Source: Lancefieldella rimae ATCC 49626 (GTDB lineage Bacteria > Actinomycetota > Coriobacteriia > Coriobacteriales > Atopobiaceae). From it: a stretch of 64,000 nt of DNA. The stretch lies in contig NZ_ACFE01000001.1 in NCBI RefSeq assembly GCF_000174015.1, positions 310,001-374,000 of the forward strand, given 5' to 3'. Both the position numbers and the translations under genes were made by a program. Position 1 is the first letter of the stretch, and every line of letters begins with the position of its first letter. Below are positions 1 through 64,000 of the stretch, piece by piece. The notes under the pieces were generated by a model. It made no database searches, had not been told where the DNA came from, and saw only the letters and a program-made list of their open reading frames with translations.

Positions 1-458
1 GCCTCGGATACATTGCTCTGCGAAACATGAATTGCGTTTTCATCGGATACATGTTGAACTCGGATACCCCGATTCTCGCTCCATTGCTGTGCGCGCATAT
101 GACGAGGTTTGTACTCGGTACATGCAAAGCTTTGAGGCCTATCAAGAGCGATAACCGTGCTTATATCAGCATTTTGAGAAACGCTGTGGGAGTGCTTGGA
201 TTCATATTGAACAACTGCCTCAGAGCTCGGTACTTCGGACAGCTCTTCTCGTTTTTGTTGGGCATGATAGCCAATAAGCCACGCGATTCCGGATACCATA
301 CCAATACATGAAAGACCGCCAACGGCACCAATGGCGGCGTATACCACCGGAGAGTCTGATGGCTCAAAGGTAGCAGCTTGGACAGATGCCGGCACCGCTG
401 CCAACATTACTCCCCCAAGCAAACCAGCCATAACCGCTGGGTTTTTGCGCCATGTCAT
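1..458 (-). CDS. Putative exported or membrane-anchored protein, 3' end cut by window edge
   Basis: The minus-strand frame is open from an ATG at 458 to the window edge, at least 152 codons. A strong ribosome site GGGAGGAG (463-471) sits just upstream. The N-terminus is a signal-peptide-like segment (MTWRKN, then a hydrophobic stretch ending near AVPASVQA). A second hydrophobic helix follows at about residues 38-60 (VVYAAIGAVGGLSCIGMVSG), and then a charged region rich in Gln, Ser and His. The layout suggests a small protein with one or two membrane passes and a soluble tail. I do not recognise a family, and the C-terminus is missing. Overlapping ORFs on either strand are less convincing because they lack the ribosome site and signal peptide. 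It lies downstream of the lipoprotein gene on the same strand, about 240 bp away. Confidence 0.6.
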   Translation of the reverse strand, partial: MTWRKNPAVMAGLLGGVMLAAVPASVQAATFEPSDSPVVYAAIGAVGGLSCIGMVSGIAWLIGYHAQQKREELSEVPSSEAVVQYESKHSHSVSQNADISTVIALDRPQSFACTEYKPRHMRAQQWSENRGIRVQHVSDENAIHVSQSNVSE

Positions 459-701
459 ACGTACTCCTCCCACAAAACCACACGAAGGAGAGAGATTACA
501 ACCCTATACCGAGAAGAACATTGACCCATACGTCTTGGGTCTCAATGAGTTTGCAACGGTATGGGGTTCGTTTTATCTTCGTGTATCCGTTGCAGCATCT
601 TTATGCCTATATGAGACTATAACGTACTTGTACCTGTTACGCAGCAATATTCACAAAATAATTTCAAATTTCAATCCAAGCGCTTCCGGAAGTGTCAGAA
701 A

Positions 702-1772
702 CTATTTAATTTTTGCAGTTCCCGCCATTCCTCCACCTGCAGCAGCACCTATAATCACTTTATATTTTCCGTCTGATGTTAATCCAGATTTTTCCGGCGT
801 ACCTTCTATTTGTGTATCAGGAGAGACCGCAGTGACCCATATACCATCACCACCAAAAGATCTTCCGGAACCGTCTTCATCTATATAAAAACTTCCCTTT
901 GACAAAAACGCATACTCGTCATACACAACTCCCTGCTTCCAATAATGCGTATGACCAAATTCGCAATATTTTGTAGCTCTTTCTGTAGTTTCAAACGTTG
1001 CATACGGAAGATCAATCGTTACTTTCGTATCAGGATAGTTTTTCTCTTCATCAAGGCTTTCAGATTTTGGTGGCAGAGGAGTTGCATCCAAAGCACTATT
1101 CACCTGAGTCGTTGAAGCATCCACCCGCTTTAAAAAATCCTCTTTCCATGTATCACTCTCAAATGTACCATCCACAATGGTAGAAAGTTTATCAACGTAT
1201 TGAGGAAGCCTTTCGAGACGATCTTGATATATTAAAAGACTTCTATGTGATAGTGGAACTCCTCCAAATTCCATTTCACTCACATCATTCAGTTCCTGTT
1301 CAAGGACAGTTCGAACGTTTTTTGTGAACTCCTCTTTTTTAGCCTGAACCGCCTGTTGGAGTTTTGAGAGCTCTTGCTCAGTTAAATCTTGAGAAGTTGA
1401 ATCTTTTGAAGACGTGAGGGCATCCAACTTCTTTTCCATATCTGTAATTGCCTTTTCTTGTTTTAGACACCCCTCTATATTCTTCAAATCTCCTTCATCA
1501 TCTGATGAATGATTCACCGTATGAAAAGAAAAGGTAACGCGCGTATCAAGAGCATCAACTTGAGCTTTAAGCTCTTTATAGCGAGAGGTGTCTTGCTTTG
1601 CATCCGTATCAGCCTTTTTTGCATCCTGCTTCGGAGCTTCTTGCGGGGCCTGCTGTGCATGACATCCCGCTACTCCTCCCCCACACACGACCATCATACA
1701 GACGACCGCGAGGACAAAAGCAGAATGTAGCTTTCCACGTACCTCAAAAAGCTTTTTAGTATAGCGATTCAT
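702..1772 (-). CDS. Putative lipoprotein with coiled-coil segment
   Basis: This 356-residue protein begins with a basic n-region and a hydrophobic stretch that ends in the lipobox VAGC (Cys37), so it is predicted to be lipidated by Lgt and cut by Lsp on the outer face of the membrane. Residues 40-65 are a Lys/Asp/Gln-rich spacer. Residues about 65-180 are rich in Lys, Glu and Leu and look like a helical coiled coil. The C-terminal third (about 250-356) is Gly/Tyr/Asp-rich and probably beta-structured, ending GGGMAGTAKIK. The ATG at 1772 has AAGGAG five bases upstream. I do not recognise the family; a surface or substrate-binding role is only a guess. It lies downstream of rho on the same strand, with a 114-bp gap. 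Confidence 0.7.
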   Translation of the reverse strand: MNRYTKKLFEVRGKLHSAFVLAVVCMMVVCGGGVAGCHAQQAPQEAPKQDAKKADTDAKQDTSRYKELKAQVDALDTRVTFSFHTVNHSSDDEGDLKNIEGCLKQEKAITDMEKKLDALTSSKDSTSQDLTEQELSKLQQAVQAKKEEFTKNVRTVLEQELNDVSEMEFGGVPLSHRSLLIYQDRLERLPQYVDKLSTIVDGTFESDTWKEDFLKRVDASTTQVNSALDATPLPPKSESLDEEKNYPDTKVTIDLPYATFETTERATKYCEFGHTHYWKQGVVYDEYAFLSKGSFYIDEDGSGRSFGGDGIWVTAVSPDTQIEGTPEKSGLTSDGKYKVIIGAAAGGGMAGTAKIK

Positions 1773-1886
1773 ATAAACTCCTTACATGACTAAAGAAAAC
1801 CTTTAATCCATAAGACGAATCAACTATATAAAACGTTGCATACGCTTCAGAAATATTTTCTTTTACTCCATATATATCCCATATTA

Positions 1887-3956
1887 TTACGCTAGCTCTG
1901 CCGCCTTTTTGGCAGACCGAATGAGAAAGTCCTCATTGTTTGCCGTCTGTTGCAGGCCCTTGATAAGCGCATTTGTGGCTCTCTCGGTTGTAGGCATGTT
2001 TGCAAGAGAGCGCCGCAGACCCCAAATCAATGGCTGGTAGTCAGGCTTCATAAGAAGATCTTCATTGCGCGTACCGGAAGCGACAGGATCGATTGCCGGG
2101 AAGATACGACGATCGGCCAAATCACGATCAAGCTTCAGCTCCATGTTGCCGGTACCCTTGAACTCCTCAAAGATAACCTCATCCATCTTGGAGCCGGTAT
2201 CAATAAGGGCTGACGCAATAATGGTAAGCGAGCCGCCTCCTTCAATATTTCGTGCGGCACCCAAGAATTTCTTGGGCGGATAGAGTGCTGCTGAATCAAC
2301 ACCGCCGGAAAGAATGCGTCCTGATGCAGGAATAGCGAGGTTATATGCTCGAGCAAGGCGTGTGATAGAGTCGAGAATAACCACGACATCCTGACCCATC
2401 TCAACAAGGCGCTTTGCTCGCTCAATAACAAGCTCGGAAACAGCAGTGTGGTTTTCAGCAGGCATATCAAACGTTGAAGCAACTACCGTTCCCTGAATGG
2501 AGCGTTGCATATCGGTTACTTCTTCCGGACGCTCATCAACAAGCAAGCAGAACAGATGGACTTCCGGATTATTTGCTGAAATGGATTGACAAATCTTTTT
2601 CAGAATTGTTGTCTTTCCTGCCTTGGGAGGAGAAACGATCAACCCTCGCTGTCCCTTACCAATGGGAGCTACAAGATCAATGGCGCGACCGGTAATTGAA
2701 TTCTTCCCGTGCTCAAGCTTAAGCGGCTCATTTGGGAAAATTGGAGTTAAATCACGAAAACGTGGACGAGACTTGAGGTTCTCGACCGATCCGCCGTTTA
2801 CTTCAAGAACGCGCTGCAGCGGAGGATATTTGCTGTTTGCGCGTCCCGGGCTTACCGTTCCTACAATCTTATCTCCCTGCCGCAGGCCAAGATGACGGAT
2901 GATTTGTTGGTGAACAAAGGCATCGTCATCGCCTTCCATATAGTTGCCCGTACGAACCCAGCCATACCCCTCAGGTCCAATCTGAAGGATACCTTCAACG
3001 GAGCGAAAACCTTCGTTTGCAGCGGCTGCGTGGTAAATCATTTCGATAAGGTCAGGTTTACGAATGCCAAGATACTCAAGGTTGAGCTCTGCCGCTTTTG
3101 CACGCAGTTCAGCGACCTTCATATCCGCCAGCATCTCTCGCGTAAGTGAAGGCTCTACCGGTGCTTGTTGGCGACGCTTGGAAGTGCGCTGGTTGGTGTT
3201 CTGCCGACGATCTCTCGAAGACTCACGCACGTCATGAGCATCATTTTTACTTTGCTGCTGAGAATCTCCGTGGGCGCCAGTAGTGTAGCGACGACGTATA
3301 CGTGGTGCAGATACCTCGGAAGAATCTCCCGTACTTTCCTCAGGAGTTTGTGGAGCTACAAGCGCTCCTTTTGTTGCTGTATCCTCGGCGGACGTTGTTG
3401 GCTGGGGGGATTTTTCTAAATGTGATGACGCTGCCTGCACAATCAGACGATTCATCTCGGCGTCAACGGTTTCATTTTTACGAGGACGTCCACGACGGCG
3501 CCTTAGCTTAACTTCTCCAATACCATGCTCTCCGTCGCCACTATCTGAAATTGTTTCTTGCTGTGGCTCCTGAGCGGATTTTGGCTGTGAGGTGGAACCT
3601 TTGACCGCTACATCTGTCGAAGCCTCTACATCAACCTTGCGAGGACGCCCACGACGACGCTTGGGAGCGGCTACCTGCTCTCCATCAGCAGGAGAAGCCG
3701 ACGCTGACTCAGAAGTATCCATCATGGGAGATGCGTCCGGCTTATTATCGACTTTAATTTCAGACTTACGCGGACGACCACGGCGTCGCTTTGTTTTTTC
3801 TTCTGTATTGGCAGTACCTGTAGTTGGTTGAGGCTGCTCCGTTATTTTTTCCTGTGCAGCACTCTCTGTCTTACGGGGGCGTCCACGACGACGCTTGGGG
3901 GCGGCTACCGGCTCTTCGGAAACCTCTAGGGCAGAAAGGGAATCAACATCCGCCAT
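1887..3956 (-). CDS. rho: Transcription termination factor Rho with four AT-hook-like motifs
   Basis: Rho is the hexameric RNA-dependent ATPase that ends transcription at factor-dependent sites. At 689 residues this copy is much longer than E. coli Rho (419). The extra N-terminus of about 270 residues is Ala/Glu/Gln/Arg-rich and carries four near-identical (K/R)RRRGRPRK motifs, with RGRPRK at about residues 24, 59, 102 and 155. After it come the Rho_N helical domain ([13 protein letters not shown]), the cold-shock RNA-binding domain ([13 protein letters not shown]), the Walker A motif PPKAGKTT, and the Walker B region [14 protein letters not shown]. Insertions in this place are known in actinobacterial Rho proteins, but regular AT-hook repeats are less usual. 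A candidate promoter lies at 3986-4015. Identification is secure. Confidence 0.97.
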
Positions 3957-3985
3957 ATACTATGCCTCTCTATTTCAATCCAAAA

Positions 3986-4015
3986 TACATAACTAAAATA
4001 AAATCTCTTTGTCAA
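3986..4015 (-). promoter_or_regulatory. Candidate promoter of rho
   Basis: On the minus strand a perfect -35 box TTGACA (4010-4015) is followed after 18 bases by TATGTA (3986-3991), about 30 bases before the rho ATG at 3956. The 5' untranslated region would be only about 20 bases. The -10 match is modest, so the start point is approximate. Confidence 0.45.
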
Positions 4016-4094
4016 ATAGTAGATAGTAAGCGCAATACAAGCGCCATAAGCTTGCAAGAAATACTGCAAGCAGGAAGAACTATAACACAATTAT

Positions 4095-4136
4095 GCCCGC
4101 CTTGCACCAAAAAATAAAGGAAGTTGCAAGGCGGGC
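4095..4136. terminator. 12-bp inverted repeat between rho and the regulator gene
   Basis: GCCCGCCTTGCA (4095-4106) pairs perfectly with TGCAAGGCGGGC (4125-4136) across an A-rich 18-base loop. It lies just after the minus-strand regulator gene that ends at 4179. There is no clear T-run on either side, so it may be a Rho-assisted or processing hairpin, or an operator, rather than a classic intrinsic terminator. Confidence 0.45.
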
Positions 4137-4178
4137 TATATAAGGCGCCGGCGCTAGGTGTACTGGGGGAAATACACA

Positions 4179-4859
4179 CTATGCACTAACGCGCGCCCTC
4201 CTCTTAACAACCAGCCGTACAATCTGCTGATTGATTAAATGGGCTGAATACGTACCCTGTGGTGTCAAGGTAATCTTGGTTGAGCGTCGAGAAAGTACGA
4301 CATCCTTTGAGCGTTCTATAAGACCTTCATTTGCAAGGGCGGTAATGGACATGGAGACAGTTGGCTGCAATAAACCAAGATCATCAACAAGTTCATTAAC
4401 CGTACGAGTACCGCTTTTGGCATCATGCAAACATAAAAGAACCAAATCTCCCGCACGACAAAACAGAGCGCCCATGGCATTGACGTACATACAAATACGT
4501 TCTGCCGAAGTGCGCGCAAGCGCTTGACCCGGAGAGATGCAGGCACAGGTAAGGCGAGCTAAATCAAGAACAGCAGTATGTCCTTTTTCAGTCAACGTAC
4601 ACACCACATTGCGGTGATCCGAAGAACCTTCCTCACGATGTATGAACCCTAATTTTGCAAGGTGAGACGTACGATGCGTGATTGTGGGGCGAAGCGCTCC
4701 TTGATATTCCGCAATTTCAGATGTCTTAATCGAACTATCTTGTACTTTCAAGCGGCATAAGATAGCAAATTCTTCAAACGTTAATCGCCTATTTGCCGGA
4801 ACAGATCTCCGTACCAAGTTGTAGGATCTGCGGATGGACATGTACTCCCGAAGCTCCAT
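4179..4859 (-). CDS. Double winged-helix (MarR-like) transcriptional regulator
   Basis: This 226-residue protein appears to carry two MarR-type winged helices in one chain. The first covers about residues 25-100 (LTFEEFAILCRL, then SEIAEYQGALRPTITHRTSHLAKLGFIHREE, then NVVCTLTEKG). The second covers about 140-215 (TVNELVDDLGLLQPTVSMSITALANEGLIERSKD, then TKITLTPQG). Each has the recognition helix and the wing followed by a T-x-x-G turn typical of MarR proteins. Classical MarR proteins have one such domain and dimerise, so a tandem protein might bind as a monomer or read two half-sites. The target is unknown; the flanking 249-bp gap to argS is the natural place to look for its own operator. 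Confidence 0.75.
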   Translation of the reverse strand: MELREYMSIRRSYNLVRRSVPANRRLTFEEFAILCRLKVQDSSIKTSEIAEYQGALRPTITHRTSHLAKLGFIHREEGSSDHRNVVCTLTEKGHTAVLDLARLTCACISPGQALARTSAERICMYVNAMGALFCRAGDLVLLCLHDAKSGTRTVNELVDDLGLLQPTVSMSITALANEGLIERSKDVVLSRRSTKITLTPQGTYSAHLINQQIVRLVVKRRARVSA

Positions 4860-5108
4860 CTTAGACCTCCGTTCTATGCCCGAACGATAAGTTCTTTATA
4901 CTCTCAAAAACAGTATACTCCTAAAACTCTGCCGATTATGTGGGAACACAACAATAGTTTTCAAATATATTATGCATACAATAACAGACTTATGACATCA
5001 AAATTTGAAATCATAAGCCCGTTATAAAACTCTCGTGAATAAAAAGAACTTTAAGTATCTTTTCTCGCTTGATTTGTCTTCACAAAAATACCATGTAGAA
5101 AAATGCAA

Positions 5109-6950
5109 CTACATGCTTTGTGGCGCACTCACTCCAATCAAGTTAAGAGCAAGGGCAAGAACCCGACGTGTAGCGTCGCAGGCGGCCAAGCGTGCACGTG
5201 AAAGATCCTCATCAAGCGGACGACTCTCAGACGGAAGAACCTGACAGACCGTGTAGAAACCATGGAAATCGGATGCAAGCTCCTCAACATAGTGCGTAAT
5301 ACGGAACGGAGCACGATCTCTTGCACAATTCTCAACGAGCGTTGGGAATTCAGAGAGCTTACGAGACAGTGCCTGCTCAACATTCTCAGAAAGAAGACTC
5401 AGGTCATACGAGTCTCCAATGGCACGCGATGCTACCTCATCCATTCCAAGCTCTTGCGCTTCTTCTATGCTTACACCGGCACCACGGCGAAGAATAGAGC
5501 AGATACGCGCATGGGCATATTGCACATAATACACAGGATTTGAGCTGTCCTGACGCTTTACCTGTTCAATGTCAAAATCGATCATCTGATTGGATGATTT
5601 GGACATCAGCGTATAACGTGTTGCGTCAACGCTCACTTCGCCAAGCAATTCATCAAAAGGAATACCGGTTCCCTTACGTTTAGACATCTTTACGGGAGTT
5701 CCGTTACGCAGCAAATTGACAAACTGGCCGAGAAGAACCTCAAATTGTCCCGGGAATCCAAGCGCGGTACAAACCGAGTCAACACGCTGGATATAGCCAT
5801 GGTGATCGGCTCCCCAAATATCAATGACATGATCAACACGCTGGAACTTGTTCCAGTGGTAAGCCACATCGGAAGCAAAATACGTGTATTCACCGTTAGA
5901 CTTTATGAGTACGCGGTCCTTATCGTCACCAAATTTTGTTGAACGGAAGAAAAGCGCTCCGTCCTCATGGTAGAGATACCCCATACCATCAAGTGTTTCA
6001 AGGGCTCGGTCAACCGCAGACTTGCCGTTTTCATCCGGAACATACAGAGAGCGCTCAGAGAACCAGACATCAAAGTCTGAACGAGCATTGTGGCACGTTG
6101 CTTTAATAGACTCAAGCATCAGCTTATAGCCACGCTCACGAAAATCAGCCATACGGTCATCTTCGCTGGCGCTCACCCAAGCGTCTCCGTTCTCCTCACA
6201 GAAGCGCTTTGCAAGATCAATGATGTAATCGCCACCATATGCATTACCGCCGAGCGACTCATTAAAGGCGTCCATATAGGGGTGAGTTTCAGGACGAGAA
6301 TCATCCTCATCCTCAATAAAGGCTTCGCGGTCGTCCAAAAGCATCTGATAGGCCTCTTGGAGCTCCACGTTCTTCTGTGCCATGATTTCATTCAGCTGAA
6401 GATAGCGCTTTGAGATTGAAGAGCCAAAAACATCCATCTGGGAGCCGTGATCGTTAATGTAATACTCACGCTCAACATCATAGCCGGCATGCTCAAACAC
6501 ACGGCACAGCGAATCGCCAAGTGCTGCCCACCGACCATGACCAACATGAAGCGGACCCACCGGGTTGGCGGAAATGTATTCCACCTGAATCTTTGTACCC
6601 TTGCCAAAATCCGACTTACCAAAATCCGCACCCTGCTCACGAATGGTACGGAAAATTTCATTTCCAGCAGCGGTTGAAAGATAGAAGTTTACAAATCCCG
6701 GTCCGGCAATCTCCACGCGTTCAATTTCCGGAACATCCGACATATGTGCAACAAGTGCGGCAGCAATGTCGCGAGGAGACTTGTGGGCAAGGCGAGCCGA
6801 GCGCATGGCTACCGTAGAGGTCCAATCGCCATTTGAAGCATCAGCCGGTCGCTCAAGGCCCAGATCCTCGACCTCAAACTGGGGTAAGTCTCCTTGTGCC
6901 TGAGCATCTGCCAGTGCCTTACGTACCAGCTGCTCGATCTTCTCGCGCAT
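5109..6950 (-). CDS. argS: Arginyl-tRNA synthetase
   Basis: This class I synthetase charges tRNA-Arg with arginine in the cytoplasm. The chosen start (MREKIEQLVRKA) at 6950 has AAGGAG nearby and gives 613 residues; the frame extends upstream but without better support. Visible features are the N-terminal additional domain, a HIGH-type motif in SANPVGPLHVGHGRW, a KMSKS-type motif in VKMSKRKGTG, and the C-terminal anticodon-binding domain ending ALNLIGVSAPQSM. The length fits the family. It is separated from pncB by about 100 bp and from the MarR-like gene by about 250 bp. Confidence 0.96.
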   Translation of the reverse strand: MREKIEQLVRKALADAQAQGDLPQFEVEDLGLERPADASNGDWTSTVAMRSARLAHKSPRDIAAALVAHMSDVPEIERVEIAGPGFVNFYLSTAAGNEIFRTIREQGADFGKSDFGKGTKIQVEYISANPVGPLHVGHGRWAALGDSLCRVFEHAGYDVEREYYINDHGSQMDVFGSSISKRYLQLNEIMAQKNVELQEAYQMLLDDREAFIEDEDDSRPETHPYMDAFNESLGGNAYGGDYIIDLAKRFCEENGDAWVSASEDDRMADFRERGYKLMLESIKATCHNARSDFDVWFSERSLYVPDENGKSAVDRALETLDGMGYLYHEDGALFFRSTKFGDDKDRVLIKSNGEYTYFASDVAYHWNKFQRVDHVIDIWGADHHGYIQRVDSVCTALGFPGQFEVLLGQFVNLLRNGTPVKMSKRKGTGIPFDELLGEVSVDATRYTLMSKSSNQMIDFDIEQVKRQDSSNPVYYVQYAHARICSILRRGAGVSIEEAQELGMDEVASRAIGDSYDLSLLSENVEQALSRKLSEFPTLVENCARDRAPFRITHYVEELASDFHGFYTVCQVLPSESRPLDEDLSRARLAACDATRRVLALALNLIGVSAPQSM

Positions 6951-7051
6951 AAAATCTCCTTGTATGTCAAAACGCATCTATTCCACATGGCCTAAGCCAC
7001 TCGATTGCACAAGACTTTTGCCCTGTAACAATCGGCTGGTTATTGTACCAC

Positions 7052-8548
7052 TTATTCGCTGGTAGTTGTGACAGCACACGCATGCTCCACGGCAAGTTCA
7101 TGACGGAGCTTTGCAAGCCCCTGTTCAAGACCAACCGTATACACCTGAGGATTTAAGAAGCGCGTATAAGCGGGATCCAAATGCATCAGTGCGTCATGGC
7201 AGCGCTCGCGTGCCACTTCAATGGTCTCGGCCTCTTTTGTCCGCGTGCCATCTGCAACCACACGAATCATCAGCTCTTGCGAAGTACCTGCAAGTTTATG
7301 AGTGGAGTATGGATCGAGAATATCGGTTACTACCGCAGACGTCTCGACGTTTTGGGCGAGAAGCACCGCTTCGTCGTAAATCATATCGCCTATCGGGCAT
7401 CCGCTCATGTCGTAGTAGCGGCGAATAGACTGAATACCAGGGATGGTGCGCTTGTAAGCCATCTCGGAAAGCTTGATAACCGGCCTCCACGCTTCATCTT
7501 TATGTTCCCGAATGGCACTCAGCTTATAGACACCGCCAAGTGACGGCTGAGGATCACACGTGGCCAGTTTGGTGCCAACACCAAAGGAATCAATAGGGGC
7601 ACCTTGGGCAAAAAGTGATTGAATCGTATATTCATCAAGATCGTTTGATACGGAAATCTTTACATACGGCAGTCCCGCATCGTCAAAGGCGGCACGAGCT
7701 TCTTTGGCCAGCTTTGCCAGGTCTCCGGAATCTATACGAACGGCACCGAGCTTCTCGCCACGCTCTTCCATTTCTTTGCCCACGATAATGGCATTTTTAA
7801 TACCTTCATGGACATCATAGGTATCCAGAAGAAGCGCACAGTTTTTAGGGAAGGAACGGGCAAACGCTCGGAATGCTTCCAGCTCCGTTGAAAAAGACAT
7901 AACCCACGAGTGAGCGTGCGTCCCAAATACGGGGATTCCGTAAATCTTTCCGGCAAGAACGTTTGAAGTGCTTGAAGCACCGGCAATATACGATGCGCGA
8001 GCAACCGCAAGACCACCGTCAGGACCCTGTGCCCGGCGCAATCCAAAGTCAGAAACAGGATTTCCCTGAGCCGCACGGATAACGCGAGCGGTTTTGGTGG
8101 CCACAAGCGTTTGGAAATTAACAAGATTGAGCAGCGCGGTTTCAATGAGCTGACAGTCAATAATGGGGCCTGTGACGCGAACGATTGGCTCACGCGGAAA
8201 CACAAGCTCGCCTTCAGGAATGGCATCGATCGTAAGATTCAGTCGATGATTGCGCAAAAAGTCAAGAAATCCGGGCTTAAAGAGGCTTCCGCCACCAGGA
8301 GAAGGAACGCTTGCCAAGTAGCTGATATCGTCATCTTCAAATACAAAATTTTCAACAAGATCCGCTATCTGACCAATACCGCATGCAATGGCATAGCCGC
8401 CACCGAAGGGATTCTCGCGGAAAAACGCGGTAAAACAGGCTTCATTATCAACCATCCCCGATTCCCAGTATCCCTGTGCCATAGTGAGTTCGTAGAGATC
8501 CGTATTCAAACATACGTCGGACGGTTTGGTGCGATCGGTTAACGACAT
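7052..8548 (-). CDS. pncB: Nicotinate phosphoribosyltransferase
   Basis: This enzyme joins nicotinate to phosphoribosyl pyrophosphate to make nicotinate mononucleotide in NAD salvage. The start MSLTDRTKPSDVCLNTDLYELTMAQGY at 8548 has a purine-rich site upstream; a GTG further up at 8581 is less likely. Family features include the N-terminal DLYELTMAQGYW, the FGLRRAQGPDGG segment, GTHAHSWVMSF, and RIDSGDLAKLAKEAR with the following SNDLDE. The length of 498 residues fits the family. Confidence 0.93.
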   Translation of the reverse strand: MSLTDRTKPSDVCLNTDLYELTMAQGYWESGMVDNEACFTAFFRENPFGGGYAIACGIGQIADLVENFVFEDDDISYLASVPSPGGGSLFKPGFLDFLRNHRLNLTIDAIPEGELVFPREPIVRVTGPIIDCQLIETALLNLVNFQTLVATKTARVIRAAQGNPVSDFGLRRAQGPDGGLAVARASYIAGASSTSNVLAGKIYGIPVFGTHAHSWVMSFSTELEAFRAFARSFPKNCALLLDTYDVHEGIKNAIIVGKEMEERGEKLGAVRIDSGDLAKLAKEARAAFDDAGLPYVKISVSNDLDEYTIQSLFAQGAPIDSFGVGTKLATCDPQPSLGGVYKLSAIREHKDEAWRPVIKLSEMAYKRTIPGIQSIRRYYDMSGCPIGDMIYDEAVLLAQNVETSAVVTDILDPYSTHKLAGTSQELMIRVVADGTRTKEAETIEVARERCHDALMHLDPAYTRFLNPQVYTVGLEQGLAKLRHELAVEHACAVTTTSE

Positions 8549-8599
8549 AGCGCTCACTTCCCCCTTGAGTGAATTGTTCACTGGGTTGCATTGTTAAGG

Positions 8600-8926
8600 T
8601 TAATGTACTACGAAAGTTGCAATAAAGAAAAGTATGGCGAGAAGAACTACCGATATTATGACGATTTTCTGACCAATCGGCATTCTGAGATCATCTTCAT
8701 CCGGCTGCATGAGCTTGGCACCACGGGCTCGAACCTCGGCAATGTGCTCGGCTTCTTTGCGCTCTTGCTCGATACTTTTTGCCTGAGCTTGTTCCGCTCT
8801 GAGCTGTTCGAGCTCCGCGCGCTCGGCTGCAGCCTGCGCTTGAGCCTCTCGCAATTTCTTTTCCTGTCTGAGGCGCTCTAGCTCAGCGCGCTCATCTTTG
8901 GAAAGAGTGTGCATATCATCTGACAT
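8600..8926 (-). CDS. Small tail-anchored coiled-coil protein
   Basis: This 108-residue protein has AAGGAG before its ATG. Residues about 8-65 form a highly charged Glu/Gln/Arg/Ala helix that should make a coiled coil (ERLRQEKKLREAQAQAAAER and onward). A short Pro/Asp linker leads to one C-terminal membrane helix (VIISVVLLAILFFIATFVV), so the coiled coil would face the cytoplasm from a tail anchor. I do not recognise a family. Its stop is about 50 bp from the pncB start, so the two may be co-transcribed. Confidence 0.75.
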   Translation of the reverse strand: MSDDMHTLSKDERAELERLRQEKKLREAQAQAAAERAELEQLRAEQAQAKSIEQERKEAEHIAEVRARGAKLMQPDEDDLRMPIGQKIVIISVVLLAILFFIATFVVH

Positions 8927-8947
8927 AGCCGCTCCTTATAGTTTGAT

Positions 8948-8999
8948 CTTCTCGTCGTAGCTTCTCGTTGTGCCTTTTCGTTGTATCTTCTCGTTGTAT
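8948..8999. repeat. Four tandem copies of a 13-bp unit
   Basis: The units are CTTCTCGTCGTAG, CTTCTCGTTGTGC, CTTTTCGTTGTAT and CTTCTCGTTGTAT, exactly 13 bp each with no gaps. They fill most of the space between the radical SAM gene and the coiled-coil gene. Each contains CTTCTCG or a one-base variant, the reverse of part of the window-wide GCGAGAAG motif. Confidence 0.9.
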
Positions 9000-9025
9000 G
9001 CTCGGTCTTCGCAATTCACCAAAGT

Positions 9026-10027
9026 CTATCCGTGAATGTCCGTAGTTCCTTGATGGGATTGGGGTACCAAAAGTGCCGGACCTTCAATCCCCGTTGCATC
9101 AAATTGTGGCACAAAGCTCTCGGAAACAGTACCGCCTTCCTGCCACCAGATTTGTTTGAACCCAAGATCGTCGGCGTGGCAAATGACAATTTCATATTCC
9201 TCATCCGAAAGCGTCGCAGACAGAAGGCCTCCTTGCTTGAGGCAGCGCTCATTCGGCGTGTATTGATTCATGATGGACACATCAACGTCATTGCCACAGA
9301 TATTCCAAATCCGGTTAAGTACCTCGCACGAATCGTCTGCGTGCCCCGGAAGCACAAGGTGGCGCACAATAATGCCCTGTTGCATGCTGCCGTCTGCGCT
9401 CATCTTGCGACCACCATGAGCGCGCAGAAGACTTAGCATCTCCGTCAGAGCCGCAGCCGCAACATCGGGATAATCCTGGGCGTATGAAAGTTCTTTTGCC
9501 AAACGTGTGTTGGCGTATTTGAAGTCGGTAAGCCATACGTCAATAACGTCTCCCATGGCACGTATTACCTGCACAAGTTCGTATCCCGAGGTATTACATA
9601 CAATAGGAAGGTTAAGCCCTGCCTGTTTGGCAAGCATAATGGCTTTTTTCACCTGCGGTGCAAAGTGCATCGGCGTAACCAGGTTGATATTGAGTGCTCC
9701 CTGCTCCCGCAGCTCAAGCATCATACATGCAAGACGCTCAACCGATACCGCACGGCCAAAACCCTCTTGTGAAATCTGGTGATTTTGGCAAAACACGCAG
9801 CGAAGAGGGCAGCCGCTAAAAAAGATGGCTCCCGACCCTGCCTCCCCCGATATAGGCGGCTCTTCCCAAAAATGCAAAGCCGAGCGAGCAACGCGAAGCG
9901 TATTTGAAGCACCACAGAACCCGGCTTTTCCAGAGTTTCTTCTCGCCTTACAGCGACGAGGACAAAGCTCACACATATCGTATGCCAAAAAGGCTGGCGA
10001 TGTATCCAAGGCTAGCGATGTATCCAA
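9026..10027 (-). CDS. Radical SAM protein related to pyruvate-formate-lyase activating enzymes
   Basis: The protein has the radical SAM cluster motif CPLRCVFC inside FFSGCPLRCVFCQNHQIS, so it should bind a 4Fe-4S cluster and cleave S-adenosylmethionine. An N-terminal Cys-rich segment (MCELCPRRCKARR, then GFCG) is typical of the PflA-like COG1313 group, whose substrates are mostly unknown. The frame runs back through tRNA-Ala, which cannot be right. I place the start at TTG 10027, which has GAGGG eight bases upstream and lies after the tRNA terminator; ATG 9976 (MCELCP) is the alternative. The TTG start puts an 18-bp tandem repeat in the coding region (LDTSLA/LDTSPA). Function beyond radical chemistry is not assigned. 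Confidence 0.8.
   Translation of the reverse strand: MDTSLALDTSPAFLAYDMCELCPRRCKARRNSGKAGFCGASNTLRVARSALHFWEEPPISGEAGSGAIFFSGCPLRCVFCQNHQISQEGFGRAVSVERLACMMLELREQGALNINLVTPMHFAPQVKKAIMLAKQAGLNLPIVCNTSGYELVQVIRAMGDVIDVWLTDFKYANTRLAKELSYAQDYPDVAAAALTEMLSLLRAHGGRKMSADGSMQQGIIVRHLVLPGHADDSCEVLNRIWNICGNDVDVSIMNQYTPNERCLKQGGLLSATLSDEEYEIVICHADDLGFKQIWWQEGGTVSESFVPQFDATGIEGPALLVPQSHQGTTDIHG
9992..10027. repeat. Two tandem copies of an 18-bp unit
   Basis: GGCTGGCGATGTATCCAA is followed directly by GGCTAGCGATGTATCCAA, with one mismatch. The unit length keeps frame, so the repeat could encode a duplicated hexapeptide at the N-terminus of the radical SAM protein. If translation starts at 9976 instead, it is a duplicated promoter or operator element. 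Confidence 0.85.
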
Positions 10028-10051
10028 AGTTACGGCCCTCTGTTCACGTAT

Positions 10052-10082
10052 AAAAAACGCGCAGGCGAGAAGCACTGCGCGT
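10052..10082 (-). terminator. Intrinsic terminator of tRNA-Ala
   Basis: Reading the minus strand, ACGCGCAG pairs with CTGCGCGT over a 10-base loop, followed by a run of T (TTTTTT at 10052-10057). It starts about ten bases after the tRNA 3' end. The loop carries the motif GCGAGAAG in reverse. Confidence 0.85.
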
Positions 10083-10092
10083 GAAGTTTGCA

Positions 10093-10168
10093 TGGTGGAG
10101 ATAAAGGGATTCGAACCCTCGGCCTCTGCCTTGCGAAGGCAGCGCTCTCCCAACTGAGCTATATCCCC
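10093..10168 (-). tRNA. tRNA-Ala (anticodon CGC)
   Basis: The minus strand reads as a standard 76-base cloverleaf with GGGGATA acceptor, TAGCTCAGTTGGGAGAGC D-arm, anticodon stem CTGCC/GGCAG with loop TTCGCAA (anticodon CGC, reading GCG), the GGTTCGAATCC T-arm, and an encoded CCA. One G-T pair lies in the acceptor stem. Confidence 0.96.
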
Positions 10169-10301
10169 GTCTTGCGTACTTGCCGTAACTATGTCCAAGA
10201 GTCTGTAGCTACTGAGCATCCGAACGATACCGAACACAAGTCACAACAAGTGCATATGTATTGTGGCGATTCTTTGGGAATGTGTCAACGTTTATATGAA
10301 T

Positions 10302-10325
10302 AGAGCTTTTAGAGAGAGCTTTTAG
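10302..10325. repeat. AGAGCTTTTAG in tandem
   Basis: Two identical copies of AGAGCTTTTAG (10302-10312 and 10315-10325) lie between the probable 6S RNA and tRNA-Ala. On the minus strand the second copy also forms a short hairpin with GAGCTTT nearer the 6S 3' end. It may be part of the 6S termination region. Confidence 0.5.
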
Positions 10326-10344
10326 CGTATGGAAAGCTCATACA

Positions 10345-10508
10345 AAAGACCTTCCCCGTGGTCATATTATGAACCCACCTTCATAAGGTGGGTGCCGCAC
10401 CCGTCTCTTCCAGCTTTCTCGACAACGGAGAATCCCTGTACTAACACGGGAATCAGGCTCCCTTGTAAAACTTGTCGGTTCACCCAGTTTTGACCACGGG
10501 GAAGAGAC
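10345..10508 (-). ncRNA. ssrS: Probable 6S RNA
   Basis: The minus strand can fold into a long rod. The closing stem of 14 bp pairs CTTCCCCGTGGTCA with TGACCACGGGGAAG (10491-10504 with 10351-10364). A large central bubble follows, then an inner stem with CGACAA/TTGTCG, GGAG/CTCC and a terminal hairpin around CCCGTG-TTAGTA-CAGGG. The 3' side of the bubble holds a perfect 9-bp hairpin (ACCCACCTT/AAGGTGGGT, 10373-10393). A closing stem, open bubble with a 3'-side hairpin and an apical arm is the 6S RNA plan, in which the RNA mimics an open promoter and binds sigma-70-type RNA polymerase. A TATAGT -10 box (10515-10520) is well placed and TCTTTTG follows the 3' arm. Assigned by structure only. Confidence 0.6.
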
Positions 10509-10633
10509 ACTTACACTATATAAAATCCTGACATTTAATAAAGTCTTGACTTGTTTTTCTAACATGAGAAAATTAATAGGATGTGAGTTTTAGCAGTTAA
10601 AGAGTATTTTTCAGGGTGCGGAAGGAATTGAGC

Positions 10634-11896
10634 GTGGATCTTTGCTTACTTATGCTCGGAGTCTTTTGTATCGCCGCCCTTCTCGCCTGCTTTATTACTC
10701 CCCCCATACGAAAACTTGCCTGGACGTTAGGCGTAGTGGATAAGCCCAGCAAACGACGCATCAATAAAAAACCTATCGCACGTCTTGGTGGCGTGGCCTT
10801 GTTTGTTGGCCTTGTCGCCTCTCTTGCTTTGTACTTTGTGGTGCGCGACAAAAACGGCGGCCTTTTTGATAAAAACGTTAACTTCTATCTGTTGAGCTTG
10901 GCATTTCTTATCATTTTTGCAACCGGTCTCATCGATGATTTCATCTCTTTAAAGCCTCTGCAAAAACTATTAGGACAAGTCGTAGCGGCTTGTCTTGCCG
11001 CCGCTGCCGGACTTGTTATTGGTAAAGTTGCAGACCCTCTGAACAGCGGCAGCTTTATTTCTCTAGGTCTTCTTGCCTATCCCGCCACTGTTATCTATCT
11101 CGTTGCCTGGACAAACATCATTAACTTAATTGACGGTCTCGACGGTCTTGCCGCAGGGGTATCGTGTATTGCAGCGGCCACCATGTTTATTCTTTCCATA
11201 TGGGCACATCGTCTCGATGCCGCCGCGCTCAGCCTGGCCATTGCGGGAAGCACGCTCGGTTTTCTTGTACACAATTTCTATCCCGCCCGTATTTTTATGG
11301 GAGATTCAGGAGCGCTTACCCTTGGGTTTGCCCTTGGCACGGTCTCACTTCTTTCCGTCACAAGAATCGCGGGTCTTACCACTATTATCGTGCCTCTTGT
11401 TGTTGCCGGTATTCCAATTATCGATACCTTTTCCGCCATTGTGCGACGCACCCGCGCCCACGTAAGTTTTGCCACTGCAGATCGCGGACACATCCACCAC
11501 CGTCTTATGGCTGCCGGATACAATCAGCGTCAAGCGGTTCTTTTTATCTACGCTTGGACCGGTCTTTTGTGCATTGGATCTCTTGTAATGACACAGGTCA
11601 ACGCCCTGCCGCGTATTGCAATCTTTATGATGCTTCTTGCGATGTCTGCAGTATTTGCCAAGCACCTTCATCTTTTTGAGCCGGTGCTTTTACATCATAC
11701 CGACCCGGGAACCGGAGAAGATGAGCTCATAACGCCAACAGACCCTGAATTTCAAGATGAAATTGAGCAACTCCACGAACGTGAGCACGAACGCGTTGAA
11801 GAGTTTGAGGAAGCAGCCGGTATTCGTCGAAGCAACGCTACTAAAAACACAAGCAGGGCTGGGAGGGAAACAAACAAAATCGATAAGGAAGACTAG
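10634..11896 (+). CDS. Undecaprenyl-phosphate N-acetylglucosaminyl-1-phosphate transferase (WecA/TagO family)
   Basis: This polytopic membrane enzyme of the MraY/WecA superfamily should transfer a sugar 1-phosphate from a UDP-sugar to undecaprenyl phosphate, the first step of a wall polymer or surface glycan. Family motifs are present in order: GLIDDFISLKPLQK (Asp-Asp motif), NLIDGLDGLAAG, FMGDSGALTLGF, and the cytoplasmic HIHHRL loop that marks the WecA/TagO branch rather than MraY. There are about eleven hydrophobic helices. A Glu/Arg-rich soluble tail of about 60 residues follows. The start is taken as GTG 10634, which has GGAAGG upstream, rather than the frame-first GTG at 10616. It stands alone in this orientation. 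Confidence 0.9.
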   Translation: MDLCLLMLGVFCIAALLACFITPPIRKLAWTLGVVDKPSKRRINKKPIARLGGVALFVGLVASLALYFVVRDKNGGLFDKNVNFYLLSLAFLIIFATGLIDDFISLKPLQKLLGQVVAACLAAAAGLVIGKVADPLNSGSFISLGLLAYPATVIYLVAWTNIINLIDGLDGLAAGVSCIAAATMFILSIWAHRLDAAALSLAIAGSTLGFLVHNFYPARIFMGDSGALTLGFALGTVSLLSVTRIAGLTTIIVPLVVAGIPIIDTFSAIVRRTRAHVSFATADRGHIHHRLMAAGYNQRQAVLFIYAWTGLLCIGSLVMTQVNALPRIAIFMMLLAMSAVFAKHLHLFEPVLLHHTDPGTGEDELITPTDPEFQDEIEQLHEREHERVEEFEEAAGIRRSNATKNTSRAGRETNKIDKED

Positions 11897-11924
11897 TTCA
11901 TATACCCGGTTGAAGCCAATGAAG

Positions 11925-12173
11925 TCAGTTTTTTCGCTTTCTTGCTGCTATAAGGACAGTCAAAAGCAGGATGCCAGCAAGAATGAATCCCACGGCTGCC
12001 ATATCTGACTTAAGGCGAACCACAATAAGCTGGGGAATCATGAGAGCGTAAGCAAAAGCCAGCTTAAACAATGCAACCACTAAAACAGCACCGATACCGT
12101 ATAATACCAGACGCTTGATACCATCCTGCACATTATCAAAACGCGAACGCTTCGGGTTCTTCTCGCTCATCAT
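11925..12173 (-). CDS. Small two-helix membrane protein
   Basis: The 82-residue product has two predicted membrane helices (LVLYGIGAVLVVALFKLAFAYALM and MAAVGFILAGILLLTVLIAA) between basic ends. AAGGAGG abuts the start, and two ATG codons in a row (12173 and 12170) are possible starts; the second has better spacing. No family is recognised. It is convergent with the WecA-like gene, 28 bp away. Confidence 0.65.
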   Translation of the reverse strand: MMSEKNPKRSRFDNVQDGIKRLVLYGIGAVLVVALFKLAFAYALMIPQLIVVRLKSDMAAVGFILAGILLLTVLIAARKRKN

Positions 12174-12332
12174 TCCTCCTTACTCACAATCGCCGTTTTT
12201 TGCTACTAAAAAATCAGCTCATCAGCCTGTATAAAGGCCACAATAAATAGGATACCATGCCCTTTATACGGTTACCAAAATTGCTGTTATGGAAATAAAA
12301 CATCTTGGTAGAGGCAAGCCGGCTTACACAGA

Positions 12333-12489
12333 CCTGTGAGGTAGTTTTGAAAACCTGTGAGGTACTTTTCTATGGCGAGAAGGGCGATTTTCTCGCTAAA
12401 AGTACCTCACAGCCCCCTTTTTTGAAGCAGAAAAGTACATCACAGGTGGCAAAAAGTACCTCACAGATCGGTGGATCTACCTCACAGCC
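12333..12489. repeat. Nested inverted-repeat element with six copies of CTGTGAGGTA
   Basis: Two forward copies of CCTGTGAGGTA(C/G)TTTT (12333-12348, 12354-12369) face four reverse copies, AAAGTACCTCACAG and variants (12398-12412, 12431-12446, 12451-12466, 12477-12489). Between the second forward and first reverse copy sits GCGAGAA-8 nt-TTCTCGC, so the centre folds as a 14-bp outer stem around a 7-bp inner stem. A second repeat, TTTTTTGAAGCAG (near 12418 and 12492), follows two of the reverse copies. A 64-residue frame crosses it, but it only reflects the repeats (KSTSQ, KSTSQ, GSTSQ) and is not called as a gene. Confidence 0.85.
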
Positions 12490-12536
12490 TCATTTTTGAA
12501 GCAGGGCTTGCCCATATTCCCAAGGATACTCATAAG

Positions 12537-12570
12537 AAACACCCCACCGGTAAAAGCCGGCGGGGTGTTT
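12537..12570 (-). terminator. Terminator of the infC-rpmI-rplT operon
   Basis: AAACACCCC-A-CCGG pairs with CCGG-C-GGGGTGTTT around a short loop, 56 bases after the rplT stop. On the minus strand it ends in TTTCTTA. The symmetric A and T tracts make it potentially bidirectional. Confidence 0.85.
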
Positions 12571-12625
12571 ATATGCTCTCTATCAAGACCTGCTTACTAT
12601 AAAAGATTCCCTAAAGGATTGTTAT

Positions 12626-12985
12626 CTAGTCAACAAGCGCCTTCTTGGCTACCTCAGCAAGGTCGGCAAATGCCTGCTCGTCAGAATACGCAATCTCAGC
12701 GAGAACCTTCCGGTCAAGCTCAACACCGGCAAGCTTAAGACCATGCATAAACTTGCTGTATGAAAGATCGTTCAGACGTGCCGCGGCGTTAATGCGCTGA
12801 ATCCACAGCGCACGGAACTCGCGCTTCTTATTGCGACGATCGCGATATGCATACTGTCCGGAATGTTGTGCCTGCTCTTTCATACCACGGAACGTACGAG
12901 AGCGAACTCCGTAGTAACCCTTTGTACGCTCAACAAGCGTCTGACGCTTCTTGCGACCGGCCATTGCGCGCTTAACTCGTGCCAT
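12626..12985 (-). CDS. rplT: 50S ribosomal protein L20
   Basis: The 119-residue basic protein [33 protein letters not shown] matches L20, which binds 23S rRNA early in large-subunit assembly. In Firmicutes and enterobacteria L20 also represses its own operon through a leader structure. It is the third gene of infC-rpmI-rplT, with a 48-bp gap after rpmI. AAGGAG lies upstream of the ATG. Confidence 0.98.
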
Positions 12986-13033
12986 ATCTCATCACTCCTT
13001 GTTTGTTATCAAATACTTGAGACGCACGTAGCC

Positions 13034-13228
13034 CTAAGCGCCAATGCGCTGAGAAACTACTGCTGTATCAGCAGCTGAAAGGACTGCTTCTTTGCGGAAG
13101 CCGCGAATACGCTTCTGCGACTTTTTGGTAAGAATATGGCTCTTAAATGCTTTCGCACGCATGATCTTACCGGTGCCGGTACGGCGGAAACGCTTTGCCG
13201 AACCCTTGTGTGTCTTCATCTTAGGCAT
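13034..13228 (-). CDS. rpmI: 50S ribosomal protein L35
   Basis: The start [21 protein letters not shown] at 13228 is the standard L35 N-terminus and gives 64 residues; the longer frame upstream overlaps infC and is rejected. AGGAGAAGT lies before the ATG. The ATG follows the infC stop by one base, so translation is probably coupled. Confidence 0.98.
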
Positions 13229-13229
13229 A

Positions 13230-13808
13230 CTACTTCTCCTTTGTTGCAGTGTCGGCGCTCTTTGCGTCGCCCTCGGGCTTCTCGTCAAACGCACCCTTGA
13301 TTGGTGCTACGAGCATGTGCATATTACGACCCTCCATGAGCGGTTTCTGCTCAATGGTGGCATAGGGCTTAAGATCTTCGGCCAAACGATCGAGAACAAG
13401 ACGTCCCTGCTCTGGGTGAGCCATCTCACGACCACGGAACATGATCGTAATCTTGACGCGCGCGCCCTTTTTCAGGAACCGAAGGACATGCCCCTTCTTA
13501 GTCTCATAGTCGCCTACGTCAATCTTGGGGCGGAACTTCATCTCCTTAACCTCAATTTTGACCTGGTTCTTACGAGCTGCCTTGGCCTTACGATCCTGCT
13601 CATAACGAAACTTGCTGTAATCAAGAATCTTGCATACCGGAGGCTCTGCATTTGGTGCAATCTCCACAAGATCCATTCCGTGCTCACGAGCACGCTTCAG
13701 TGCATCGTTCACACCAAAAAGACCAAGTTGCCCCCCGTCGGCATCAATCAGACGACAGGTGCGGCCAGTAATTTCCTCGTTGATACGAGGACCATCGTTC
13801 TTGGCTAT
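13230..13808 (-). CDS. infC: Translation initiation factor IF-3, predicted AUA start
   Basis: IF-3 proofreads start-codon choice on the 30S subunit. The conserved N-terminal region [46 protein letters not shown] continues upstream of the first conventional codon (GTG 13712), and an in-frame TAG lies at 13812-13814. No ATG, GTG or TTG lies between that stop and the conserved region, so the start must be non-standard. ATA at 13806-13808 ([13 protein letters not shown]) has GGAAGG about nine bases upstream. E. coli infC starts with AUU and uses it for autoregulation, so an AUA here fits the family. The predicted length is 192 residues. Confidence 0.93.
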
Positions 13809-13852
13809 CTTCTACACCTTCCCTTCATGCAACAGCTTGGTGCCGTCGCAAT

Positions 13853-13884
13853 AAAAAACTCCCAAGCGCATACGCATCCGGGAG
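13853..13884 (-). terminator. Leader attenuator upstream of infC
   Basis: In the minus-strand leader, CTCCC pairs with GGGAG, with an inner GCG/CGC pairing, and is followed by TTTTTTATT at 13850-13858. It ends about 45 bases before the AUA start of infC. A terminator inside the leader is the layout of the infC operon attenuators known in Bacillus, which respond to L20. No L20-binding site was modelled here. Confidence 0.7.
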
Positions 13885-14062
13885 ACAAACGAAGCAGGAA
13901 GGCCTGCAAACACATGAATTGTCCGACCAGACAGCTGCAATATGCGCCGTGTAGGTGGGGATCTACGTACAATCCCGCTTCAAAATACTTGAATAGAATA
14001 CCCCGATAGGAGCATCTCTGCAAGTCACATTGCACATCCGTGAATTACTTTCACAGGATGCC

Positions 14063-14092
14063 GAGAAGTACACGAACTTGCAAGTACTTCTC
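14063..14092. repeat. 9-bp inverted repeat downstream of tRNA-Leu
   Basis: GAGAAGTAC (14063-14071) and GTACTTCTC (14084-14092) are perfect inverted copies around 12 bases. It lies just after tRNA-Leu on the minus strand and may stop or process that transcript, though no T-run follows. Confidence 0.55.
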
Positions 14093-14102
14093 ACGCACAA
14101 CT

Positions 14103-14189
14103 TGGTGCCCGAGGTGGGACTTGAACCCACACAAGGTTTCCCTTAAGGGTTTTTGAGACCCCCGCGTCTGCCAATTCCGCCACCCGGGC
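14103..14189 (-). tRNA. tRNA-Leu (anticodon CAA)
   Basis: The minus strand folds as a type II tRNA of 87 bases with acceptor GCCCGGG/CTCGGGC, D-arm TGGCGGAATTGGCAGACGC, anticodon loop CTCAAAA (CAA, reading UUG), a long variable arm CCTTAAGGGAAACCTTG, T-arm GGGTTCAAGTCCC and encoded CCA. The long variable arm and anticodon identify leucine. Confidence 0.95.
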
Positions 14190-14263
14190 CAAAATATGTG
14201 CATAGGTACTATAGCAGTCTTACGCTCGCCTGTCTCGCAAAAGAAAAAGTTTTATCGAAAGGC

Positions 14264-15043
14264 TCACGCAAGAAACGGATTTTCTTTGAGTTCTTGGACA
14301 AACTCCGTCTGCTCGCCGTGTCCAGAAAGAATGAGAGACGTGGGGTCAAGCTCGCATTTGAGGCGCTGCAAGGAACAGGTGAGGGCCTCTAAATCTCCTC
14401 CATCCAAATCGGTTCTTCCAACAGAACCTTTGAACAGGGTGTCCCCCACAAACACCGCCCCTTTGGCAGTGCCGTCGCCCACAAGACAGATGCCGCCCGG
14501 CGTGTGCCCCGGAGTTTCCATCACATGAAACAGTGCCGTGCCAAATTCAAGCGTATCGCCTTCGGCAAGAAAACCATCCGGCTGAGGGGCGTTATCGTAG
14601 GCTGCATCATGTTCGGCGGCATGGCACGCGCGTTCGGCATCTTTTTGGTTGATACGATAGGTACCACCGGCAGCAAGCTTTAAGGCCTTTACGCCACCCA
14701 CATGATCCGCATGTCCATGGGTAGCAATGATATATTTGAGGTTCAAATCATGAAGCTGTAAGGCAATCTCAGAACCCGAAGCACCTGGGTCCACAACCAT
14801 ACACTCATTGCCCGATACATAGATGTAGCAGTTGGTTTCAAGGGGTCCTACTCGAAAAATACCAATTTGATCATGGTGATGTCCGCAGCCTTTACCGCAG
14901 CAACCTTCCTCATGGTGCTCGCAGCAACCATCCTCGTGACCATGGTGATGGTGTCCGCAGCCTTCCCCGTGGTGGTGTCCGCAGCAACCATCCTCATGTT
15001 CATGATGCCCACAGCACTCATGCGTATGAGATGTATCTCCCAT
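14264..15043 (-). CDS. Glyoxalase-II-like metallo-beta-lactamase-fold hydrolase with Cys/His-rich head
   Basis: From about residue 58 the protein is an ordinary MBL-fold hydrolase: THGHADHVGG (metal motif HxHxDH at about 109-114), then ETPGHTPGGICLV, VFVGDTLFKGSVGRTDL and a final LSGHGEQT. This is the YcbL/GloB-like group, which hydrolyses thioesters. Residues 6-57 are an extra head made almost only of Cys, His, Gly and Glu, with repeated CCGHH, GCGHHHH and GCCEHH units, far richer than needed for the active site. It probably binds several metal ions. Its ATG overlaps the relA stop by one base (TAATG), so the two genes are translationally coupled. The link between the head and stress signalling is not known. 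Confidence 0.88.
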   Translation of the reverse strand: MGDTSHTHECCGHHEHEDGCCGHHHGEGCGHHHHGHEDGCCEHHEEGCCGKGCGHHHDQIGIFRVGPLETNCYIYVSGNECMVVDPGASGSEIALQLHDLNLKYIIATHGHADHVGGVKALKLAAGGTYRINQKDAERACHAAEHDAAYDNAPQPDGFLAEGDTLEFGTALFHVMETPGHTPGGICLVGDGTAKGAVFVGDTLFKGSVGRTDLDGGDLEALTCSLQRLKCELDPTSLILSGHGEQTEFVQELKENPFLA

Positions 15044-17418
15044 TACCCTTTTCTCCTCTTCATTTGATTGGCGCCTTCTCCTGGCATAATGCGCCGGGCA
15101 TCGTATACCGACGGGACGCGGGCAACCGTTGCTAAGAGCGTATCCAAAAGACTGGCATCCGAAATTGCCACCAAAAAGCGCATCCGCACAACACCCTGTC
15201 CACCAACCTGCGTTGCTGCCGAAAGAATATTTGCGCCGGAATCAGAGAGAGCAATGGTGATGTCTTTCAAAAGACTGGTGCGATCGATTGCTTCAATCAC
15301 AATCTCAACTCTAAACTCCGTTGCTCCTGAGGTGTCCCATGCCACGTCAATAATGCGATTGGCATTCTCTTTGCTTAAGAGATCCTGTACATTTGGACAG
15401 TTGGCCCGATGAACGGAAACGCCGCGACCGCGTGTTACAAACCCAATAATGTCATCCCCCGCAACCGGATTGCAGCAATGAGCCAAGTGGACCAAAAGAT
15501 CAGAATCGCCCTTAACGACAACGCCACAGTTATTCCGTTTATGCCGAGCTCCCCGAGCAGTACGTGAGATAGCATATGCCGTGGTAAGCGGTTTGTTCTG
15601 AGAAATGGCCGCTTCTTTTGCGGCTTGTTTCTCGCGCTCACGTGCCGCCTGTGCAATGGCCTCAGGACTGCCCTCTTCCAGAATCTCACTGACCTTATTG
15701 ACCACCTGAATAATAGAGCATTTACCGGCTCCAATACCGGCAAAAAGATCATCGATGGTATGGTAGTCAAACTGGCTCACGACTTTTGTAAGAGCTTTAA
15801 CGGTACGCGTAGTGGAAATGCCATACCCACGTTTACGAAGCTCTTTCGCAAGCTCCGATCTTCCGCGCTCGGTATCGTCAGACCTAGATTCTTCTGCAAA
15901 GTACTTGCGAATTTTTGCCCGTGCGGAAGGGGTTTGAACCAGCGTCATCCAGTCGTGAGAAGGACGCGCGTTCTTGTTGGTTAAAATCTCAACACGGTCG
16001 CCCATCTCAAGGGTATGAGTAAGCGGCACTACCGATCCATTGACCTTTGCTCCCACACAGTGATTTCCTACCTCAGTATGCACCGCATAGGCAAAATCAA
16101 GAGGTGTAGCGTTACGACGCAGGCTCATAACCTCGCCTTTTGGCGTAAACACAAAGATCTCATGCTCAAAAAGATCAACTCTCAGATCGTTCAAAAACTC
16201 GTGCGGGTTATCAATATCGTCTTCAACGGCCCAATCAAGGCTTTTTCTAATCCAGTTAATCGTCGAGTTAATCATGCGGTCTTCTGACGACATCTGTCCT
16301 TTTGAATTGCCTTCTTTTTTATAAAGCCAATGAGCTGCAATACCGTATTCGGATGCCTCATGCATCTCTGCCGTACGAATCTGAATCTCAATGGGGCGCC
16401 CGTCAAGACCTATCACGGTCGTATGGAGTGACTGGTAGAGATTGGCCTTTGGCGTTGCAATGTAGTCCTTAAAACGACCGGGCAATGGATGCCACAGCGA
16501 GTGCACGGCACCGAGCACAGAATAGCAATCCCCTACCGATTGTGTAATTACGCGCAGGGCGATAAGGTCATAGATATCCGAAAACTCTCGTCCCTTACGA
16601 ACCATTTTCTGATAGATCGACCAAAGGTGTTTGGGGCGACCGGTAATTTGGAAGTTTTCCAGCCCCACTGAGTTCAGCTCATCCGTCAGAGTTTTAATGG
16701 CCGCATTGGTATCGTCTTCGCGCTGCGCACGAGAATCCTGAACCATGCGAGCAATACGCTGGTATTCTTCCGGTTCAAGCCAGAAGAACGACAAATCCTC
16801 AAGCTCCCATTTTATTGACGATATACCAAGACGGTCGGCAAGCGGCGCATACACGTCCATGGTCTCGCGCGCCTTAAAAAGCCTACGATCCGGTGCAAGT
16901 GCCGCCAAGGTTCTCATGTTATGCAAACGATCGGCAAGTTTGATGATGACCACGCGGATGTCTTTTGACATGGCGAGAAACATCTTTCGCAGATTAAGTG
17001 CCTGTTTCTCGTCCATGGATGAAATTTCAATAGACGTGAGCTTGGTAACTCCGTCAACAAGATCTGCGACCTGCTCGCCAAAAAGATTCTTAAGTTCGGT
17101 AAGTGTAGCCGAGGTGTCTTCCACCGTATCATGGAGGAGTGCGGCACAAATGGTATCTTCATCCATGTGAAGGTTCTGAGCCAAAATAAGCGCCACTTCA
17201 ACCGGATGGTTGATATATGGCTCACCGGAACGCCGGCGCTGATCCTTATGATAGTCAGCAGCAAACCTATAGGCTGCCTGCACCTTCTCACACGATTCCG
17301 GCAACAGATAATTTCTGCACGCACTTTCCAAAAGTCTAAAGTTATCCGCACTTGGAACCGACGGCTGCTTTGGCCTCACTTTGTGCACAGGCTGTCGTAC
17401 CTCTTTTGCCTCACCCAT
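15043..17418 (-). CDS. relA: Bifunctional (p)ppGpp synthetase/hydrolase (RelA/SpoT)
   Basis: The 791-residue protein makes and breaks the alarmone (p)ppGpp. In order it has an HD hydrolase domain with intact HD residues (RRSGEPYINHPVEVA, then ALLHDTVEDT), the synthetase domain (RPKHLWSIYQKM, then DLIALRVI, PLPGRFKDYIATPKANLYQSLHTTV), a TGS domain (EIFVFTPKGEVMSLRRNATPLDFAYAVHTEVG), a Cys/His-containing segment (LVHLAHCCNPVAGDDIIGFVTRGRGVSVHRANC), and a C-terminal ACT domain. Since the HD motif is intact, both activities are expected. The start MGEAKEVRQ at 17418 has GGAGG upstream. It overlaps the end of the RecJ-helicase gene by 8 bp and the next gene by 1 bp, forming a coupled three-gene unit. 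Confidence 0.96.
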   Translation of the reverse strand: MGEAKEVRQPVHKVRPKQPSVPSADNFRLLESACRNYLLPESCEKVQAAYRFAADYHKDQRRRSGEPYINHPVEVALILAQNLHMDEDTICAALLHDTVEDTSATLTELKNLFGEQVADLVDGVTKLTSIEISSMDEKQALNLRKMFLAMSKDIRVVIIKLADRLHNMRTLAALAPDRRLFKARETMDVYAPLADRLGISSIKWELEDLSFFWLEPEEYQRIARMVQDSRAQREDDTNAAIKTLTDELNSVGLENFQITGRPKHLWSIYQKMVRKGREFSDIYDLIALRVITQSVGDCYSVLGAVHSLWHPLPGRFKDYIATPKANLYQSLHTTVIGLDGRPIEIQIRTAEMHEASEYGIAAHWLYKKEGNSKGQMSSEDRMINSTINWIRKSLDWAVEDDIDNPHEFLNDLRVDLFEHEIFVFTPKGEVMSLRRNATPLDFAYAVHTEVGNHCVGAKVNGSVVPLTHTLEMGDRVEILTNKNARPSHDWMTLVQTPSARAKIRKYFAEESRSDDTERGRSELAKELRKRGYGISTTRTVKALTKVVSQFDYHTIDDLFAGIGAGKCSIIQVVNKVSEILEEGSPEAIAQAAREREKQAAKEAAISQNKPLTTAYAISRTARGARHKRNNCGVVVKGDSDLLVHLAHCCNPVAGDDIIGFVTRGRGVSVHRANCPNVQDLLSKENANRIIDVAWDTSGATEFRVEIVIEAIDRTSLLKDITIALSDSGANILSAATQVGGQGVVRMRFLVAISDASLLDTLLATVARVPSVYDARRIMPGEGANQMKRRKG

Positions 17419-20400
17419 ATAAGACACCCTCCTCTCCATCAACAACAATACCAAATTCAGGAACAATCGGCTTATTTATGGCGCTTAGAAGTTCGTCTGC
17501 TGAAGCAGAAAGCGCCCACTGGGCAAACGAAGTAAACGCACTACGTGTTTTCAAGCCTTCAGCATACCGAGCTGATGACGCCAAATCCATAGAAGAAGCC
17601 TGGATATTCATCAAAATGTTACGCTTCTCATCAAATCCTTGCAGAGATAAGAGTCCAAGCTCAGCAAAGATGTCCAAGGCACAAGCCACAGCTCGCTCAT
17701 CGCTTCTGTTTTTTGGATCAATCGCAAGCGCAAGTGCCGCAATTTCTTCATTTGTTGCACAGAGAAGTCGTCCTTCTTTTTGTGCCCGAGCAAACAATGT
17801 CATAAGCGCCCGATAGATAGGGACCAACACGGCGCGTTTTGGTGCTGCCGAGGATAAGATCCGTTCATTAATGCGCATGTCATGTGCATCAAAAAGCAGG
17901 TGAACGTAGGCTCGAGCGCCATCTCTTCCGGCACGACCTGACATTTGATTGTATGCAACACGCCCAAACGGAAGGTGGTAGAGGACAACATGACGAATGT
18001 CATGTATGTTAATTCCCTCACCAAACGCACTTGTTGCGACCACGCACGTAACCTCATTATTTCTGAACGCGCGCTCAATGCGCTTGCGTGTCTCATGCGC
18101 CAGTCCCGCATGATAAAACACAATCTTATGACCCATCTCAGAGACGGTGTGACGAAGCATACGGCAGACGGACTGTGCTTGCTCGCGAGAATTCACATAG
18201 GCAATGCACTTCTCGCCTGATGCAACAAGACACGTAAGGGCTGCTTCTCTGTCAGGTGCCTCTCTCATGTCTTTGAGCCGAAGATTATTTCGTACCGTTA
18301 CGTCTTTAATAACGTCCTGTTCGGAGATGTTAAAAAGCCGACAGATTTCTTGCGCCGTTGCGGTTGATGCGGTAGCCGTTACCGCCAAAACCTGAGGATT
18401 ACCAAGTTGATTAATACTCTTTGGCATATCCGCATACGCATGGCGACCCTCGGCAACCGCTTGACCGGCATGATGGGCCTCATCGATAACCACAAACCCA
18501 ATACGCCCGCTTGCGGCAAATGCTTGTGTATGGATCGTAAAGAACTCGGGCGTGGTCAACACAACATCAATTGATCCGTCCGTAAGCGCCGAAAAGATTT
18601 CTCCGCGACGCTCTTGCGGCGTCTCTCCCGTAAGTACCACGGCAGAGGCACCGCAGGCAGAAAATTCTTCTTCAAGATGATGCGCTTGATCGTGCACCAG
18701 TGCCCGAAGCGGATATATAAAGACGCTTGCACGCTTGGCGAGAAGAGCTTCTCGCAAGGCATGGACATGGAAAATGAGCGATTTCCCTCTTCCGGTTGCC
18801 ATGACGCAAAGACACGAATTTCCCTGTTCGAGCAAACTCAGTGCTGTCTTTTGAGCAGGCAGAAGTTGCCTGTTTCCAATGAGCATATTGCGAAGCCGCT
18901 CAGTCAAAGCAGCGTTTTCCAAAGACGCAAGTTCCGCTCGTATTGCCGTATTTTTGCAGACCAAAGGCTGTAACGGAGTTTTAGGTACTTCGGATACCGT
19001 CTCTTTGGGTGCGCCTTGAGCGACGAGCACCTGCGAGAGATCCTCAAAGAGATCTTCTTCATTCTCAGGAGTATCCCGATATAGGATATCTTTAACCATG
19101 AGCTTTGGTTTTGTACGTCCCTGCCATGTCTCGTTGACCGCTTCAAAAACTATGTCAACCGCACCGTCATAGTTAGCTGCAACATCAATATGCGGAGCTC
19201 GAAACATGATAGAGGCTACCGATGAAACTCCGTCTGATGCCATAAAACAAAGATGTATGCCACCGGCTCCCGCACGGTTGCGATTTTTCATGGTTACCCC
19301 TTGGACTGCAAAAAGAGGTTTTTTATTGCCCTGTCCAAACGGCTGTAGCACCTCAAGAGCATCAAGAGAGGCGGCATTTATTTCGGATAACGTAACAAGC
19401 GCCGAAACCTCTCCCGTTGATTCAAAATCCTTGGCAGGAAGTTGTGACAACACCTCAGAAAGACGGTGACGAAATTCATCGATCTTCTCCGCCTTAAGAG
19501 TCACGCCCACCGCTCCTTGATGGCCTCCAAAGCGGATCAGCAAATCGGAGCATTCTTCTACCGCATGAAAGAGATCGACCGATCCCACCGAGCGACCGGA
19601 ACCCCGGGCAATACCTTCTTCGACAGTAAAAAGAATGCACGGCACATGGTATCGGTTAACCACCCGAGATGCCACAATACCTTTCACGCCCTCATGCCAG
19701 CCCTCTCCGGCAAGCACAATGGCACGTGCGCCGTCATACGTTTCTTGTGCTTGGAGCAGCGCTTCATTGGTCAGTTGCGATTCAATCGTCCGGCGGTTGG
19801 CATTGATTTCCTCAAGCTTTCCGGCCAAGACGGTAGCTTCTTGGATATCGTCAGAAAGCAAGAGGTCAAGCGCAAGCTCCGTTGAACCCATACGACCCGC
19901 GGCATTGAGCCGAGGAATAATGGAGAACGGAAGCTCATCGGCGCGAACCTCAGAGATATCTTGATTTGCAGCGGCCGCAAGAGCCACAAGACCGGGGCGC
20001 TTACCCGCGTGAATCTGACGTATTCCCGCAGAAACAAGAGCGCGGTTCTCGCTATTAAGCAACATCATGTCCGAAAGAGTTCCCAAAGTTGCTATATCAA
20101 GGTATGATCTCCACACCTCGGGTTTGCCAAGACGACGGCCAAGCTCGCATACAAGCTTCAGGGCCACTCCCGCTCCGGCAAGCTCGCGAGAAGGACACTC
20201 TGAGGTGAGTTTTGGATCAGCTACCGGCACCCCCTGCGGCACCAATTCAGCCGGCTCATGATGGTCGGTAACAACGACATCAATACCTCGCGCAACAAGC
20301 TCCTGCACTTCCTTGGCCGATGCAATCCCGTTATCAACGGTAATGATGAGATTGGGAGCTCCGTCCGCAAGCACCCGCTCAAGTGCCTTGACGGAAAGGC

Positions 20401-20779
20401 CATACCCCTCGCCAAAACGATGCGGAATATATGGCCTGACATCGGCGCCAAAGTCGCGAAGTGCCAACGTCAGAAGACAGGTAGAGCTCATTCCGTCAAC
20501 ATCAAAATCACCGAATACCGCAATACATTGATGCGTTTCAATAGCTTTCTGTACTCTATCGGCAGCTTCATTGAGGCCGGGTATGATACGCGGATCAAAC
20601 CAATCCCTCTCAAGAGAAGGATTGAGAAACTTTTGAGCTTCCGCCACGGTTCTACACCCACGCGCCACAAGAACCCGTGCCACCAACGGATTGACGGAAA
20701 GTTTTTGCGAGAACTCCTGCTCAAGCTTGGGAACCTGAGGTAAAATATTCCAGTGCGTGCTTGAGGTTATACGAGCCAT
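17411..20779 (-). CDS. RecJ exonuclease fused to a RecQ-like SF2 helicase
   Basis: The first half (about residues 1-570) is a full RecJ: DHH domain with VFGDFDVDGMSST, VTVDNGIAS and VVTDHHEP, DHHA1 domain with RFGGHQGAVG, and an OB-fold region. RecJ degrades single-stranded DNA 5' to 3' in recombination and mismatch repair. The second half (about 640-1000) is a superfamily 2 helicase core: MATGRGKS (Walker A), VVIDEAHHAGQ (DEAH), AVTATAS, FYHAGLAHETRKRIERAF, VVATSAFGEGINIHDIRHVVLYHLP and QMSGRAGRDG, most like RecQ. The last 120 residues are unassigned. At 1122 residues it is about twice a normal RecJ. The single long frame has no break. Start ATG 20779 is preferred; ATG 20788 is possible. It overlaps relA by 8 bp. 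Confidence 0.92.
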   Translation of the reverse strand: MARITSSTHWNILPQVPKLEQEFSQKLSVNPLVARVLVARGCRTVAEAQKFLNPSLERDWFDPRIIPGLNEAADRVQKAIETHQCIAVFGDFDVDGMSSTCLLTLALRDFGADVRPYIPHRFGEGYGLSVKALERVLADGAPNLIITVDNGIASAKEVQELVARGIDVVVTDHHEPAELVPQGVPVADPKLTSECPSRELAGAGVALKLVCELGRRLGKPEVWRSYLDIATLGTLSDMMLLNSENRALVSAGIRQIHAGKRPGLVALAAAANQDISEVRADELPFSIIPRLNAAGRMGSTELALDLLLSDDIQEATVLAGKLEEINANRRTIESQLTNEALLQAQETYDGARAIVLAGEGWHEGVKGIVASRVVNRYHVPCILFTVEEGIARGSGRSVGSVDLFHAVEECSDLLIRFGGHQGAVGVTLKAEKIDEFRHRLSEVLSQLPAKDFESTGEVSALVTLSEINAASLDALEVLQPFGQGNKKPLFAVQGVTMKNRNRAGAGGIHLCFMASDGVSSVASIMFRAPHIDVAANYDGAVDIVFEAVNETWQGRTKPKLMVKDILYRDTPENEEDLFEDLSQVLVAQGAPKETVSEVPKTPLQPLVCKNTAIRAELASLENAALTERLRNMLIGNRQLLPAQKTALSLLEQGNSCLCVMATGRGKSLIFHVHALREALLAKRASVFIYPLRALVHDQAHHLEEEFSACGASAVVLTGETPQERRGEIFSALTDGSIDVVLTTPEFFTIHTQAFAASGRIGFVVIDEAHHAGQAVAEGRHAYADMPKSINQLGNPQVLAVTATASTATAQEICRLFNISEQDVIKDVTVRNNLRLKDMREAPDREAALTCLVASGEKCIAYVNSREQAQSVCRMLRHTVSEMGHKIVFYHAGLAHETRKRIERAFRNNEVTCVVATSAFGEGINIHDIRHVVLYHLPFGRVAYNQMSGRAGRDGARAYVHLLFDAHDMRINERILSSAAPKRAVLVPIYRALMTLFARAQKEGRLLCATNEEIAALALAIDPKNRSDERAVACALDIFAELGLLSLQGFDEKRNILMNIQASSMDLASSARYAEGLKTRSAFTSFAQWALSASADELLSAINKPIVPEFGIVVDGEEGVLYG
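18738..18755. repeat. Inverted pair of the GCGAGAAG motif inside recJ-helicase
   Basis: GCGAGAAG-AG-CTTCTCGC is a perfect inverted pair within the helicase part of the fusion gene (encoding LREALLAKR). It is one of several head-to-head pairs of the window-wide motif. Confidence 0.9.
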
Positions 20780-20867
20780 TCTGACCATCTCTTTTCTTTT
20801 TTAGAAGATGGTGCACCCCAAGTCATAAAACCGGTAGAGGGATACATACAAAGCCTTCTTTGGTCGT

Positions 20868-20903
20868 GGCCGGCATACGCCGACCGGGGCATCTTGGATG
20901 CCC
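20868..20903 (-). other. Two adjacent hairpins between tgt and the recJ fusion
   Basis: GGGCATC-TTG-GATGCCC (20887-20903) and, directly next to it, GG-CGGC-ATAC-GCCG-CC (20868-20885) can each form a compact stem. They lie in the 164-bp gap after tgt and before the recJ fusion, both on the minus strand. No T-run follows either stem, so they may be leader or processing structures rather than intrinsic terminators. Confidence 0.45.
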
Positions 20904-20952
20904 GCGCGTGTTTATCGCTACCCATTGTACCCGCACTACGCAACGTACATTA

Positions 20953-22173
20953 TTAGAAGTCTTTAACTCCTCCGGATTCCAGCCATTTTGTCACAAATTC
21001 ACCATAGTTTCCCGCAAGAATTGCCTCACGTGCTTGATGCATGAGATTCAATAGGAAATAAATGTTGTGCATCGAGAGCAGCTCACCTGCGAGCATTTCA
21101 TGCTGTCGAACAAGGTGATTGAGATATGCCCGTGTGTAGCCGCCCGTACACACCGGACAAGTACATGCACTGTCAATGGGACCACTGTCATGGACGTACT
21201 TGGTATTTTTCATGTTCATGCGACCTTGATACGAAAACGCCGTACCCATGCGCGCCGTTCTTGTAGGAAGCACGCAGTCAAACATATCGATACCCGCCGC
21301 GACGCTGCGTATCAACGTTGTCGGATTACCGACACCCATGAGGTAACGTGGCTTTGTACGGGGCATATAGTCTGCACAGAGCGGTTCAAGGGTCTCAAAC
21401 ATCACCTCATGCGGCTCGCCTACAGAATAGCCTCCGATGCCGTACCCCGGAAAATCTCCCGCCTGCTCCAAATGCTCAATCGAGCGGCGGCGTAAATCAA
21501 GATGCATACCACCTTGCACGATGCCAAAAAGTGCCTGATCAGGACGTGTATGAGCCTGATAGCAGCGATCGGCCCATGCACTTGAAAGCTCAACGGATCG
21601 CTCCACCTTAGTGCGCGAGGACGGATAGCCAACGCATTGGTCCAGCTGCATTACAATGTCCGCGCCAAGATTTTGGGCAATTTGCATATTGGTCTCGGGA
21701 GTCCACCACGACCAGGCTCCGTCATAATCGACCGCACGGAATTTTACGCCCTCATCGGACAGTTTCATAAACTGCTCATGAGAAAATACCTGAAAACCAC
21801 CAGAGTCTGTCAGAATAGGCCCATCCCAACACATAAACGAGTGCAAACCACCCAACTCTGCGATAAGCTCATCGCCCGGTCGCTGGCTTAAATGATAGGT
21901 ATTGGCAAGTAAAATCTTCGTTCCCAAACTTTTAACGGTATCGGGTAGAAGACCTTTAACCGTTGCCTTGGTACCAACCGGCATAAAAATGGGTGTTGGA
22001 ATATCGCCGTGGGGCGTATGAAAAACACCGGCACGGGCATGCGTTGTTGGATCTTCGGCAACTATGTCATAGGTAAACCATGCGGGGTCTTTCTTGGAAG
22101 CCCACAGCTCTTGATGGACGCAATGAACTTCAGTGGTAAATTTGGATGTCGTAGTTTTTTCAGTATGCGGCAT
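20953..22173 (-). CDS. tgt: Queuine/preQ1 tRNA-guanine transglycosylase
   Basis: Tgt swaps guanine at position 34 of GUN-anticodon tRNAs for preQ1 in queuosine synthesis. Visible landmarks are DSGGFQVFS with the catalytic Asp region, the GIVQGGMHLDLRRRS segment, GGYSVGEPHEVMFE, the nucleophile region DMFDCVLPTRTARMGTAF, and the zinc site CTCPVC with a downstream His. The length of 406 residues is typical. The start is taken as ATG 22173 (MPHTEKTTTS); a GTG at 22191 is also in frame. Confidence 0.95.
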   Translation of the reverse strand: MPHTEKTTTSKFTTEVHCVHQELWASKKDPAWFTYDIVAEDPTTHARAGVFHTPHGDIPTPIFMPVGTKATVKGLLPDTVKSLGTKILLANTYHLSQRPGDELIAELGGLHSFMCWDGPILTDSGGFQVFSHEQFMKLSDEGVKFRAVDYDGAWSWWTPETNMQIAQNLGADIVMQLDQCVGYPSSRTKVERSVELSSAWADRCYQAHTRPDQALFGIVQGGMHLDLRRRSIEHLEQAGDFPGYGIGGYSVGEPHEVMFETLEPLCADYMPRTKPRYLMGVGNPTTLIRSVAAGIDMFDCVLPTRTARMGTAFSYQGRMNMKNTKYVHDSGPIDSACTCPVCTGGYTRAYLNHLVRQHEMLAGELLSMHNIYFLLNLMHQAREAILAGNYGEFVTKWLESGGVKDF

Positions 22174-22205
22174 ATACCTTTGCAACCTCACTCATAACAC
22201 GCGGG

Positions 22206-22223
22206 GCGAGAAGAACTTCTCGC
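22206..22223. repeat. Inverted pair of the GCGAGAAG motif between dapH and tgt
   Basis: GGGCGAGAAG-AA-CTTCTCGCCC is a perfect inverted repeat with 10-bp arms (22204-22225 including flanks). It lies about 50 bp after the dapH stop and 30 bp before tgt, both on the minus strand, where it could act as a terminator or as a motif pair. No T-run follows. Confidence 0.9.
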
Positions 22224-22275
22224 CCGATACCATAAACGCAATAAAAAATGGAAGTACACCTCAACCAAGAGCAGC

Positions 22276-23004
22276 TCAGATCGTGCGCAAGGCATCAACC
22301 AACGCCGTCTTTGACTCCGTTTTTGCATCTTTCATCTTGATGAGACGTGCAGGACTTCCGGCAACCACGGCATGCGCAGGGACGTCGTCGGTAACAACGG
22401 CACCTGCCGCCACCACGGCTCCCTCTCCTACGTGCACGCCTTCGATAACCACGGCATTGGCACCAATCAATACGTCATTCTCAACGATAACCGGCGTTGC
22501 CGACGCAGGCTCAACCACGCCTGCAAGAACGGCACCGGCACCAACATGACAGTGCTTACCGACAACCGCTCTTCCGCCAAGCACCGCGCCCATGTCAATC
22601 ATGGTACCCTCACCGACAACGGCACCGATGTTGATAATGGCACCCATCATGATAACGGCGGAGTCTCCGATCTCAACATGTTCGCGGATAATGGCACCGG
22701 GCTCAATACGCGCGTTGAGATTTTTGAAGTCAAGCAGAGGAACACCTGAGTTGCGGCGGTCATTTTCGATGTCATAATATGCGATTTTGTCAGCGTTTTT
22801 CTCAAGCGTAAGCCCCAGCTCCGACCAATCACCAAAGACAATTTTTACGGAGCCCATCCCATAGACATGGGTATCCGCCCCAAAGTCAATGCACGCTCCG
22901 TCCTTCTCACAAACATAGACTTTGACCGGTGTTTTCTTGGGTGATGTTGCAATGTAGTTGATAATTTTTTGAGCGTCCGTAAGACTCTCCGTCTGCCTAT
23001 TCAA
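22276..23004 (-). CDS. dapH: 2,3,4,5-tetrahydropyridine-2,6-dicarboxylate N-acetyltransferase
   Basis: This left-handed beta-helix acetyltransferase acetylates tetrahydrodipicolinate in the acetylase branch of diaminopimelate synthesis. The C-terminal half is made of hexapeptide repeats ([51 protein letters not shown] and onward). The N-terminal DapH domain ([23 protein letters not shown]) sets it apart from succinyl-type DapD. The start is TTG 23004 with GGAGGG seven bases upstream, giving 242 residues and an 8-bp overlap with dapB; the longer frame is rejected. Confidence 0.92.
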
Positions 23005-23734
23005 AAGAGCCCTCCTCTTCTTGAAGCATAAGCTGATCAAAGGTATAGAAACCGTTTTTGCAGGCGAGAATTCTTTGGGCGCATGCCACTGCTCCATTTA
23101 CAAAAATCTGCCTGCTATTTGCCCGATGCGTAAAACAAAGTTCTTCGTCTTGTCCAAAAAAATGTACTTCATGAGTACCCGCAACCGTTCCCCCGCGAAG
23201 CGCGTGCATACCAATCTCACCTTTTGGACGAGAACCCACCATCCCAACACGACCGTTTACCACACACTCGTCTCCTTCGGGATCAATGGCATGAAGGAGA
23301 AGCTTTGCGGTGCCGGAAGGCGCATCCGCCTTTTGGTTGTGATGCGTCTCAACAATCTCGATATCCCACTCGGAAAGAGCACGCGCCGCCTGCGTAACGG
23401 CTCGCCGAAGAACGGCAATCCCAAGGGAGTAATTTGCAGAATAGACTACGCGGGTTTTCTCGCCAAGCGAGCGCAGCTCAACCAAATCGGACTCGTCATA
23501 CCCCGTTGTGCCCGAAACAAGAGCGGCTCCCGTACGCGTTACGTAGGCAAGAACATGTGGAAGAGCGCACGCGTTGGAAAAGTCAATCACCACGTCAGCG
23601 GCCGGCGCTTCCGTATCCAATTCCACACAGTTTTGCGCTCCGTAGCTGCCGATAACGTCAAATGAATGGTCGGAAAGCGTCTGTTTGATAAGGCTTCCCA
23701 TGCGGCCTCTTCCCACGACGATTGCACTAGGCAT
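22997..23734 (-). CDS. dapB: 4-hydroxy-tetrahydrodipicolinate reductase
   Basis: DapB reduces the DapA product with NAD(P)H. The 245-residue protein has the N-terminal nucleotide-binding loop [29 protein letters not shown], the catalytic segment [19 protein letters not shown] and the C-terminal [19 protein letters not shown]. The glycine loop is GRGRMG. It overlaps dapA by 8 bp and dapH by 8 bp, so the three are translated as a coupled set. Confidence 0.95.
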
Positions 23735-24620
23735 GGAGAATACCTGCTTTCTTCAGTTCTGCGGCGAGAAGAGCCTTATGGGCATCGGTAAGCTTCCATA
23801 GGGGAAGACGGTAGTTCTCGCCCAGTAAACCCATTTCTGCAAGGGCATATTTTACCGGAATAGGATTGACCTCGCAAAAGAGTGCATGGATGAGGTCGAG
23901 GTTGGCAAGCTGAATCTCCCGTGCTTTCTGAGGGTTCCCGTCGTGCCAATATGCCACAAGATTGTGCACCGTTTGCGGCGCGACGTTGGACCATACGGAA
24001 ATGACGCCCGAAGCACCCAAAGACAACAGCGGTGCAATCATGTCGTCATTTCCTGACCACAGCGTAAAGTCATCGCCGATATACCGCGCGATCTTCGTCG
24101 CATAGGCAATATCTCCGGAAGCTTCTTTGATGCCCCACGCATTTGCATGTTTTGAGAGACGTGCCACATTTGCTTCAGAGAGTGTACACCCGGTACGACT
24201 TGGCACATTGTAGAGTAAACAGGGCACATCCACACGATCAAGTACATACGAGAAGTGCCGGTAGATGCCCCCCTCGTTGGACTTGTTATAGTAGGGAGTA
24301 ATTAAAAGAAGCCCATCGACACCTGCCTTTTGGAGCATCTTTGACTTGCGCATTGACTCAGCTGTTGCATTTGATCCCGCGCCTCCGATAATCGGAACAC
24401 GGCCGGCGGCGCGCTCAACAACAGTACGGACAACTTCTACGTCCTCAGCGTCAGTCATGGTGGCGGACTCACCGGTAGTTCCCAATACCAAAAGACCGTC
24501 AATGCCCCCGTCTATCTGAAAGTCCACAAATCTTTCAAGCGCCGCAAAATCAACGTCGCCCTTCTCGTCAAACGGCGTTACCAATGCGGTAATTGCTCCC
24601 GTAAGGTGTGTTATATCCAT
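23727..24620 (-). CDS. dapA: 4-hydroxy-tetrahydrodipicolinate synthase
   Basis: DapA condenses pyruvate with aspartate semialdehyde. The TIM-barrel protein has LVLGTTGESATMT, the GADGLLLITPYYNK-type segment with catalytic Tyr (LLITPYYNKS), YNVPSRTG, and the Schiff-base Lys in GIKEASGD. The start MDITHLTGAI at 24620 has AGGAGACGT upstream and gives 297 residues. Confidence 0.96.
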   Translation of the reverse strand: MDITHLTGAITALVTPFDEKGDVDFAALERFVDFQIDGGIDGLLVLGTTGESATMTDAEDVEVVRTVVERAAGRVPIIGGAGSNATAESMRKSKMLQKAGVDGLLLITPYYNKSNEGGIYRHFSYVLDRVDVPCLLYNVPSRTGCTLSEANVARLSKHANAWGIKEASGDIAYATKIARYIGDDFTLWSGNDDMIAPLLSLGASGVISVWSNVAPQTVHNLVAYWHDGNPQKAREIQLANLDLIHALFCEVNPIPVKYALAEMGLLGENYRLPLWKLTDAHKALLAAELKKAGILHA

Positions 24621-24693
24621 TACGTCTCCTTTGTTTGTATAGGTCCTTGATGGAGAAGGCAAAACCTCTTGATCGTTACTTGCCCGTTACTTG

Positions 24694-25986
24694 CTATGCC
24701 TCCGGATGAGCAAGATCTGAAAAAGGTGAGCCGGGATAATCAAACGTTGCAAAGTAGTCTGCCATTGTCTCCGCACGGCGGATAAGCTCTACCGTCTTGT
24801 CCTCATGATAGAGCAACTCAGCCGAACGAAGCTTGCCATTGTAGTTATATCCCATCGAAAAACCATGCGCTCCGGTATCGTGAATAAAGAGCAGGTCACC
24901 GACGTGAACTTTGGGAAGTGCACGGTCGCGGGCAAACTGATCATTGTTTTCACATAAACCGCCAACGACACTATATACATGATCGGCGGGAACATCTTCA
25001 GATCCCATTACGGTGATGTGATGGTAGGCATCATAGATTGCCGGCCGCATCAGGTTTGCCGCACACGCATCAACGCCAAGATAGTCATGATAGGTAACCT
25101 TTTCATGGAGTACGCGGGTAACCAAGCCGCCTGCCGGAGCCAAAAGCCACCTGCCAAGCTCAGAATATATGGCCACGTCATCCATGTTCTCAGAGACAAG
25201 CACTTCTTCGTATGCTCTTCGCACTCCCTCGCCAATGGCGCAAACATCGGCGCTTGCTTCTTCAGGCCGATAGGCAACACCGATACCACCGGAAAGATCA
25301 ACAAACCCTATGTGAATGCCAAGTTCTCTGTGCAGTCGCACGGCCAACTCAAAAAGAATACGGGCAAGCTTCGGATAGTAATCTTGCTCACGAGCATTGC
25401 TGGCAAGAAACGCATGCAATCCAAACACTTTTACACCGCGATCACGCAAGACTCGAAACGTTTCGAAAAGCTGTGCCTCAGTCATGCCAAACTTCGCATC
25501 CGCGGGGTTTCCGATGATGCCGTTTGTGGACTCAAAGGTGCCTCCCGGATTAAACCGCGCACAGATGCTATCCGGGAGTACGCCTCCAAGAGCAACGTCG
25601 AGTGTATCAAGCATATCGCCGCCGGCATCAAGATTGATAATGGCTCCCTGAGCGGCGGCTCGTTTAAAGTCTTCAGGAGGCGTGTCGTTGGATGAAAGCA
25701 TGATGTTTGAGCCCGTTACTCCGCAGGCATCAGCGAGTACCAACTCCGTAGCCGTTGCGCAATCACACCCGCAGCCAAGATCGCGCAGTAACTTGATGAT
25801 TGTCGGATTGGGGGTTGCTTTTATCGCAAAGAACTCTCGAAACCCGGGATTCCATGAGAAGGCTTTCTGCAAAAGGCGCACACGACGCACGATTTCCGCC
25901 TCATCATAAATATGAAAAGGCGTGGGATACTTTTTGGTAATGCGTTCAAGCTCATCTTTTGTTATAAACGGGTGCTTTTTCAACAC
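24694..25986 (-). CDS. lysA: Diaminopimelate decarboxylase
   Basis: LysA is the fold-III PLP enzyme that turns meso-diaminopimelate into lysine. The 430-residue protein has FFAIKATPNPTIIKLL with the PLP Lys, the GAIINLDAGGDML segment, HIGFVDLSGGIGVAY, and ENNDQFARDRALP near the substrate site. GGAGG precedes two possible starts, GTG 25986 and TTG 25983. In this lineage meso-DAP is also needed for peptidoglycan in many relatives, so flux at this step matters. It lies between dapA and the aminotransferase. Confidence 0.93.
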   Translation of the reverse strand: MLKKHPFITKDELERITKKYPTPFHIYDEAEIVRRVRLLQKAFSWNPGFREFFAIKATPNPTIIKLLRDLGCGCDCATATELVLADACGVTGSNIMLSSNDTPPEDFKRAAAQGAIINLDAGGDMLDTLDVALGGVLPDSICARFNPGGTFESTNGIIGNPADAKFGMTEAQLFETFRVLRDRGVKVFGLHAFLASNAREQDYYPKLARILFELAVRLHRELGIHIGFVDLSGGIGVAYRPEEASADVCAIGEGVRRAYEEVLVSENMDDVAIYSELGRWLLAPAGGLVTRVLHEKVTYHDYLGVDACAANLMRPAIYDAYHHITVMGSEDVPADHVYSVVGGLCENNDQFARDRALPKVHVGDLLFIHDTGAHGFSMGYNYNGKLRSAELLYHEDKTVELIRRAETMADYFATFDYPGSPFSDLAHPEA

Positions 25987-26001
25987 TTTTCCTCCAAAGC
26001 C

Positions 26002-27147
26002 CTATAGGGTACGAAGCCGATCCACAAACCCGTGCAATCGAGCAAGTCCTTCTCGAAGTGTCTCCTCAAAAACCGCATAACTGATGCGTACAAAGCCCTC
26101 GGCACCAAAAAATACGCCAGGTACCAAAGCAACTCCTGCCTCTTCAATGGCCCGCAGACAGAATTCCTCACTTGAAAGGCCGAATTCCGAAATTCGAGGA
26201 AACGCGTAAAAAGCACCCTCCGGCCTTATCGTAGGCAAGGCCATCTTGGCGAGAGCGTCAAGGGTAATGTCTCTGCGTCTTTGGTACTTCTCGCGTGAAT
26301 CAGACGTAGATGTTCTAAGCGCCTCACAGGCAGAGGCCTGTAAAAATGACGGAACCGATGAAACCATTTGCTGGTGCACTTTTGCGATATCGGCCGCAAG
26401 ACTATCAGTCGTTGCCACCCAACCAAGACGCCAGCCGGTCATTGCCCACGGTTTAGAGAAGCTGTTTGTCACAATAATGCGATCCGCAAGCTGCGGATAT
26501 TTTGCTGCGAAACGCGGTACGTCTTGCACGTAGGAAAGCTCCCGGTACACGTCATCGCAAATGACATAGAAGTTTTTCTCAGCGGCAACGCGCGCCACCG
26601 CATCAAGAGATTCATGCGAAAGTATGCATCCCGTAGGATTGTTTGGAGAGGTAAGCACTATTGCTTTCGTTTTCTTGGTTACTGCCGCCATAAGCGCGTC
26701 CAGACTGATTTGAAAGTCAGTCTGAACCGTATCAAGGACCACCGGAGTTGCGTGAAGAAGCGTGGTGATTGAGCTGTACACAATATAGGCCGGAGACGGA
26801 ATGATTACCTCATCTCCCGGGTTGAGAAGAGCCGCGAGAGAAGCAAAAAGAGCTTCGGTTGCACCAACCGTTGTGATAACGCCCTCGGGAGTCACGGAAA
26901 ACCCGCGCTCACGCTCCCATGCCGCAATGGCGTCCCGCAACTCCGGATACCCCACGTTAGGCGGATAATGCGTATTTTTTGCTTTAAGCTCCGCATCAAC
27001 CAAAGCCGAAATGTTTTGCGGTGTGTCTTCCGCCGGCTCGCCGATTGTTAGCGATATGCAATCGGGATTTGCGGAGGCAAGCGCCGAGAAGCGTCTGATG
27101 CCCGATGGCTTAAATGCGTGAAGAGTTGAATTTCTCGTAAGTGACAT
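26002..27147 (-). CDS. Class I/II aminotransferase, probable N-acetyl-diaminopimelate aminotransferase
   Basis: This PLP enzyme has ISLTIGEPAEDTP, the YPELRDAIAAWE segment, SPNNPTGC, and the PLP Lys in VTNSFSKPWAMTGWRLGW. It resembles the aspartate/PatA group. The start MSLTRNSTLHAFKPSGIRRFS at 27147 has AAGGA upstream. It heads an operon with lysA, dapA, dapB and dapH. Because dapH implies the acetylase route, which needs an N-acetyl-LL-DAP aminotransferase (PatA/DapX), this gene is the natural candidate. That assignment is from context; general aspartate transamination remains possible. Confidence 0.85.
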   Translation of the reverse strand: MSLTRNSTLHAFKPSGIRRFSALASANPDCISLTIGEPAEDTPQNISALVDAELKAKNTHYPPNVGYPELRDAIAAWERERGFSVTPEGVITTVGATEALFASLAALLNPGDEVIIPSPAYIVYSSITTLLHATPVVLDTVQTDFQISLDALMAAVTKKTKAIVLTSPNNPTGCILSHESLDAVARVAAEKNFYVICDDVYRELSYVQDVPRFAAKYPQLADRIIVTNSFSKPWAMTGWRLGWVATTDSLAADIAKVHQQMVSSVPSFLQASACEALRTSTSDSREKYQRRRDITLDALAKMALPTIRPEGAFYAFPRISEFGLSSEEFCLRAIEEAGVALVPGVFFGAEGFVRISYAVFEETLREGLARLHGFVDRLRTL

Positions 27148-27209
27148 ATGCAGTCCTTCGCAACCAAACGTCAAAGTACGCGGTATGATTTAAGCATACG
27201 ACACAAACG

Positions 27210-27264
27210 TTGCGGAGAGGTTGCCGGCACGTAAATTTTTGTATTTACAGGCGTATCTCCGCAA
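27210..27264 (+). other. Structured leader upstream of the EEP protein gene
   Basis: TTGCGGAGA (27210-27218) pairs with TCTCCGCAA (27256-27264), enclosing a second hairpin GTAAAT/ATTTAC (27231-27236 with 27243-27248). A TATGAT box (27184-27189) lies upstream. It ends 44 bp before the start codon and has no T-run. It could be a small regulatory leader, but it matches no riboswitch that I recognise. Confidence 0.4.
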
Positions 27265-27307
27265 TTGCGATCCGTCGATATGCTCGCCGTGTTCATGAGG
27301 AGGCTCA

Positions 27308-28441
27308 ATGAAAAAGCACGTCTTACGCGTTTTAAAGGTATTACTTGGCATGGTAGTTGCCATTGCGCTTATCTTTGGTGGATACGTCCTCTATTTGCAG
27401 CTTAACTACTATCGTATTTCCGACAATACCGCCGTCACCAATGAGGGAGCCTCTCCTTCCACCACGCACATTGAGGTTGGTAAAGAGTACACCGCCTCAA
27501 CCTACAACATTGGTTTTGGTGCCTATACTCCCGACTACACCTTCTTTATGGACGAAGGCATCATGGCCGACGGTACGCGAACCAAAGGTGAACACGGACG
27601 TGCCGTAAGTAAAGACTCTGTCGAGAAGTGCACTGAGGGAGCGCTGGGAACTATTGCCTCACTCAATAATGGAACAGCCCCTGATTTCATGCTCTTTCAG
27701 GAAGTGGACAGAAACTCTGACAGAAGCTATCACGTTAACCAAGTTCAAGAAACGGAATCAAAGTTCCCTCAAGATGCTTCCTATTTCGCGCAGAATTTCC
27801 ATACCGGTTTTCTTGCGTACCCGATTCCTGAATTTCACGGAAGTGTGGACGCGGGTCTCATGACTCTCTCCAACGTCACAGCTGCAAAGAGCACGCGCCG
27901 AAGCTATCCCGTTGACCAGTCGTTCTTTGCAAAATTCTTTGACCTTGACCGCTGTTTCATGATCACGAGATATCCCACAAGTGATGGGCATGAGCTGGTA
28001 CTTATCAATTCGCACATGTCTGCATACGATGCCGGAGGCACTATGCGCGCCAAACAACTTGCCATGCTGAGAGAAGTTCTTACGCAAGAGCGCGCCAAAG
28101 GCAATTATGTTATCGCCGGCGGGGATTGGAACCATGCGCTTGCAGGATCTCTTTCTCTGTATCCGTCTGACCAGCAAGTCCCTGACTGGGTCGCCGAGCT
28201 GAAAGACTCTGATTTGCCGGAAGGATTCTCCGTAGTTAAGGCTGACAACCTCGCAGACGTTCCCAGCTGTCGTGGTGACGATATCCCCTATACCAAAGGT
28301 CATACCTACACCACTACGGTTGACGGTTGGATCGTTTCCGACAACGTAAAAGCTCGGGCGGAAAACATTGATACCGGCTTTGCGTACAGCGACCATAATC
28401 CCGTACTTCTGCGCTTTACACTCGGTACGAACGCACAGTAG
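27308..28441 (+). CDS. Exported or membrane-anchored endonuclease/exonuclease/phosphatase-family protein
   Basis: Residues 1-30 are a signal anchor (LRVLKVLLGMVVAIALIFGGYVLY). The rest is an EEP-fold domain: STYNIGFG, FMLFQEVDRN (metal-binding Glu), LVLINSHMSAYD, VIAGGDWNHAL and the catalytic SDHNPVLLRF. These residues are complete, so it should be an active metal-dependent phosphoesterase outside the membrane. Substrate could be nucleic acid, a phospholipid or a sugar phosphate; the sequence does not say. GAGGAGG precedes the ATG. Degenerate copies of its 3' end follow it. Confidence 0.85.
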   Translation: MKKHVLRVLKVLLGMVVAIALIFGGYVLYLQLNYYRISDNTAVTNEGASPSTTHIEVGKEYTASTYNIGFGAYTPDYTFFMDEGIMADGTRTKGEHGRAVSKDSVEKCTEGALGTIASLNNGTAPDFMLFQEVDRNSDRSYHVNQVQETESKFPQDASYFAQNFHTGFLAYPIPEFHGSVDAGLMTLSNVTAAKSTRRSYPVDQSFFAKFFDLDRCFMITRYPTSDGHELVLINSHMSAYDAGGTMRAKQLAMLREVLTQERAKGNYVIAGGDWNHALAGSLSLYPSDQQVPDWVAELKDSDLPEGFSVVKADNLADVPSCRGDDIPYTKGHTYTTTVDGWIVSDNVKARAENIDTGFAYSDHNPVLLRFTLGTNAQ

Positions 28442-28532
28442 TTAAGGTGGGAACGCTCGGTAACCGGAGGCACGAACGCGCAATAGCAGGAGGCGCAGGC
28501 ACGCAGTAGCTGAAGTTCGAGTGCATAGTAGC
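28427..28532. repeat. Degenerate copies of the 3' end of the EEP gene
   Basis: ACGAACGCACAGTAG (28427-28441, holding the stop codon) recurs as ACGAACGCGCAATAG (28472-28486), and shorter forms CACGCAGTAGC (28500-28510) and GTGCATAGTAGC (28521-28532) follow. It looks like an old tandem duplication at the gene end. The 306-bp gap to 28748 holds these, a palindrome at 28606-28625 and two copies of GTAGACTCTT/GTGGACTCTT near 28678 and 28700. Confidence 0.6.
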
Positions 28533-28605
28533 CGGACTTTTGCGTTTTCTGCTTAGCGTAAGCATACGGTCATCAAAAGAGCAATACCCCATCAAATTCC
28601 ATGCA

Positions 28606-28625
28606 AATGTTGTAATTACAACGTT
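28606..28625. promoter_or_regulatory. Palindromic candidate operator upstream of the DUF438 protein
   Basis: GTTGTAATTACAAC (28609-28622) is a perfect 14-bp palindrome, extended to AATGTTGTAATTACAACGTT with one mismatched pair at the third base from each end of the 20-bp span. It lies about 140 bp before the start at 28763. The length and symmetry fit a dimeric regulator. The regulator is unknown. Confidence 0.45.
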
Positions 28626-28762
28626 CTTCTCGGCACAAACGTGACAAACTGCTGTTGAGTAAAAAGTCAGCCTTGGTGGACTCTTGAAAGTAAACCGGGG
28701 TAGACTCTTTATGGATCACCGATATATTCATTGCTTCCTGAAGCTTCTTGAAAGGAGTTCTC

Positions 28763-30385
28763 ATGCAAAACATGATTGATTTGGATAAATCCGTATACGA
28801 AATCTGCACAAAGTTCCCCGCCATTAAAGATCTTATGGCAGAAAACGGATTCAAAGAGATTACCGAACCTGGTCGTCTGCAAACCATGGGCCGCTTTATG
28901 ACGATTCCCAAGGGATGCGCGCATAAGGGCGTTGATCTTGAAGAACTAAAGGACGTCTTCCGAGCTCACGGATTTATCATCAAAGGTGACGACGTTGCTG
29001 CAGACAAGTCCTCTGTTGCTACGGTGGAAGCTCCTGTTGCTCCAGGTGGGGCCCCTGCTACCCCAGATGAAAACCCCATTGCCACAACCCCTGAAGAGCG
29101 CAAGGCTCTCATTGCGCAGTATCTGGAGCGCCTCAACGACGGTGAGGATATCGAGAGCGTTCGTGAAGACTTTGCTCGCAACTTTAAGGACGTTTCCGGT
29201 GGTGAAATATCCACCGCCGAGCAGGAACTCATTGCGGGAGGCGTTCCCATGGAGAAGGTTCTTCGCCTCTGCGACGTTCATGCCTCGCTCTTTGAAGGTC
29301 ATGTTTCCTGTGCACACACCGGAGCAGCCGGAGCGGTTGAAGAAACACCGGGACATCCCGTATGGACCATGCGTCAGGAAAACGATCGCATTATGGCTTT
29401 TATCAACGATCGCGTAAAGCCTGACGTCAAACGCACCCGCATGCTCACCGAAGCCTCTTCTGCGGCAGAGCGTGAAGGCATCGTTGCCATTTTGAAGGCC
29501 GACATGGAAGCGTTTGATGAGGTGTTTATCCACTATAAACGCAAGGAAGAGCTGCTCTTTCCTCATCTTGAGCGCCATGACATCACCGGTCCCTCTAAGG
29601 TCATGTGGGGCAAAGATGATGAGGTAAGAAATGCCGTGCATGGTGCTGAAGCTCTGCTTGGAACCGCCTACGGTGAGTACGATTCCCAGCTTTTAGCAGG
29701 TGTTGCCGACTACCTTGATGAGGCCGTTGAAGGCACCCTCTCCATGGTGAGCAAAGAAGAAAACGTGTTGATTCCACTTTCCCTCGAGCATCTCTCGGCA
29801 ACCCAGTGGACCCAGATCGCCTCGGAGGAAAACGAGTTCGGTCACGCGTTTGGCGTCACTCCTCCTGCGTGGCACGCAGATCCGCTTGAGCTTGCAAACG
29901 ATAAGCTGAACGAGATGGAAGCTACCGCCTCCGGTGAGAACGCAGAAAACTCCTCTGACACGCGCACTTCTCAAGATGAAACAATCCGTCTGTCTACCGG
30001 CGAGTTTACTCTCGCACAACTCGAAGCTGTGTTTGCAACCATTCCTTTGGACATTACCTTTGTGGACGCCAACGACAAGACCTGCTACTTCAGCCATGGC
30101 GATACCCGCGCTTTCCCGCGCCCCAAGAGTTGTCTTGGCCGCGATGTGTATGACTGCCATCCACCCAAAAGCCAAGAAGCAGTACGCCGCATCTTAACCG
30201 AGTTCAAGAGCGGTAAGCGCGACGTTTCAGAGTTTTGGTTCAAGGCCATGGGTAAGTTCTTGTACGTCCGCTACTTTGCCGTTCGCGATGAGGAGGGCAA
30301 CTACCTCGGCGCTCTTGAAACCACGCAGGATATCGGACCTATCAAAGCACTTGAAGGCGAGAATCGCCGCGGATCTGATGCATAA
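28763..30385 (+). CDS. DUF1858/DUF438/hemerythrin/PAS protein
   Basis: The start ATG 28763 has AAGGAG and gives 540 residues. Domains in order: DUF1858 (IDLDKSVYEICTKFPAIKDLMAENGF, about 5-75); an Ala/Pro linker; DUF438 (about 115-185, LNDGEDIESVREDFARNFKDVSGGEISTAEQ); a hemerythrin-like HHE domain (about 205-340, with HPVWTMRQEND, HYKRKEELLFPHLERH and NVLIPLSLEHL), which could hold a di-iron site; and a C-terminal PAS-type domain (IPLDITFVDANDKTCYFSHGDTRAFPRP, then GRDVYDCHPPKS). Proteins of this plan occur in anaerobes and are linked to sensing or handling oxygen, nitric oxide or heme. A role as a redox or NO sensor is an inference. Confidence 0.88.
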   Translation: MQNMIDLDKSVYEICTKFPAIKDLMAENGFKEITEPGRLQTMGRFMTIPKGCAHKGVDLEELKDVFRAHGFIIKGDDVAADKSSVATVEAPVAPGGAPATPDENPIATTPEERKALIAQYLERLNDGEDIESVREDFARNFKDVSGGEISTAEQELIAGGVPMEKVLRLCDVHASLFEGHVSCAHTGAAGAVEETPGHPVWTMRQENDRIMAFINDRVKPDVKRTRMLTEASSAAEREGIVAILKADMEAFDEVFIHYKRKEELLFPHLERHDITGPSKVMWGKDDEVRNAVHGAEALLGTAYGEYDSQLLAGVADYLDEAVEGTLSMVSKEENVLIPLSLEHLSATQWTQIASEENEFGHAFGVTPPAWHADPLELANDKLNEMEATASGENAENSSDTRTSQDETIRLSTGEFTLAQLEAVFATIPLDITFVDANDKTCYFSHGDTRAFPRPKSCLGRDVYDCHPPKSQEAVRRILTEFKSGKRDVSEFWFKAMGKFLYVRYFAVRDEEGNYLGALETTQDIGPIKALEGENRRGSDA

Positions 30386-30431
30386 AGGTACTTGACTCCA
30401 CCTTGAATTTCATATGCTTCAACAGCACGTT

Positions 30432-30457
30432 CTTCTCGCCGCGCGTATAGCGAGAAG
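30432..30457. repeat. Inverted pair of the GCGAGAAG motif after the DUF438 gene
   Basis: CTTCTCGC (30432-30439) and GCGAGAAG (30450-30457) flank ten bases, 46 bp after the stop at 30385. It may serve as a terminator in the plus direction, with GGGCGTGTTTTCG following, though the T-run is poor. Confidence 0.85.
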
Positions 30458-30609
30458 GGCGTGTTTTCGACTATTAGTCCGTATGCTTGTCGACATCAAT
30501 CCTGGAAAGCAATATGGTTAACCTGCAATTTTTGTATCAAGAATTAAACACACAATAAACTGATTTGTGCTGCTTGCAGTACTTTTCGAAATGTGGCTCA
30601 AATTTGCTA

Positions 30610-30706
30610 TTTACTGGTGGTTTTAGTCGACAAAAGCGATGTTTAGTGGTGGTTTTTCCGGGATTTGAGCGTTTAGTGGTGAATCAAATCACCCGTAAAC
30701 GCTCAA
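30610..30706. repeat. TTTAGTGGTGGTTTT repeats ending in a long hairpin
   Basis: Copies are TTTACTGGTGGTTTT (30610-30624), TTTAGTGGTGGTTTT (30642-30656) and TTTAGTGGTGA (30672-30682). The last is inside a hairpin whose outer arms TTGAGCGTTTA (30665-30675) and TAAACGCTCAA (30696-30706) match perfectly over 11 bp, with inner GGTGA/TCACC. A further inverted pair GATTTGCA/TGCAAATC lies at 30767-30787. The 538-bp gap 30386-30923 holds only these elements and no convincing gene. Confidence 0.75.
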
Positions 30707-30923
30707 TTTGGCACCAATCCGCTGCCTCATATGAAAAGCACAACTAAAGCAAAACAGCTGCCTGCGGATTTGCAATTCATGCAAATCACGGAGAAATCCA
30801 CTTTGAAGTTTTGTGCGTTAAAACCGAGAAACTCTTGCATTCCAAATTGCAGGCGAGAACTCCTTGGAATGAAACCTTCAATCTTGGCTACAATAGTCAC
30901 GAATCATCGACCAAAGGATTGTT

Positions 30924-32279
30924 ATGTCACCATCAACACGCACTTCTCGCGACACCTTCCAAAGCGCATCTCGCAGTACATCTCGGCATACTCAAAACTA
31001 TGCATACGCCATCGTTGCGTCATGCATAGCCATTATGTTTTTCCCTTGTGCCATTATTCTGACCTGCTTTGGTATATTCATTACGCCTGTCACGCAGTAT
31101 TTTGGGGTCCCAAAAGTCAGCTTTTCACTCGTATTTTCCGTCATCTGCCTCACGATGATGGTTGCACTTCCCATCACGGGTCGGCTGCTAAAAAAATACA
31201 GCATGCGCACGATTCTTACGATAGACACGCTTCTTTGTGGTCTTGCATACGGTGCCATGGGATTGGTGCAGGCAGTTTGGCAGCTCTATATCTGCGGCAT
31301 TGTCATTGGAATTGGTCTGCCAGGCCTCATCTTTTTAGCCGTGCCAACGCTTATAGGAAATTGGTTCTCCAAACGAGTCGGATTTTTTACCGGTCTGTGC
31401 TTTGCTTTTACCGGCATCGGCGGTGCTCTTTTTAATCCCATTGGTTCAACGCTCATCGCAAGCGGCTCCGACGGCTGGCGTATGTGTTATTTCATCTTTG
31501 CCGCAATCATTCTTGCATGTACGCTGCCTTTTACCTTCTTCGTTGTTCGCGACAAGCCCTCTGATCTTGGACTTCTTCCCATGGGCTCAGACGAGAAGAA
31601 CGTCGAAGCCAGCGCCTCTACCGACGCCAAAACCGCCACCGAGAGCGCACACGCACAGTCAAACCTTGACGATGGCATCTCGGCACACAAGGCGCTCCGA
31701 ATGCCGTCCTTCTTCATGATTGGAGCATTCTACGCCCTCATTACCTTAAACCAGCAAATCTCGCAGTTTTTTCCCAGTTACGCAGCCACATTTGCCGCTA
31801 CGGCACCTGAAATCGCCACTGCCGGAGGCCTTATCGCCGGTGCCGTTATGGTCGGACAAGCCGTGGGAAAGGTAGTCCTTGGCGCTCTTAACGATACCTC
31901 TGAGAGAATCGCTTGTTTTGCTGGCGTTCTCTGCGGCGTCGTTGGTCTGGTACTGCTTTGGCTCAAGATAACCGCACTTCCCATTATGCTTCTCGGAGCG
32001 GCTCTTTTTGGCGTGGTATATGCCATGACCACCGTTGAGACGCCTATCTTGGTTCGTGCGGTTTTTGGCAACAAAGACTACACTATCATTTACTCCCGGA
32101 TTGCCATTGTCAGCTCGCTCATGTCCGCAATCGCACTGGTAGTATGGAGTCTTATCGTCGATGGCTCGGCCGGTGGATACGATATCCTGTTTGGCCTTGG
32201 TTTTGCCCTCATGCTCAGCTGCTTGATCTTGGCTCTTTTTGCGCTCAGGAATGCACACTGGGCAAACTGCACGCGATAA
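30924..32279 (+). CDS. Major facilitator superfamily transporter
   Basis: The 451-residue protein has twelve probable membrane helices in two halves separated by a hydrophilic loop rich in Ala, Glu and Asp (about 215-255). The loop between helices 2 and 3 reads GRLLKKYSMRTIL, a variant of the MFS signature. The overall form (FGIFITPVTQYFGVPKVSFSLVFSV, then GGALFNPIGSTLI) suggests the oxalate/formate-antiporter-like or monocarboxylate group. The substrate cannot be told. AAAGGA precedes the ATG. It is convergent with the M18 aminopeptidase, 14 bp away. Confidence 0.88.
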   Translation: MSPSTRTSRDTFQSASRSTSRHTQNYAYAIVASCIAIMFFPCAIILTCFGIFITPVTQYFGVPKVSFSLVFSVICLTMMVALPITGRLLKKYSMRTILTIDTLLCGLAYGAMGLVQAVWQLYICGIVIGIGLPGLIFLAVPTLIGNWFSKRVGFFTGLCFAFTGIGGALFNPIGSTLIASGSDGWRMCYFIFAAIILACTLPFTFFVVRDKPSDLGLLPMGSDEKNVEASASTDAKTATESAHAQSNLDDGISAHKALRMPSFFMIGAFYALITLNQQISQFFPSYAATFAATAPEIATAGGLIAGAVMVGQAVGKVVLGALNDTSERIACFAGVLCGVVGLVLLWLKITALPIMLLGAALFGVVYAMTTVETPILVRAVFGNKDYTIIYSRIAIVSSLMSAIALVVWSLIVDGSAGGYDILFGLGFALMLSCLILALFALRNAHWANCTR

Positions 32280-32293
32280 TTTCAAACAGAAAC

Positions 32294-33670
32294 TTACTGA
32301 CGTACCTCAAAAGCATCCGCTTCAGAGATGACTACGTCGGCATTATAAAATGCGAGAAGCGCCCGTATTCCTAAGACCGTATCGTGCGATCCCGTGGTCT
32401 CAAAAACGGAATGCATGGCAAGCTGCGGAAGTCCCACGTCAACACCATGTATGCTCACGTGCATATTGGAAAGATTGCCTAAGGTTGATCCTCCCGGCAT
32501 ATCACTGCGATTAGCAAAAACCTGGTACGGTATGCCATTGGTCGATAAAATCTCCTCAAATGCAGCGCGACTGAAGGCATCGGTGCAGTACGACTGACGC
32601 GCCGCCTCTTTGATAACAATACCTCCGTTGAGGACACACTGATTGACCGTGTCGTACTTCTCGGGATGTGCTGGGTGCACGGCATGAGCATTATCACAGC
32701 TCACCAACATTGAAGCTGAAAGAGCCCGGTGCAAATCTTCTTCGCCCAAACCAAGCGCTCCGTTAATGCGGCTAAGAGTATCACGTAAGAAAGTAGATAG
32801 AGCCCCTTGTTTGGTGTTGGAGCCCACCTCCTCGTTGTCAAAACACGCATACACGGAAATATCGGCATCATTGTCAGACGCGAGAAATGCTCTCAGCGCA
32901 GCATAAGCTGCCTGTAAATCATCCAAGTGCCCGGCAGACACAAACTCATCTTGAATACCCCAAATACGACCTCCCGTATGGTCGGCTAAAAAGAGATCCC
33001 AAGAAAGAACATCCTCCTCATTAACTCCGGCCTCCTTGGCAACCATACGTTTAAACGAACCTTCTGAAAGCTCGCCTGCCGAGAAGAGCGGCATGAGATC
33101 AACGGATCGATTGAGCTCGGGAGTCAATCCCGACGCATGATCCAAATGAATAGCCAGACTGGGGATAAGCGCGACATCGCGCGTAATGTTAATCAGACGA
33201 GACTCTATCCGGGCACCACTTCTGACCAGCACACGACCTGCAAGCCCAAGTGGCCTGTCAAACCACGTATGGTCAATCATGCCTCCATAGGCTTCTACCG
33301 AAAGGCGCAGCATCTTTTGTGCACTCTGTACCTCAGGCACTGCCTTCACCTTATAGGAAGGAGAGTCGCCATGAGCTGCGGCAATTTGAAAGTGATACGG
33401 CGCCCCTTGATACGTCGCTCTCCGGCATGGCGCGTCTGTATTGAACTTCTCGCCCACCTTCCACGCAATGACGGAAGAATTATTTCTCACGGTAAAATAG
33501 CAACCGCCAGGAGAAACATTCCATGTGGCACCCTCAGAAAGATAGACAAATCCCGCCTCTTCAAGACGATTGCGAATGGCGTTTGCCGTATGGAACATTG
33601 AAGGGCTCTCATCAATAAATGCAAGTAAATCGTGGGAAACTGCAAGATATTCTTCTGTCAGTGACAACAA
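32294..33670 (-). CDS. M18-family aminopeptidase
   Basis: M18 enzymes are cytoplasmic dodecameric di-zinc aminopeptidases that prefer acidic or neutral N-terminal residues. The protein shows AAAHGDSPSYKVK (zinc His), FVSAGHLDDLQAAYAALRAF, SVYACFDNEEVGSNTKQGA (Glu catalytic and zinc residues), SCDNAHAVHPAHPEKYD and MHSVFETTGSHD at the C-terminus. The start is TTG 33670 with AAGGAG seven bases upstream, or TTG 33667. It gives 458 residues, a typical length. Confidence 0.93.
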   Translation of the reverse strand: MLSLTEEYLAVSHDLLAFIDESPSMFHTANAIRNRLEEAGFVYLSEGATWNVSPGGCYFTVRNNSSVIAWKVGEKFNTDAPCRRATYQGAPYHFQIAAAHGDSPSYKVKAVPEVQSAQKMLRLSVEAYGGMIDHTWFDRPLGLAGRVLVRSGARIESRLINITRDVALIPSLAIHLDHASGLTPELNRSVDLMPLFSAGELSEGSFKRMVAKEAGVNEEDVLSWDLFLADHTGGRIWGIQDEFVSAGHLDDLQAAYAALRAFLASDNDADISVYACFDNEEVGSNTKQGALSTFLRDTLSRINGALGLGEEDLHRALSASMLVSCDNAHAVHPAHPEKYDTVNQCVLNGGIVIKEAARQSYCTDAFSRAAFEEILSTNGIPYQVFANRSDMPGGSTLGNLSNMHVSIHGVDVGLPQLAMHSVFETTGSHDTVLGIRALLAFYNADVVISEADAFEVRQ

Positions 33671-33877
33671 GACCACTCCTTAGCATTTTGATATTTGCGT
33701 TAAGCCTAGCACGTAATCATACCTTTTACGTGAGAGGAAAAGAAATTCGCGAAGCTCATACATTTCTCCCATGGCAATGCACTACCCTAGTATTTGAAAA
33801 AGAATTTGTGCCGGAGCAAAATAAGTGCCCATGCGCAATAAGTGCTCACGTGTCACTCGTATCGTAAGGTAGGTGTT

Positions 33878-34849
33878 ATGGAACTCAGTCAGGCAATAGA
33901 GCATGCGAGTGCATATCTGATACCGGGATTTTTGAACGACGATGCCACGCTCACGGCGGAGCGTCTCAAAAACGAAGACGCTCTCAAGACACTCCTTGAT
34001 GCCTGGAATGCCGCTCCAAAAGACAGTCTTCCGTTTTCTTTTGATCTGGTACGCCAGCTCGCCGACCGTAATCGCGAGGTTTGTGACCTCTATGGTTCCG
34101 AGCGCCTGCGTAATGTCAATGGAGTGTCGCTTGCGCGCGGACTTACCATCGAGGACACCGCGCGAGGAGTAGCAAAATTACAACACCGACGTGAAGCTGC
34201 AGTCATGAAAACGGCAGGACCTACGCTTGCCGATCTTGCCCTCGCCTATCACGAAAAACCGGTTTCAGGCACGATTTTGGGTATCGACATCGAGACAACT
34301 TCTCGCTTCCCCGATCAAGGCTACATCATCAATATAGGTTTTGAGTTCTGGAATCTTGGTCCTGAGACCGTTCCGGTGGATCCTCATGCGGCATACTTCG
34401 GCATGCCGGAGCTTTATCGCGAGAAGGGCGTTCCCCTGAGCGAAATCCATCATATTACCTGGCAAGACCTTGACGGTAGACCATTGTTCCGCTCAGATAA
34501 AGCCGCTCAAAAAGCGCTGCTTACCGCAATGAAAAAAGTTCCGTTCATGGCTCATAACGCTGCTTTTGAAGATTCCTGGTTCATGTTGCACATAGACGGA
34601 TATGCCGAAGCTCACAAAGAAGGCAAGATCGTCCCCATCGACACGCGTGAAATCTGTCGCCGCCTTGATCCGGAGTTTCGCTCTCTTCTCCCTGCGTCAA
34701 GACCTGCAAGTCTTGAAAACTGGGCACGCAGACGTGGAACGCTTGCGGCTCATGAGGTCGAGCAGCACCTTGGTCTTGACGATGTTGATCTTATGATTCG
34801 CACCGTACAGGCGGAACTGAACGAGAGGAATATGTTCAAAGCCTCGTGA
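33878..34849 (+). CDS. DEDD-family 3'-5' exonuclease-domain protein
   Basis: The start ATG 33878 (MELSQAIEHASAYLIPGFL) has AAGGTAGGT upstream and gives 323 residues. Residues about 130-310 form an RNase-H-fold exonuclease: GIDIETTSRFPDQGYIINIGF (DxE motif), FMAHNAAFEDSWFM (third motif with Asp), and AAHEVEQHLGLDDVDLMIRTV (final His and Asp). This fits the DnaQ-like DEDDh group. The N-terminal 130 residues are a helical region I do not recognise. A role in DNA or RNA trimming is expected; the substrate is unknown. Confidence 0.82.
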   Translation: MELSQAIEHASAYLIPGFLNDDATLTAERLKNEDALKTLLDAWNAAPKDSLPFSFDLVRQLADRNREVCDLYGSERLRNVNGVSLARGLTIEDTARGVAKLQHRREAAVMKTAGPTLADLALAYHEKPVSGTILGIDIETTSRFPDQGYIINIGFEFWNLGPETVPVDPHAAYFGMPELYREKGVPLSEIHHITWQDLDGRPLFRSDKAAQKALLTAMKKVPFMAHNAAFEDSWFMLHIDGYAEAHKEGKIVPIDTREICRRLDPEFRSLLPASRPASLENWARRRGTLAAHEVEQHLGLDDVDLMIRTVQAELNERNMFKAS

Positions 34850-34977
34850 CACATTGCGGCCGCTTGAGCTATATACTTGTTTGGTTGTTTATTATGTCGT
34901 CATGCAGCACAAAATTGGCTGTATATATTTGACTCTTCGGACTCTCGTGCTGAAGATGTCAGCTGTTAGGAGGAGCC

Positions 34978-36483
34978 TTGTCTCAAAACAAGCAGGTCCG
35001 TGTACGCTTTGCCCCCTCGCCCACCGGAAAGCTGCATATAGGAGGCGCGCGCACCGCTATCTATAACTGGGCGTTTGCGCGAGCCAACGGTGGAACCTTT
35101 ATTCTGCGCATCGACGACACCGATCCCGCCCGCTCCACTGACGAAAATACGCAAATCATCCTGCGCGCCATGCGTTGGCTTGGTCTTGACTGGGACGAAG
35201 GTCCCGACAAGGGCGGCGATTTTGGCCCGTATGCACAAACCGAACGCCTTGAAATTTATCGTAAGGCCGCACACAGCCTGTTGGCAGAGGGTAAGGCATA
35301 TCCGTGCTTCTGCACGCCGGAAAAGCTTGCAGCGGATAAAAAGGCAGCAGAAGAGCGACATGACTCATTCCAAGGCTATCAACGTACCTGCAGAAACATT
35401 GATCCCGCAGAAGCTCAGGCACGCATTGAGGCCGGCGAGCCCTACACCATCCGCATCAAGGTACCACTCGATCGCGGAGACGTTATCGTTCACGACGCGG
35501 TCCACGGCGACGTTACCTTCAATGCCCGTGAGCTCGATGATTTTATCATCTTCCGTTCTGACGGCACGCCTACCTATAACTTTGCAACCGTCGTTGACGA
35601 TGCCTTGATGGGTATCACACACATCATCCGAGGCGACGATCACCTCTCCAATACTCCCCGTCAGATCATGGTATATGAAGCTTTGGACGCACCGGTACCT
35701 GAGTTCGCACATATTTCCATGATTTTAGGTCCCGACGGCAAAAAACTTTCCAAACGCCATGGTGCCACCTCCGTTGAAGAGTATCGCGACGCAGGCTACC
35801 TTTCCGATGCCTTCGTCAATTACCTGGCGCTTCTCGGCTGGTCGCTGGACGGAGAAACCACCATTGTCCCGCGCGACGTCCTTGCTTCTCAGTTCTCGCT
35901 CGACCACGTTTCAAAAAACCCCGCCAAATCAGATCCCGAGCGGCTCAACTGGATAAATGCTACCTACCTCTCGGTCATGGACAATAAAACGTTTTCCGTA
36001 CAGGTTCTTATCCCGGAACTTGTCTCCGCAGGCCTGGAGCCCGTTTCCGATACGGAAACCGATGCGGAAAAAATCTATGCCACACGTCCCGCCTGGTATG
36101 ATCTGCTCTCTGAGATTCTTAAACCTCGCACCACCGTTTCCCCTGATGTTGTGGAGAAATCCCGCTTCCTCTACGAAGGCGCCGAGGTTACCTTTGACGA
36201 GAAGAGCGTCTCCAAGAGTCTTGCAAAGGACGGAGCTGTCTCCATTCTTGAAGCGGCACATGCCGCACTTCTGCCCGTTTCCGAATGGACTCCGGCAAAC
36301 ATTGACGCGGCACTTGAGGTCCTCCCCGAACAACTCGACCTCAAAAAACGTGTGGTTTTTCAAGCAGTTCGCGTTGCCGAATGCGGCAACATGGTTTCCC
36401 CGCCGCTTGGAGAATCCATGGCGCTTCTCGGCAAAGACATCGCTCTTGCACGACTTGAAAGAGCCCTTAAAATAGCCCAATAA
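34978..36483 (+). CDS. gltX: Glutamyl-tRNA synthetase
   Basis: The TTG start at 34978 follows AGGAGGAGCC closely and is the only start near the conserved N-terminus VRVRFAPSPTGKLHIGGARTAIYNWAFA (HIGH-type motif). The KMSKS-type motif is KKLSKRHGA. The 501-residue length fits bacterial GltX. Whether it is strict for tRNA-Glu or also charges tRNA-Gln cannot be judged here. Confidence 0.95.
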   Translation: MSQNKQVRVRFAPSPTGKLHIGGARTAIYNWAFARANGGTFILRIDDTDPARSTDENTQIILRAMRWLGLDWDEGPDKGGDFGPYAQTERLEIYRKAAHSLLAEGKAYPCFCTPEKLAADKKAAEERHDSFQGYQRTCRNIDPAEAQARIEAGEPYTIRIKVPLDRGDVIVHDAVHGDVTFNARELDDFIIFRSDGTPTYNFATVVDDALMGITHIIRGDDHLSNTPRQIMVYEALDAPVPEFAHISMILGPDGKKLSKRHGATSVEEYRDAGYLSDAFVNYLALLGWSLDGETTIVPRDVLASQFSLDHVSKNPAKSDPERLNWINATYLSVMDNKTFSVQVLIPELVSAGLEPVSDTETDAEKIYATRPAWYDLLSEILKPRTTVSPDVVEKSRFLYEGAEVTFDEKSVSKSLAKDGAVSILEAAHAALLPVSEWTPANIDAALEVLPEQLDLKKRVVFQAVRVAECGNMVSPPLGESMALLGKDIALARLERALKIAQ

Positions 36484-36521
36484 CGCGCAGATAATTCGCA
36501 TTTTATATAAGGAGTTTCTCC

Positions 36522-38123
36522 ATGATGACCATGTCTGCACTTGAGGTCTTGGGTCCCATTATGGTTGGCCCTTCCTCATCGCATACCGCAGGCGCTCTTC
36601 GCATTGCCCTCGCAGCCCGTTCGCTTGCGCCCGACCCTCTCGTTCGCGTAGAGTTCTGGCTCTACAACTCGTTTTCTCACACACACCGCGGACATGGCAC
36701 CGATCAGGCCCTCGTTGCCGGTATGCTCGGCTGCGCTCCCGATGACAAACGAGTACGCGATTCCTTTGCCCTTGCAAAAGAGCACGGCTTGGCCTTTGAC
36801 GTTATCGAGAAGGGCGACGATGAGTCGCTCCATCCCAATACCGTTGAAGTGCACATGTATGGCCCCGAAACCGCACACGTGGCTGTCATGGGAGAGTCTA
36901 TTGGCGGAGGCCGTATTCGCATCAGTGGCGTTAACGGTGCTCATGTCCGTATGGCCGGCGACATGCCTACCATCTTTGTCTCTCACCACGACACGCCTGG
37001 CGTTCTTGCGGCTCTTACGGCGGTTCTTGCCCAGCAGCATATCAACGTTGCAACCATGCGCACCTTCCGTGCTGCGCGCGGGGGTGTGGCATACACCATC
37101 TTTGAGATAGACGAGGAAATTTCTGAGCGCACCCTTACTCTGTTTCGACAGGCTCCCCACGTTATCTACGCAACTCAAGTCTATATCCCAGGCGCTGCCC
37201 CTGCGATTACGCAAGGTCCGCACAGCACTCACTTTGACAACGGTGTCGAGCTTCTCGCTCTTTGTGAAAGCAACAATCTCTCCATTGGCGCAGCCATGCA
37301 ACGGCGCGAGAAGATCTTACGGCCCGAGGCGGACAGTGAAAAAGAAATGACGCGGGTACTCAATGTCATGCGTCAAGAAGTACGTGACACCATTGAAAAT
37401 CCCCGCGCATCCATTGGCGGTCTTCTCTTTGGCCAGGCTCAGGCAACCGCCAACACAAGCCCCGCCATAATTGATGCTTTAATGGGGCCGGTGCAAACAA
37501 AAGCGGTAGCCTTTGCCATGGCCGTTCTCGAGCGCTCGGCAACCATGGGTATCATTGTGGCCGCCCCCACTGCCGGCGCCTCAGGTGTCGTACCCGGCTC
37601 CATCCTCGCCGTGGCAGAGCACATACACGCAACAGACGACCAAATCCTTCTTGCGCTGTGGAATGCCGCCGCCTTAGGTGCCATCCTGTCAACAAACGCA
37701 AGCGTCTCAGGGGCGGAAGGCGGATGTCAGGCAGAAATAGGATCGGCGGCCGCCATGAGCGCATCGGCCCTCACCGAGCTTCTCGGCGGCACGCCAAAGC
37801 AATGCCTTGACGCCGCTTCGATTGCGCTTTCCAATTTGCTTGGCTTGGTTTGCGACCCCGTGCGCGGACTTGTTGAGTATCCGTGCCAAGATAGAAATGC
37901 CATCGGAGTTGCGGCGGCTATCAGTTCTGCACAACTTGCCCTCGCCGGTATTGGCAATCCTCTTCCGTTTGATGAGGTGGCGCACACTATGGCAGACGTG
38001 GGAGCAGAGCTCCCCTCCACCCTTCGTGAGACGGCAAAAGGAGGACTTGCTGCCGCTCCAAGTGCACAAACAGCCTGCTCTGCCTGTACCGCTTGCCACG
38101 TGGCTTTACCCAAAATCCCCTAG
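36522..38123 (+). CDS. sdaA: L-serine ammonia-lyase, fused beta-alpha form, iron-sulfur dependent
   Basis: The enzyme deaminates L-serine to pyruvate. The first 230 residues are the beta region (SALEVLGPIMVGPSSSHTAGA, SFSHTHRGHGTDQALVAG) plus an ACT-like domain (VSHHDTPGVLAALTAVLAQQHINVATM). The rest is the alpha region with PTAGASGVVPG and the cluster cysteines in SGAEGGCQAEIG, LVCDPVRG and ACTACHVA. It is thus a single-chain type, 533 residues. AAGGAG precedes the ATG, 38 bp after gltX, so co-transcription is likely. Confidence 0.95.
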   Translation: MMTMSALEVLGPIMVGPSSSHTAGALRIALAARSLAPDPLVRVEFWLYNSFSHTHRGHGTDQALVAGMLGCAPDDKRVRDSFALAKEHGLAFDVIEKGDDESLHPNTVEVHMYGPETAHVAVMGESIGGGRIRISGVNGAHVRMAGDMPTIFVSHHDTPGVLAALTAVLAQQHINVATMRTFRAARGGVAYTIFEIDEEISERTLTLFRQAPHVIYATQVYIPGAAPAITQGPHSTHFDNGVELLALCESNNLSIGAAMQRREKILRPEADSEKEMTRVLNVMRQEVRDTIENPRASIGGLLFGQAQATANTSPAIIDALMGPVQTKAVAFAMAVLERSATMGIIVAAPTAGASGVVPGSILAVAEHIHATDDQILLALWNAAALGAILSTNASVSGAEGGCQAEIGSAAAMSASALTELLGGTPKQCLDAASIALSNLLGLVCDPVRGLVEYPCQDRNAIGVAAAISSAQLALAGIGNPLPFDEVAHTMADVGAELPSTLRETAKGGLAAAPSAQTACSACTACHVALPKIP

Positions 38124-38163
38124 AAATACCCGTGTATAGCACCTGTTCCATCGTATGAACCAA

Positions 38164-38182
38164 GAGAATTTCAAAAATTCTC
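38164..38182. terminator. Hairpin after sdaA
   Basis: GAGAATTT-CAA-AAATTCTC is a perfect 8-bp stem, 41 bp after the sdaA stop. It lacks a T-run, so it is a weak terminator candidate. Confidence 0.35.
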
Positions 38183-38255
38183 GATATTCTCACTTGCATA
38201 GCTCTCGCTGCTCCTTTATAGTTATTTGTCGCGCTGGTGCGCGTGGATGACATCT

Positions 38256-38329
38256 TGGGATATCGTCTAGTGGTAGGACAGCGGATTCTGGTTCCGTCAA
38301 CGGGAGTTCGACTCTCTCTATCCCAGCCA
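38256..38329 (+). tRNA. tRNA-Gln (anticodon CTG)
   Basis: A 74-base cloverleaf with acceptor TGGGATA/TATCCCA, anticodon stem GCGGA/TCCGT and loop TTCTGGT (CTG, reading CAG), T-arm with GAGTTCGACTC, discriminator G and encoded CCA. The U1-A72 pair is a known tRNA-Gln trait. Confidence 0.95.
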
Positions 38330-38348
38330 TGTCCTTCCAAACATATAT

Positions 38349-38425
38349 GGCCCGTTCGTCTAGCGGTTCAGGACGCCGCCCTCTCAAGGCGGAGATCACC
38401 AGTTCGAATCTGGTACGGGCTACCA
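38349..38425 (+). tRNA. tRNA-Glu (anticodon CTC)
   Basis: A cloverleaf with acceptor GGCCCGT/ACGGGCT (first pair G-T), D-arm TCGTCTAGCGGTTCAGGA, anticodon stem CCGCC/GGCGG with loop CTCTCAA (CTC, reading GAG), T-arm CCAGTTCGAATCTGG and encoded CCA. It is 19 bp after tRNA-Gln and shares its terminator. Confidence 0.95.
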
Positions 38426-38434
38426 ACTATTTCA

Positions 38435-38457
38435 GGGGTCACGTTGACCCCTTTTTT
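38435..38457 (+). terminator. Terminator of the tRNA-Gln/tRNA-Glu unit
   Basis: GGGGTCA-CGT-TGACCCC is followed at once by TTTTTT, ten bases after the tRNA-Glu CCA. Confidence 0.93.
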
Positions 38458-38509
38458 ATATTGATAGGTATACTGGGTAGAGTGTTCTCTTTTTCGATTC
38501 GGAGACTTC

Positions 38510-40564
38510 ATGTGGCCTGAGTTTGTACGTGCTGTCCTTGTATTGTGTATACTGCTCTATCTTCCCGGAACACTCTTCCTTAAGGCGTTTCGTATGCCCA
38601 TAGGTTGGGCACTTCCCACTGCCCCTCTTATTAGTTGCAGCTTTATTTTTATAACCGGAGAAGTCCTTAACATACTCCGCATTCCGGCACATATCTTTTT
38701 GATGGCAGGTGTCCCACTTTTCATAGCAGGCGCAACATATGCCTTCACTCATGTTGGTACGCACCACAATCCCGCACCTTCTTCTCACACCTATGATGAT
38801 CTTCCGTGGCAGATACTTCTTATCTCTGTCGCAGTCGGTCTTGTTACCACCACGCTTTTATACGTAACGTCTCTCTCAAGCGCCGGTGCATTTGTACAGG
38901 GTTGGGATATCACTCATCACCTCGACGTCACCCAGGCTATGATTGACTCACAATGTTATTCTTCCATTAATTACAACTATTACAGCACCCCCGATGCCGC
39001 AATAATCCCCTGGCAGTCCAGTTCGTCGGGATTTTATCCAAGTGGATGGAATATTTTAAATGCTCTTGCAACGCAGCTCGTACATACTGACACAACCGTT
39101 GCTGGAAACGCTCTAAACTTCGTAAGCGCGGCAATACTGTTGCCACTCTCCATAACTACCTTCATTGCAAAAACGTTCCCCAACAAACGCACAGTTCTTC
39201 TTGCTGGAGCATTTACTGCAGGCTCCTTTTCGGTATTCCCTTGGGCGCTCTTTGTATATGGACCTATTTATCCCAACACGTTTGCTTTTTGCACGATGCC
39301 TGCAATTTTTTGGGTATTTATGCAAATTACTCGTTCAAAAACTCCAAAGCATGATCTTATATTGCTCAGTATCACATTTGTACTAGGATGTATCAGCTTA
39401 ACCGTCCTTCATACCTCTACTATTTTTTCAAGCATCATTATTCTCTTCCCTTGGTGCTTGGCGCGCATAAAACAATCAAATCGTCGCATTTCTCTTTTTG
39501 GGCATCAAGTAAAGCCACTTATACTTGTTGGTGTATTTTTTATTTTTGTCATCTTGGTATGGCTCACATTTTACTTTGTTCTGATCGTACGAGGAGTCGC
39601 CCTCAGCTTTTGGTGGAACTCCTATTCAGATCCTATAAACGCTCTTATACACGTTATTGGCCTTGACTATGTTGGTGAGTCTTATGCAGGTGGCGAGCTG
39701 GTTTCTATGCAGCCAATGCTTACGCTGACCGTCTTTGTAGGTATTGTATGGACATTTAGTAAAAAACAGGGACGTTGGCTCTCCGTTGCCTTCTTCTATA
39801 TTTCGCTTTTATGCGCATTTATCATCTCTTTTGACGTTCCTCTCAAAGGCATACTTTCTGGATTTTGGTATACCGATCCTTTCCGTATTGCAGCAACCGC
39901 TGCAATTTCTGCCATGCCGCTTGCCGCAATTGGTCTCAGTACGCTTGGATGTGCACTCTTTGATTTAATCTGTAAATACCAGCCACGCCTTCCACACTTT
40001 CTCGGGAAGAGAGCTTCTCTAGTCTTAGTAATTACCGTATTTATCCTTGGTAATTATCTCATCGCTATGCCTTCTTCTAAGCATCCTGCGCCCACCAATG
40101 CATTCTCTGCTTTTAAAACCGTAGCAGTCGAATCTTATGGTGACAAAGATCCTCTCACAAACGAAGAACGTGAATTTTTACGTCGCGTTAAGAATGTCAT
40201 TCCAAAAGGAGCTCGCGTAGCAAACATCCCCTATGACGGAAGTCTTTGGGCATATGCTACCAATAACGTACATGTCGTTTGGCGATATCCCACCGGATAT
40301 GACAATACTGAAAAGCCAACTTCAGCGATATTGAGAAAACGTCTGAAGGACATTGCTTCAGACGAAGAAGTTCGAAGCATTGCTAAAGAACTCGATATCC
40401 ATTACGTTCTAGTACTAGGAATTCCTTCAGAGTCTGGTGCAATAGGGAACAACTATAGATCGGGTACATTCAGAGGAATTTTAGGTATCACTGACGACAC
40501 CCCGGGATTTGAAGTAGTACTGTCTGAAGGTAATATGCGTCTCTATAAGATTACCCTGTATTAA
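38510..40564 (+). CDS. Large polytopic membrane protein, GT-C-like
   Basis: The 684-residue protein has roughly twelve to fourteen hydrophobic helices over residues 1-525 and a soluble C-terminal part of about 150 residues that should face outside (ATNNVHVVWRYPTGYD, then LDIHYVLVLG). The loop after the third or fourth helix holds a conserved-looking GWDITHHLDVTQAMIDS and a Trp/Gly-rich PWQSSSSGFYPSGWNIL. This plan, with acidic residues in an early outer loop, recalls lipid-sugar-using GT-C glycosyltransferases and the actinobacterial DUF6541 proteins; I name these only as likenesses. Codon use looks more A/T-rich than the neighbours. CGGAGA precedes the ATG. A role in surface glycan building is an inference. 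Confidence 0.75.
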   Translation: MWPEFVRAVLVLCILLYLPGTLFLKAFRMPIGWALPTAPLISCSFIFITGEVLNILRIPAHIFLMAGVPLFIAGATYAFTHVGTHHNPAPSSHTYDDLPWQILLISVAVGLVTTTLLYVTSLSSAGAFVQGWDITHHLDVTQAMIDSQCYSSINYNYYSTPDAAIIPWQSSSSGFYPSGWNILNALATQLVHTDTTVAGNALNFVSAAILLPLSITTFIAKTFPNKRTVLLAGAFTAGSFSVFPWALFVYGPIYPNTFAFCTMPAIFWVFMQITRSKTPKHDLILLSITFVLGCISLTVLHTSTIFSSIIILFPWCLARIKQSNRRISLFGHQVKPLILVGVFFIFVILVWLTFYFVLIVRGVALSFWWNSYSDPINALIHVIGLDYVGESYAGGELVSMQPMLTLTVFVGIVWTFSKKQGRWLSVAFFYISLLCAFIISFDVPLKGILSGFWYTDPFRIAATAAISAMPLAAIGLSTLGCALFDLICKYQPRLPHFLGKRASLVLVITVFILGNYLIAMPSSKHPAPTNAFSAFKTVAVESYGDKDPLTNEEREFLRRVKNVIPKGARVANIPYDGSLWAYATNNVHVVWRYPTGYDNTEKPTSAILRKRLKDIASDEEVRSIAKELDIHYVLVLGIPSESGAIGNNYRSGTFRGILGITDDTPGFEVVLSEGNMRLYKITLY

Positions 40565-40591
40565 TTACCAACAGCGTTTTAGTCTCACACC

Positions 40592-40627
40592 AAAAAGCGG
40601 TATAGACCCTTACGAAATCTATACCGC
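40592..40627 (-). terminator. Terminator of metK
   Basis: GCGGTATAGA (40597-40606) and TCTATACCGC (40618-40627) form a perfect 10-bp stem. On the minus strand, after metK, it is followed by TTTTTGG. It lies between two convergent genes. Confidence 0.9.
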
Positions 40628-40664
40628 AGCAACTCTGCACCTTATATTAGTGTTTCTGCAAAGG

Positions 40665-41927
40665 CTAACCCTTGCGAATTGCGACAAGAAGCTCATTAAC
40701 TCGATTAGTTTGCTCCCATGTAAAGTCAGCGTCATTACGGCCAAAATGACCATATGCAGCTGTCTTTTCAAAGATAGGACGGCGCAGTTTCAAATCCCGA
40801 ATGATTGCTCCCGGGCGAAGATCAAATACCTTTTGTATGGCCTTCTCGATATCCGTATCAGAAGCAACGCCATTATTTGTACCAAACGTATCAACCATAA
40901 TTGAAAGTGGATGCGCAACACCAATGGCATAGGCAAGCTCAATTTCACATTTATGAGCAAGACCTGCGGCAACCACATTTTTTGCCACCCAACGCGCAGC
41001 GTATGCAGCACTGCGATCCACTTTGGTGCAGTCTTTTCCTGAAAATGCTCCACCACCGTGGCGACCCATACCGCCATACGTATCTACAATAATTTTTCTG
41101 CCGGTAAGACCTGTATCTCCCATGGGACCGCCGACCACAAAACGGCCTGTTGGATTGACATAAATATCAGCATTATCCCACGCAATACCCACGTGCCCAA
41201 ACACCGGTTTAATCACATGCTCAATCATGTCGTCTCTAATGACGCTCATGTCTTCAATCTCGGGAGCATGTTGTGTAGAGATGACAACGGCAGAGACCTC
41301 AACCGGCCGGTCGTCCTCATATCTAACGGTTACCTGTGTCTTTCCGTCAGGGCGCAAATAGGAAAGCTCCTCCGTTTTGCGAACCACCGCTAGGCGCTCA
41401 GCAAGACGCTGTGCCAAATACGCAGGCATTGGCATGAGCACGTCGGTTTCATCGGTTGCATACCCAAACATCATCCCCTGGTCTCCTGCACCGATAAGAT
41501 CAAGCGGATCTGCACTTCTCCCCGTCTGTACGTCATAGGACTCGTCAACGCCCTGCGCAATATCGGGACTCTGTTCATGGATAAGATTCAATACGCCGCA
41601 GGTCTCGCAGTCAAACCCATACTTCGCGCGATCATATCCAATGCGCTTCAGCGTTTTTCTGGCGATGTCCTGCACATCAATATATGCCTGCGTACGAATC
41701 TCACCGGCAATGATAATGGTTCCGGTTGTTGCAAATGTCTCACATGCACAGCGCACATGATTGACATTGGCAGCCTCCCCTGAAGGAGAAATATAGCCTT
41801 GTGCCTGCAGTTTTGATTCTTTTGCGAGAATGGCGTCAAGCACCGCATCGGATATTTGATCACAAACCTTATCGGGATGGCCTTCCGTAACGGATTCCGA
41901 TGTAAAGTAATACGACCTATGAGTCAT
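40665..41927 (-). CDS. metK: S-adenosylmethionine synthetase
   Basis: MetK makes S-adenosylmethionine from methionine and ATP. The protein has the N-terminal [39 protein letters not shown], the P-loop-like [18 protein letters not shown] and [13 protein letters not shown] at the end. The length of 420 residues is slightly above usual (about 390). AAAGGACG precedes the ATG. No SAM riboswitch is apparent in the 91 bp upstream. Confidence 0.97.
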
Positions 41928-42018
41928 GGTTCGTCCTTTCTTTCATGGCAGTTATGTAAAAACAATTGCGAGAAAATCCTCACAATCCATCTGTGTCTAT
42001 CACCTAAGATACAACTAT

Positions 42019-42747
42019 TTATACCGATACTTCCGACTGAGTTCCAACACCTTTCAAAACCATCGAGAGAAGCTTGGTGACAAGTTCATCAACGGTCAGC
42101 TCATAATGAGTGCCACCCATAAATCCGATGGCGGAAAGTACCAAAGAACCCACTATTGCACAGGCCGCAAGACGAGTGTCTGCATCTTCTTGAATAAAGC
42201 CTTCCTGCTTACCTTGCTCAAGCTGCGCGGACAAGAACATAATGACTCGTGACAGATGCGAATCCACATTAGAAATTAAATCTCCTTTTGAGCTTGCAAA
42301 TTTACTTACCAGCGCAAGCACGAGAGGAGATCCGGGCATAATCTGAGAAGCTAGCTCTTTAAGAATTGCCCGCAGTGAATCGATTGAAACTGAGGTTCCT
42401 GTAGATACACGCGTCACTTCTTCAGCCAAATCATCGACGGAGCTGTCAAAAATTGCCTGCACAAGAGAATCTTTATCGGCAAAGTAATAGTACAAAGCAC
42501 CCTTACTTAATTGCGCCTGAGAAGAAACCTCGCTCATCTTGAAATCAGTACTTCCCCGCTCAACCATAATCTTCGTTGCCACGGACATAATACGCTTGCG
42601 CGTTTCAACGCTTTTCTTTGTCCGTCTTTCATCTTTTCTGTGAGAGGCAGCAACGATGGCTTCGTGCACAAATTCATGAGCTTGAGCATGTACGGCAACA
42701 ATATGTGCGGCAGTCTCTTCCAAAGCATTGATGTCTTTCTTGCTCAT
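42019..42747 (-). CDS. TetR-family regulator
   Basis: The start MSKKDINALEETAAHI at 42747 has GGAGG upstream and gives 242 residues. The N-terminal 55 residues are an uncommon extension. The TetR helix-turn-helix follows (RIMSVATKIMVERGSTDFKMSEVSSQAQLSKGALYYYFADKDSLVQAIF). The C-terminal ligand domain is helical. It is divergent from two YhgE/Pip genes across a 150-bp gap with an inverted repeat at 42796-42833, so it probably controls them and itself. Confidence 0.88.
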   Translation of the reverse strand: MSKKDINALEETAAHIVAVHAQAHEFVHEAIVAASHRKDERRTKKSVETRKRIMSVATKIMVERGSTDFKMSEVSSQAQLSKGALYYYFADKDSLVQAIFDSSVDDLAEEVTRVSTGTSVSIDSLRAILKELASQIMPGSPLVLALVSKFASSKGDLISNVDSHLSRVIMFLSAQLEQGKQEGFIQEDADTRLAACAIVGSLVLSAIGFMGGTHYELTVDELVTKLLSMVLKGVGTQSEVSV

Positions 42748-42795
42748 ATGCAGACCTCCAGAGTCTTGTTTTAGTAAGCTCATGATATCGTATAT

Positions 42796-42843
42796 CCAAA
42801 TTTTGAACATTATTTAAAAATTTTTCAATTTGGCTATTATAAT
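42796..42843 (+). promoter_or_regulatory. Candidate operator and -10 box for the YhgE/Pip pair
   Basis: CCAAATT (42796-42802) and AATTTGG (42827-42833) are inverted copies, with TTGAA (42803-42807) and TTCAA (42825-42829) nested inside. TATAAT lies at 42838-42843. No good -35 box is visible at the usual distance. The position between the divergent TetR gene and its likely target fits a TetR operator. Confidence 0.45.
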
Positions 42844-42896
42844 GGCTTCAGGTGGGGTAAAGTTCCACCGTAAAATACGTCATCGGAAGGACCGCA

Positions 42897-45446
42897 GTGA
42901 AGACGGTACTACATATATTTGCACGAGACCTCATAAGAATCCTCAAGAACCCCATAGCCATCATCGTGACGATCGGTGTTTGTATTATCCCCTCGCTCTA
43001 TGCATGGTTTAACATTGCGGCTAACTGGGACCCGTATAAGAACACCCAGACGATGCCCGTTGCCGTTGTGTCTGAGGATACCGGAGCTGAAGTGGGAGAC
43101 CAGGGATACCTTAATGCAGGCTCTATGGTCATAGACAAGCTGAAAGACAACACGCAACTTCAGTGGACTTTTGTTTCATCCAAAGAAGAAGCTCTTGAGG
43201 GGGTTTCTGCCGGCACTTACTATGCGGCAATCATTCTCCCTAAAGACTTCACCTCCGATCTGGCTTCGGTTCTTTCGGGTAATCTGGAAAAAGCTCCCGT
43301 TCAATATTACGTTAACGAGAAAATCAACCCTGTTGCTCCAAAAGTCACCGACACCGGAGCAAAAACCATTACCACACAGATTAACGAAACGTTTGTGTCA
43401 AAGGTAAGCGAAGTTGTTTCCGAGAAATTCATCGGTCTCGCAAGTACCATTTCATCTCAGACAGACACGGCTGCCGACAGAGTCACTGCTGGTTTGCACG
43501 ACACGAGCGATGATTTTAAAAAGATCTCGGGCACGATTGAGGCTTCTCAATCCACCCTCAAAGACGCGCGCACCACACTTGCACAAGCTCAAAAAACGCT
43601 TGATACTCTTATAGAAAGCGCCGATAAGGCCGCGGGCACACTTTCCGACATTACTTCTCAACTCCCAAAAATTAAACAAGATGCCAATACCCTTTCCGCA
43701 AAGCTTTTTTCTTCCCTCATAGAAGGCGGTGCTTCCATAAGCGACATCTCAAGCCACGCGGATGCCGCAGTGGGACAGATTACCGGCTCTGTAGGAAGTG
43801 CCATGGGAACCGTTGACGGTACCGTTGCTTCCGTTCAAAGTCTCGTCTCTACAAACCGTCAGCTGGTAGATGATCTGAAAACCATCAGAGATTCATTGCC
43901 GGCTGCTCACCAAAGTTCTCTTGACACCCTTATTGACGAGCTTGACGCAAGCGTTTCTCAAGAAGAAGCACTTCTCGCCCGCCTGCAAACCGCTTCAAGC
44001 GACATACACGCAAGCAACGACTCCTTGTCCAACCTCTCAAGTACCATGAATACAACGGTCAATACGAACATCGATGCAATACATCAAACGGTGCAAACGC
44101 TTTCAACCACATCAATCCCCGAGTTCAATGGATCCATTGATTCTTTCGGTGATGCAACCTATACCCTTAATGCCACGCTCAGCGCCACAAAACCGGCGCT
44201 TCAACAAATCAAAGGAACTCTCAACCAACTTGACCACGTGCTTTCCCAGGCACAAGATGCAACGCTGCGTACGGAGGACTCGCTCTCAACAACGGCAAAA
44301 ACCCTTGATACCCTCTCTTCAGACATGGACGTCATCAAGAACTCACAGCTTATGGGTCAGCTCAAAGAGGCCGTTAACCTCAATCCAAAAGATATCGCTT
44401 CATTTATGTCCTCCCCGGTAAAGATCGAAGATGACATTGTGTATCCGGTGGCAAATTATGGTTCAAGCGTTACGCCGTTTTACACCAATCTCGCCCTTTG
44501 GGTTGGCGGTATTGTTCTTATCGCCATCTATAAGCTTGAAGTGGACCATGAAAATATCGGAAGCTTTGCTCCTTGGCAAGGCTATTTCGGCCGATGGCTT
44601 TTGATGATGCTTCTTGCAATCCTTCAAGCAACCATCTGCTGTATCGGAGATTTGCTCTTGAAGATTCAGTGCGTAAGTCCGGCTGCTTTTATCCTTGCCG
44701 GCATCGTCGAGGCCATTGTCTACGCCACTCTTATTTACTCTCTTTCCATTGCATTCAAGCATATCGGCAAGGCTCTCTGTGTACTCCTCGTTATCCTGCA
44801 GATTCCTGGTGCGGCAGGCCTTTACCCCATTGAAATGATGCCCGGCTTTTTCCAAGCCATTCACCCGTGGCTTCCTTTTACCTACGGCATCGCAGCCATG
44901 CGTGAAGCAATCGGCGGATTTTATGGGAACTTCTATCTCGAGAACCTCGTGAAGGTCTCACTTTTTATTGTCCCTGCATTTGTCGTTGGCGTCTTACTTC
45001 GCCGGCACCTTTTAAACATCAACTATCTGTTTGATCGCCGCCTTGCGGCAACCGGTCTTATGGCCCATGAGCGAGACGGGATTAAAATCGAGCACTACCG
45101 GCTTTCGTCTCTCATGCATGCTCTGCAAAACAGCGATGAATATACCCACGATGTGGAAGCTCGCGCACAGCGGTTTGAGAGTCGTTACTCTGCTCGAATC
45201 CGCTATGGACTCAGAGCGCTTATCGCCTTGCCCATAGGCCTTCTCATTGTGTTGTTCATTTCGCAAAACAAACTTTTCTGGCTCATTATGTGGATTATGG
45301 CCATCGTGGTCACCTGCGCCTACCTCATCATTATTGAATACCTCCACGAAACCATGAGGCGTAGAAAATCCATGACCGGCCTTGATACACCACATATGGT
45401 CAAAATAATCAGTGCGCAACTTGAGCACGAGGAGCGAGGTGAATAG
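42897..45446 (+). CDS. YhgE/Pip-family membrane protein, first copy
   Basis: This 849-residue protein has one N-terminal membrane helix (IAIIVTIGVCIIPSLYAWFNIAANWDPY), a very long outer region (about 45-510) rich in Ser, Thr, Asp and Leu that should be largely coiled coil, then five helices (from FYTNLALWVGGIVLIAIY on), a cytoplasmic loop, and two more helices near the C-terminus. The YhgE/Pip family is related to ABC-2-type membrane proteins and includes a phage infection protein; its transport role is unproven. GTG start with AAGGAC upstream. Next to a divergent TetR gene, it may be an inducible exporter or envelope component. Confidence 0.9.
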   Translation: MKTVLHIFARDLIRILKNPIAIIVTIGVCIIPSLYAWFNIAANWDPYKNTQTMPVAVVSEDTGAEVGDQGYLNAGSMVIDKLKDNTQLQWTFVSSKEEALEGVSAGTYYAAIILPKDFTSDLASVLSGNLEKAPVQYYVNEKINPVAPKVTDTGAKTITTQINETFVSKVSEVVSEKFIGLASTISSQTDTAADRVTAGLHDTSDDFKKISGTIEASQSTLKDARTTLAQAQKTLDTLIESADKAAGTLSDITSQLPKIKQDANTLSAKLFSSLIEGGASISDISSHADAAVGQITGSVGSAMGTVDGTVASVQSLVSTNRQLVDDLKTIRDSLPAAHQSSLDTLIDELDASVSQEEALLARLQTASSDIHASNDSLSNLSSTMNTTVNTNIDAIHQTVQTLSTTSIPEFNGSIDSFGDATYTLNATLSATKPALQQIKGTLNQLDHVLSQAQDATLRTEDSLSTTAKTLDTLSSDMDVIKNSQLMGQLKEAVNLNPKDIASFMSSPVKIEDDIVYPVANYGSSVTPFYTNLALWVGGIVLIAIYKLEVDHENIGSFAPWQGYFGRWLLMMLLAILQATICCIGDLLLKIQCVSPAAFILAGIVEAIVYATLIYSLSIAFKHIGKALCVLLVILQIPGAAGLYPIEMMPGFFQAIHPWLPFTYGIAAMREAIGGFYGNFYLENLVKVSLFIVPAFVVGVLLRRHLLNINYLFDRRLAATGLMAHERDGIKIEHYRLSSLMHALQNSDEYTHDVEARAQRFESRYSARIRYGLRALIALPIGLLIVLFISQNKLFWLIMWIMAIVVTCAYLIIIEYLHETMRRRKSMTGLDTPHMVKIISAQLEHEERGE

Positions 45447-45447
45447 C

Positions 45448-47643
45448 ATGAAAAAGATTTGGACACTCTTTGTACATGACGTACGCTCCATTTCGCACAA
45501 CGTCATCGCTTTGGTGGTTTGCGTGGGATTGGTAGTTCTCCCCTCTCTGTATGCATGGCTTAATATTGAGGGAAGTTGGGACCCATACGGACACACAAGT
45601 GAGCTTAAAATAGCGGTTGCCAATGATGACGAGGGCTACAAAAGCAGCCTCATTCCGGTAAACGTCAATATCGGTGAGCGAGCGGCCTCAAAGCTGCGCG
45701 AAAGTACAAGTATCAATTACATCTATACAACACACGATGATGCCATGGAAGGCGTTCGAAGCGGCCGCTATTATGCTGCACTCATCATCCCCAAAGATTT
45801 TTCAAAGAACTTACTGAGCGGCCTTGGAAGCGATGGGAAAAGCGACCCGGACAAAGCCGCTGCCATTACCTACGTAAGTAACGAAAAGATCGGTGCCATC
45901 GCACCTCTTGTTACCGACAAAGCCGCTGAATCCGCCCGTACTCAAATTGAATCGGGCTTTACCGATGCCCTTACTGAGGTAGGCGCCGGCGTATTAGGAG
46001 AACTTTCAACCTCTTTGGATGATCCGCATCTCATGAATGCCGCTGCAACGCTTGATACCTCACTCGAGCGTAGTATCTCAACCCTCCATACCATCTCTGA
46101 GCACATTAAACTCTATGGAGACCTTATCTCTTCCTCACAATCCATTGTTTCAAGTACATCGGATCTTATGGGTTCGACAAATACTGCCGCGCAAAACGCA
46201 AGCAACGCGCTAAGCTCGGCTTCCGATGGCACCGACGCACTTAAAGCAGGCGCTTTGTCTGCAGGCAATGCAGTTGACAGCGCTCTCGCATCAACTACGG
46301 AAAGCTTTGAGGCTCTGGATGGCGCCATTGATTCCGCACTCGACACCGCATCCACAACCGCAGCCGACACCTCCTCCAACTTGCGCGCACTTGCGGATAA
46401 AGTCGGGGGTATTGCACAACGTTACCAATCCTTGCTTGCCGACATCAAAAACATACAGGCAGCGCTTCCTTCTCACCTGCAATCGGTTCTCGATGCGCCG
46501 ATTGCGCGCATCCAAGGCACCATTGACACGCAGCAATCTTTACAAGAACGCCTTTCATCCACAGCCGATGCAATCGATAAGGGCGTCTCTGTCTCTGAGT
46601 CCGACAGAGCAGAAATTAAGTCCTTGGTTGCACAGGCAAAAAAGGACGTTGCAAGCACTCAAAGCGAGCTCAAGAATACCCTTAATGACCAGCTTGACTC
46701 GCTCTCATCTGCCCTTGATGGAGCAACATCGAATACCTCAGCTATCTCAGCCTCAATAAATGAGACAATATCCCAGCTCAAAGATGTATCTTCTTCTACG
46801 AACAAAAGCTTGGACTCCATCAAAGAAGATCTCGCCACGGCTCAAAAGAGAATCGATTCGCTTGCCGACAGTCTTAGCACCATCCATACTTCACTTTCCC
46901 AGGCACTTGCCGGGGGCGACCTTGGTGCCGTGCGGCGCATCTTAAGCGCAAACAGTACCGATCTTGCCTCATTTATCTCATCCCCTACACAACTTGAGCG
47001 CACTGCCGTCTATCCCGTTGCCAATAACGGCTCGGCGATGGCCGGCTTTTACACTACGCTCTCACTTTGGGTGGGTGCGATTATTCTTGTGGCAATGCTC
47101 TTAACCGGCACCGACCAGTCGTTTTCCGAATCAATCGGAGCAAAACCGCGTCATAGCTATGTGAGTCGTCTTTTGGTCTTCAGCATCTTCGGGTTCCTCC
47201 AAGCAACCTTGGTGGGCCTGGGAGACCTCTACTACCTGGGAATACAATGTATCGACCCGGTGCGGTTTATGCTGACGTTATGGATAGCATCATTTGTTTA
47301 TGTCAATATCATGTATGCGCTTACCTATGCCTTTGGAGACGTAGGCAAGGCCATCGCCGTTTTCTTGCTGGTCATCCAAGTGGCAGGCTCCGGTGGAACC
47401 TTCCCCATACAGATGCTTCCTCAAAGCTTTCAAAACGTTAACGCTCTCTTGCCGTTTGTACACACCATCAATGCAATGCATGAAACCATTGCGGGCTATT
47501 ACGGAAACGTCTGGATTTCAGAGGTAGCCATTCAGGGAACCTACCTCGCCGGTGCCCTCCTCTTGGGCCTTGTTCTGAGAAAGCCTCTGGTTCGTGCAAA
47601 CGAATGGATTGCCCAAAAACTTGAATCAACAAAAATTATGTGA
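45448..47643 (+). CDS. YhgE/Pip-family membrane protein, second copy
   Basis: The start ATG 45448 (MKKIWTLFVHDVRSISHNVIALVV) has GGAGCGAGG upstream and lies one base after the stop of the first copy. The protein has 731 residues with the same plan: N-terminal helix ending LPSLYAWLNIEGSWDPYG, a long Ser/Ala/Asp-rich helical outer region, a YPVANNGSAMAGFYTTLSLWVG turn matching YPVANYGSSVTPFYTNLALWVG in the first copy, and five or six C-terminal helices. It lacks the extra tail helices of the first copy. The pair probably arose by duplication and may form a heteromer. Confidence 0.9.
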   Translation: MKKIWTLFVHDVRSISHNVIALVVCVGLVVLPSLYAWLNIEGSWDPYGHTSELKIAVANDDEGYKSSLIPVNVNIGERAASKLRESTSINYIYTTHDDAMEGVRSGRYYAALIIPKDFSKNLLSGLGSDGKSDPDKAAAITYVSNEKIGAIAPLVTDKAAESARTQIESGFTDALTEVGAGVLGELSTSLDDPHLMNAAATLDTSLERSISTLHTISEHIKLYGDLISSSQSIVSSTSDLMGSTNTAAQNASNALSSASDGTDALKAGALSAGNAVDSALASTTESFEALDGAIDSALDTASTTAADTSSNLRALADKVGGIAQRYQSLLADIKNIQAALPSHLQSVLDAPIARIQGTIDTQQSLQERLSSTADAIDKGVSVSESDRAEIKSLVAQAKKDVASTQSELKNTLNDQLDSLSSALDGATSNTSAISASINETISQLKDVSSSTNKSLDSIKEDLATAQKRIDSLADSLSTIHTSLSQALAGGDLGAVRRILSANSTDLASFISSPTQLERTAVYPVANNGSAMAGFYTTLSLWVGAIILVAMLLTGTDQSFSESIGAKPRHSYVSRLLVFSIFGFLQATLVGLGDLYYLGIQCIDPVRFMLTLWIASFVYVNIMYALTYAFGDVGKAIAVFLLVIQVAGSGGTFPIQMLPQSFQNVNALLPFVHTINAMHETIAGYYGNVWISEVAIQGTYLAGALLLGLVLRKPLVRANEWIAQKLESTKIM

Positions 47644-47683
47644 TCAAGCGCCTCGACTTCAGCTCAAACGCCTCGGCTTCAGC
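47644..47683. repeat. Two tandem copies of a 20-bp unit
   Basis: TCAAGCGCCTCGACTTCAGC is followed by TCAAACGCCTCGGCTTCAGC, two mismatches, right after the stop of the second Pip gene. Close by, GCTTGTGCCT is repeated exactly at 47701-47720. Confidence 0.85.
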
Positions 47684-47718
47684 CTGTGACAAAAAGTATC
47701 GCTTGTGCCTGCTTGTGC

Positions 47719-49140
47719 CTATACCAAAAGGGCGAGAAGGTCTTCTCGCGTATTGTCCACTTCTCCGGCAAGATATGCTTCAAAAAGTTGCCTGAGATAC
47801 ATCCCCACACTTGGTCCGGGCCCTATATGAAGCAGCTGCATAATATCAGTCCCTGAGACCGCGAGGTCTTGAGGGTTTTGTGCAACTCCTTTTTGTATCT
47901 CCTGTCGTACCATGCGAGAAATATCATCAAGCTCAAGAGCATACTCTCTACACGCCGGCGCTTTTGCAAGAGCATCCGCCTGTTTCAGCTCAATAATCTG
48001 AGTGGCGAGAAGCGCTCCACCACCTATCCAACCTTCATCGAGAGTGGCAATAAAGCGGCGGATAGACGGAATGTTTTTGTCAATCTCAAGATCGTGCCAG
48101 CGAATGAGCTGTATTGCTTGTCGCACCACCGACTGAGGAATTGCCATCGACTCAAGAATGGTTTGTGCCATCTGCGCACTTACCTCCGGATGCCCAAAGA
48201 AATGACCGCGATGGGAAACATCTTCGGAAAAGGTTTTTGGTTTGGCAACGTCATGAAGAAGCGCCGCCCAACGAAGCGCGCATGAAGCCCTGCCCGCACT
48301 GAAAGCTTCCACTCCCGCGCATACCCTTGCGGTATGCTCACAAACGTCGTATGCGTGATATTGACTCTGCTGATCAAATCCTTCCATGGCGGCAAGCTCT
48401 GGAACGGCAGCGGCAACTCCGGCAAAACCAATACGAAGTGCCCGCGCCATGACTCCCGCATCCATAATGGCGCACATTTCGTTTCCAATACGCTCCTGTG
48501 CCACAAAAGCCAGACGAGATGCCGAGGCAGACAATGCGTCCGCTGTTTTCTTCTCAATCGAAAATCCCAGTTTGCATGCAAAGCGAATGGCTCTGAGCAC
48601 GCGCAGGGCATCTTCTTCAAAGCGACTTTGTGCATCTCCTACGGCACGGATACACCTTTGTTGAAGATCATATTGGCCATGGTAGGGATCCAACAATCCG
48701 CGCCGTGGATGAAACGCCATGGCGTTCACCGTAAAATCACGACGAGCGAGGTCCTTGTCGATACTGTCAACAAAGCACACCTCATCCGGGTGGCGGTGAT
48801 CTGAATAGGTGCCTTCAGTACGGTAGGTTGTTATTTCAAGCGGATGTCCATTGACAACAACGGTAACGGTACCGTGCTTGATACCGGTTTCATGTACGAC
48901 ATATCCCGCTGCCCGATACGTCTCTGCGGTCTGTTCCCAGTGCGCTGAAGTGGTGATATCAATATCATGCGTAGCCGACCCAAGCAATGCATCACGAACC
49001 CAGCCGCCTACGATCCAAGCCTCAAAGCCTGCGCTCTCAAGTATTTCAAGCGCACATACCGCATATTCGGGAAGTAGCTTTTGTAACATGTGAGATGCTC
49101 TTTGAGCCTGTGTATCTGTCCCCTGGTTATATGGTGGCAT
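47719..49140 (-). CDS. cca: CCA-adding enzyme / poly(A) polymerase family nucleotidyltransferase with HD domain
   Basis: The class II nucleotidyltransferase core shows EAWIVGGWVRDALLG and THDIDITTSAHWE (catalytic Asp pair), TYRTEGTYSDHRHPDEVCFV, RRDFTVNAMAF, and RFEEDALRVLRAIRFA. A C-terminal HD domain follows (AALLHDVAKPKTF, then HPEVSAQMAQTILE). This is the actinobacterial/Firmicute CCA-adding type that repairs tRNA 3' ends. GGAGCC precedes the ATG. The last codons (EDLLALLV) contain an inverted GCGAGAAG pair (47732-47749). Confidence 0.92.
   Translation of the reverse strand: MPPYNQGTDTQAQRASHMLQKLLPEYAVCALEILESAGFEAWIVGGWVRDALLGSATHDIDITTSAHWEQTAETYRAAGYVVHETGIKHGTVTVVVNGHPLEITTYRTEGTYSDHRHPDEVCFVDSIDKDLARRDFTVNAMAFHPRRGLLDPYHGQYDLQQRCIRAVGDAQSRFEEDALRVLRAIRFACKLGFSIEKKTADALSASASRLAFVAQERIGNEMCAIMDAGVMARALRIGFAGVAAAVPELAAMEGFDQQSQYHAYDVCEHTARVCAGVEAFSAGRASCALRWAALLHDVAKPKTFSEDVSHRGHFFGHPEVSAQMAQTILESMAIPQSVVRQAIQLIRWHDLEIDKNIPSIRRFIATLDEGWIGGGALLATQIIELKQADALAKAPACREYALELDDISRMVRQEIQKGVAQNPQDLAVSGTDIMQLLHIGPGPSVGMYLRQLFEAYLAGEVDNTREDLLALLV
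47732..47749. repeat. Inverted pair of the GCGAGAAG motif at the 3' end of cca
   Basis: GCGAGAAG-GT-CTTCTCGC spans codons near the stop of the cca gene. On the minus strand it is followed by CCCTTTTGG, so it might also act as a terminator for this gene. Confidence 0.88.
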
Positions 49141-49352
49141 CTTCAGGGCTCCTTCCCACCTGATGTGTTCATGAAGTCATCAGCACTACGGGCACGCGTC
49201 AAACGTTGTATTTATCAGTATAAACACAGAACGCTCAAATCACATTCTCAGAATCTTCTCTACGAGCCGTACGTTCCCGCTCAGGCAATAAAAACAGAAA
49301 ATTTGTTCTATTTTTCTCGTGTCTCTCACAAAAAAGCGCTACACTATATATA

Positions 49353-49364
49353 GAACTTATGTTC
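49353..49364 (+). promoter_or_regulatory. LexA-type SOS box
   Basis: GAACTTATGTTC fits the Gram-positive/actinobacterial LexA consensus GAAC-N4-GTTC, with an extra matching G after it (GTTCG). It directly follows TATATAT (a possible -10 box) and lies 23 bp before the start of the radical SAM gene, where a bound repressor would block transcription. Confidence 0.65.
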
Positions 49365-49386
49365 GTTCTCGCGAGAAAGGCCGTCC

Positions 49387-50826
49387 GTGGATACCCTTGA
49401 CAAGCTTTCCATACTCGCAGATGCCGCGAAATACGATGCTGCCTGTACCTCCTCCGGCGTAAACCGAAATGCGCAAAAAGGAAGCTTGGGCATGGCATCC
49501 GCTGCCGGCTGCTGTCATTCCTTTGCACCGGATGGGCGCTGTATCACCTTACTCAAAGTGCTTCTCTCCAATGCGTGCGTCTATGATTGTGCCTATTGTG
49601 TAAACAGGTGTTCCGCCTCGTGCCGGCGGGCAACTTTCACGCCGCAAGAACTTGCCGATCTCACCGTGGACTTTTATAAACGTAACTTTATCGAAGGACT
49701 TTTTCTCTCATCCGGCGTTCTCGGCACACCGGACCATACCACCGAGCTGATGATTGAGTGTTTGCATATCTTACGCAATAAGCTTCGCTTTCGCGGATAT
49801 ATACACGCCAAAATTATCCCGGGAACATCTCCTGAGCTTATTGATACCATTGGACGCCTTGCCGATAGACTTTCCGTAAACCTTGAACTTCCCAGTTCTC
49901 AATCCCTCAAGCTTCTTTGTCCTAACAAAAATACCCAATCAGTCATGGAGCCTATGAAGCTCATTTACCAGAAACGGTGCGCTGAAGAGAATTTCCTTCT
50001 GGGCTTTTCACAAAAGCGCAAAAAATTAACGGGGCCACAAGGAAACCAACAGATCACCGCGCAAAACAGTAGCCCCGGCAGAACCCTTGCATATACGGCC
50101 AAAAATCGTGCCGCTTCAGAAGGACTCCGCCTCTCAGGCAATGGTGCCGCCTATACGCTCCGTCCTCACGCTTCTGTCTCTGCAAGCAAGAGGTCCTTCT
50201 CGCCTGCCGGTCAGTCAACACAGCTTATCATCGGCGCAACGCCGGAAAGTGACAACCAAATTCTCCGCCTTTCTCAGGCACTGTATGCTCACTACGATAT
50301 GAAACGTATTTTTTTCTCGGCATACATACCCATGATTGAAGATGTGCATTTACCGGAAACAAATACGCCCGTACCCTTAAGACGTGAACACAGACTCTAT
50401 CAAGCTGACTGGCTGATGCGCTATTACGCATTTACCCCCGATGAACTTGTTTCTCCTGAAGCCCCTTGGCTCGATCTTGAGGTTGACCCTAAGCTTGCAT
50501 GGGCGCTCGCCCACATCCACAAATTTCCCGTTGAGATTATGGATGCCCCGCTTGAACTTCTTCTTCGCATTCCGGGAATAGGACCGGTAGGTGCGAGAAG
50601 AATCATTGCGGCCCGGAGAAATCGCTGTCTTACCTTTGATGACCTCAAGCAAATGAACGTTACCCTCAAACGAGCCAGACACTTTATTTGCTGTCGGGGA
50701 AAACGAGATCCCCATTCTCCCCTTGACGCTGAGCTTATAAGAAAATTGGTGATCGATGATGCAAAAAAGAGCTCTTATAACAAAACGCGGAGAGCCATCG
50801 AGTGCGCACAACCAAGACTCTTTTGA
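49387..50826 (+). CDS. Putative DNA modification/repair radical SAM protein
   Basis: The GTG start has AAAGG seven bases upstream. The 479-residue protein carries the radical SAM cluster motif CVYDCAYC (Cys64, Cys68, Cys71) followed by a second Cys group (NRCSASC), then FFLSSGVL-like and HAKIIPGTSPELID segments typical of the barrel. Near the C-terminus is a helix-hairpin-helix DNA-binding motif (LLLRIPGIGPVGARRIIAARR). This combination matches the family described as the radical SAM protein linked to uracil-DNA glycosylase (TIGR03916). A stretch of about 50 residues near 215-265 looks like a lineage-specific insertion. Its start is under a LexA-type box, and the next gene is its usual partner. 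The reaction is unknown. Confidence 0.85.
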   Translation: MDTLDKLSILADAAKYDAACTSSGVNRNAQKGSLGMASAAGCCHSFAPDGRCITLLKVLLSNACVYDCAYCVNRCSASCRRATFTPQELADLTVDFYKRNFIEGLFLSSGVLGTPDHTTELMIECLHILRNKLRFRGYIHAKIIPGTSPELIDTIGRLADRLSVNLELPSSQSLKLLCPNKNTQSVMEPMKLIYQKRCAEENFLLGFSQKRKKLTGPQGNQQITAQNSSPGRTLAYTAKNRAASEGLRLSGNGAAYTLRPHASVSASKRSFSPAGQSTQLIIGATPESDNQILRLSQALYAHYDMKRIFFSAYIPMIEDVHLPETNTPVPLRREHRLYQADWLMRYYAFTPDELVSPEAPWLDLEVDPKLAWALAHIHKFPVEIMDAPLELLLRIPGIGPVGARRIIAARRNRCLTFDDLKQMNVTLKRARHFICCRGKRDPHSPLDAELIRKLVIDDAKKSSYNKTRRAIECAQPRLF

Positions 50827-51754
50827 ACCATCTCAGATCCCCACCATCGAGCAACTCAAAGAGCTTTGCAGCTCTTCTTCCCACGGTGTGGCTCTCGTTT
50901 GTAACCCAAGTTTAGAAGGTGTCGTTGCGGCCGTTGGCCTCGTATACCTTGCGCATATATCAACTTCCGAGTTTCGCCTTGTAAGAAGCGATGCGTACCA
51001 AGGACGCCTGGGAGAAACTTGCATACCCAGCCTTGATCCTGCCAAAGAAAGTACCGTCGCTCTTGCGCAAAGAGTTCTCACGGGTTTTGAAAGGCAGCAA
51101 GGAAGAGAAGCAATACGGCGCATTGTTCTGGCATGCGCCTCAGATGAGCCCGATATGCCTGACATTGTATATCGCTTTATGAAGGATGGTTTTTCTCGAA
51201 AAGATCGACTGATAGAACACTTTGTCGATGACACTGCCCATGCCCTCAATGCGCTTGCGCGCCAAGTTGCCACTGAGTGCGAGCATATGCGGCAATTCGT
51301 ACGGTTTTCTCGCATGTCAGATAATTCCTTCATGGCTGTCTTCAAGCCTCATGCAAACGTCTTGCCATTGGCTTCCAACTACTTTGTCCGGCGCTTGGGA
51401 AATGAGCGGTTTTTCATTGTGGATCCCATACATGGTATTGTTGCCTTCCATGCTCCGGAGATGAGAAACTTTGGCATCATGAAGCCCGACAAGAGCAATC
51501 TTGATATCCTCATTTCCCGCAAGGATCTTGCCGCCGATGAACCCTATGTCAGAGCGTTGTGGAAAGAGTTTTATAAAGGAGTTGAGTTGCCAGGCAGAGA
51601 TGCCTCGCAGCGCGGATATGATCTGCGTGCGCATTGGATGCCCAAGCGATTTTGGGAAGGCCTCACTGAGCTTTCCTGCCAAGATTTTCCACGTAATGCC
51701 AAGGTTCCCCTGCGCTATCAGGGTACGTCCAAGAAAGGCTTGCTTGATACCTAA
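50756..51754 (+). CDS. DUF4130-type probable DNA metabolism protein
   Basis: The 332-residue product shows the partner-family features: a start segment ALVCNPSLEGVVAAVGLVY, the ATECEHMRQFVRFSRMSDNSFMAVFKPHANVLPLASNYFVRRL core, FFIVDPIHGIVAFHAPE, and LWKEFYKGVELPGRDASQRG with HWMPKRFWEGLTEL. This fits TIGR03915/DUF4130, found beside the TIGR03916 radical SAM protein. In many genomes a uracil-DNA-glycosylase domain is fused to this protein, but here it ends without one. It overlaps the radical SAM gene by 71 bp, so the exact start (ATG 50756 or 50759) is uncertain and translation is probably coupled. Confidence 0.85.
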   Translation: MMQKRALITKRGEPSSAHNQDSFEPSQIPTIEQLKELCSSSSHGVALVCNPSLEGVVAAVGLVYLAHISTSEFRLVRSDAYQGRLGETCIPSLDPAKESTVALAQRVLTGFERQQGREAIRRIVLACASDEPDMPDIVYRFMKDGFSRKDRLIEHFVDDTAHALNALARQVATECEHMRQFVRFSRMSDNSFMAVFKPHANVLPLASNYFVRRLGNERFFIVDPIHGIVAFHAPEMRNFGIMKPDKSNLDILISRKDLAADEPYVRALWKEFYKGVELPGRDASQRGYDLRAHWMPKRFWEGLTELSCQDFPRNAKVPLRYQGTSKKGLLDT

Positions 51755-51787
51755 ATGGACTTGTCAAACCTATAAGAAGCTAAAAAC

Positions 51788-51819
51788 AAAAAACGACACC
51801 GGAAGTGTATCCGATGCCG
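51788..51819 (-). terminator. Terminator of the divIVA end of the dcw operon
   Basis: On the minus strand CGGCA-T-CGGA pairs with TCCG-G-TGTCG and is followed by TTTTTTG, about 70 bp after the divIVA stop. Confidence 0.75.
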
Positions 51820-51886
51820 TTGTAATGCCTAAGGTATCCGGCACAGAGCATGTCTACGCTACTATACCAATGCCAAGTCAACCGTA

Positions 51887-52519
51887 CTAGTCCAGATCGC
51901 TAAAATCATTTGCCGCAGGCGCAGAAGGTTTTTGTGCAGGAGCTGAAGGAGCCGAAGCCGCTCCAAGGTGAGCATCCTGCGGATTGCCACTGTTGAGTAC
52001 ACCCTGCGGGAAGACGGAGTCCGCATCATCCATGAAGTGCTGCAAGAGCTTGCGGTACTCGGCGCGGAAATCTTCACGAGACTGCTTCAGGCGATCAATC
52101 TCATCAAGCTCATTTTGCTTCTCGGCAAGGGCCTGACGAATAACCTCACGCGCCTTTTGATCGGCTTCGTTACGAATGCGCTCTGCATTATCTTTGGCAT
52201 CAGCAACGAGCTTATCCGCAGAAGCCTGAGCAACGAGAAGCACTTGGGAGATTTGATGCTCGGAAGCTGCCACGGCTGCATTTGTCTTATCTGCCGCTGT
52301 TTTCTCTGAATTCTCCTCAAAATGTGCTATCTGATCTTGAGCTACCGCAAGCTGCTGTTCAGTGTTTGTGAGACGGCCTTTAAGGTCAGCAATTTTCTGA
52401 AGCATTGCGTCAATCTCGGAAGAAACCTGCTCCAAGAAGGAATCTACCTCTTCCGGGTTGTATCCAAGCTCTGAGGGAGAGAAGGACTGTTTTTCGATGT
52501 CTGCTGGTGTGATTGCCAT
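51887..52519 (-). CDS. divIVA: DivIVA/Wag31-family polar-growth protein
   Basis: The N-terminus AITPADIEKQSFSPSELGYNPEEVDSFLEQVSSEI is the DivIVA lipid-binding domain, followed by a long coiled coil (about 40-165) and a disordered Ala/Pro tail. DivIVA marks curved membrane at poles and septa and in Actinobacteria recruits wall synthesis. It has 210 residues. AAAGGG precedes the ATG. It is the last gene of the ftsZ-pgeF-yggS-sepF-yggT set. Confidence 0.95.
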   Translation of the reverse strand: MAITPADIEKQSFSPSELGYNPEEVDSFLEQVSSEIDAMLQKIADLKGRLTNTEQQLAVAQDQIAHFEENSEKTAADKTNAAVAASEHQISQVLLVAQASADKLVADAKDNAERIRNEADQKAREVIRQALAEKQNELDEIDRLKQSREDFRAEYRKLLQHFMDDADSVFPQGVLNSGNPQDAHLGAASAPSAPAQKPSAPAANDFSDLD

Positions 52520-52599
52520 TCTTGTTCCCTTTCGTTATGCGTAGTATCGCAATACCTGCAGTTTACAAACTTCTTCCTCGTACAACTTATACGAGGTAC

Positions 52600-52866
52600 T
52601 TACACAAGTATATTCCAAATAAGACGTTCGACCAGTTGCAACACAATTAACGCAACAATCGGCGAAAAATCCATACCTGAAAACGTCGGAATGAAGCGTC
52701 TGAATAGTGAGAGGTACGGCTCAACAAGCGTACCAAGTGCCTCGCGGACAGACATAAGCTGACGGCTGCTTGATGGAATCCAAGACAACAGACACCAAGC
52801 AGCAATCAAAAACTCATAGACTTCTATGAGGCGCACGATAAGTGATATAAGCCGTGGGCCAAACAC
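52600..52866 (-). CDS. yggT: YggT-family membrane protein
   Basis: The 88-residue protein has two membrane helices (LISLIVRLIEVYEFLIAAWCLLSWIP and the C-terminal FSPIVALIVLQLVERLI) around the conserved LGTLVEPYLSLFRRFIPTFSGMDFSP. GTG start with GGAGG six bases upstream. Its place between sepF and divIVA is typical; the family is tied to division or osmotic stress, role unclear. Confidence 0.92.
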   Translation of the reverse strand: MFGPRLISLIVRLIEVYEFLIAAWCLLSWIPSSSRQLMSVREALGTLVEPYLSLFRRFIPTFSGMDFSPIVALIVLQLVERLIWNILV

Positions 52867-52899
52867 GCAATACCTCCGTATAATCCTCTGTCGTCAAAA

Positions 52900-53514
52900 T
52901 TACTTTGTAATATCCCCATCTGTGGCTAATTTATCCAAATCAGCTTGAGATAATTGTGTGCCTTGCGGAAGAACCACAAACACACGCTCTCCGATTTCTT
53001 CCACGGAGCCCTCGATGCCATACGAGAAGCCAAAGCTAAAATCAAGAATTCTCTTAGCCACTTCGGTATTTGTATTCTTCAAGACAAGAACCACGGGCTG
53101 CCCGGTGCGGACACGGCGAACCACAGACTGAACGTCTTCATACGATACCGGACGCAACACATAAGGCGGAAGCTGTCCGGATCGTACACGAGAAGCCTGC
53201 TGGAAATTCAGGGTATTTGAGGTCTGCATCGGCGCGGCAGCGGGAGCCTGTGCGCGGGATTGAGAGCGCTGTTGCTCATAGGAGGCGGCTGGAGTTGCCG
53301 AAACAGGACGGCCGGAGCGCGTATACACCGATACGCTCTCTGCTTCAGGGCGAGAAGGATTACCAAGTAAGCGGTTAGAAGAGCCCGTCTCCCTTACATG
53401 AGGTTGACCCGCGTTTCCCTCATCGTACTCATCGTCTTCATAGTACTCATCGTCATAATACTCATCATCTTGAGCGCCGCCAAAGCGTTCACGCAATGTA
53501 TCAAGAAATCCCAT
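52900..53514 (-). CDS. sepF: Cell-division protein SepF
   Basis: The start MGFLDTLRERFGG at 53514 has AAAGG upstream and gives 204 residues. An N-terminal amphipathic helix (membrane anchor) is followed by a Tyr/Asp/Glu-rich segment (DDEYYDDEYYEDDEYDEG), a linker, and the SepF fold at about 115-190 (YEDVQSVVRRVRTGQPVVLVLKNTNTEVAKRILDFSFGFSYGIEG). SepF ties FtsZ to the membrane; with no ftsA in this cluster it is probably the main anchor. Confidence 0.95.
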   Translation of the reverse strand: MGFLDTLRERFGGAQDDEYYDDEYYEDDEYDEGNAGQPHVRETGSSNRLLGNPSRPEAESVSVYTRSGRPVSATPAASYEQQRSQSRAQAPAAAPMQTSNTLNFQQASRVRSGQLPPYVLRPVSYEDVQSVVRRVRTGQPVVLVLKNTNTEVAKRILDFSFGFSYGIEGSVEEIGERVFVVLPQGTQLSQADLDKLATDGDITK

Positions 53515-53557
53515 ATCCAACCTTTCGCTCGTTGCAAATAAACGCAATTGAACAATC

Positions 53558-54283
53558 CTATTGTAAAACGCTCGATACCGCATACTCGGGACTAAATACT
53601 AACCGGCCCAAACGAACCATTGTTGAGCCTTCCCGAACAGCCAACGGAAAATCGTCACTCATACCGCAGGAAAGTACCGACAGAGGCAGTCCCATTTGCT
53701 TTGAAAGAGTGCCTTGAAGCTCTCTGAGGCCAGCAAAGGTTTTTCTCGCCCTATACGCATCACCTTGCGGCGCCATGGTCATAAGACCGCAGATAGAAAT
53801 ACCCGAGAGACTCATAAGATTGTCTGCTGCCCTCTGCACTTCCTGAGGAGAAAAGCCTGACTTAGACTCCTCACCGGACACGTTAATTTCAAGCAATACT
53901 TGGCAGATACAATCCTTTGCCTCGGCACGCATGGACACCGCACGTGCTAGATGCTCGGAAGAGATTGAATGAATGAGTCGAGCCTTACCGATGACGTGGT
54001 TAATCTTGTTGGTCTGGAGGTTGCCAATCATGTCAAAACGAACATCGGCCATATCGGGCCACGTCTTTAGAGCCTCAATCTTTCTTCCGAGTTCCTGTGG
54101 ACGGTTTTCGCCAAAAGTACGATATCCTGCCTGGTACGCATCGTGTACTGCTTCAGGCTCAACAGTCTTTGACACCGCAATAAGCTCAATTTCTGACGCA
54201 TCGCGCCCAGAGCACTTGGCAGCCTCAGACACAAGCCCAAGAATCTCCGAGCGCCGTTGGGTAAGAAAAGATACATAATCCAT
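53558..54283 (-). CDS. YggS/PLPBP-family PLP-binding protein
   Basis: This single-domain fold-III PLP protein of 241 residues has IELIAVSKTVEPEAV with the PLP Lys, FGENRPQELGRK, MIGNLQTNKINHV, and GLMTMAP followed by LSCGMSDDFPLAVREGSTMVRLG. It buffers PLP and affects amino-acid balance. It starts just before the pgeF stop region (one base gap), typical of this cluster. Confidence 0.95.
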   Translation of the reverse strand: MDYVSFLTQRRSEILGLVSEAAKCSGRDASEIELIAVSKTVEPEAVHDAYQAGYRTFGENRPQELGRKIEALKTWPDMADVRFDMIGNLQTNKINHVIGKARLIHSISSEHLARAVSMRAEAKDCICQVLLEINVSGEESKSGFSPQEVQRAADNLMSLSGISICGLMTMAPQGDAYRARKTFAGLRELQGTLSKQMGLPLSVLSCGMSDDFPLAVREGSTMVRLGRLVFSPEYAVSSVLQ

Positions 54284-54284
54284 G

Positions 54285-55094
54285 TTAATTCCCCAACCTC
54301 ACTGCAAGTGCGGCATGACGTCCGCAATGGCCATGTTCTGCCCTGTACGAAAAAAAGCGGTCCGTATGAGTTGCCGTAGACTCACTGACTTCAAAGATAT
54401 GTTCGGGCAAAACCCCGGCCTCCGCAAGAGCCGTGCGAACCGCATACCCAAGATCAAGATGGCAACCGCCTAAATCGGAGGGTGCAACCTCTGAACCAAA
54501 CTCGTCCACAAACCGATCAATGAGCTCCTGGGGCACTTCATAATCGGGAGCGCCAATATGAGGACCAACATAGGCGAGAAGTTCTTCCGGACGATCACCC
54601 GTTTGTTCTACAAGAAGGCGTGCCGTTTTGGCGGCAATGTGCGCTATCGTTCCGCGCCATCCCGAGTGCGCAATGGCAAACCCTCCCGGAGCTGCCAAGA
54701 TAACCGGTACGCAATCAGCGAAGCAGAGCATCACGGGGACCGTCTTTGCAAGGCAAACGATTGCATCAGCGCCTTGAGTAGCCTCCGTACGCACGGCTGC
54801 CACTTCATCTTTATGAGCACTATGAACTACAAGAATCTTCTCGCCATGAACTTGATGAGGGCACACCAAATTATCGGCGTATTGTTTTGCTCCAAGAGCC
54901 TCAAGTGCCCGCAGCCTGTTGCGCCGGACTGCGTCCGCCGCATCACCGCACGCACTCCCGAGATTGAGCGAAGAGAACTCACCGCATGAAACTCCCCCGC
55001 CTCTTTCGGTAAACGCGAGCGTGACTCCGTACGGACACGTCGTATCCGTAATCAGAGTCACGCCACTTTTTCGCTGTTGTACCAGCGCAGCCAT
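54285..55094 (-). CDS. pgeF: Peptidoglycan editing factor PgeF (YfiH, laccase-domain family)
   Basis: The 269-residue protein has the family metal/active-site residues in NLVCPHQVHGEKI (His), LCFADCVPVILA (Cys) and AIAHSGWRGTI (His). In E. coli this family removes wrongly placed residues from UDP-MurNAc precursors; a purine nucleoside activity is also reported for relatives. Here it sits one base after ftsZ, which suits an editing role in wall synthesis. Confidence 0.93.
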   Translation of the reverse strand: MAALVQQRKSGVTLITDTTCPYGVTLAFTERGGGVSCGEFSSLNLGSACGDAADAVRRNRLRALEALGAKQYADNLVCPHQVHGEKILVVHSAHKDEVAAVRTEATQGADAIVCLAKTVPVMLCFADCVPVILAAPGGFAIAHSGWRGTIAHIAAKTARLLVEQTGDRPEELLAYVGPHIGAPDYEVPQELIDRFVDEFGSEVAPSDLGGCHLDLGYAVRTALAEAGVLPEHIFEVSESTATHTDRFFSYRAEHGHCGRHAALAVRLGN

Positions 55095-55095
55095 A

Positions 55096-56259
55096 TTAGA
55101 TTCGACTACGCTTCAAGAAATCAGGAATGTCAAATTCCTTATCGTTTGTCGTTGCGGCAGGACGCGGTGCCGGAGCCGGAGCCGGAGCCGGAGCCTGCGT
55201 CGGACGGGCGCTTGGCATGCTTGGACGAGACGCCTTGCGCGGTGCGGGGCGTGAGGCGGCAATGGTATGTGCAGCCGGAAGGTTTGTCTGCTGGACGTTA
55301 TTGTCATTAAAGCCCGTTGCGATAACCGTAACGCGAACCTGATCGCCCAAGGATTCGTCAACAACGGTACCGAAGATGATATTTGCTTCAGGGTCAACGT
55401 TTTTGGCGACAAGATCAGCGGCATCGTTAATCTCCTGAATGCCCAAGTCTTTATTGCCGGCAACCGAGAGAAGTACGCGGGTGGCACCGTCAATGGAACT
55501 CTCAAGAAGACGGCTTGAGATGGCCTCGGTTGCGGCGTCGGCCGCACGATTGTCACCGGAGGCAATACCGATGCCCATCATTGCGGTACCCGCGCCCTTC
55601 ATAATGGTGCACACGTCTGCAAAGTCAAGGTTGATAAGGCCCGGGACCGTAATCAAATCGGTGATGCCCTGGGTTCCCTGGCAAAGCACGTCGTCTGCCA
55701 TGCGGAAGGCCTCAAGCATGGTAGTCTTCTTTTCGGAAAGATCAAGCAAACGATCATTTGGAATCACAATGAGCGTATCGACGTTCTCGGCAAGATTTTT
55801 TATACCCTCGGAAGCCGATGCATAGCGACGACGTCCCTCAAAGGTAAATGGCTTGGTCACAACACCAACTGTAAGAGCTCCGACATCATTTTTTGCAATG
55901 TCGGCTACAACCGGAGCAGCACCGGTACCGGTACCGCCGCCCTCGCCTGCCGTAATGAAGACCATATCGGCGCCGGCAAGTGCTGCCTTAATCTCATCAC
56001 GAGAATCCTCCGCAGACTCTTTACCAACCTCGGGGTTAGCGCCTGCACCAAGACCCTTGGTGATATCGGTACCAATATGAACCTTAATATCGGCATCGGA
56101 AATGGCAAGGGCTTGTGCGTCAGTATTGACGGCGACAAACTCAACGCCGCGAATGCCTTCTTCGATCATGCGGTTAACGGCATTCGTGCCGCCGCCGCCT
56201 ACACCTACAACTTTGATTACTGCAAGGTAGTTATTAAGGGTGTCAGTATCCTTAACCAT
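55096..56259 (-). CDS. ftsZ: Cell-division GTPase FtsZ
   Basis: FtsZ polymerises into the division ring. The start [24 protein letters not shown] at 56259 has GAGGAAAG upstream; six extra upstream residues in frame are unlikely. It has the tubulin signature [16 protein letters not shown], the T7 loop [17 protein letters not shown], a variable linker of Ala/Pro repeats (about 340-365) and the C-terminal peptide [11 protein letters not shown], which binds SepF. It is 387 residues long. Confidence 0.97.
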
Positions 56260-56357
56260 CTTTCCTCCTCGTGGCATGCGTCTTGTCCCTTCGGTCTTGA
56301 GCGCGTCTGCGCTTTTACTGCCTGTCTTATGCGCTCGCAGGAACCGCAGGTAACAAC

Positions 56358-56376
56358 CCTTAACCTCAAGTTAAGG
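56358..56376. other. Short hairpin in the ftsQ-ftsZ gap
   Basis: CCTTAAC-CTCAA-GTTAAGG is a perfect 7-bp stem in the ftsZ leader, downstream of the candidate promoter. It might tune ftsZ expression; there is no T-run. Confidence 0.4.
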
Positions 56377-56400
56377 CTTACGCTTCATGCAAAGCGGGGT

Positions 56401-56429
56401 ATATTTGCATACCTTGAGGGTTTCGTCAA
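56401..56429 (-). promoter_or_regulatory. Candidate ftsZ promoter
   Basis: On the minus strand TTGACG (56424-56429) and AAATAT (56401-56406) are 17 bases apart in the 236-bp gap between ftsQ and ftsZ. The gap is the longest in the otherwise tight cluster, so a dedicated ftsZ promoter is plausible. The leader would be about 135 bases long. Confidence 0.45.
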
Positions 56430-56495
56430 CAATTATGTAGAAATTATGAAGACAGCTGGTAGGCGCAGTGTATTTGCGCACCTTGCTCGCATCGC

Positions 56496-57659
56496 TTACT
56501 GGGAAGAACTCTGCTGATCAGTCTCTGTCTTTTTGGTTTGAGAGGTTTCTTCCTCAGTCTGAGAGGTTTTTTCTCCCTGCTCTTCCTGACTTGTCGATTC
56601 GCTTTGATTGGTTGATGTACTTGTCGTTGAAATGCCGGTTCCGTTTTGGGTGTTTCCGCCGGCAACACGTCTATACGTGGGACTTGAGGGAACCCGCACA
56701 TTGAGATATGTCATCTCACCGGCATACTGCTCAATCATGCGTAGGATAACCTTCTCTTTATCTTCAATTTGTGTCGGAGAGCCAAGTGCCACCTGAATAC
56801 CATTCGTAAGCGTGATGTTTATGCTGTCCGAACTGGCCGCGGAATAACTGACAATCTGCGACGTTAACTCTGAAGTAAAGGTTGACTGATACGTCAGGAC
56901 CGCCTTGATAACCTCATCGGTTGCCGGTGCTCCTGCAACAGGATTTACCGTTGCCGGTACATCTGAGACGAGAAGAACGCCGTCCTTCTCGGCTTGTGCA
57001 AGTGCGGCGGCACTCAGCGAGCTATTCTCCCCAACCGACAGATCCACCTTTTGAAGCCATGTTCCCTCATCGCTCAAATACCAAGCGGAAGAGCCGGCGG
57101 ATGGAACCACAAGGGCGGCAACCTTATGTTCTGTAATGGTAATGTGCAAGGTATTGGGAAATTGCCTCTCAAAAGAAACCGAGGCAACCCAAGGGTCCTC
57201 TTTGAGGTTTTCCGTTATCTGCTTCTCGTCCATATTAAGAAGCGTCGTGCCTTCGGGAACGGCCACCAGCTTTTGAATGTCTTCGTTGGTAATGTGATCG
57301 GTGGGATCAACGGTAATGTTGGTAATGGCAAACACAGACGAATTCTTCAATACAAAAAATGCCACCAAGCCGACCACCATAAACGCGACAAGACCTATAC
57401 ATACCCTGCGTATTGTCTTTTTTACGTCCACCGTGCCATGGTTTGCACGGCGCAGGCGTTCTGCACGGGCCTCCGAAGGACTTCTGTATGCAGAAGCGCC
57501 CTGTACAGAAGTGCCCGAAGTCTTTTTGGACGCTTGAGAGCGAGTACGAGGTTTCCTCTGAGACGCTCGAGCCGTATCTTGAGCCGGAGCCTGAGAAACC
57601 TTGGGAACGCTCTTTGCCTTACGTGGAGTACCACGCCGTCTGTCAGTATTTTGTGCCAT
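56496..57659 (-). CDS. ftsQ: Cell-division protein FtsQ/DivIB
   Basis: The start MAQNTDRRRGTPRK at 57659 gives 387 residues. A long basic cytoplasmic part (about 1-85, Lys/Arg/Ser/Gln-rich) is followed by one membrane helix (VCIGLVAFMVVGLVAFFVL), a POTRA domain (SVFAITNITVDPTDHITNEDIQKLVAVPEGTTLLNMD), the FtsQ beta domain (ASVSFERQFPNTLHITITEH), and a Glu/Thr/Ser/Gln-rich tail of about 50 residues that is unusual in length. FtsQ links early and late divisome proteins. Confidence 0.93.
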   Translation of the reverse strand: MAQNTDRRRGTPRKAKSVPKVSQAPAQDTARASQRKPRTRSQASKKTSGTSVQGASAYRSPSEARAERLRRANHGTVDVKKTIRRVCIGLVAFMVVGLVAFFVLKNSSVFAITNITVDPTDHITNEDIQKLVAVPEGTTLLNMDEKQITENLKEDPWVASVSFERQFPNTLHITITEHKVAALVVPSAGSSAWYLSDEGTWLQKVDLSVGENSSLSAAALAQAEKDGVLLVSDVPATVNPVAGAPATDEVIKAVLTYQSTFTSELTSQIVSYSAASSDSINITLTNGIQVALGSPTQIEDKEKVILRMIEQYAGEMTYLNVRVPSSPTYRRVAGGNTQNGTGISTTSTSTNQSESTSQEEQGEKTSQTEEETSQTKKTETDQQSSSQ

Positions 57660-57676
57660 TGGTGCCCTGCGCAAGT

Positions 57677-59089
57677 TTAGCAGTGATCGGTTTGCTCGGA
57701 GAGCGCTTTAATGAACGCCGGGCCAATCTGGGTAACGTCGCCCGCACCTTGTGTAATGACCAAATCGCCGGGACGACAAAGCTCGCACAGTGTGTCTACC
57801 AGCTTATGGCGAGAAGGAATATAGCGCACGTCAGATACCTTGCCCGCATCCTTCACATGGCTCGAAACCGTTTTTCCCGAAATACCCGGAATAGGCAGCT
57901 CCCCTGCGGAAAACACATCCATCACAAGAAGCGTATCAACGCCATCAAATGCATGGGCAAATAAGTCGGCAAGATCTTTTGTCCTGCTATAACGATGAGG
58001 CTGAAACACGCAGATGACACGCTTAAAACCTAAGGGCAGTGCCGCTGAAAGGGTTGCTTTGATCTCGGTTGGGTGATGCCCATAGTCATCAACTACCGTA
58101 ATGCCACAGATATCCCCCACATGGGTAAAGCGGCGACGGGCGCCCTTAAACTGCGAAAGAGCTCGTGCTGCCTCGCTCAGGTCATATCCCAAAATATCAG
58201 CGGTTGCAAGGGCGGCGCACGCATTTGCAATATTGTGCGTACCGGGACTTGCGGGCAGCACAACATCGATACAGGCACCCGAAGGTGTCGTAACGGAAAG
58301 CGGATTTTCAATTCCTTGCGTACGCATACGTGCGCGGCACACGTAATCGCACGTCTCACTGAATCCATACGATACGACCTTGCGGCCCGTAGAACGAGCA
58401 AGCTCAACCCAATGAGGATTATCGCCGTTAATGATTACCGTCTCACTGGGATCAAGCAAACGCATAAAATCACAGAAGGTCTTCTCGATATTTTCAAGCG
58501 TTCCATAGTGATCCAAGTGGTCCGCTTCGATATTGGTGATGACGATCACATTGGGAGTAAGGTACATAAACGAGCCGTCGGACTCATCCGCCTCACATAC
58601 AAAGTAATCACCTGAGCCGTTGCGACCGTTTGTATCATAACCCTCAACAACGCCGCCGATAAGAAATGACGGATCAAGATCCATCTTATCCAGCATGGTT
58701 GCAATCATGGACGAAGTGGTGGTCTTGCCATGCGTACCCGCTACCGCAATCGTCTTACGGCCGCGAGAGAGATACGAGAGCATCTTTGCCCGTGGCCAAA
58801 TAGGAAGACCGAGCTCTCTTGCCCGAATAACTTCGGGATTTGTCTCGGGAATAGCCGACGACGTTACCACCACATCCGGCTGTACCTCATCGATGGTGGC
58901 TGCAACGTGGCCGATATGGACACGTATTCCGGCTTCTTCCAGCTCTCGCACATAGCGCGAGCTCTTCAGATCGGAGCCCGTTACGGTACAGCCCCGCTCA
59001 TGAAGCACAAGCGCAATGCCGCTCATGCCGGCGCCCCCAATACCGATGAAATGGGCACGCGTAACTGTAAGACTGTCTTGATTGGCCAT
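57677..59089 (-). CDS. murC: UDP-N-acetylmuramate--L-alanine ligase
   Basis: MurC adds the first amino acid to UDP-MurNAc. Landmarks are HFIGIGGAGMSGIALVL (nucleotide-sugar loop), the ATP site AVAGTHGKTTTSSMIA, TNIEADHLDHYG, and FTHVGDICGITVVDDYGHHPTEIKATL. The length is 470 residues. GAGGAG precedes the ATG. Confidence 0.97.
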   Translation of the reverse strand: MANQDSLTVTRAHFIGIGGAGMSGIALVLHERGCTVTGSDLKSSRYVRELEEAGIRVHIGHVAATIDEVQPDVVVTSSAIPETNPEVIRARELGLPIWPRAKMLSYLSRGRKTIAVAGTHGKTTTSSMIATMLDKMDLDPSFLIGGVVEGYDTNGRNGSGDYFVCEADESDGSFMYLTPNVIVITNIEADHLDHYGTLENIEKTFCDFMRLLDPSETVIINGDNPHWVELARSTGRKVVSYGFSETCDYVCRARMRTQGIENPLSVTTPSGACIDVVLPASPGTHNIANACAALATADILGYDLSEAARALSQFKGARRRFTHVGDICGITVVDDYGHHPTEIKATLSAALPLGFKRVICVFQPHRYSRTKDLADLFAHAFDGVDTLLVMDVFSAGELPIPGISGKTVSSHVKDAGKVSDVRYIPSRHKLVDTLCELCRPGDLVITQGAGDVTQIGPAFIKALSEQTDHC

Positions 59090-59141
59090 ACCTAAGCTCC
59101 TCTGATAAACCCTCTGAGATATATAACTTTACCCGAATAGC

Positions 59142-60284
59142 TTACACTGAGCGGGCTTGTGCAGAAAGTTCTACTTGATCCGCCAAAAGCTGTGTCGAGC
59201 GTCCCTGGTCAAGCCCTTGCGCCGCGTTATGCATCTTAAAGCGCATATCGGCATCCTCCACCATCTTCAACAGTGGTGTCGAGAAGGACTCAGTTGCTAC
59301 TTCGTCATCGGGAACCAACACGGCAGCCCCCACATCGGAGAGCAGGTGCGCATTCGTTGTCTGATGGTCTGCCGTGGCCAGGGGAAATGGTACCAGTATA
59401 CTTGGAAGGGCGCGCGCTGCGATCTCAGCAACCGAGGAAGCTCCGGAGCGAGAAACGATACAATCCGCTGCCGCAAGCGCTTCTCCCATATTTGAGATAT
59501 AGGGCCGCACTTCCCAACGGCGCTTCTCCTCCTCCGACAGCTTCAGCGCGTCTACCACCTCGTCATAGAGCTCCGCTCCGCACGATTGCAAAATACGCAC
59601 TCCTGGGTGCGATAAAAGCTGCTCTTTCAGGCCAATAACTGCATTGTTCAAACTCCGGGCACCAAGACTTCCTCCAAAGATAAGGAGAAATACCTCGTCG
59701 TCATGTACTCCCAAGGCATGACGAGACAGTTCGCGTTGAGCGTTGAGTACCGAGCGGCGTACCGGATTTCCGGTTACCACAATACGATCGGGGTCTGATA
59801 CGTGCTCTAAAAACGCGGATTTTGCCTGGGGAAATGCCACGCACACACGTGTGGCCGCTCGTGCCGAAACTCGGTTTGCCAAACCGGTAACCGAGTTTTG
59901 CTCGTGCAGTACATAAGGCACCTTATGGGAGGCACACCAGCGCATGAGAGGCAACTCAACGTATGCGCCAAAACCCACCGACACATCAGGGGCACCCTCT
60001 TGTGCAAAAAGACGCTGCAGTCCGGCCTTTGCTTTCTCCATTTGAATGCCTGCCGATATAAGCGTCCAAGGCTTGCGCCGATTAAAACCCGAAACATGGA
60101 TGGGAACCAGCTCAAAGCCCGCTTCGGGCACCAAGGTTCCCTCCAGTTTGTTGGGTTGACCAAAAAAGCGCACATGATGTCCGCGTTCGCGCAGCTCTTC
60201 TGCCAGTGCAAGCGCTGGGTTGATATGACCTGCCGTGCCGCCTGCGGCGATTGCTATCTCAAGCGGCGCATGTGAATTAGCCAC
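59142..60284 (-). CDS. murG: UDP-N-acetylglucosamine--lipid I transferase
   Basis: MurG makes lipid II on the inner membrane face. It shows IAAGGTAGHINPALALAEEL, GFGAYVELPLM, LLIFGGSLGARSLNNAV, and the donor-site CIVSRSGASSVAEIAARALPSILVPFPLATADHQ. The GTG start at 60284 overlaps the ftsW stop by 8 bp and has AAGGG upstream. Confidence 0.96.
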   Translation of the reverse strand: MANSHAPLEIAIAAGGTAGHINPALALAEELRERGHHVRFFGQPNKLEGTLVPEAGFELVPIHVSGFNRRKPWTLISAGIQMEKAKAGLQRLFAQEGAPDVSVGFGAYVELPLMRWCASHKVPYVLHEQNSVTGLANRVSARAATRVCVAFPQAKSAFLEHVSDPDRIVVTGNPVRRSVLNAQRELSRHALGVHDDEVFLLIFGGSLGARSLNNAVIGLKEQLLSHPGVRILQSCGAELYDEVVDALKLSEEEKRRWEVRPYISNMGEALAAADCIVSRSGASSVAEIAARALPSILVPFPLATADHQTTNAHLLSDVGAAVLVPDDEVATESFSTPLLKMVEDADMRFKMHNAAQGLDQGRSTQLLADQVELSAQARSV

Positions 60285-61749
60285 GAAAATCCCTTCCTTT
60301 ACCGCGAGTGCCCCTGCTCTCTAAAGAACCACGGAGACGATCGGTTGCGCTTGGTCCAAGATCGATACGTTCTCGAGAAGAGCGTGACGGGCTTCTCCCC
60401 GTATTTCCCCCATCAACCATCGTAAATGATGAGCCCAACGTTGCCGGTTTTGAACGAGGGGTACCTATCGTTGTAAGAGAAGGTGTCTCGTATGCTTCCA
60501 TAAAATCCTCAGGAAGCTCTGAGCCCTCTTCATCGGCAAAACGCCACGAGCGACGACGCGAATCATGCTCGGTTTGAGGCAGAGCCGATCTTCTCGAGAT
60601 AGACATAAGAACACCCACGGTTATCAAACTTGAGAGCAAAGTTGAACCTCCGTAGGAAATAAAGGGCAGCGGCTTGCCGGAAAGCGGCAGCACGCCCACG
60701 ACGCCGCCTACATTGAGCAGCGCCTGAAAGATGAACATCGAGGTAAAACCTGCTGCAATAAGTCGTCCGGTAAGGTCCGGCGCATATTTGGCAATTTGAT
60801 AGCCTGCCCACGCAAGCAGCGCAAAGGCCGCAAACAAACACAGAATGCCGATATAGCCGGTCTCCTCGCCTATAACCGCAAATATGAAATCGTTGTGAGC
60901 CATGGGAAGATACGAGTACTTTTGTTTTGAAAACCCGATTCCCACGCCAAATAAGCCGCCCGTACCAAAGGCATATTGAGCCTGAGCCAGCTGATATCCC
61001 GTATTGTTATAGTCGGCCCATGGATTGAGTCCGATCAAAAAGCGCGCGCGGGAGTATTCGTCTCGGGTAGCCAAGAAAAGCAGCACCACGGCACCTGCAG
61101 CGCCAAGCATCATGACGAGGCGCATATCAAAACCGGCGAGAAACGCCATGACAATAATGGAGGTAACGATAATAAGCGTGGTTCCTTTATCGGGCTGGCG
61201 CAAAATAAGCCCAAGCGGAAGCACCACAACGGCCACGCAGGTCATGATAAAGCGACGCCGATCAATGACGCCGTCAACCAGGTATTGTTGAATCAAAAAT
61301 GCAACCATCATAATGATGGAAATCTTTGCAAACTCAGAAGGCTGAATGGTGAAGCCTCCGATGGCAATCCAACGCGTAGCTCCAAGTGCATCGGTACCTG
61401 CAAACGGCATAAGTACCAAGGCCAAAATCGCCACCGTGCCACCAAACAAAACAGGCCATGCTCTGCAGAGCTTACGATAATCAAGTACCGCAAGACCAAC
61501 TGCAAGAACCGTACCTACAAGCGCAATGATTCCCTGCTTCGTCACAAAGTAGAAGGGATTGTTGCCCATATCGGGATTGGTCATGGCGGTAACCGATGAT
61601 GCCGAATAAATCATCAAAAGGCCAAAGAGAACCAGCAGCGTCACGACCACCAACAAAACAATACGGGGTTTCATGAAACGTTCCGGCACGCCAAACAACG
61701 TGCGCTCTTGTTTGGCCGACTGAGACTGGCTCCGACGGGTTCTAACCAT
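60277..61749 (-). CDS. ftsW: SEDS-family glycosyltransferase FtsW
   Basis: FtsW polymerises septal glycan together with a class B PBP. About ten membrane helices are visible with SEDS motifs: SVTAMTNPDMGNNPFYFVTKQ, GGFTIQPSEFAKI, LRQPDKGTTLII (the PDxGT region), the outer catalytic-loop GYQLAQAQYAFGTGGLFGVG, SYLPMAHNDFIFAVIGEE and LPFISYGGSTLLSSL. A hydrophilic tail of about 100 residues, Ser/Arg-rich, follows. The ATG at 61749 overlaps the murD stop (TGATG). Confidence 0.96.
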   Translation of the reverse strand: MVRTRRSQSQSAKQERTLFGVPERFMKPRIVLLVVVTLLVLFGLLMIYSASSVTAMTNPDMGNNPFYFVTKQGIIALVGTVLAVGLAVLDYRKLCRAWPVLFGGTVAILALVLMPFAGTDALGATRWIAIGGFTIQPSEFAKISIIMMVAFLIQQYLVDGVIDRRRFIMTCVAVVVLPLGLILRQPDKGTTLIIVTSIIVMAFLAGFDMRLVMMLGAAGAVVLLFLATRDEYSRARFLIGLNPWADYNNTGYQLAQAQYAFGTGGLFGVGIGFSKQKYSYLPMAHNDFIFAVIGEETGYIGILCLFAAFALLAWAGYQIAKYAPDLTGRLIAAGFTSMFIFQALLNVGGVVGVLPLSGKPLPFISYGGSTLLSSLITVGVLMSISRRSALPQTEHDSRRRSWRFADEEGSELPEDFMEAYETPSLTTIGTPRSKPATLGSSFTMVDGGNTGRSPSRSSRERIDLGPSATDRLRGSLESRGTRGKGRDFRG

Positions 61750-63167
61750 CAAAAAACACCTTCTTGTGCTGCAAGCTCGCTCACATAGTGCTTAAACGTC
61801 CGACCGCGCTCTGCCATATTGGAGAACTCATCGAACGAAGAGCATGCCGGAGAAAGCAGGACGACGTCTCCTGCCATCGCTCTTTTTGTCGCCGCCTCAA
61901 AAGCTTCTTTCATGTGAGGGGCACTCACGACATGAAGATCGGAGTGCTGTTTTGTCTTTTCTACCTCAAGCGCTTCGGCAATCCGTGGACCGGCGGCACC
62001 GTAACATATTGCCGTTTTACAGCTCCTATTCACCGCCGCTGCAAGTGAGCCAAGGTCTGTCCCCTTATCATGGCCTCCCAAAAGAAGCACCACGCCTCGC
62101 GTGGGAAAGGCGGTAAGCGACTTCTCAACCGCGTCGGTGTTTGTCGCTTTTGAATCGTTGACGTACAGTACGCCTGAAACTTCCCTGACCGGCTCAATTC
62201 TATGCTCAAGCGCCTCAAAGTCGAGAAGCGCGTGGCGCACGGAAACGGGATCGACGCCCGCCTCAAGAGCCAAAGCAGATGCGGCAAGCGCATTCAAAGC
62301 GTTGTGTAGCCCGTGAATCTTTAGGTCAGCCGCACGTATAAGCTCTGTCTCCTTGCCCGAACGCCTGACCACAAGCACACCGTCTCGTATAAATGCAGCG
62401 TGTTCTGTCTTTGGATCTTCCGTGTTGAGATGGCATACGCGTATGTGCCGAGCTTCTAGGCGTTGGGCGCATGCACGGCAATACTCATCAAGATCTGATA
62501 CAACCGCCAAATCATGGATGTCAAAGTTCTCAAAAATTCTCTCTTTTGCCGCCGCATACGCCGCAAGAGTACCGTGCCACTCAAGATGGTCGGGGGTGAT
62601 ATTCAAAAGTGCGGCTGTTTTAGGATGCAGGCGGGCAATGGTAGCCAGCTGAAAACTTGAGAGTTCCGCCACAAACCACTCATCGGGTGTGCGGCTCGAA
62701 AGTTCATCGGTAATGGTGCGGCCAATATTTCCAACTGAAATGGCCTTTTGCCCTGCGGTCTGCAAGATTTTTGTCACTAAGGTAGTTGTGGTGGTCTTAC
62801 CGTTGGTTCCCGTAATGGCAATCCATTTTTCCGGACTTTCCCGAAACGCAAACTCAGGCTCACCGATAATCTCTTGCGAATGTGCTGCGGCAGACAAAAA
62901 GAGTGCTGAGGTATCAGGAACACCGGGAGAGGCTATACAAAGCGAATACGTACCGCACACCTCATCGGTACCCGTAACAACATGCACTCCAAGCGCTTCA
63001 AACTCGGCGCACTTCTCGCCTTCGTGAGTTTGAGCACCGCCAAAAAGTGTAACGGAGTGCACACGAGAAGGACCTTGTGCCATCAGATAGGTGCAGACGG
63101 ACAGAGCAGTCTGTCCAAACCCGAGAACACAAACATCTCCAAGTGTTTTAGATACCTGCGGCTCCAT
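61749..63167 (-). CDS. murD: UDP-N-acetylmuramoyl-L-alanine--D-glutamate ligase
   Basis: The start MEPQVSKTLGDVCVLGFGQT at 63167 has GGGGGAGG nine bases upstream; the longer frame is rejected. The protein has WIAITGTNGKTTTTTLVTK (ATP site), NITPDHLEWHGTLAAYAAAKERIFEN and LYVNDSKATNTDAVEKSL. Length 472 residues. It lies 23 bp after mraY. Confidence 0.96.
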   Translation of the reverse strand: MEPQVSKTLGDVCVLGFGQTALSVCTYLMAQGPSRVHSVTLFGGAQTHEGEKCAEFEALGVHVVTGTDEVCGTYSLCIASPGVPDTSALFLSAAAHSQEIIGEPEFAFRESPEKWIAITGTNGKTTTTTLVTKILQTAGQKAISVGNIGRTITDELSSRTPDEWFVAELSSFQLATIARLHPKTAALLNITPDHLEWHGTLAAYAAAKERIFENFDIHDLAVVSDLDEYCRACAQRLEARHIRVCHLNTEDPKTEHAAFIRDGVLVVRRSGKETELIRAADLKIHGLHNALNALAASALALEAGVDPVSVRHALLDFEALEHRIEPVREVSGVLYVNDSKATNTDAVEKSLTAFPTRGVVLLLGGHDKGTDLGSLAAAVNRSCKTAICYGAAGPRIAEALEVEKTKQHSDLHVVSAPHMKEAFEAATKRAMAGDVVLLSPACSSFDEFSNMAERGRTFKHYVSELAAQEGVF

Positions 63168-63190
63168 AAGATATGCCTCCCCCAGCAAAT

Positions 63191-64000
63191 TTATCCGAGC
63201 TGAAAATAAAGAGCAAAACCAAGGGCGGCAAACGCACCGGAAACAATCCAAAACCGAATGACAACCTTTGTCTCGTTCCAACCGAGCTTCTCAAAATGGT
63301 GATGCAAAGGAGCCATCAAAAAAACTCGTTTACCGGTAAGCTTAAAACTTACCACCTGGATGATGACGGAAAGTGCCTCAATAATAAAGAGACCTCCCAT
63401 GACCAAAGAAGTTACCTCGGTTTTTGTAAGAACGGCAAGTGCGGCCAGCGCTGCTCCCCATGCAAGAGATCCGGTGTCTCCCATGAAAATGGACGCCGGG
63501 TAGCTGTTGAACCACAAAAAGCCGATACACGCGCCTGCAATGGCGGCGGCAAAAACGGCCAAGTTTATCTCGCCATACCGAAACGCCACGGCAGCCATAA
63601 CCAGCATGACCACCATGGTGCAGCCCCCCGCAAGACCGTCAAGCCCGTCGGTAAGGTTGACCGCATTGGAAAGTCCTGCCATAAGCAAAAAAACGAAGAA
63701 TATATAGAGCCACGGGATGTGAAGCGTGCCTTCTCCAAGCGGAATGATGGTAGAGAGGACTCCCAAATCAATACCAAAACCACCGGGAAACGAAATCACC
63801 GGTGAGATGCCAAGCACGTTGACCGCTAAAAGACAAAAACCGACGGAGATGGTTATAAGCCCCAGCATCTTCTGGGAGGGCGTAAGACCAAGGGATCGGC
63901 GATGTGCCACCGATTCAATGTCATCAAGCAGACCCAACGATCCGGTAAACAACATGGCTGCCACGGCCAAAATAAGATCGGTACTCCACGTTGCACAAAG
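63191..64000 (-). CDS. mraY: Phospho-N-acetylmuramoyl-pentapeptide transferase, 5' end cut by window edge
   Basis: The minus-strand frame is open through the window edge, giving the C-terminal 269 residues. MraY makes lipid I from UDP-MurNAc-pentapeptide and undecaprenyl phosphate. Motifs are LGLLDDIESVAHRRSLGLTPSQK (Asp-Asp site), AVNLTDGLDGLAGG, FMGDTGSLAWGAALAAL and the loop MAPLHHHFEKLGWNETKVVIRFWI. The HHH loop sets it apart from the WecA-type protein at 10634-11896. The N-terminal helices lie outside the window. Confidence 0.96.
   Translation of the reverse strand, partial: LCATWSTDLILAVAAMLFTGSLGLLDDIESVAHRRSLGLTPSQKMLGLITISVGFCLLAVNVLGISPVISFPGGFGIDLGVLSTIIPLGEGTLHIPWLYIFFVFLLMAGLSNAVNLTDGLDGLAGGCTMVVMLVMAAVAFRYGEINLAVFAAAIAGACIGFLWFNSYPASIFMGDTGSLAWGAALAALAVLTKTEVTSLVMGGLFIIEALSVIIQVVSFKLTGKRVFLMAPLHHHFEKLGWNETKVVIRFWIVSGAFAALGFALYFQLG

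Follow-up and report, generated by a model that had tools for sequence, protein, structure and literature searches.

PMC8565304 describes the COG1573–COG4277 operon of Bacteroidetes as SOS-regulated and as putatively a system for base excision repair that includes a uracil-DNA glycosylase, and cites SOS control of such a system for Verrucomicrobia and Alphaproteobacteria. SplB, the spore photoproduct lyase (SPL), is a radical SAM enzyme tied to the SOS response and DNA repair (PMC3765255 and PMC8565304). In Alpha- and Betaproteobacteria (Azospirillum, Phaeobacter, Agrobacterium, Caballeronia and Ketogulonicigenium), a radical SAM gene lies beside a gene for a DUF4130 protein that ends in a UdgX domain, and these loci bear the LexA motif typical of their clade. 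We take COG4277 to be a TIGR03916-type protein. We know of no reaction assigned to the TIGR03916/TIGR03915 system, and neither family was named in the open literature that we searched, where DUF4130 and COG4277 were each mentioned in a single paper.

We analysed a 64,000-nt stretch of DNA (the window) that contains a pair of genes from these two families. Like the COG1573–COG4277 operon, the pair consists of two genes under putative LexA or LexA-like control. Unlike that operon, it has no glycosylase domain (DUF4130 stands alone), carries GAAC-N4-GTTC in two putative operators and is found in Coriobacteriia and Clostridia. The same two families are adjacent in the proteobacterial systems, but the DUF4130 protein here lacks UdgX. 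In contrast to SplB, the radical SAM protein here has a helix-hairpin-helix (HhH) domain and an extra N-terminal cysteine site, and the SPL profile, which was presumably present in the library searched, was not among its NCBIfam and Pfam hits up to E 0.01. SOS control of a system with a uracil-DNA glycosylase is known for other phyla, and the glycosylase-free form described here is a variant.

A radical SAM gene and a DUF4130 gene form a recurrent pair

The first gene (49387..50826, + strand) starts with GTG at 49387, preceded by a Shine-Dalgarno-like AGAAAGG that we read at 49374..49380 (+), and encodes a 479-residue protein that matches TIGR03916 at 585.5 bits (cut-off 343.5) and, in a Pfam scan, PF04055 at 32.5 bits. 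The second (50756..51754, + strand) encodes a DUF4130 protein matching TIGR03915 at 149.2 bits (cut-off 112.25) and PF13566 at 120 bits. Its start shares 71 bp with the end of the radical SAM gene. When the longest frame was picked automatically in 30 loci, this one included, 21 had an overlap of 65–74 bp, and the other nine gave different values or open frames. Phage records yielded 10 matches, of which 8 were unannotated faecal records.

DUF4130 adjoins the radical SAM gene in 78 of 80 loci, and the two exceptions lie on contigs that stop within the radical SAM frame or shortly past it. Among 119 genomes of the phylum, TIGR03916 was found in 12, and the eight that have TIGR03915 all belong to these 12. 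Caulobacter vibrioides, which served as a control, has both families. The radical SAM protein can nonetheless exist alone, because the remaining four of the 12 genomes (one of them with a match below the cut-off) lack DUF4130. These results bear out the preliminary description, which had proposed a two-gene unit with a CxxxCxxC motif, an HhH region, a DUF4130 frame and a 71-bp overlap, had named both families and had stated that they co-occur; open reading frames and family scans agree with it, both families score above their curated cut-offs, and the counts above support the co-occurrence. The distribution is patchy: the radical SAM protein finds a match in 60 of 100 relatives, and the match in G027 is a fragment of 37 residues that contains a stop.

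Rough clustering of the frames within 4.5 kb at the 80 loci revealed no third conserved neighbour. The clusters of the pair itself covered 71 and 63 loci and the next largest covered 8 each, one consisting mostly of antisense frames over the gene pair and the other of frames in mixed positions. Nor did we observe a link to SRAP (PF02586), which was present in 21 of 60 genomes with a radical SAM match and 17 of 40 without (Fisher p 0.53), or a match to the PADLOC defence models at E 0.01.

LexA-type boxes precede the pair and follow the clade

The proximal LexA-type box, GAACTTATGTTC, is a perfect GAAC-N4-GTTC at 49353..49364 (+), and a distal box with one mismatch, GAAAATTTGTTC, lies 56 bp upstream at 49297..49308 (+). 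Immediately 5′ of the proximal box, our reading of the sequence suggests a −10-like stretch, TACACTATATAT (49340..49351, +; −10-like TACACTATAT). Several relatives have a TA-rich stretch ahead of the box, and a consensus promoter scan called no promoter at the −10-like stretch. The genome (1.63 Mb) encodes a canonical LexA (218.5 bits, cut-off 110.95), and the lexA promoter bears similar boxes. GAAC-N4-GTTC occurs 10 times genome-wide, versus 82 times for the pattern read backwards. By our own reading of the translations, three of the 10 sites lie just upstream of recA, ruvC and the radical SAM gene; of the others, one falls within an inverted repeat that resembles a terminator next to parB, another is near feoB and four are intragenic.

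GAACTTATGTTC is the sole GAAC-N4-GTTC in the window, and a single box means little on its own, because chance alone would place about one perfect site in a window (mean of 0.98 in the shuffled window). This expectation is what favours reading the box as a chance match or as the site of another regulator. Against that reading stand its conservation, the specificity of its spacing and the switching of the motif between clades. Among 27 loci of the same order, this one included, 22 have a perfect box, 26 have one with at most one mismatch and 26 have a second box at a distance of 27–58 bp from the proximal box. In 101 distinct upstream regions of homologues from Coriobacteriia and Clostridia (107 minus six duplicates, with L041–L043 also dropped since their matches start within the protein), we found a perfect box in 56, a box with at most one mismatch in 94 and two boxes in 74. 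Eleven permuted palindromes searched over the same regions gave at most 2 perfect (0–2), 17 one-mismatch and 4 two-box regions, and only a gap of 4 was enriched (56, versus 0–2 at the other gaps between 0 and 10). Elsewhere in these loci, 12 GAAC-N4-GTTC sites occurred in 1.16 Mb. For the 80 loci in named genomes, the counts were 40 perfect and 74 with at most one mismatch, compared with 0.3% and 5.8% in single-letter shuffles. Many of the Coriobacteriia and Clostridia with the pair are gut bacteria by their record titles.

The box was absent, even with one mismatch allowed, from seven of the 101 upstream regions, and no such box was found within 200 bp in G239 and G287, two genomes of the phylum outside the order that have both genes. 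Other clades carry other motifs. We fetched 10 regions from 158 matching plasmid records; all six alphaproteobacterial loci contained GAAC-N7-GAAC, with zero counts at every other gap from 0 to 12 and one site in 47.6 kb elsewhere. GAAC-N7-GAAC is the LexA motif of Alphaproteobacteria and replaces GAAC-N4-GTTC in these six loci. The sole betaproteobacterial locus examined carried CTGT-N8-ACAG, and a Bacteroidota locus (L165) carried none of the motifs tried. In the literature, C. difficile LexA sites used in a surface plasmon resonance (SPR) analysis match the form GAAC-N4-GTT[C/T] (PMC4234289), and a 'Radical SAM protein', vnz_31145, is listed by that name in the Streptomyces LexA regulon (PMC9380542). 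The open literature searched gave no co-mention of LexA, Coriobacteri and SOS box.

Together with the shuffling and permutation controls, the conservation, gap specificity and motif switching rule out a chance box, and the broader alternative that includes another regulator is highly improbable. Judged by its conservation, the proximal box is very probably a LexA operator. The preliminary description had placed this box at 49353–49364, as we find it, and its expectation that close relatives would keep the box holds. Its reading of SOS control, still putative, gains support from this conservation, the clade-specific motifs and the canonical LexA. It had also described the box as overlapping the start region of the gene, which is inaccurate, as the box ends 22 bp upstream of the GTG.

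The pair here has no UdgX

The preliminary description had suggested that the glycosylase is either separate or not needed, and a separate family-4 uracil-DNA glycosylase is indeed encoded elsewhere in the genome. However, 'not needed' fits better than 'separate', because relatives of this ordinary glycosylase are near-ubiquitous (137 of 140 genomes of the family) while the radical SAM match is patchy. The TIGR03914 (UdgX) domain was not found in the DUF4130 protein, and no protein of the genome matched TIGR03914 above its cut-off.

We considered whether the pair might act downstream of a uracil-DNA glycosylase, resolving or using the abasic sites that UdgX or, in this genome, the family-4 enzyme would create. 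All five proteobacterial proteins scanned are DUF4130–UdgX fusions above the TIGR03914 cut-off, six translations (L160, L161, L162, L166, L167 and L169) contain KRRIH-like loops, and UdgX bonds covalently with abasic DNA, according to PMC10359453. But the glycosylase of this genome reaches only 123.7–123.9 bits against the TIGR03914 cut-off of 189.95, its translation lacks KRRIH and its 3.4-kb locus contains no perfect box; the mismatch between its near-universal distribution and that of the radical SAM gene also counts against this reading, which we regard as unlikely. UdgX and radical SAM were not mentioned together in the open literature searched.

A cysteine of the radical SAM protein tracks DUF4130

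The radical SAM cluster site CxxxCxxC spans residues 64–71 (49576..49599, +), and C64, C68 and C71 are present in 90 of 90 aligned homologues. Upstream of it lie Cys20, Cys43, His44 and Cys52 (codons within 49444..49542, +), conserved in 89, 89, 88 and 89 of the 90, respectively. Cys43 occurs in 92 of 92 homologues, 90 of which have DUF4130 beside them and two of which are on contigs that end too early, and it is missing from all five homologues without DUF4130 at the locus. By sequence comparison, Cys43 tracks the DUF4130 partner. It is part of a candidate Cys/His site (C20, C43, H44 and C52), and this site is probably an auxiliary metal centre or a docking site. The HhH region, at about residues 366–421 (50482..50649, +), scored 20.8 bits with PF14520 and 17.3 with PF12836, both below the curated cut-off of 27. 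Its PGIG hairpin is kept (P396, G397 and G399 in 90 of 90), and profile searches returned a ComEA-type chain at E 5.4e-6 and, weakly, RuvA at E 0.03.

The structural model of the protein is closest to lipoyl synthase (Z 16.8, rmsd 3.5 over 228 residues), followed by HydE and HydG. Lipoyl synthase sacrifices its auxiliary cluster. This resemblance, and the near-invariance of Cys20, Cys43 and Cys52, would suit a pair that alters intact DNA, for example by adding sulfur or methyl groups, with the three extra cysteines holding a sacrificial auxiliary cluster; a variant is that the pair aids mutagenic replication, and PMC3765255 terms DUF4130 'a predicted mutagenesis-related enzyme'. However, several further radical SAM barrels lie within about 1 Z of lipoyl synthase, the Cys region (residues 18–53) is modelled with pLDDT below 50, and SOS control favours conditions of damage. 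Alteration of intact DNA or mutagenesis, in place of lesion repair, seems unlikely to us.

DUF4130 is predicted to resemble DHH proteins

Residues 43–261 of DUF4130 were modelled as a DHH/RecJ-like fold. In a Foldseek search of the PDB, DHH proteins and RecJ led (first 12 rows, E 6e-4 to 1e-2), and they led again in a viral structure library. VIA-align superposed the model on 8a8k with Z 9.0 (rmsd 5.5, 202 residues), only slightly above background because best Z scores of 7–8 are common without a clear relationship, and on RecJ with Z 8.5 (rmsd 6.4, 219 residues). By their descriptions, we take 49 of 50 VIA-align rows to be DHH superfamily members. Sequence comparisons gave no such signal: Pfam matched DUF4130 in all of 38 diverse members and a DHH model in none, profile searches of the PDB gave no relevant match, and hhalign of DUF4130 with DHH returned probabilities of just 0.1–0.3%. 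The DHH/RecJ/Cdc45-like fold is thus a prediction without sequence support.

DUF4130 is predicted to share its overall fold with the DHH superfamily (RecJ, NrnA-type proteins, PAP phosphatase and Cdc45), but it lacks the catalytic DHH and GGGH motifs of that superfamily and has no detectable sequence similarity to it. Neither string occurs in any of the 38 members. The stretch at the expected position of DHH motif I, with RecJ as the yardstick, is YDGSFEG-like in about one third of members and lacks the usual set of aspartates. Because the predicted fold lacks these motifs, DUF4130 probably handles DNA as a partner without catalysis of its own, and it resembles a RecJ-type nuclease that has been disarmed. 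Seven residues are invariant across the 38 members (E174, R183, F184, R213, D223, W269 and R281), which could instead point to an active enzyme, a nuclease or phosphoesterase whose active site would be new; given the missing motifs, we consider an active enzyme quite unlikely.

Discussion

The explanation that we favour, with modest confidence, is a LexA-repressed, damage-inducible two-gene operon for radical SAM lesion repair with a non-catalytic, DHH-like DUF4130 partner; LexA binding, induction, the protein complex, the lesion and the reaction are parts of it that we infer. The families, the boxes with their conservation and motif switch, the missing UdgX and the co-variation of Cys43 are established computationally, and the fold is a prediction. 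Without damage, LexA would occupy both promoter boxes and repress the operon, and damage would free the promoter through RecA-stimulated cleavage of LexA. The radical SAM protein would contact DNA through its HhH domain, and its chemistry would act on a lesion in a base or sugar, either reversing it or converting it. DUF4130, its regular partner, would most likely hold single-stranded or damaged DNA for the enzyme instead of cutting it, because its predicted DHH/RecJ-like fold has lost the catalytic motifs. The Cys/His site of DUF4130-linked radical SAM proteins would probably serve as an auxiliary metal centre or a docking site. UdgX, the covalent trap for abasic sites carried by proteobacterial DUF4130, is absent here and would not be needed.

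A more specific and more doubtful proposal is that DUF4130 is a Cdc45-like 'pseudo-RecJ' of DHH fold that has given up catalysis and serves the radical SAM repair enzyme as an ssDNA-loading subunit, docked on a partner-specific Cys/His metal site (C20-C43-H44-C52), with UdgX an add-on fused in some phyla. In Coriobacteriia and Clostridia, strong control of the LexA type that follows the clade places the pair in the SOS response, a core without a glycosylase narrows the choice of chemistry, and the predicted fold of DUF4130 and the co-variation of Cys43 are two leads that could reach the mechanism. If the 'pseudo-RecJ' proposal were true, the glycosylase-free pair would be the core of a widespread new kind of bacterial SOS-induced radical repair machine.

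LexA-type boxes upstream of the radical SAM and DUF4130 genes

The first protein of the pair, a radical SAM protein (gene at 49387-50826, + strand), belongs to TIGR03916 (585.5 bits; cut-off 343.5), and the second (50756-51754, + strand) belongs to TIGR03915 (149.2 bits; cut-off 112.25) and to PF13566 (DUF4130), which bears out the families named in the preliminary description. The pair stands alone, as its neighbours by Pfam are a divergent CCA-adding-type nucleotidyltransferase and a convergent DivIVA. An overlap of 65-74 bp between the two genes recurs in 21 of 30 same-order loci, this one included; in Lachnospira eligens the genes are annotated 41 bp apart. Two 240-kb records of the phage collection, both named Acinetobacter phage MD-2021a (H46 and H47), carry a gene annotated as a putative DNA modification/repair radical SAM protein.

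We found a perfect GAAC-N4-GTTC box, GAACTTATGTTC, at 49353-49364 (+ strand), and a second, distal box, GAAAATTTGTTC, at 49297-49308. AGAAAGG precedes the GTG at 49387 (+ strand) that starts the radical SAM gene; the proximal box therefore stops 22 bp short of the gene rather than overlapping its likely start region, as had been described. Because a shuffled window averages about one such site, a single box in the window is no proof by itself. Across all 9 contigs of the genome (1.63 Mb), GAAC-N4-GTTC occurs at 10 sites, compared with 82 for the reversed pattern. Reading gene names from the surrounding frames, we found that three of the 10 lie directly upstream of recA, ruvC and the radical SAM gene, one precedes a 125-amino-acid ORF adjoining an integrase, and the others lie within genes, close to feoB or inside an inverted repeat. 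One LexA in the genome scored above the cut-off (218.5 bits; cut-off 110.95), and the lexA promoter contains three one-mismatch boxes and one two-mismatch box.

The genome's only other copy of the window's exact box, GAACATAAGTTC (+ strand; 1501-1512 of locus L002, G000:C8:80589-80600), is directly upstream of the 125-amino-acid ORF. This ORF has no NCBIfam match and adjoins genes that we interpret as encoding an integrase and a seryl-tRNA synthetase; it is possibly an SOS-controlled gene of a mobile element. At another locus (L003, G000:C8:113339-113350), the perfect box pattern is central in a 32-base inverted repeat (14-base arms with TTTT between) adjoining a parB-like gene; this repeat looks like a terminator and a false positive for box scans.

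Conservation of the box in close relatives, a check set by the preliminary description, was evident in 27 loci of the same order (L014-L040, of which L014 is the window's): an upstream box was perfect in 22 and had at most one mismatch in 26, and in all 26 another box lay at a distance of 27-58 bp. A set of 80 loci came from named genomes whose titles place almost all of them in Coriobacteriia or Clostridia; 215 bp of upstream sequence held a perfect box in 40 and one with at most one mismatch in 74 (single-letter shuffles, 0.3% and 5.8%). Of the pooled, deduplicated upstream regions (n = 101), 56 carried a perfect box, 94 a box mismatched at one position at most, and 74 carried two, counts that are not independent trials because the sequences are related and were chosen as best matches. 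In the same regions, 11 permuted palindromes of the same letters gave 0-2, 3-17 and 0-4, respectively, and half-site gaps other than 4 gave 0-2; the rest of the loci contained 12 sites in 1.16 Mb. Seven of the 101 regions had no box with at most one mismatch, and G239 and G287, the two genomes of the phylum outside the order that have the pair, lacked one over a 200-bp span. LexA sites listed for C. difficile in passages of PMC4234289, where they served in surface plasmon resonance analysis, share this form, as GAAC-N4-GTT[C/T].

The upstream motif changes between clades

Ten regions were fetched out of 158 plasmid records that gave a match. (One record filed as a plasmid, the 3.66-Mb Acinetobacter NZ_CP077849.1 (H8), is by its size probably a chromosome.) GAAC-N7-GAAC was directly upstream of the gene in all six alphaproteobacterial loci fetched; the remaining gaps between 0 and 12 gave no site, and 47.6 kb elsewhere held one GAAC-N7-GAAC. 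The single betaproteobacterial locus fetched had CTGT-N8-ACAG, which we take to be the betaproteobacterial LexA motif, and the clostridial locus L164 had GAAC-N4-GTTC. None of the motifs tried occurred at L165, from Bacteroidota, or at L168, from Gemmatimonadota. GTTC-N7-GTTC appears as the alphaproteobacterial LexA motif in passages of PMC8565304. For a site that tracks the changing specificity of LexA, an explanation other than LexA control is hard to find.

The glycosylase as an apparent add-on

In all five proteobacterial fusion proteins scanned, the uracil-DNA glycosylase form UdgX lies C-terminal to DUF4130 and scores above the TIGR03914 cut-off. Most DUF4130 frames of Coriobacteriia and Clostridia, at 250-400 residues, are too short for this fusion; a few stop-to-stop frames are longer. 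The preliminary description suggested that the glycosylase is separate or not needed and proposed looking for a UDG-family gene elsewhere in the genome. We found a separate family-4 UDG (TIGR00758, 192.7 bits; cut-off 125.3), and the genome also encodes a deoxyinosine glycosylase. The family-4 UDG falls below the UdgX cut-off (123.9 versus 189.95 bits), its translation has no KRRIH loop and its locus has no perfect box. Of 140 family genomes, 137 have UDG relatives, none of which scores above the UdgX cut-off, whereas the radical SAM gene has a patchy distribution (found in 60 of 100 relatives, one being a short fragment). On these grounds the glycosylase looks like an add-on to the system rather than its core.

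Cys43 and the fold of DUF4130

The best fold matches of the radical SAM model are lipoyl synthase (Z 16.8), then HydE and HydG. Beyond CxxxCxxC, Cys20, Cys43 and Cys52 are conserved in 89 of 90 homologues and His44 in 88 of 90; the Cys region is poorly modelled. The cysteine exception, L168, has no DUF4130 within its 8-kb locus. Read by eye, Cys43 is absent too from L174-L177, homologues without DUF4130 from other lineages of the phylum, of which L174-L176 retain Cys20 and Cys52 and L175 retains a His; in these four, a 200-bp range holds no GAAC-N4-GTTC, even when one mismatch is allowed. Cys43 is present in L164, L170 and L171, further homologues with DUF4130. Overall, it is absent from 5 of 5 homologues without DUF4130 and present in 92 of 92 others, including two (L056 and L103) on contigs ending too early to show DUF4130. 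Since L174-L176 are one family, independent losses number about three.

The predicted model of DUF4130 is good (pLDDT 83.8, pTM 0.78). DHH proteins and RecJ ranked top in a Foldseek search of the PDB (the leading 12 rows have E 6e-4 to 1e-2) and likewise first in a viral structure library. A second structural comparison matched PAP phosphatase (Z 9.0, rmsd 5.5, 202 residues) and RecJ (Z 8.5, rmsd 6.4, 219 residues), on a scale where top scores of Z 7-8 are common even without a clear relationship. Judged by their descriptions, 49 of its 50 rows are DHH superfamily members, Cdc45 included, the exception being 2qx2. Sequence methods found no DHH relationship, and none of 38 DUF4130 members has a DHH or GGGH motif. 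As modelled, DUF4130 is probably a DHH-derived, non-catalytic partner. Passages of PMC3765255, the one paper found to name DUF4130, make no mention of a DHH-type fold.

SOS control per se is not new, as passages of PMC8565304 report it for a COG1573-COG4277 operon in Bacteroidetes and cite it for such a glycosylase system in Verrucomicrobia and Alphaproteobacteria, and passages of PMC3765255 associate DUF4130, in SOS contexts, with SplB-like radical SAM proteins as well as with uracil DNA glycosylases. The system of Coriobacteriia and Clostridia, glycosylase-free and with two operators, is a variant, and the predicted fold of DUF4130 and the co-variation of Cys43 with DUF4130 are the new leads.
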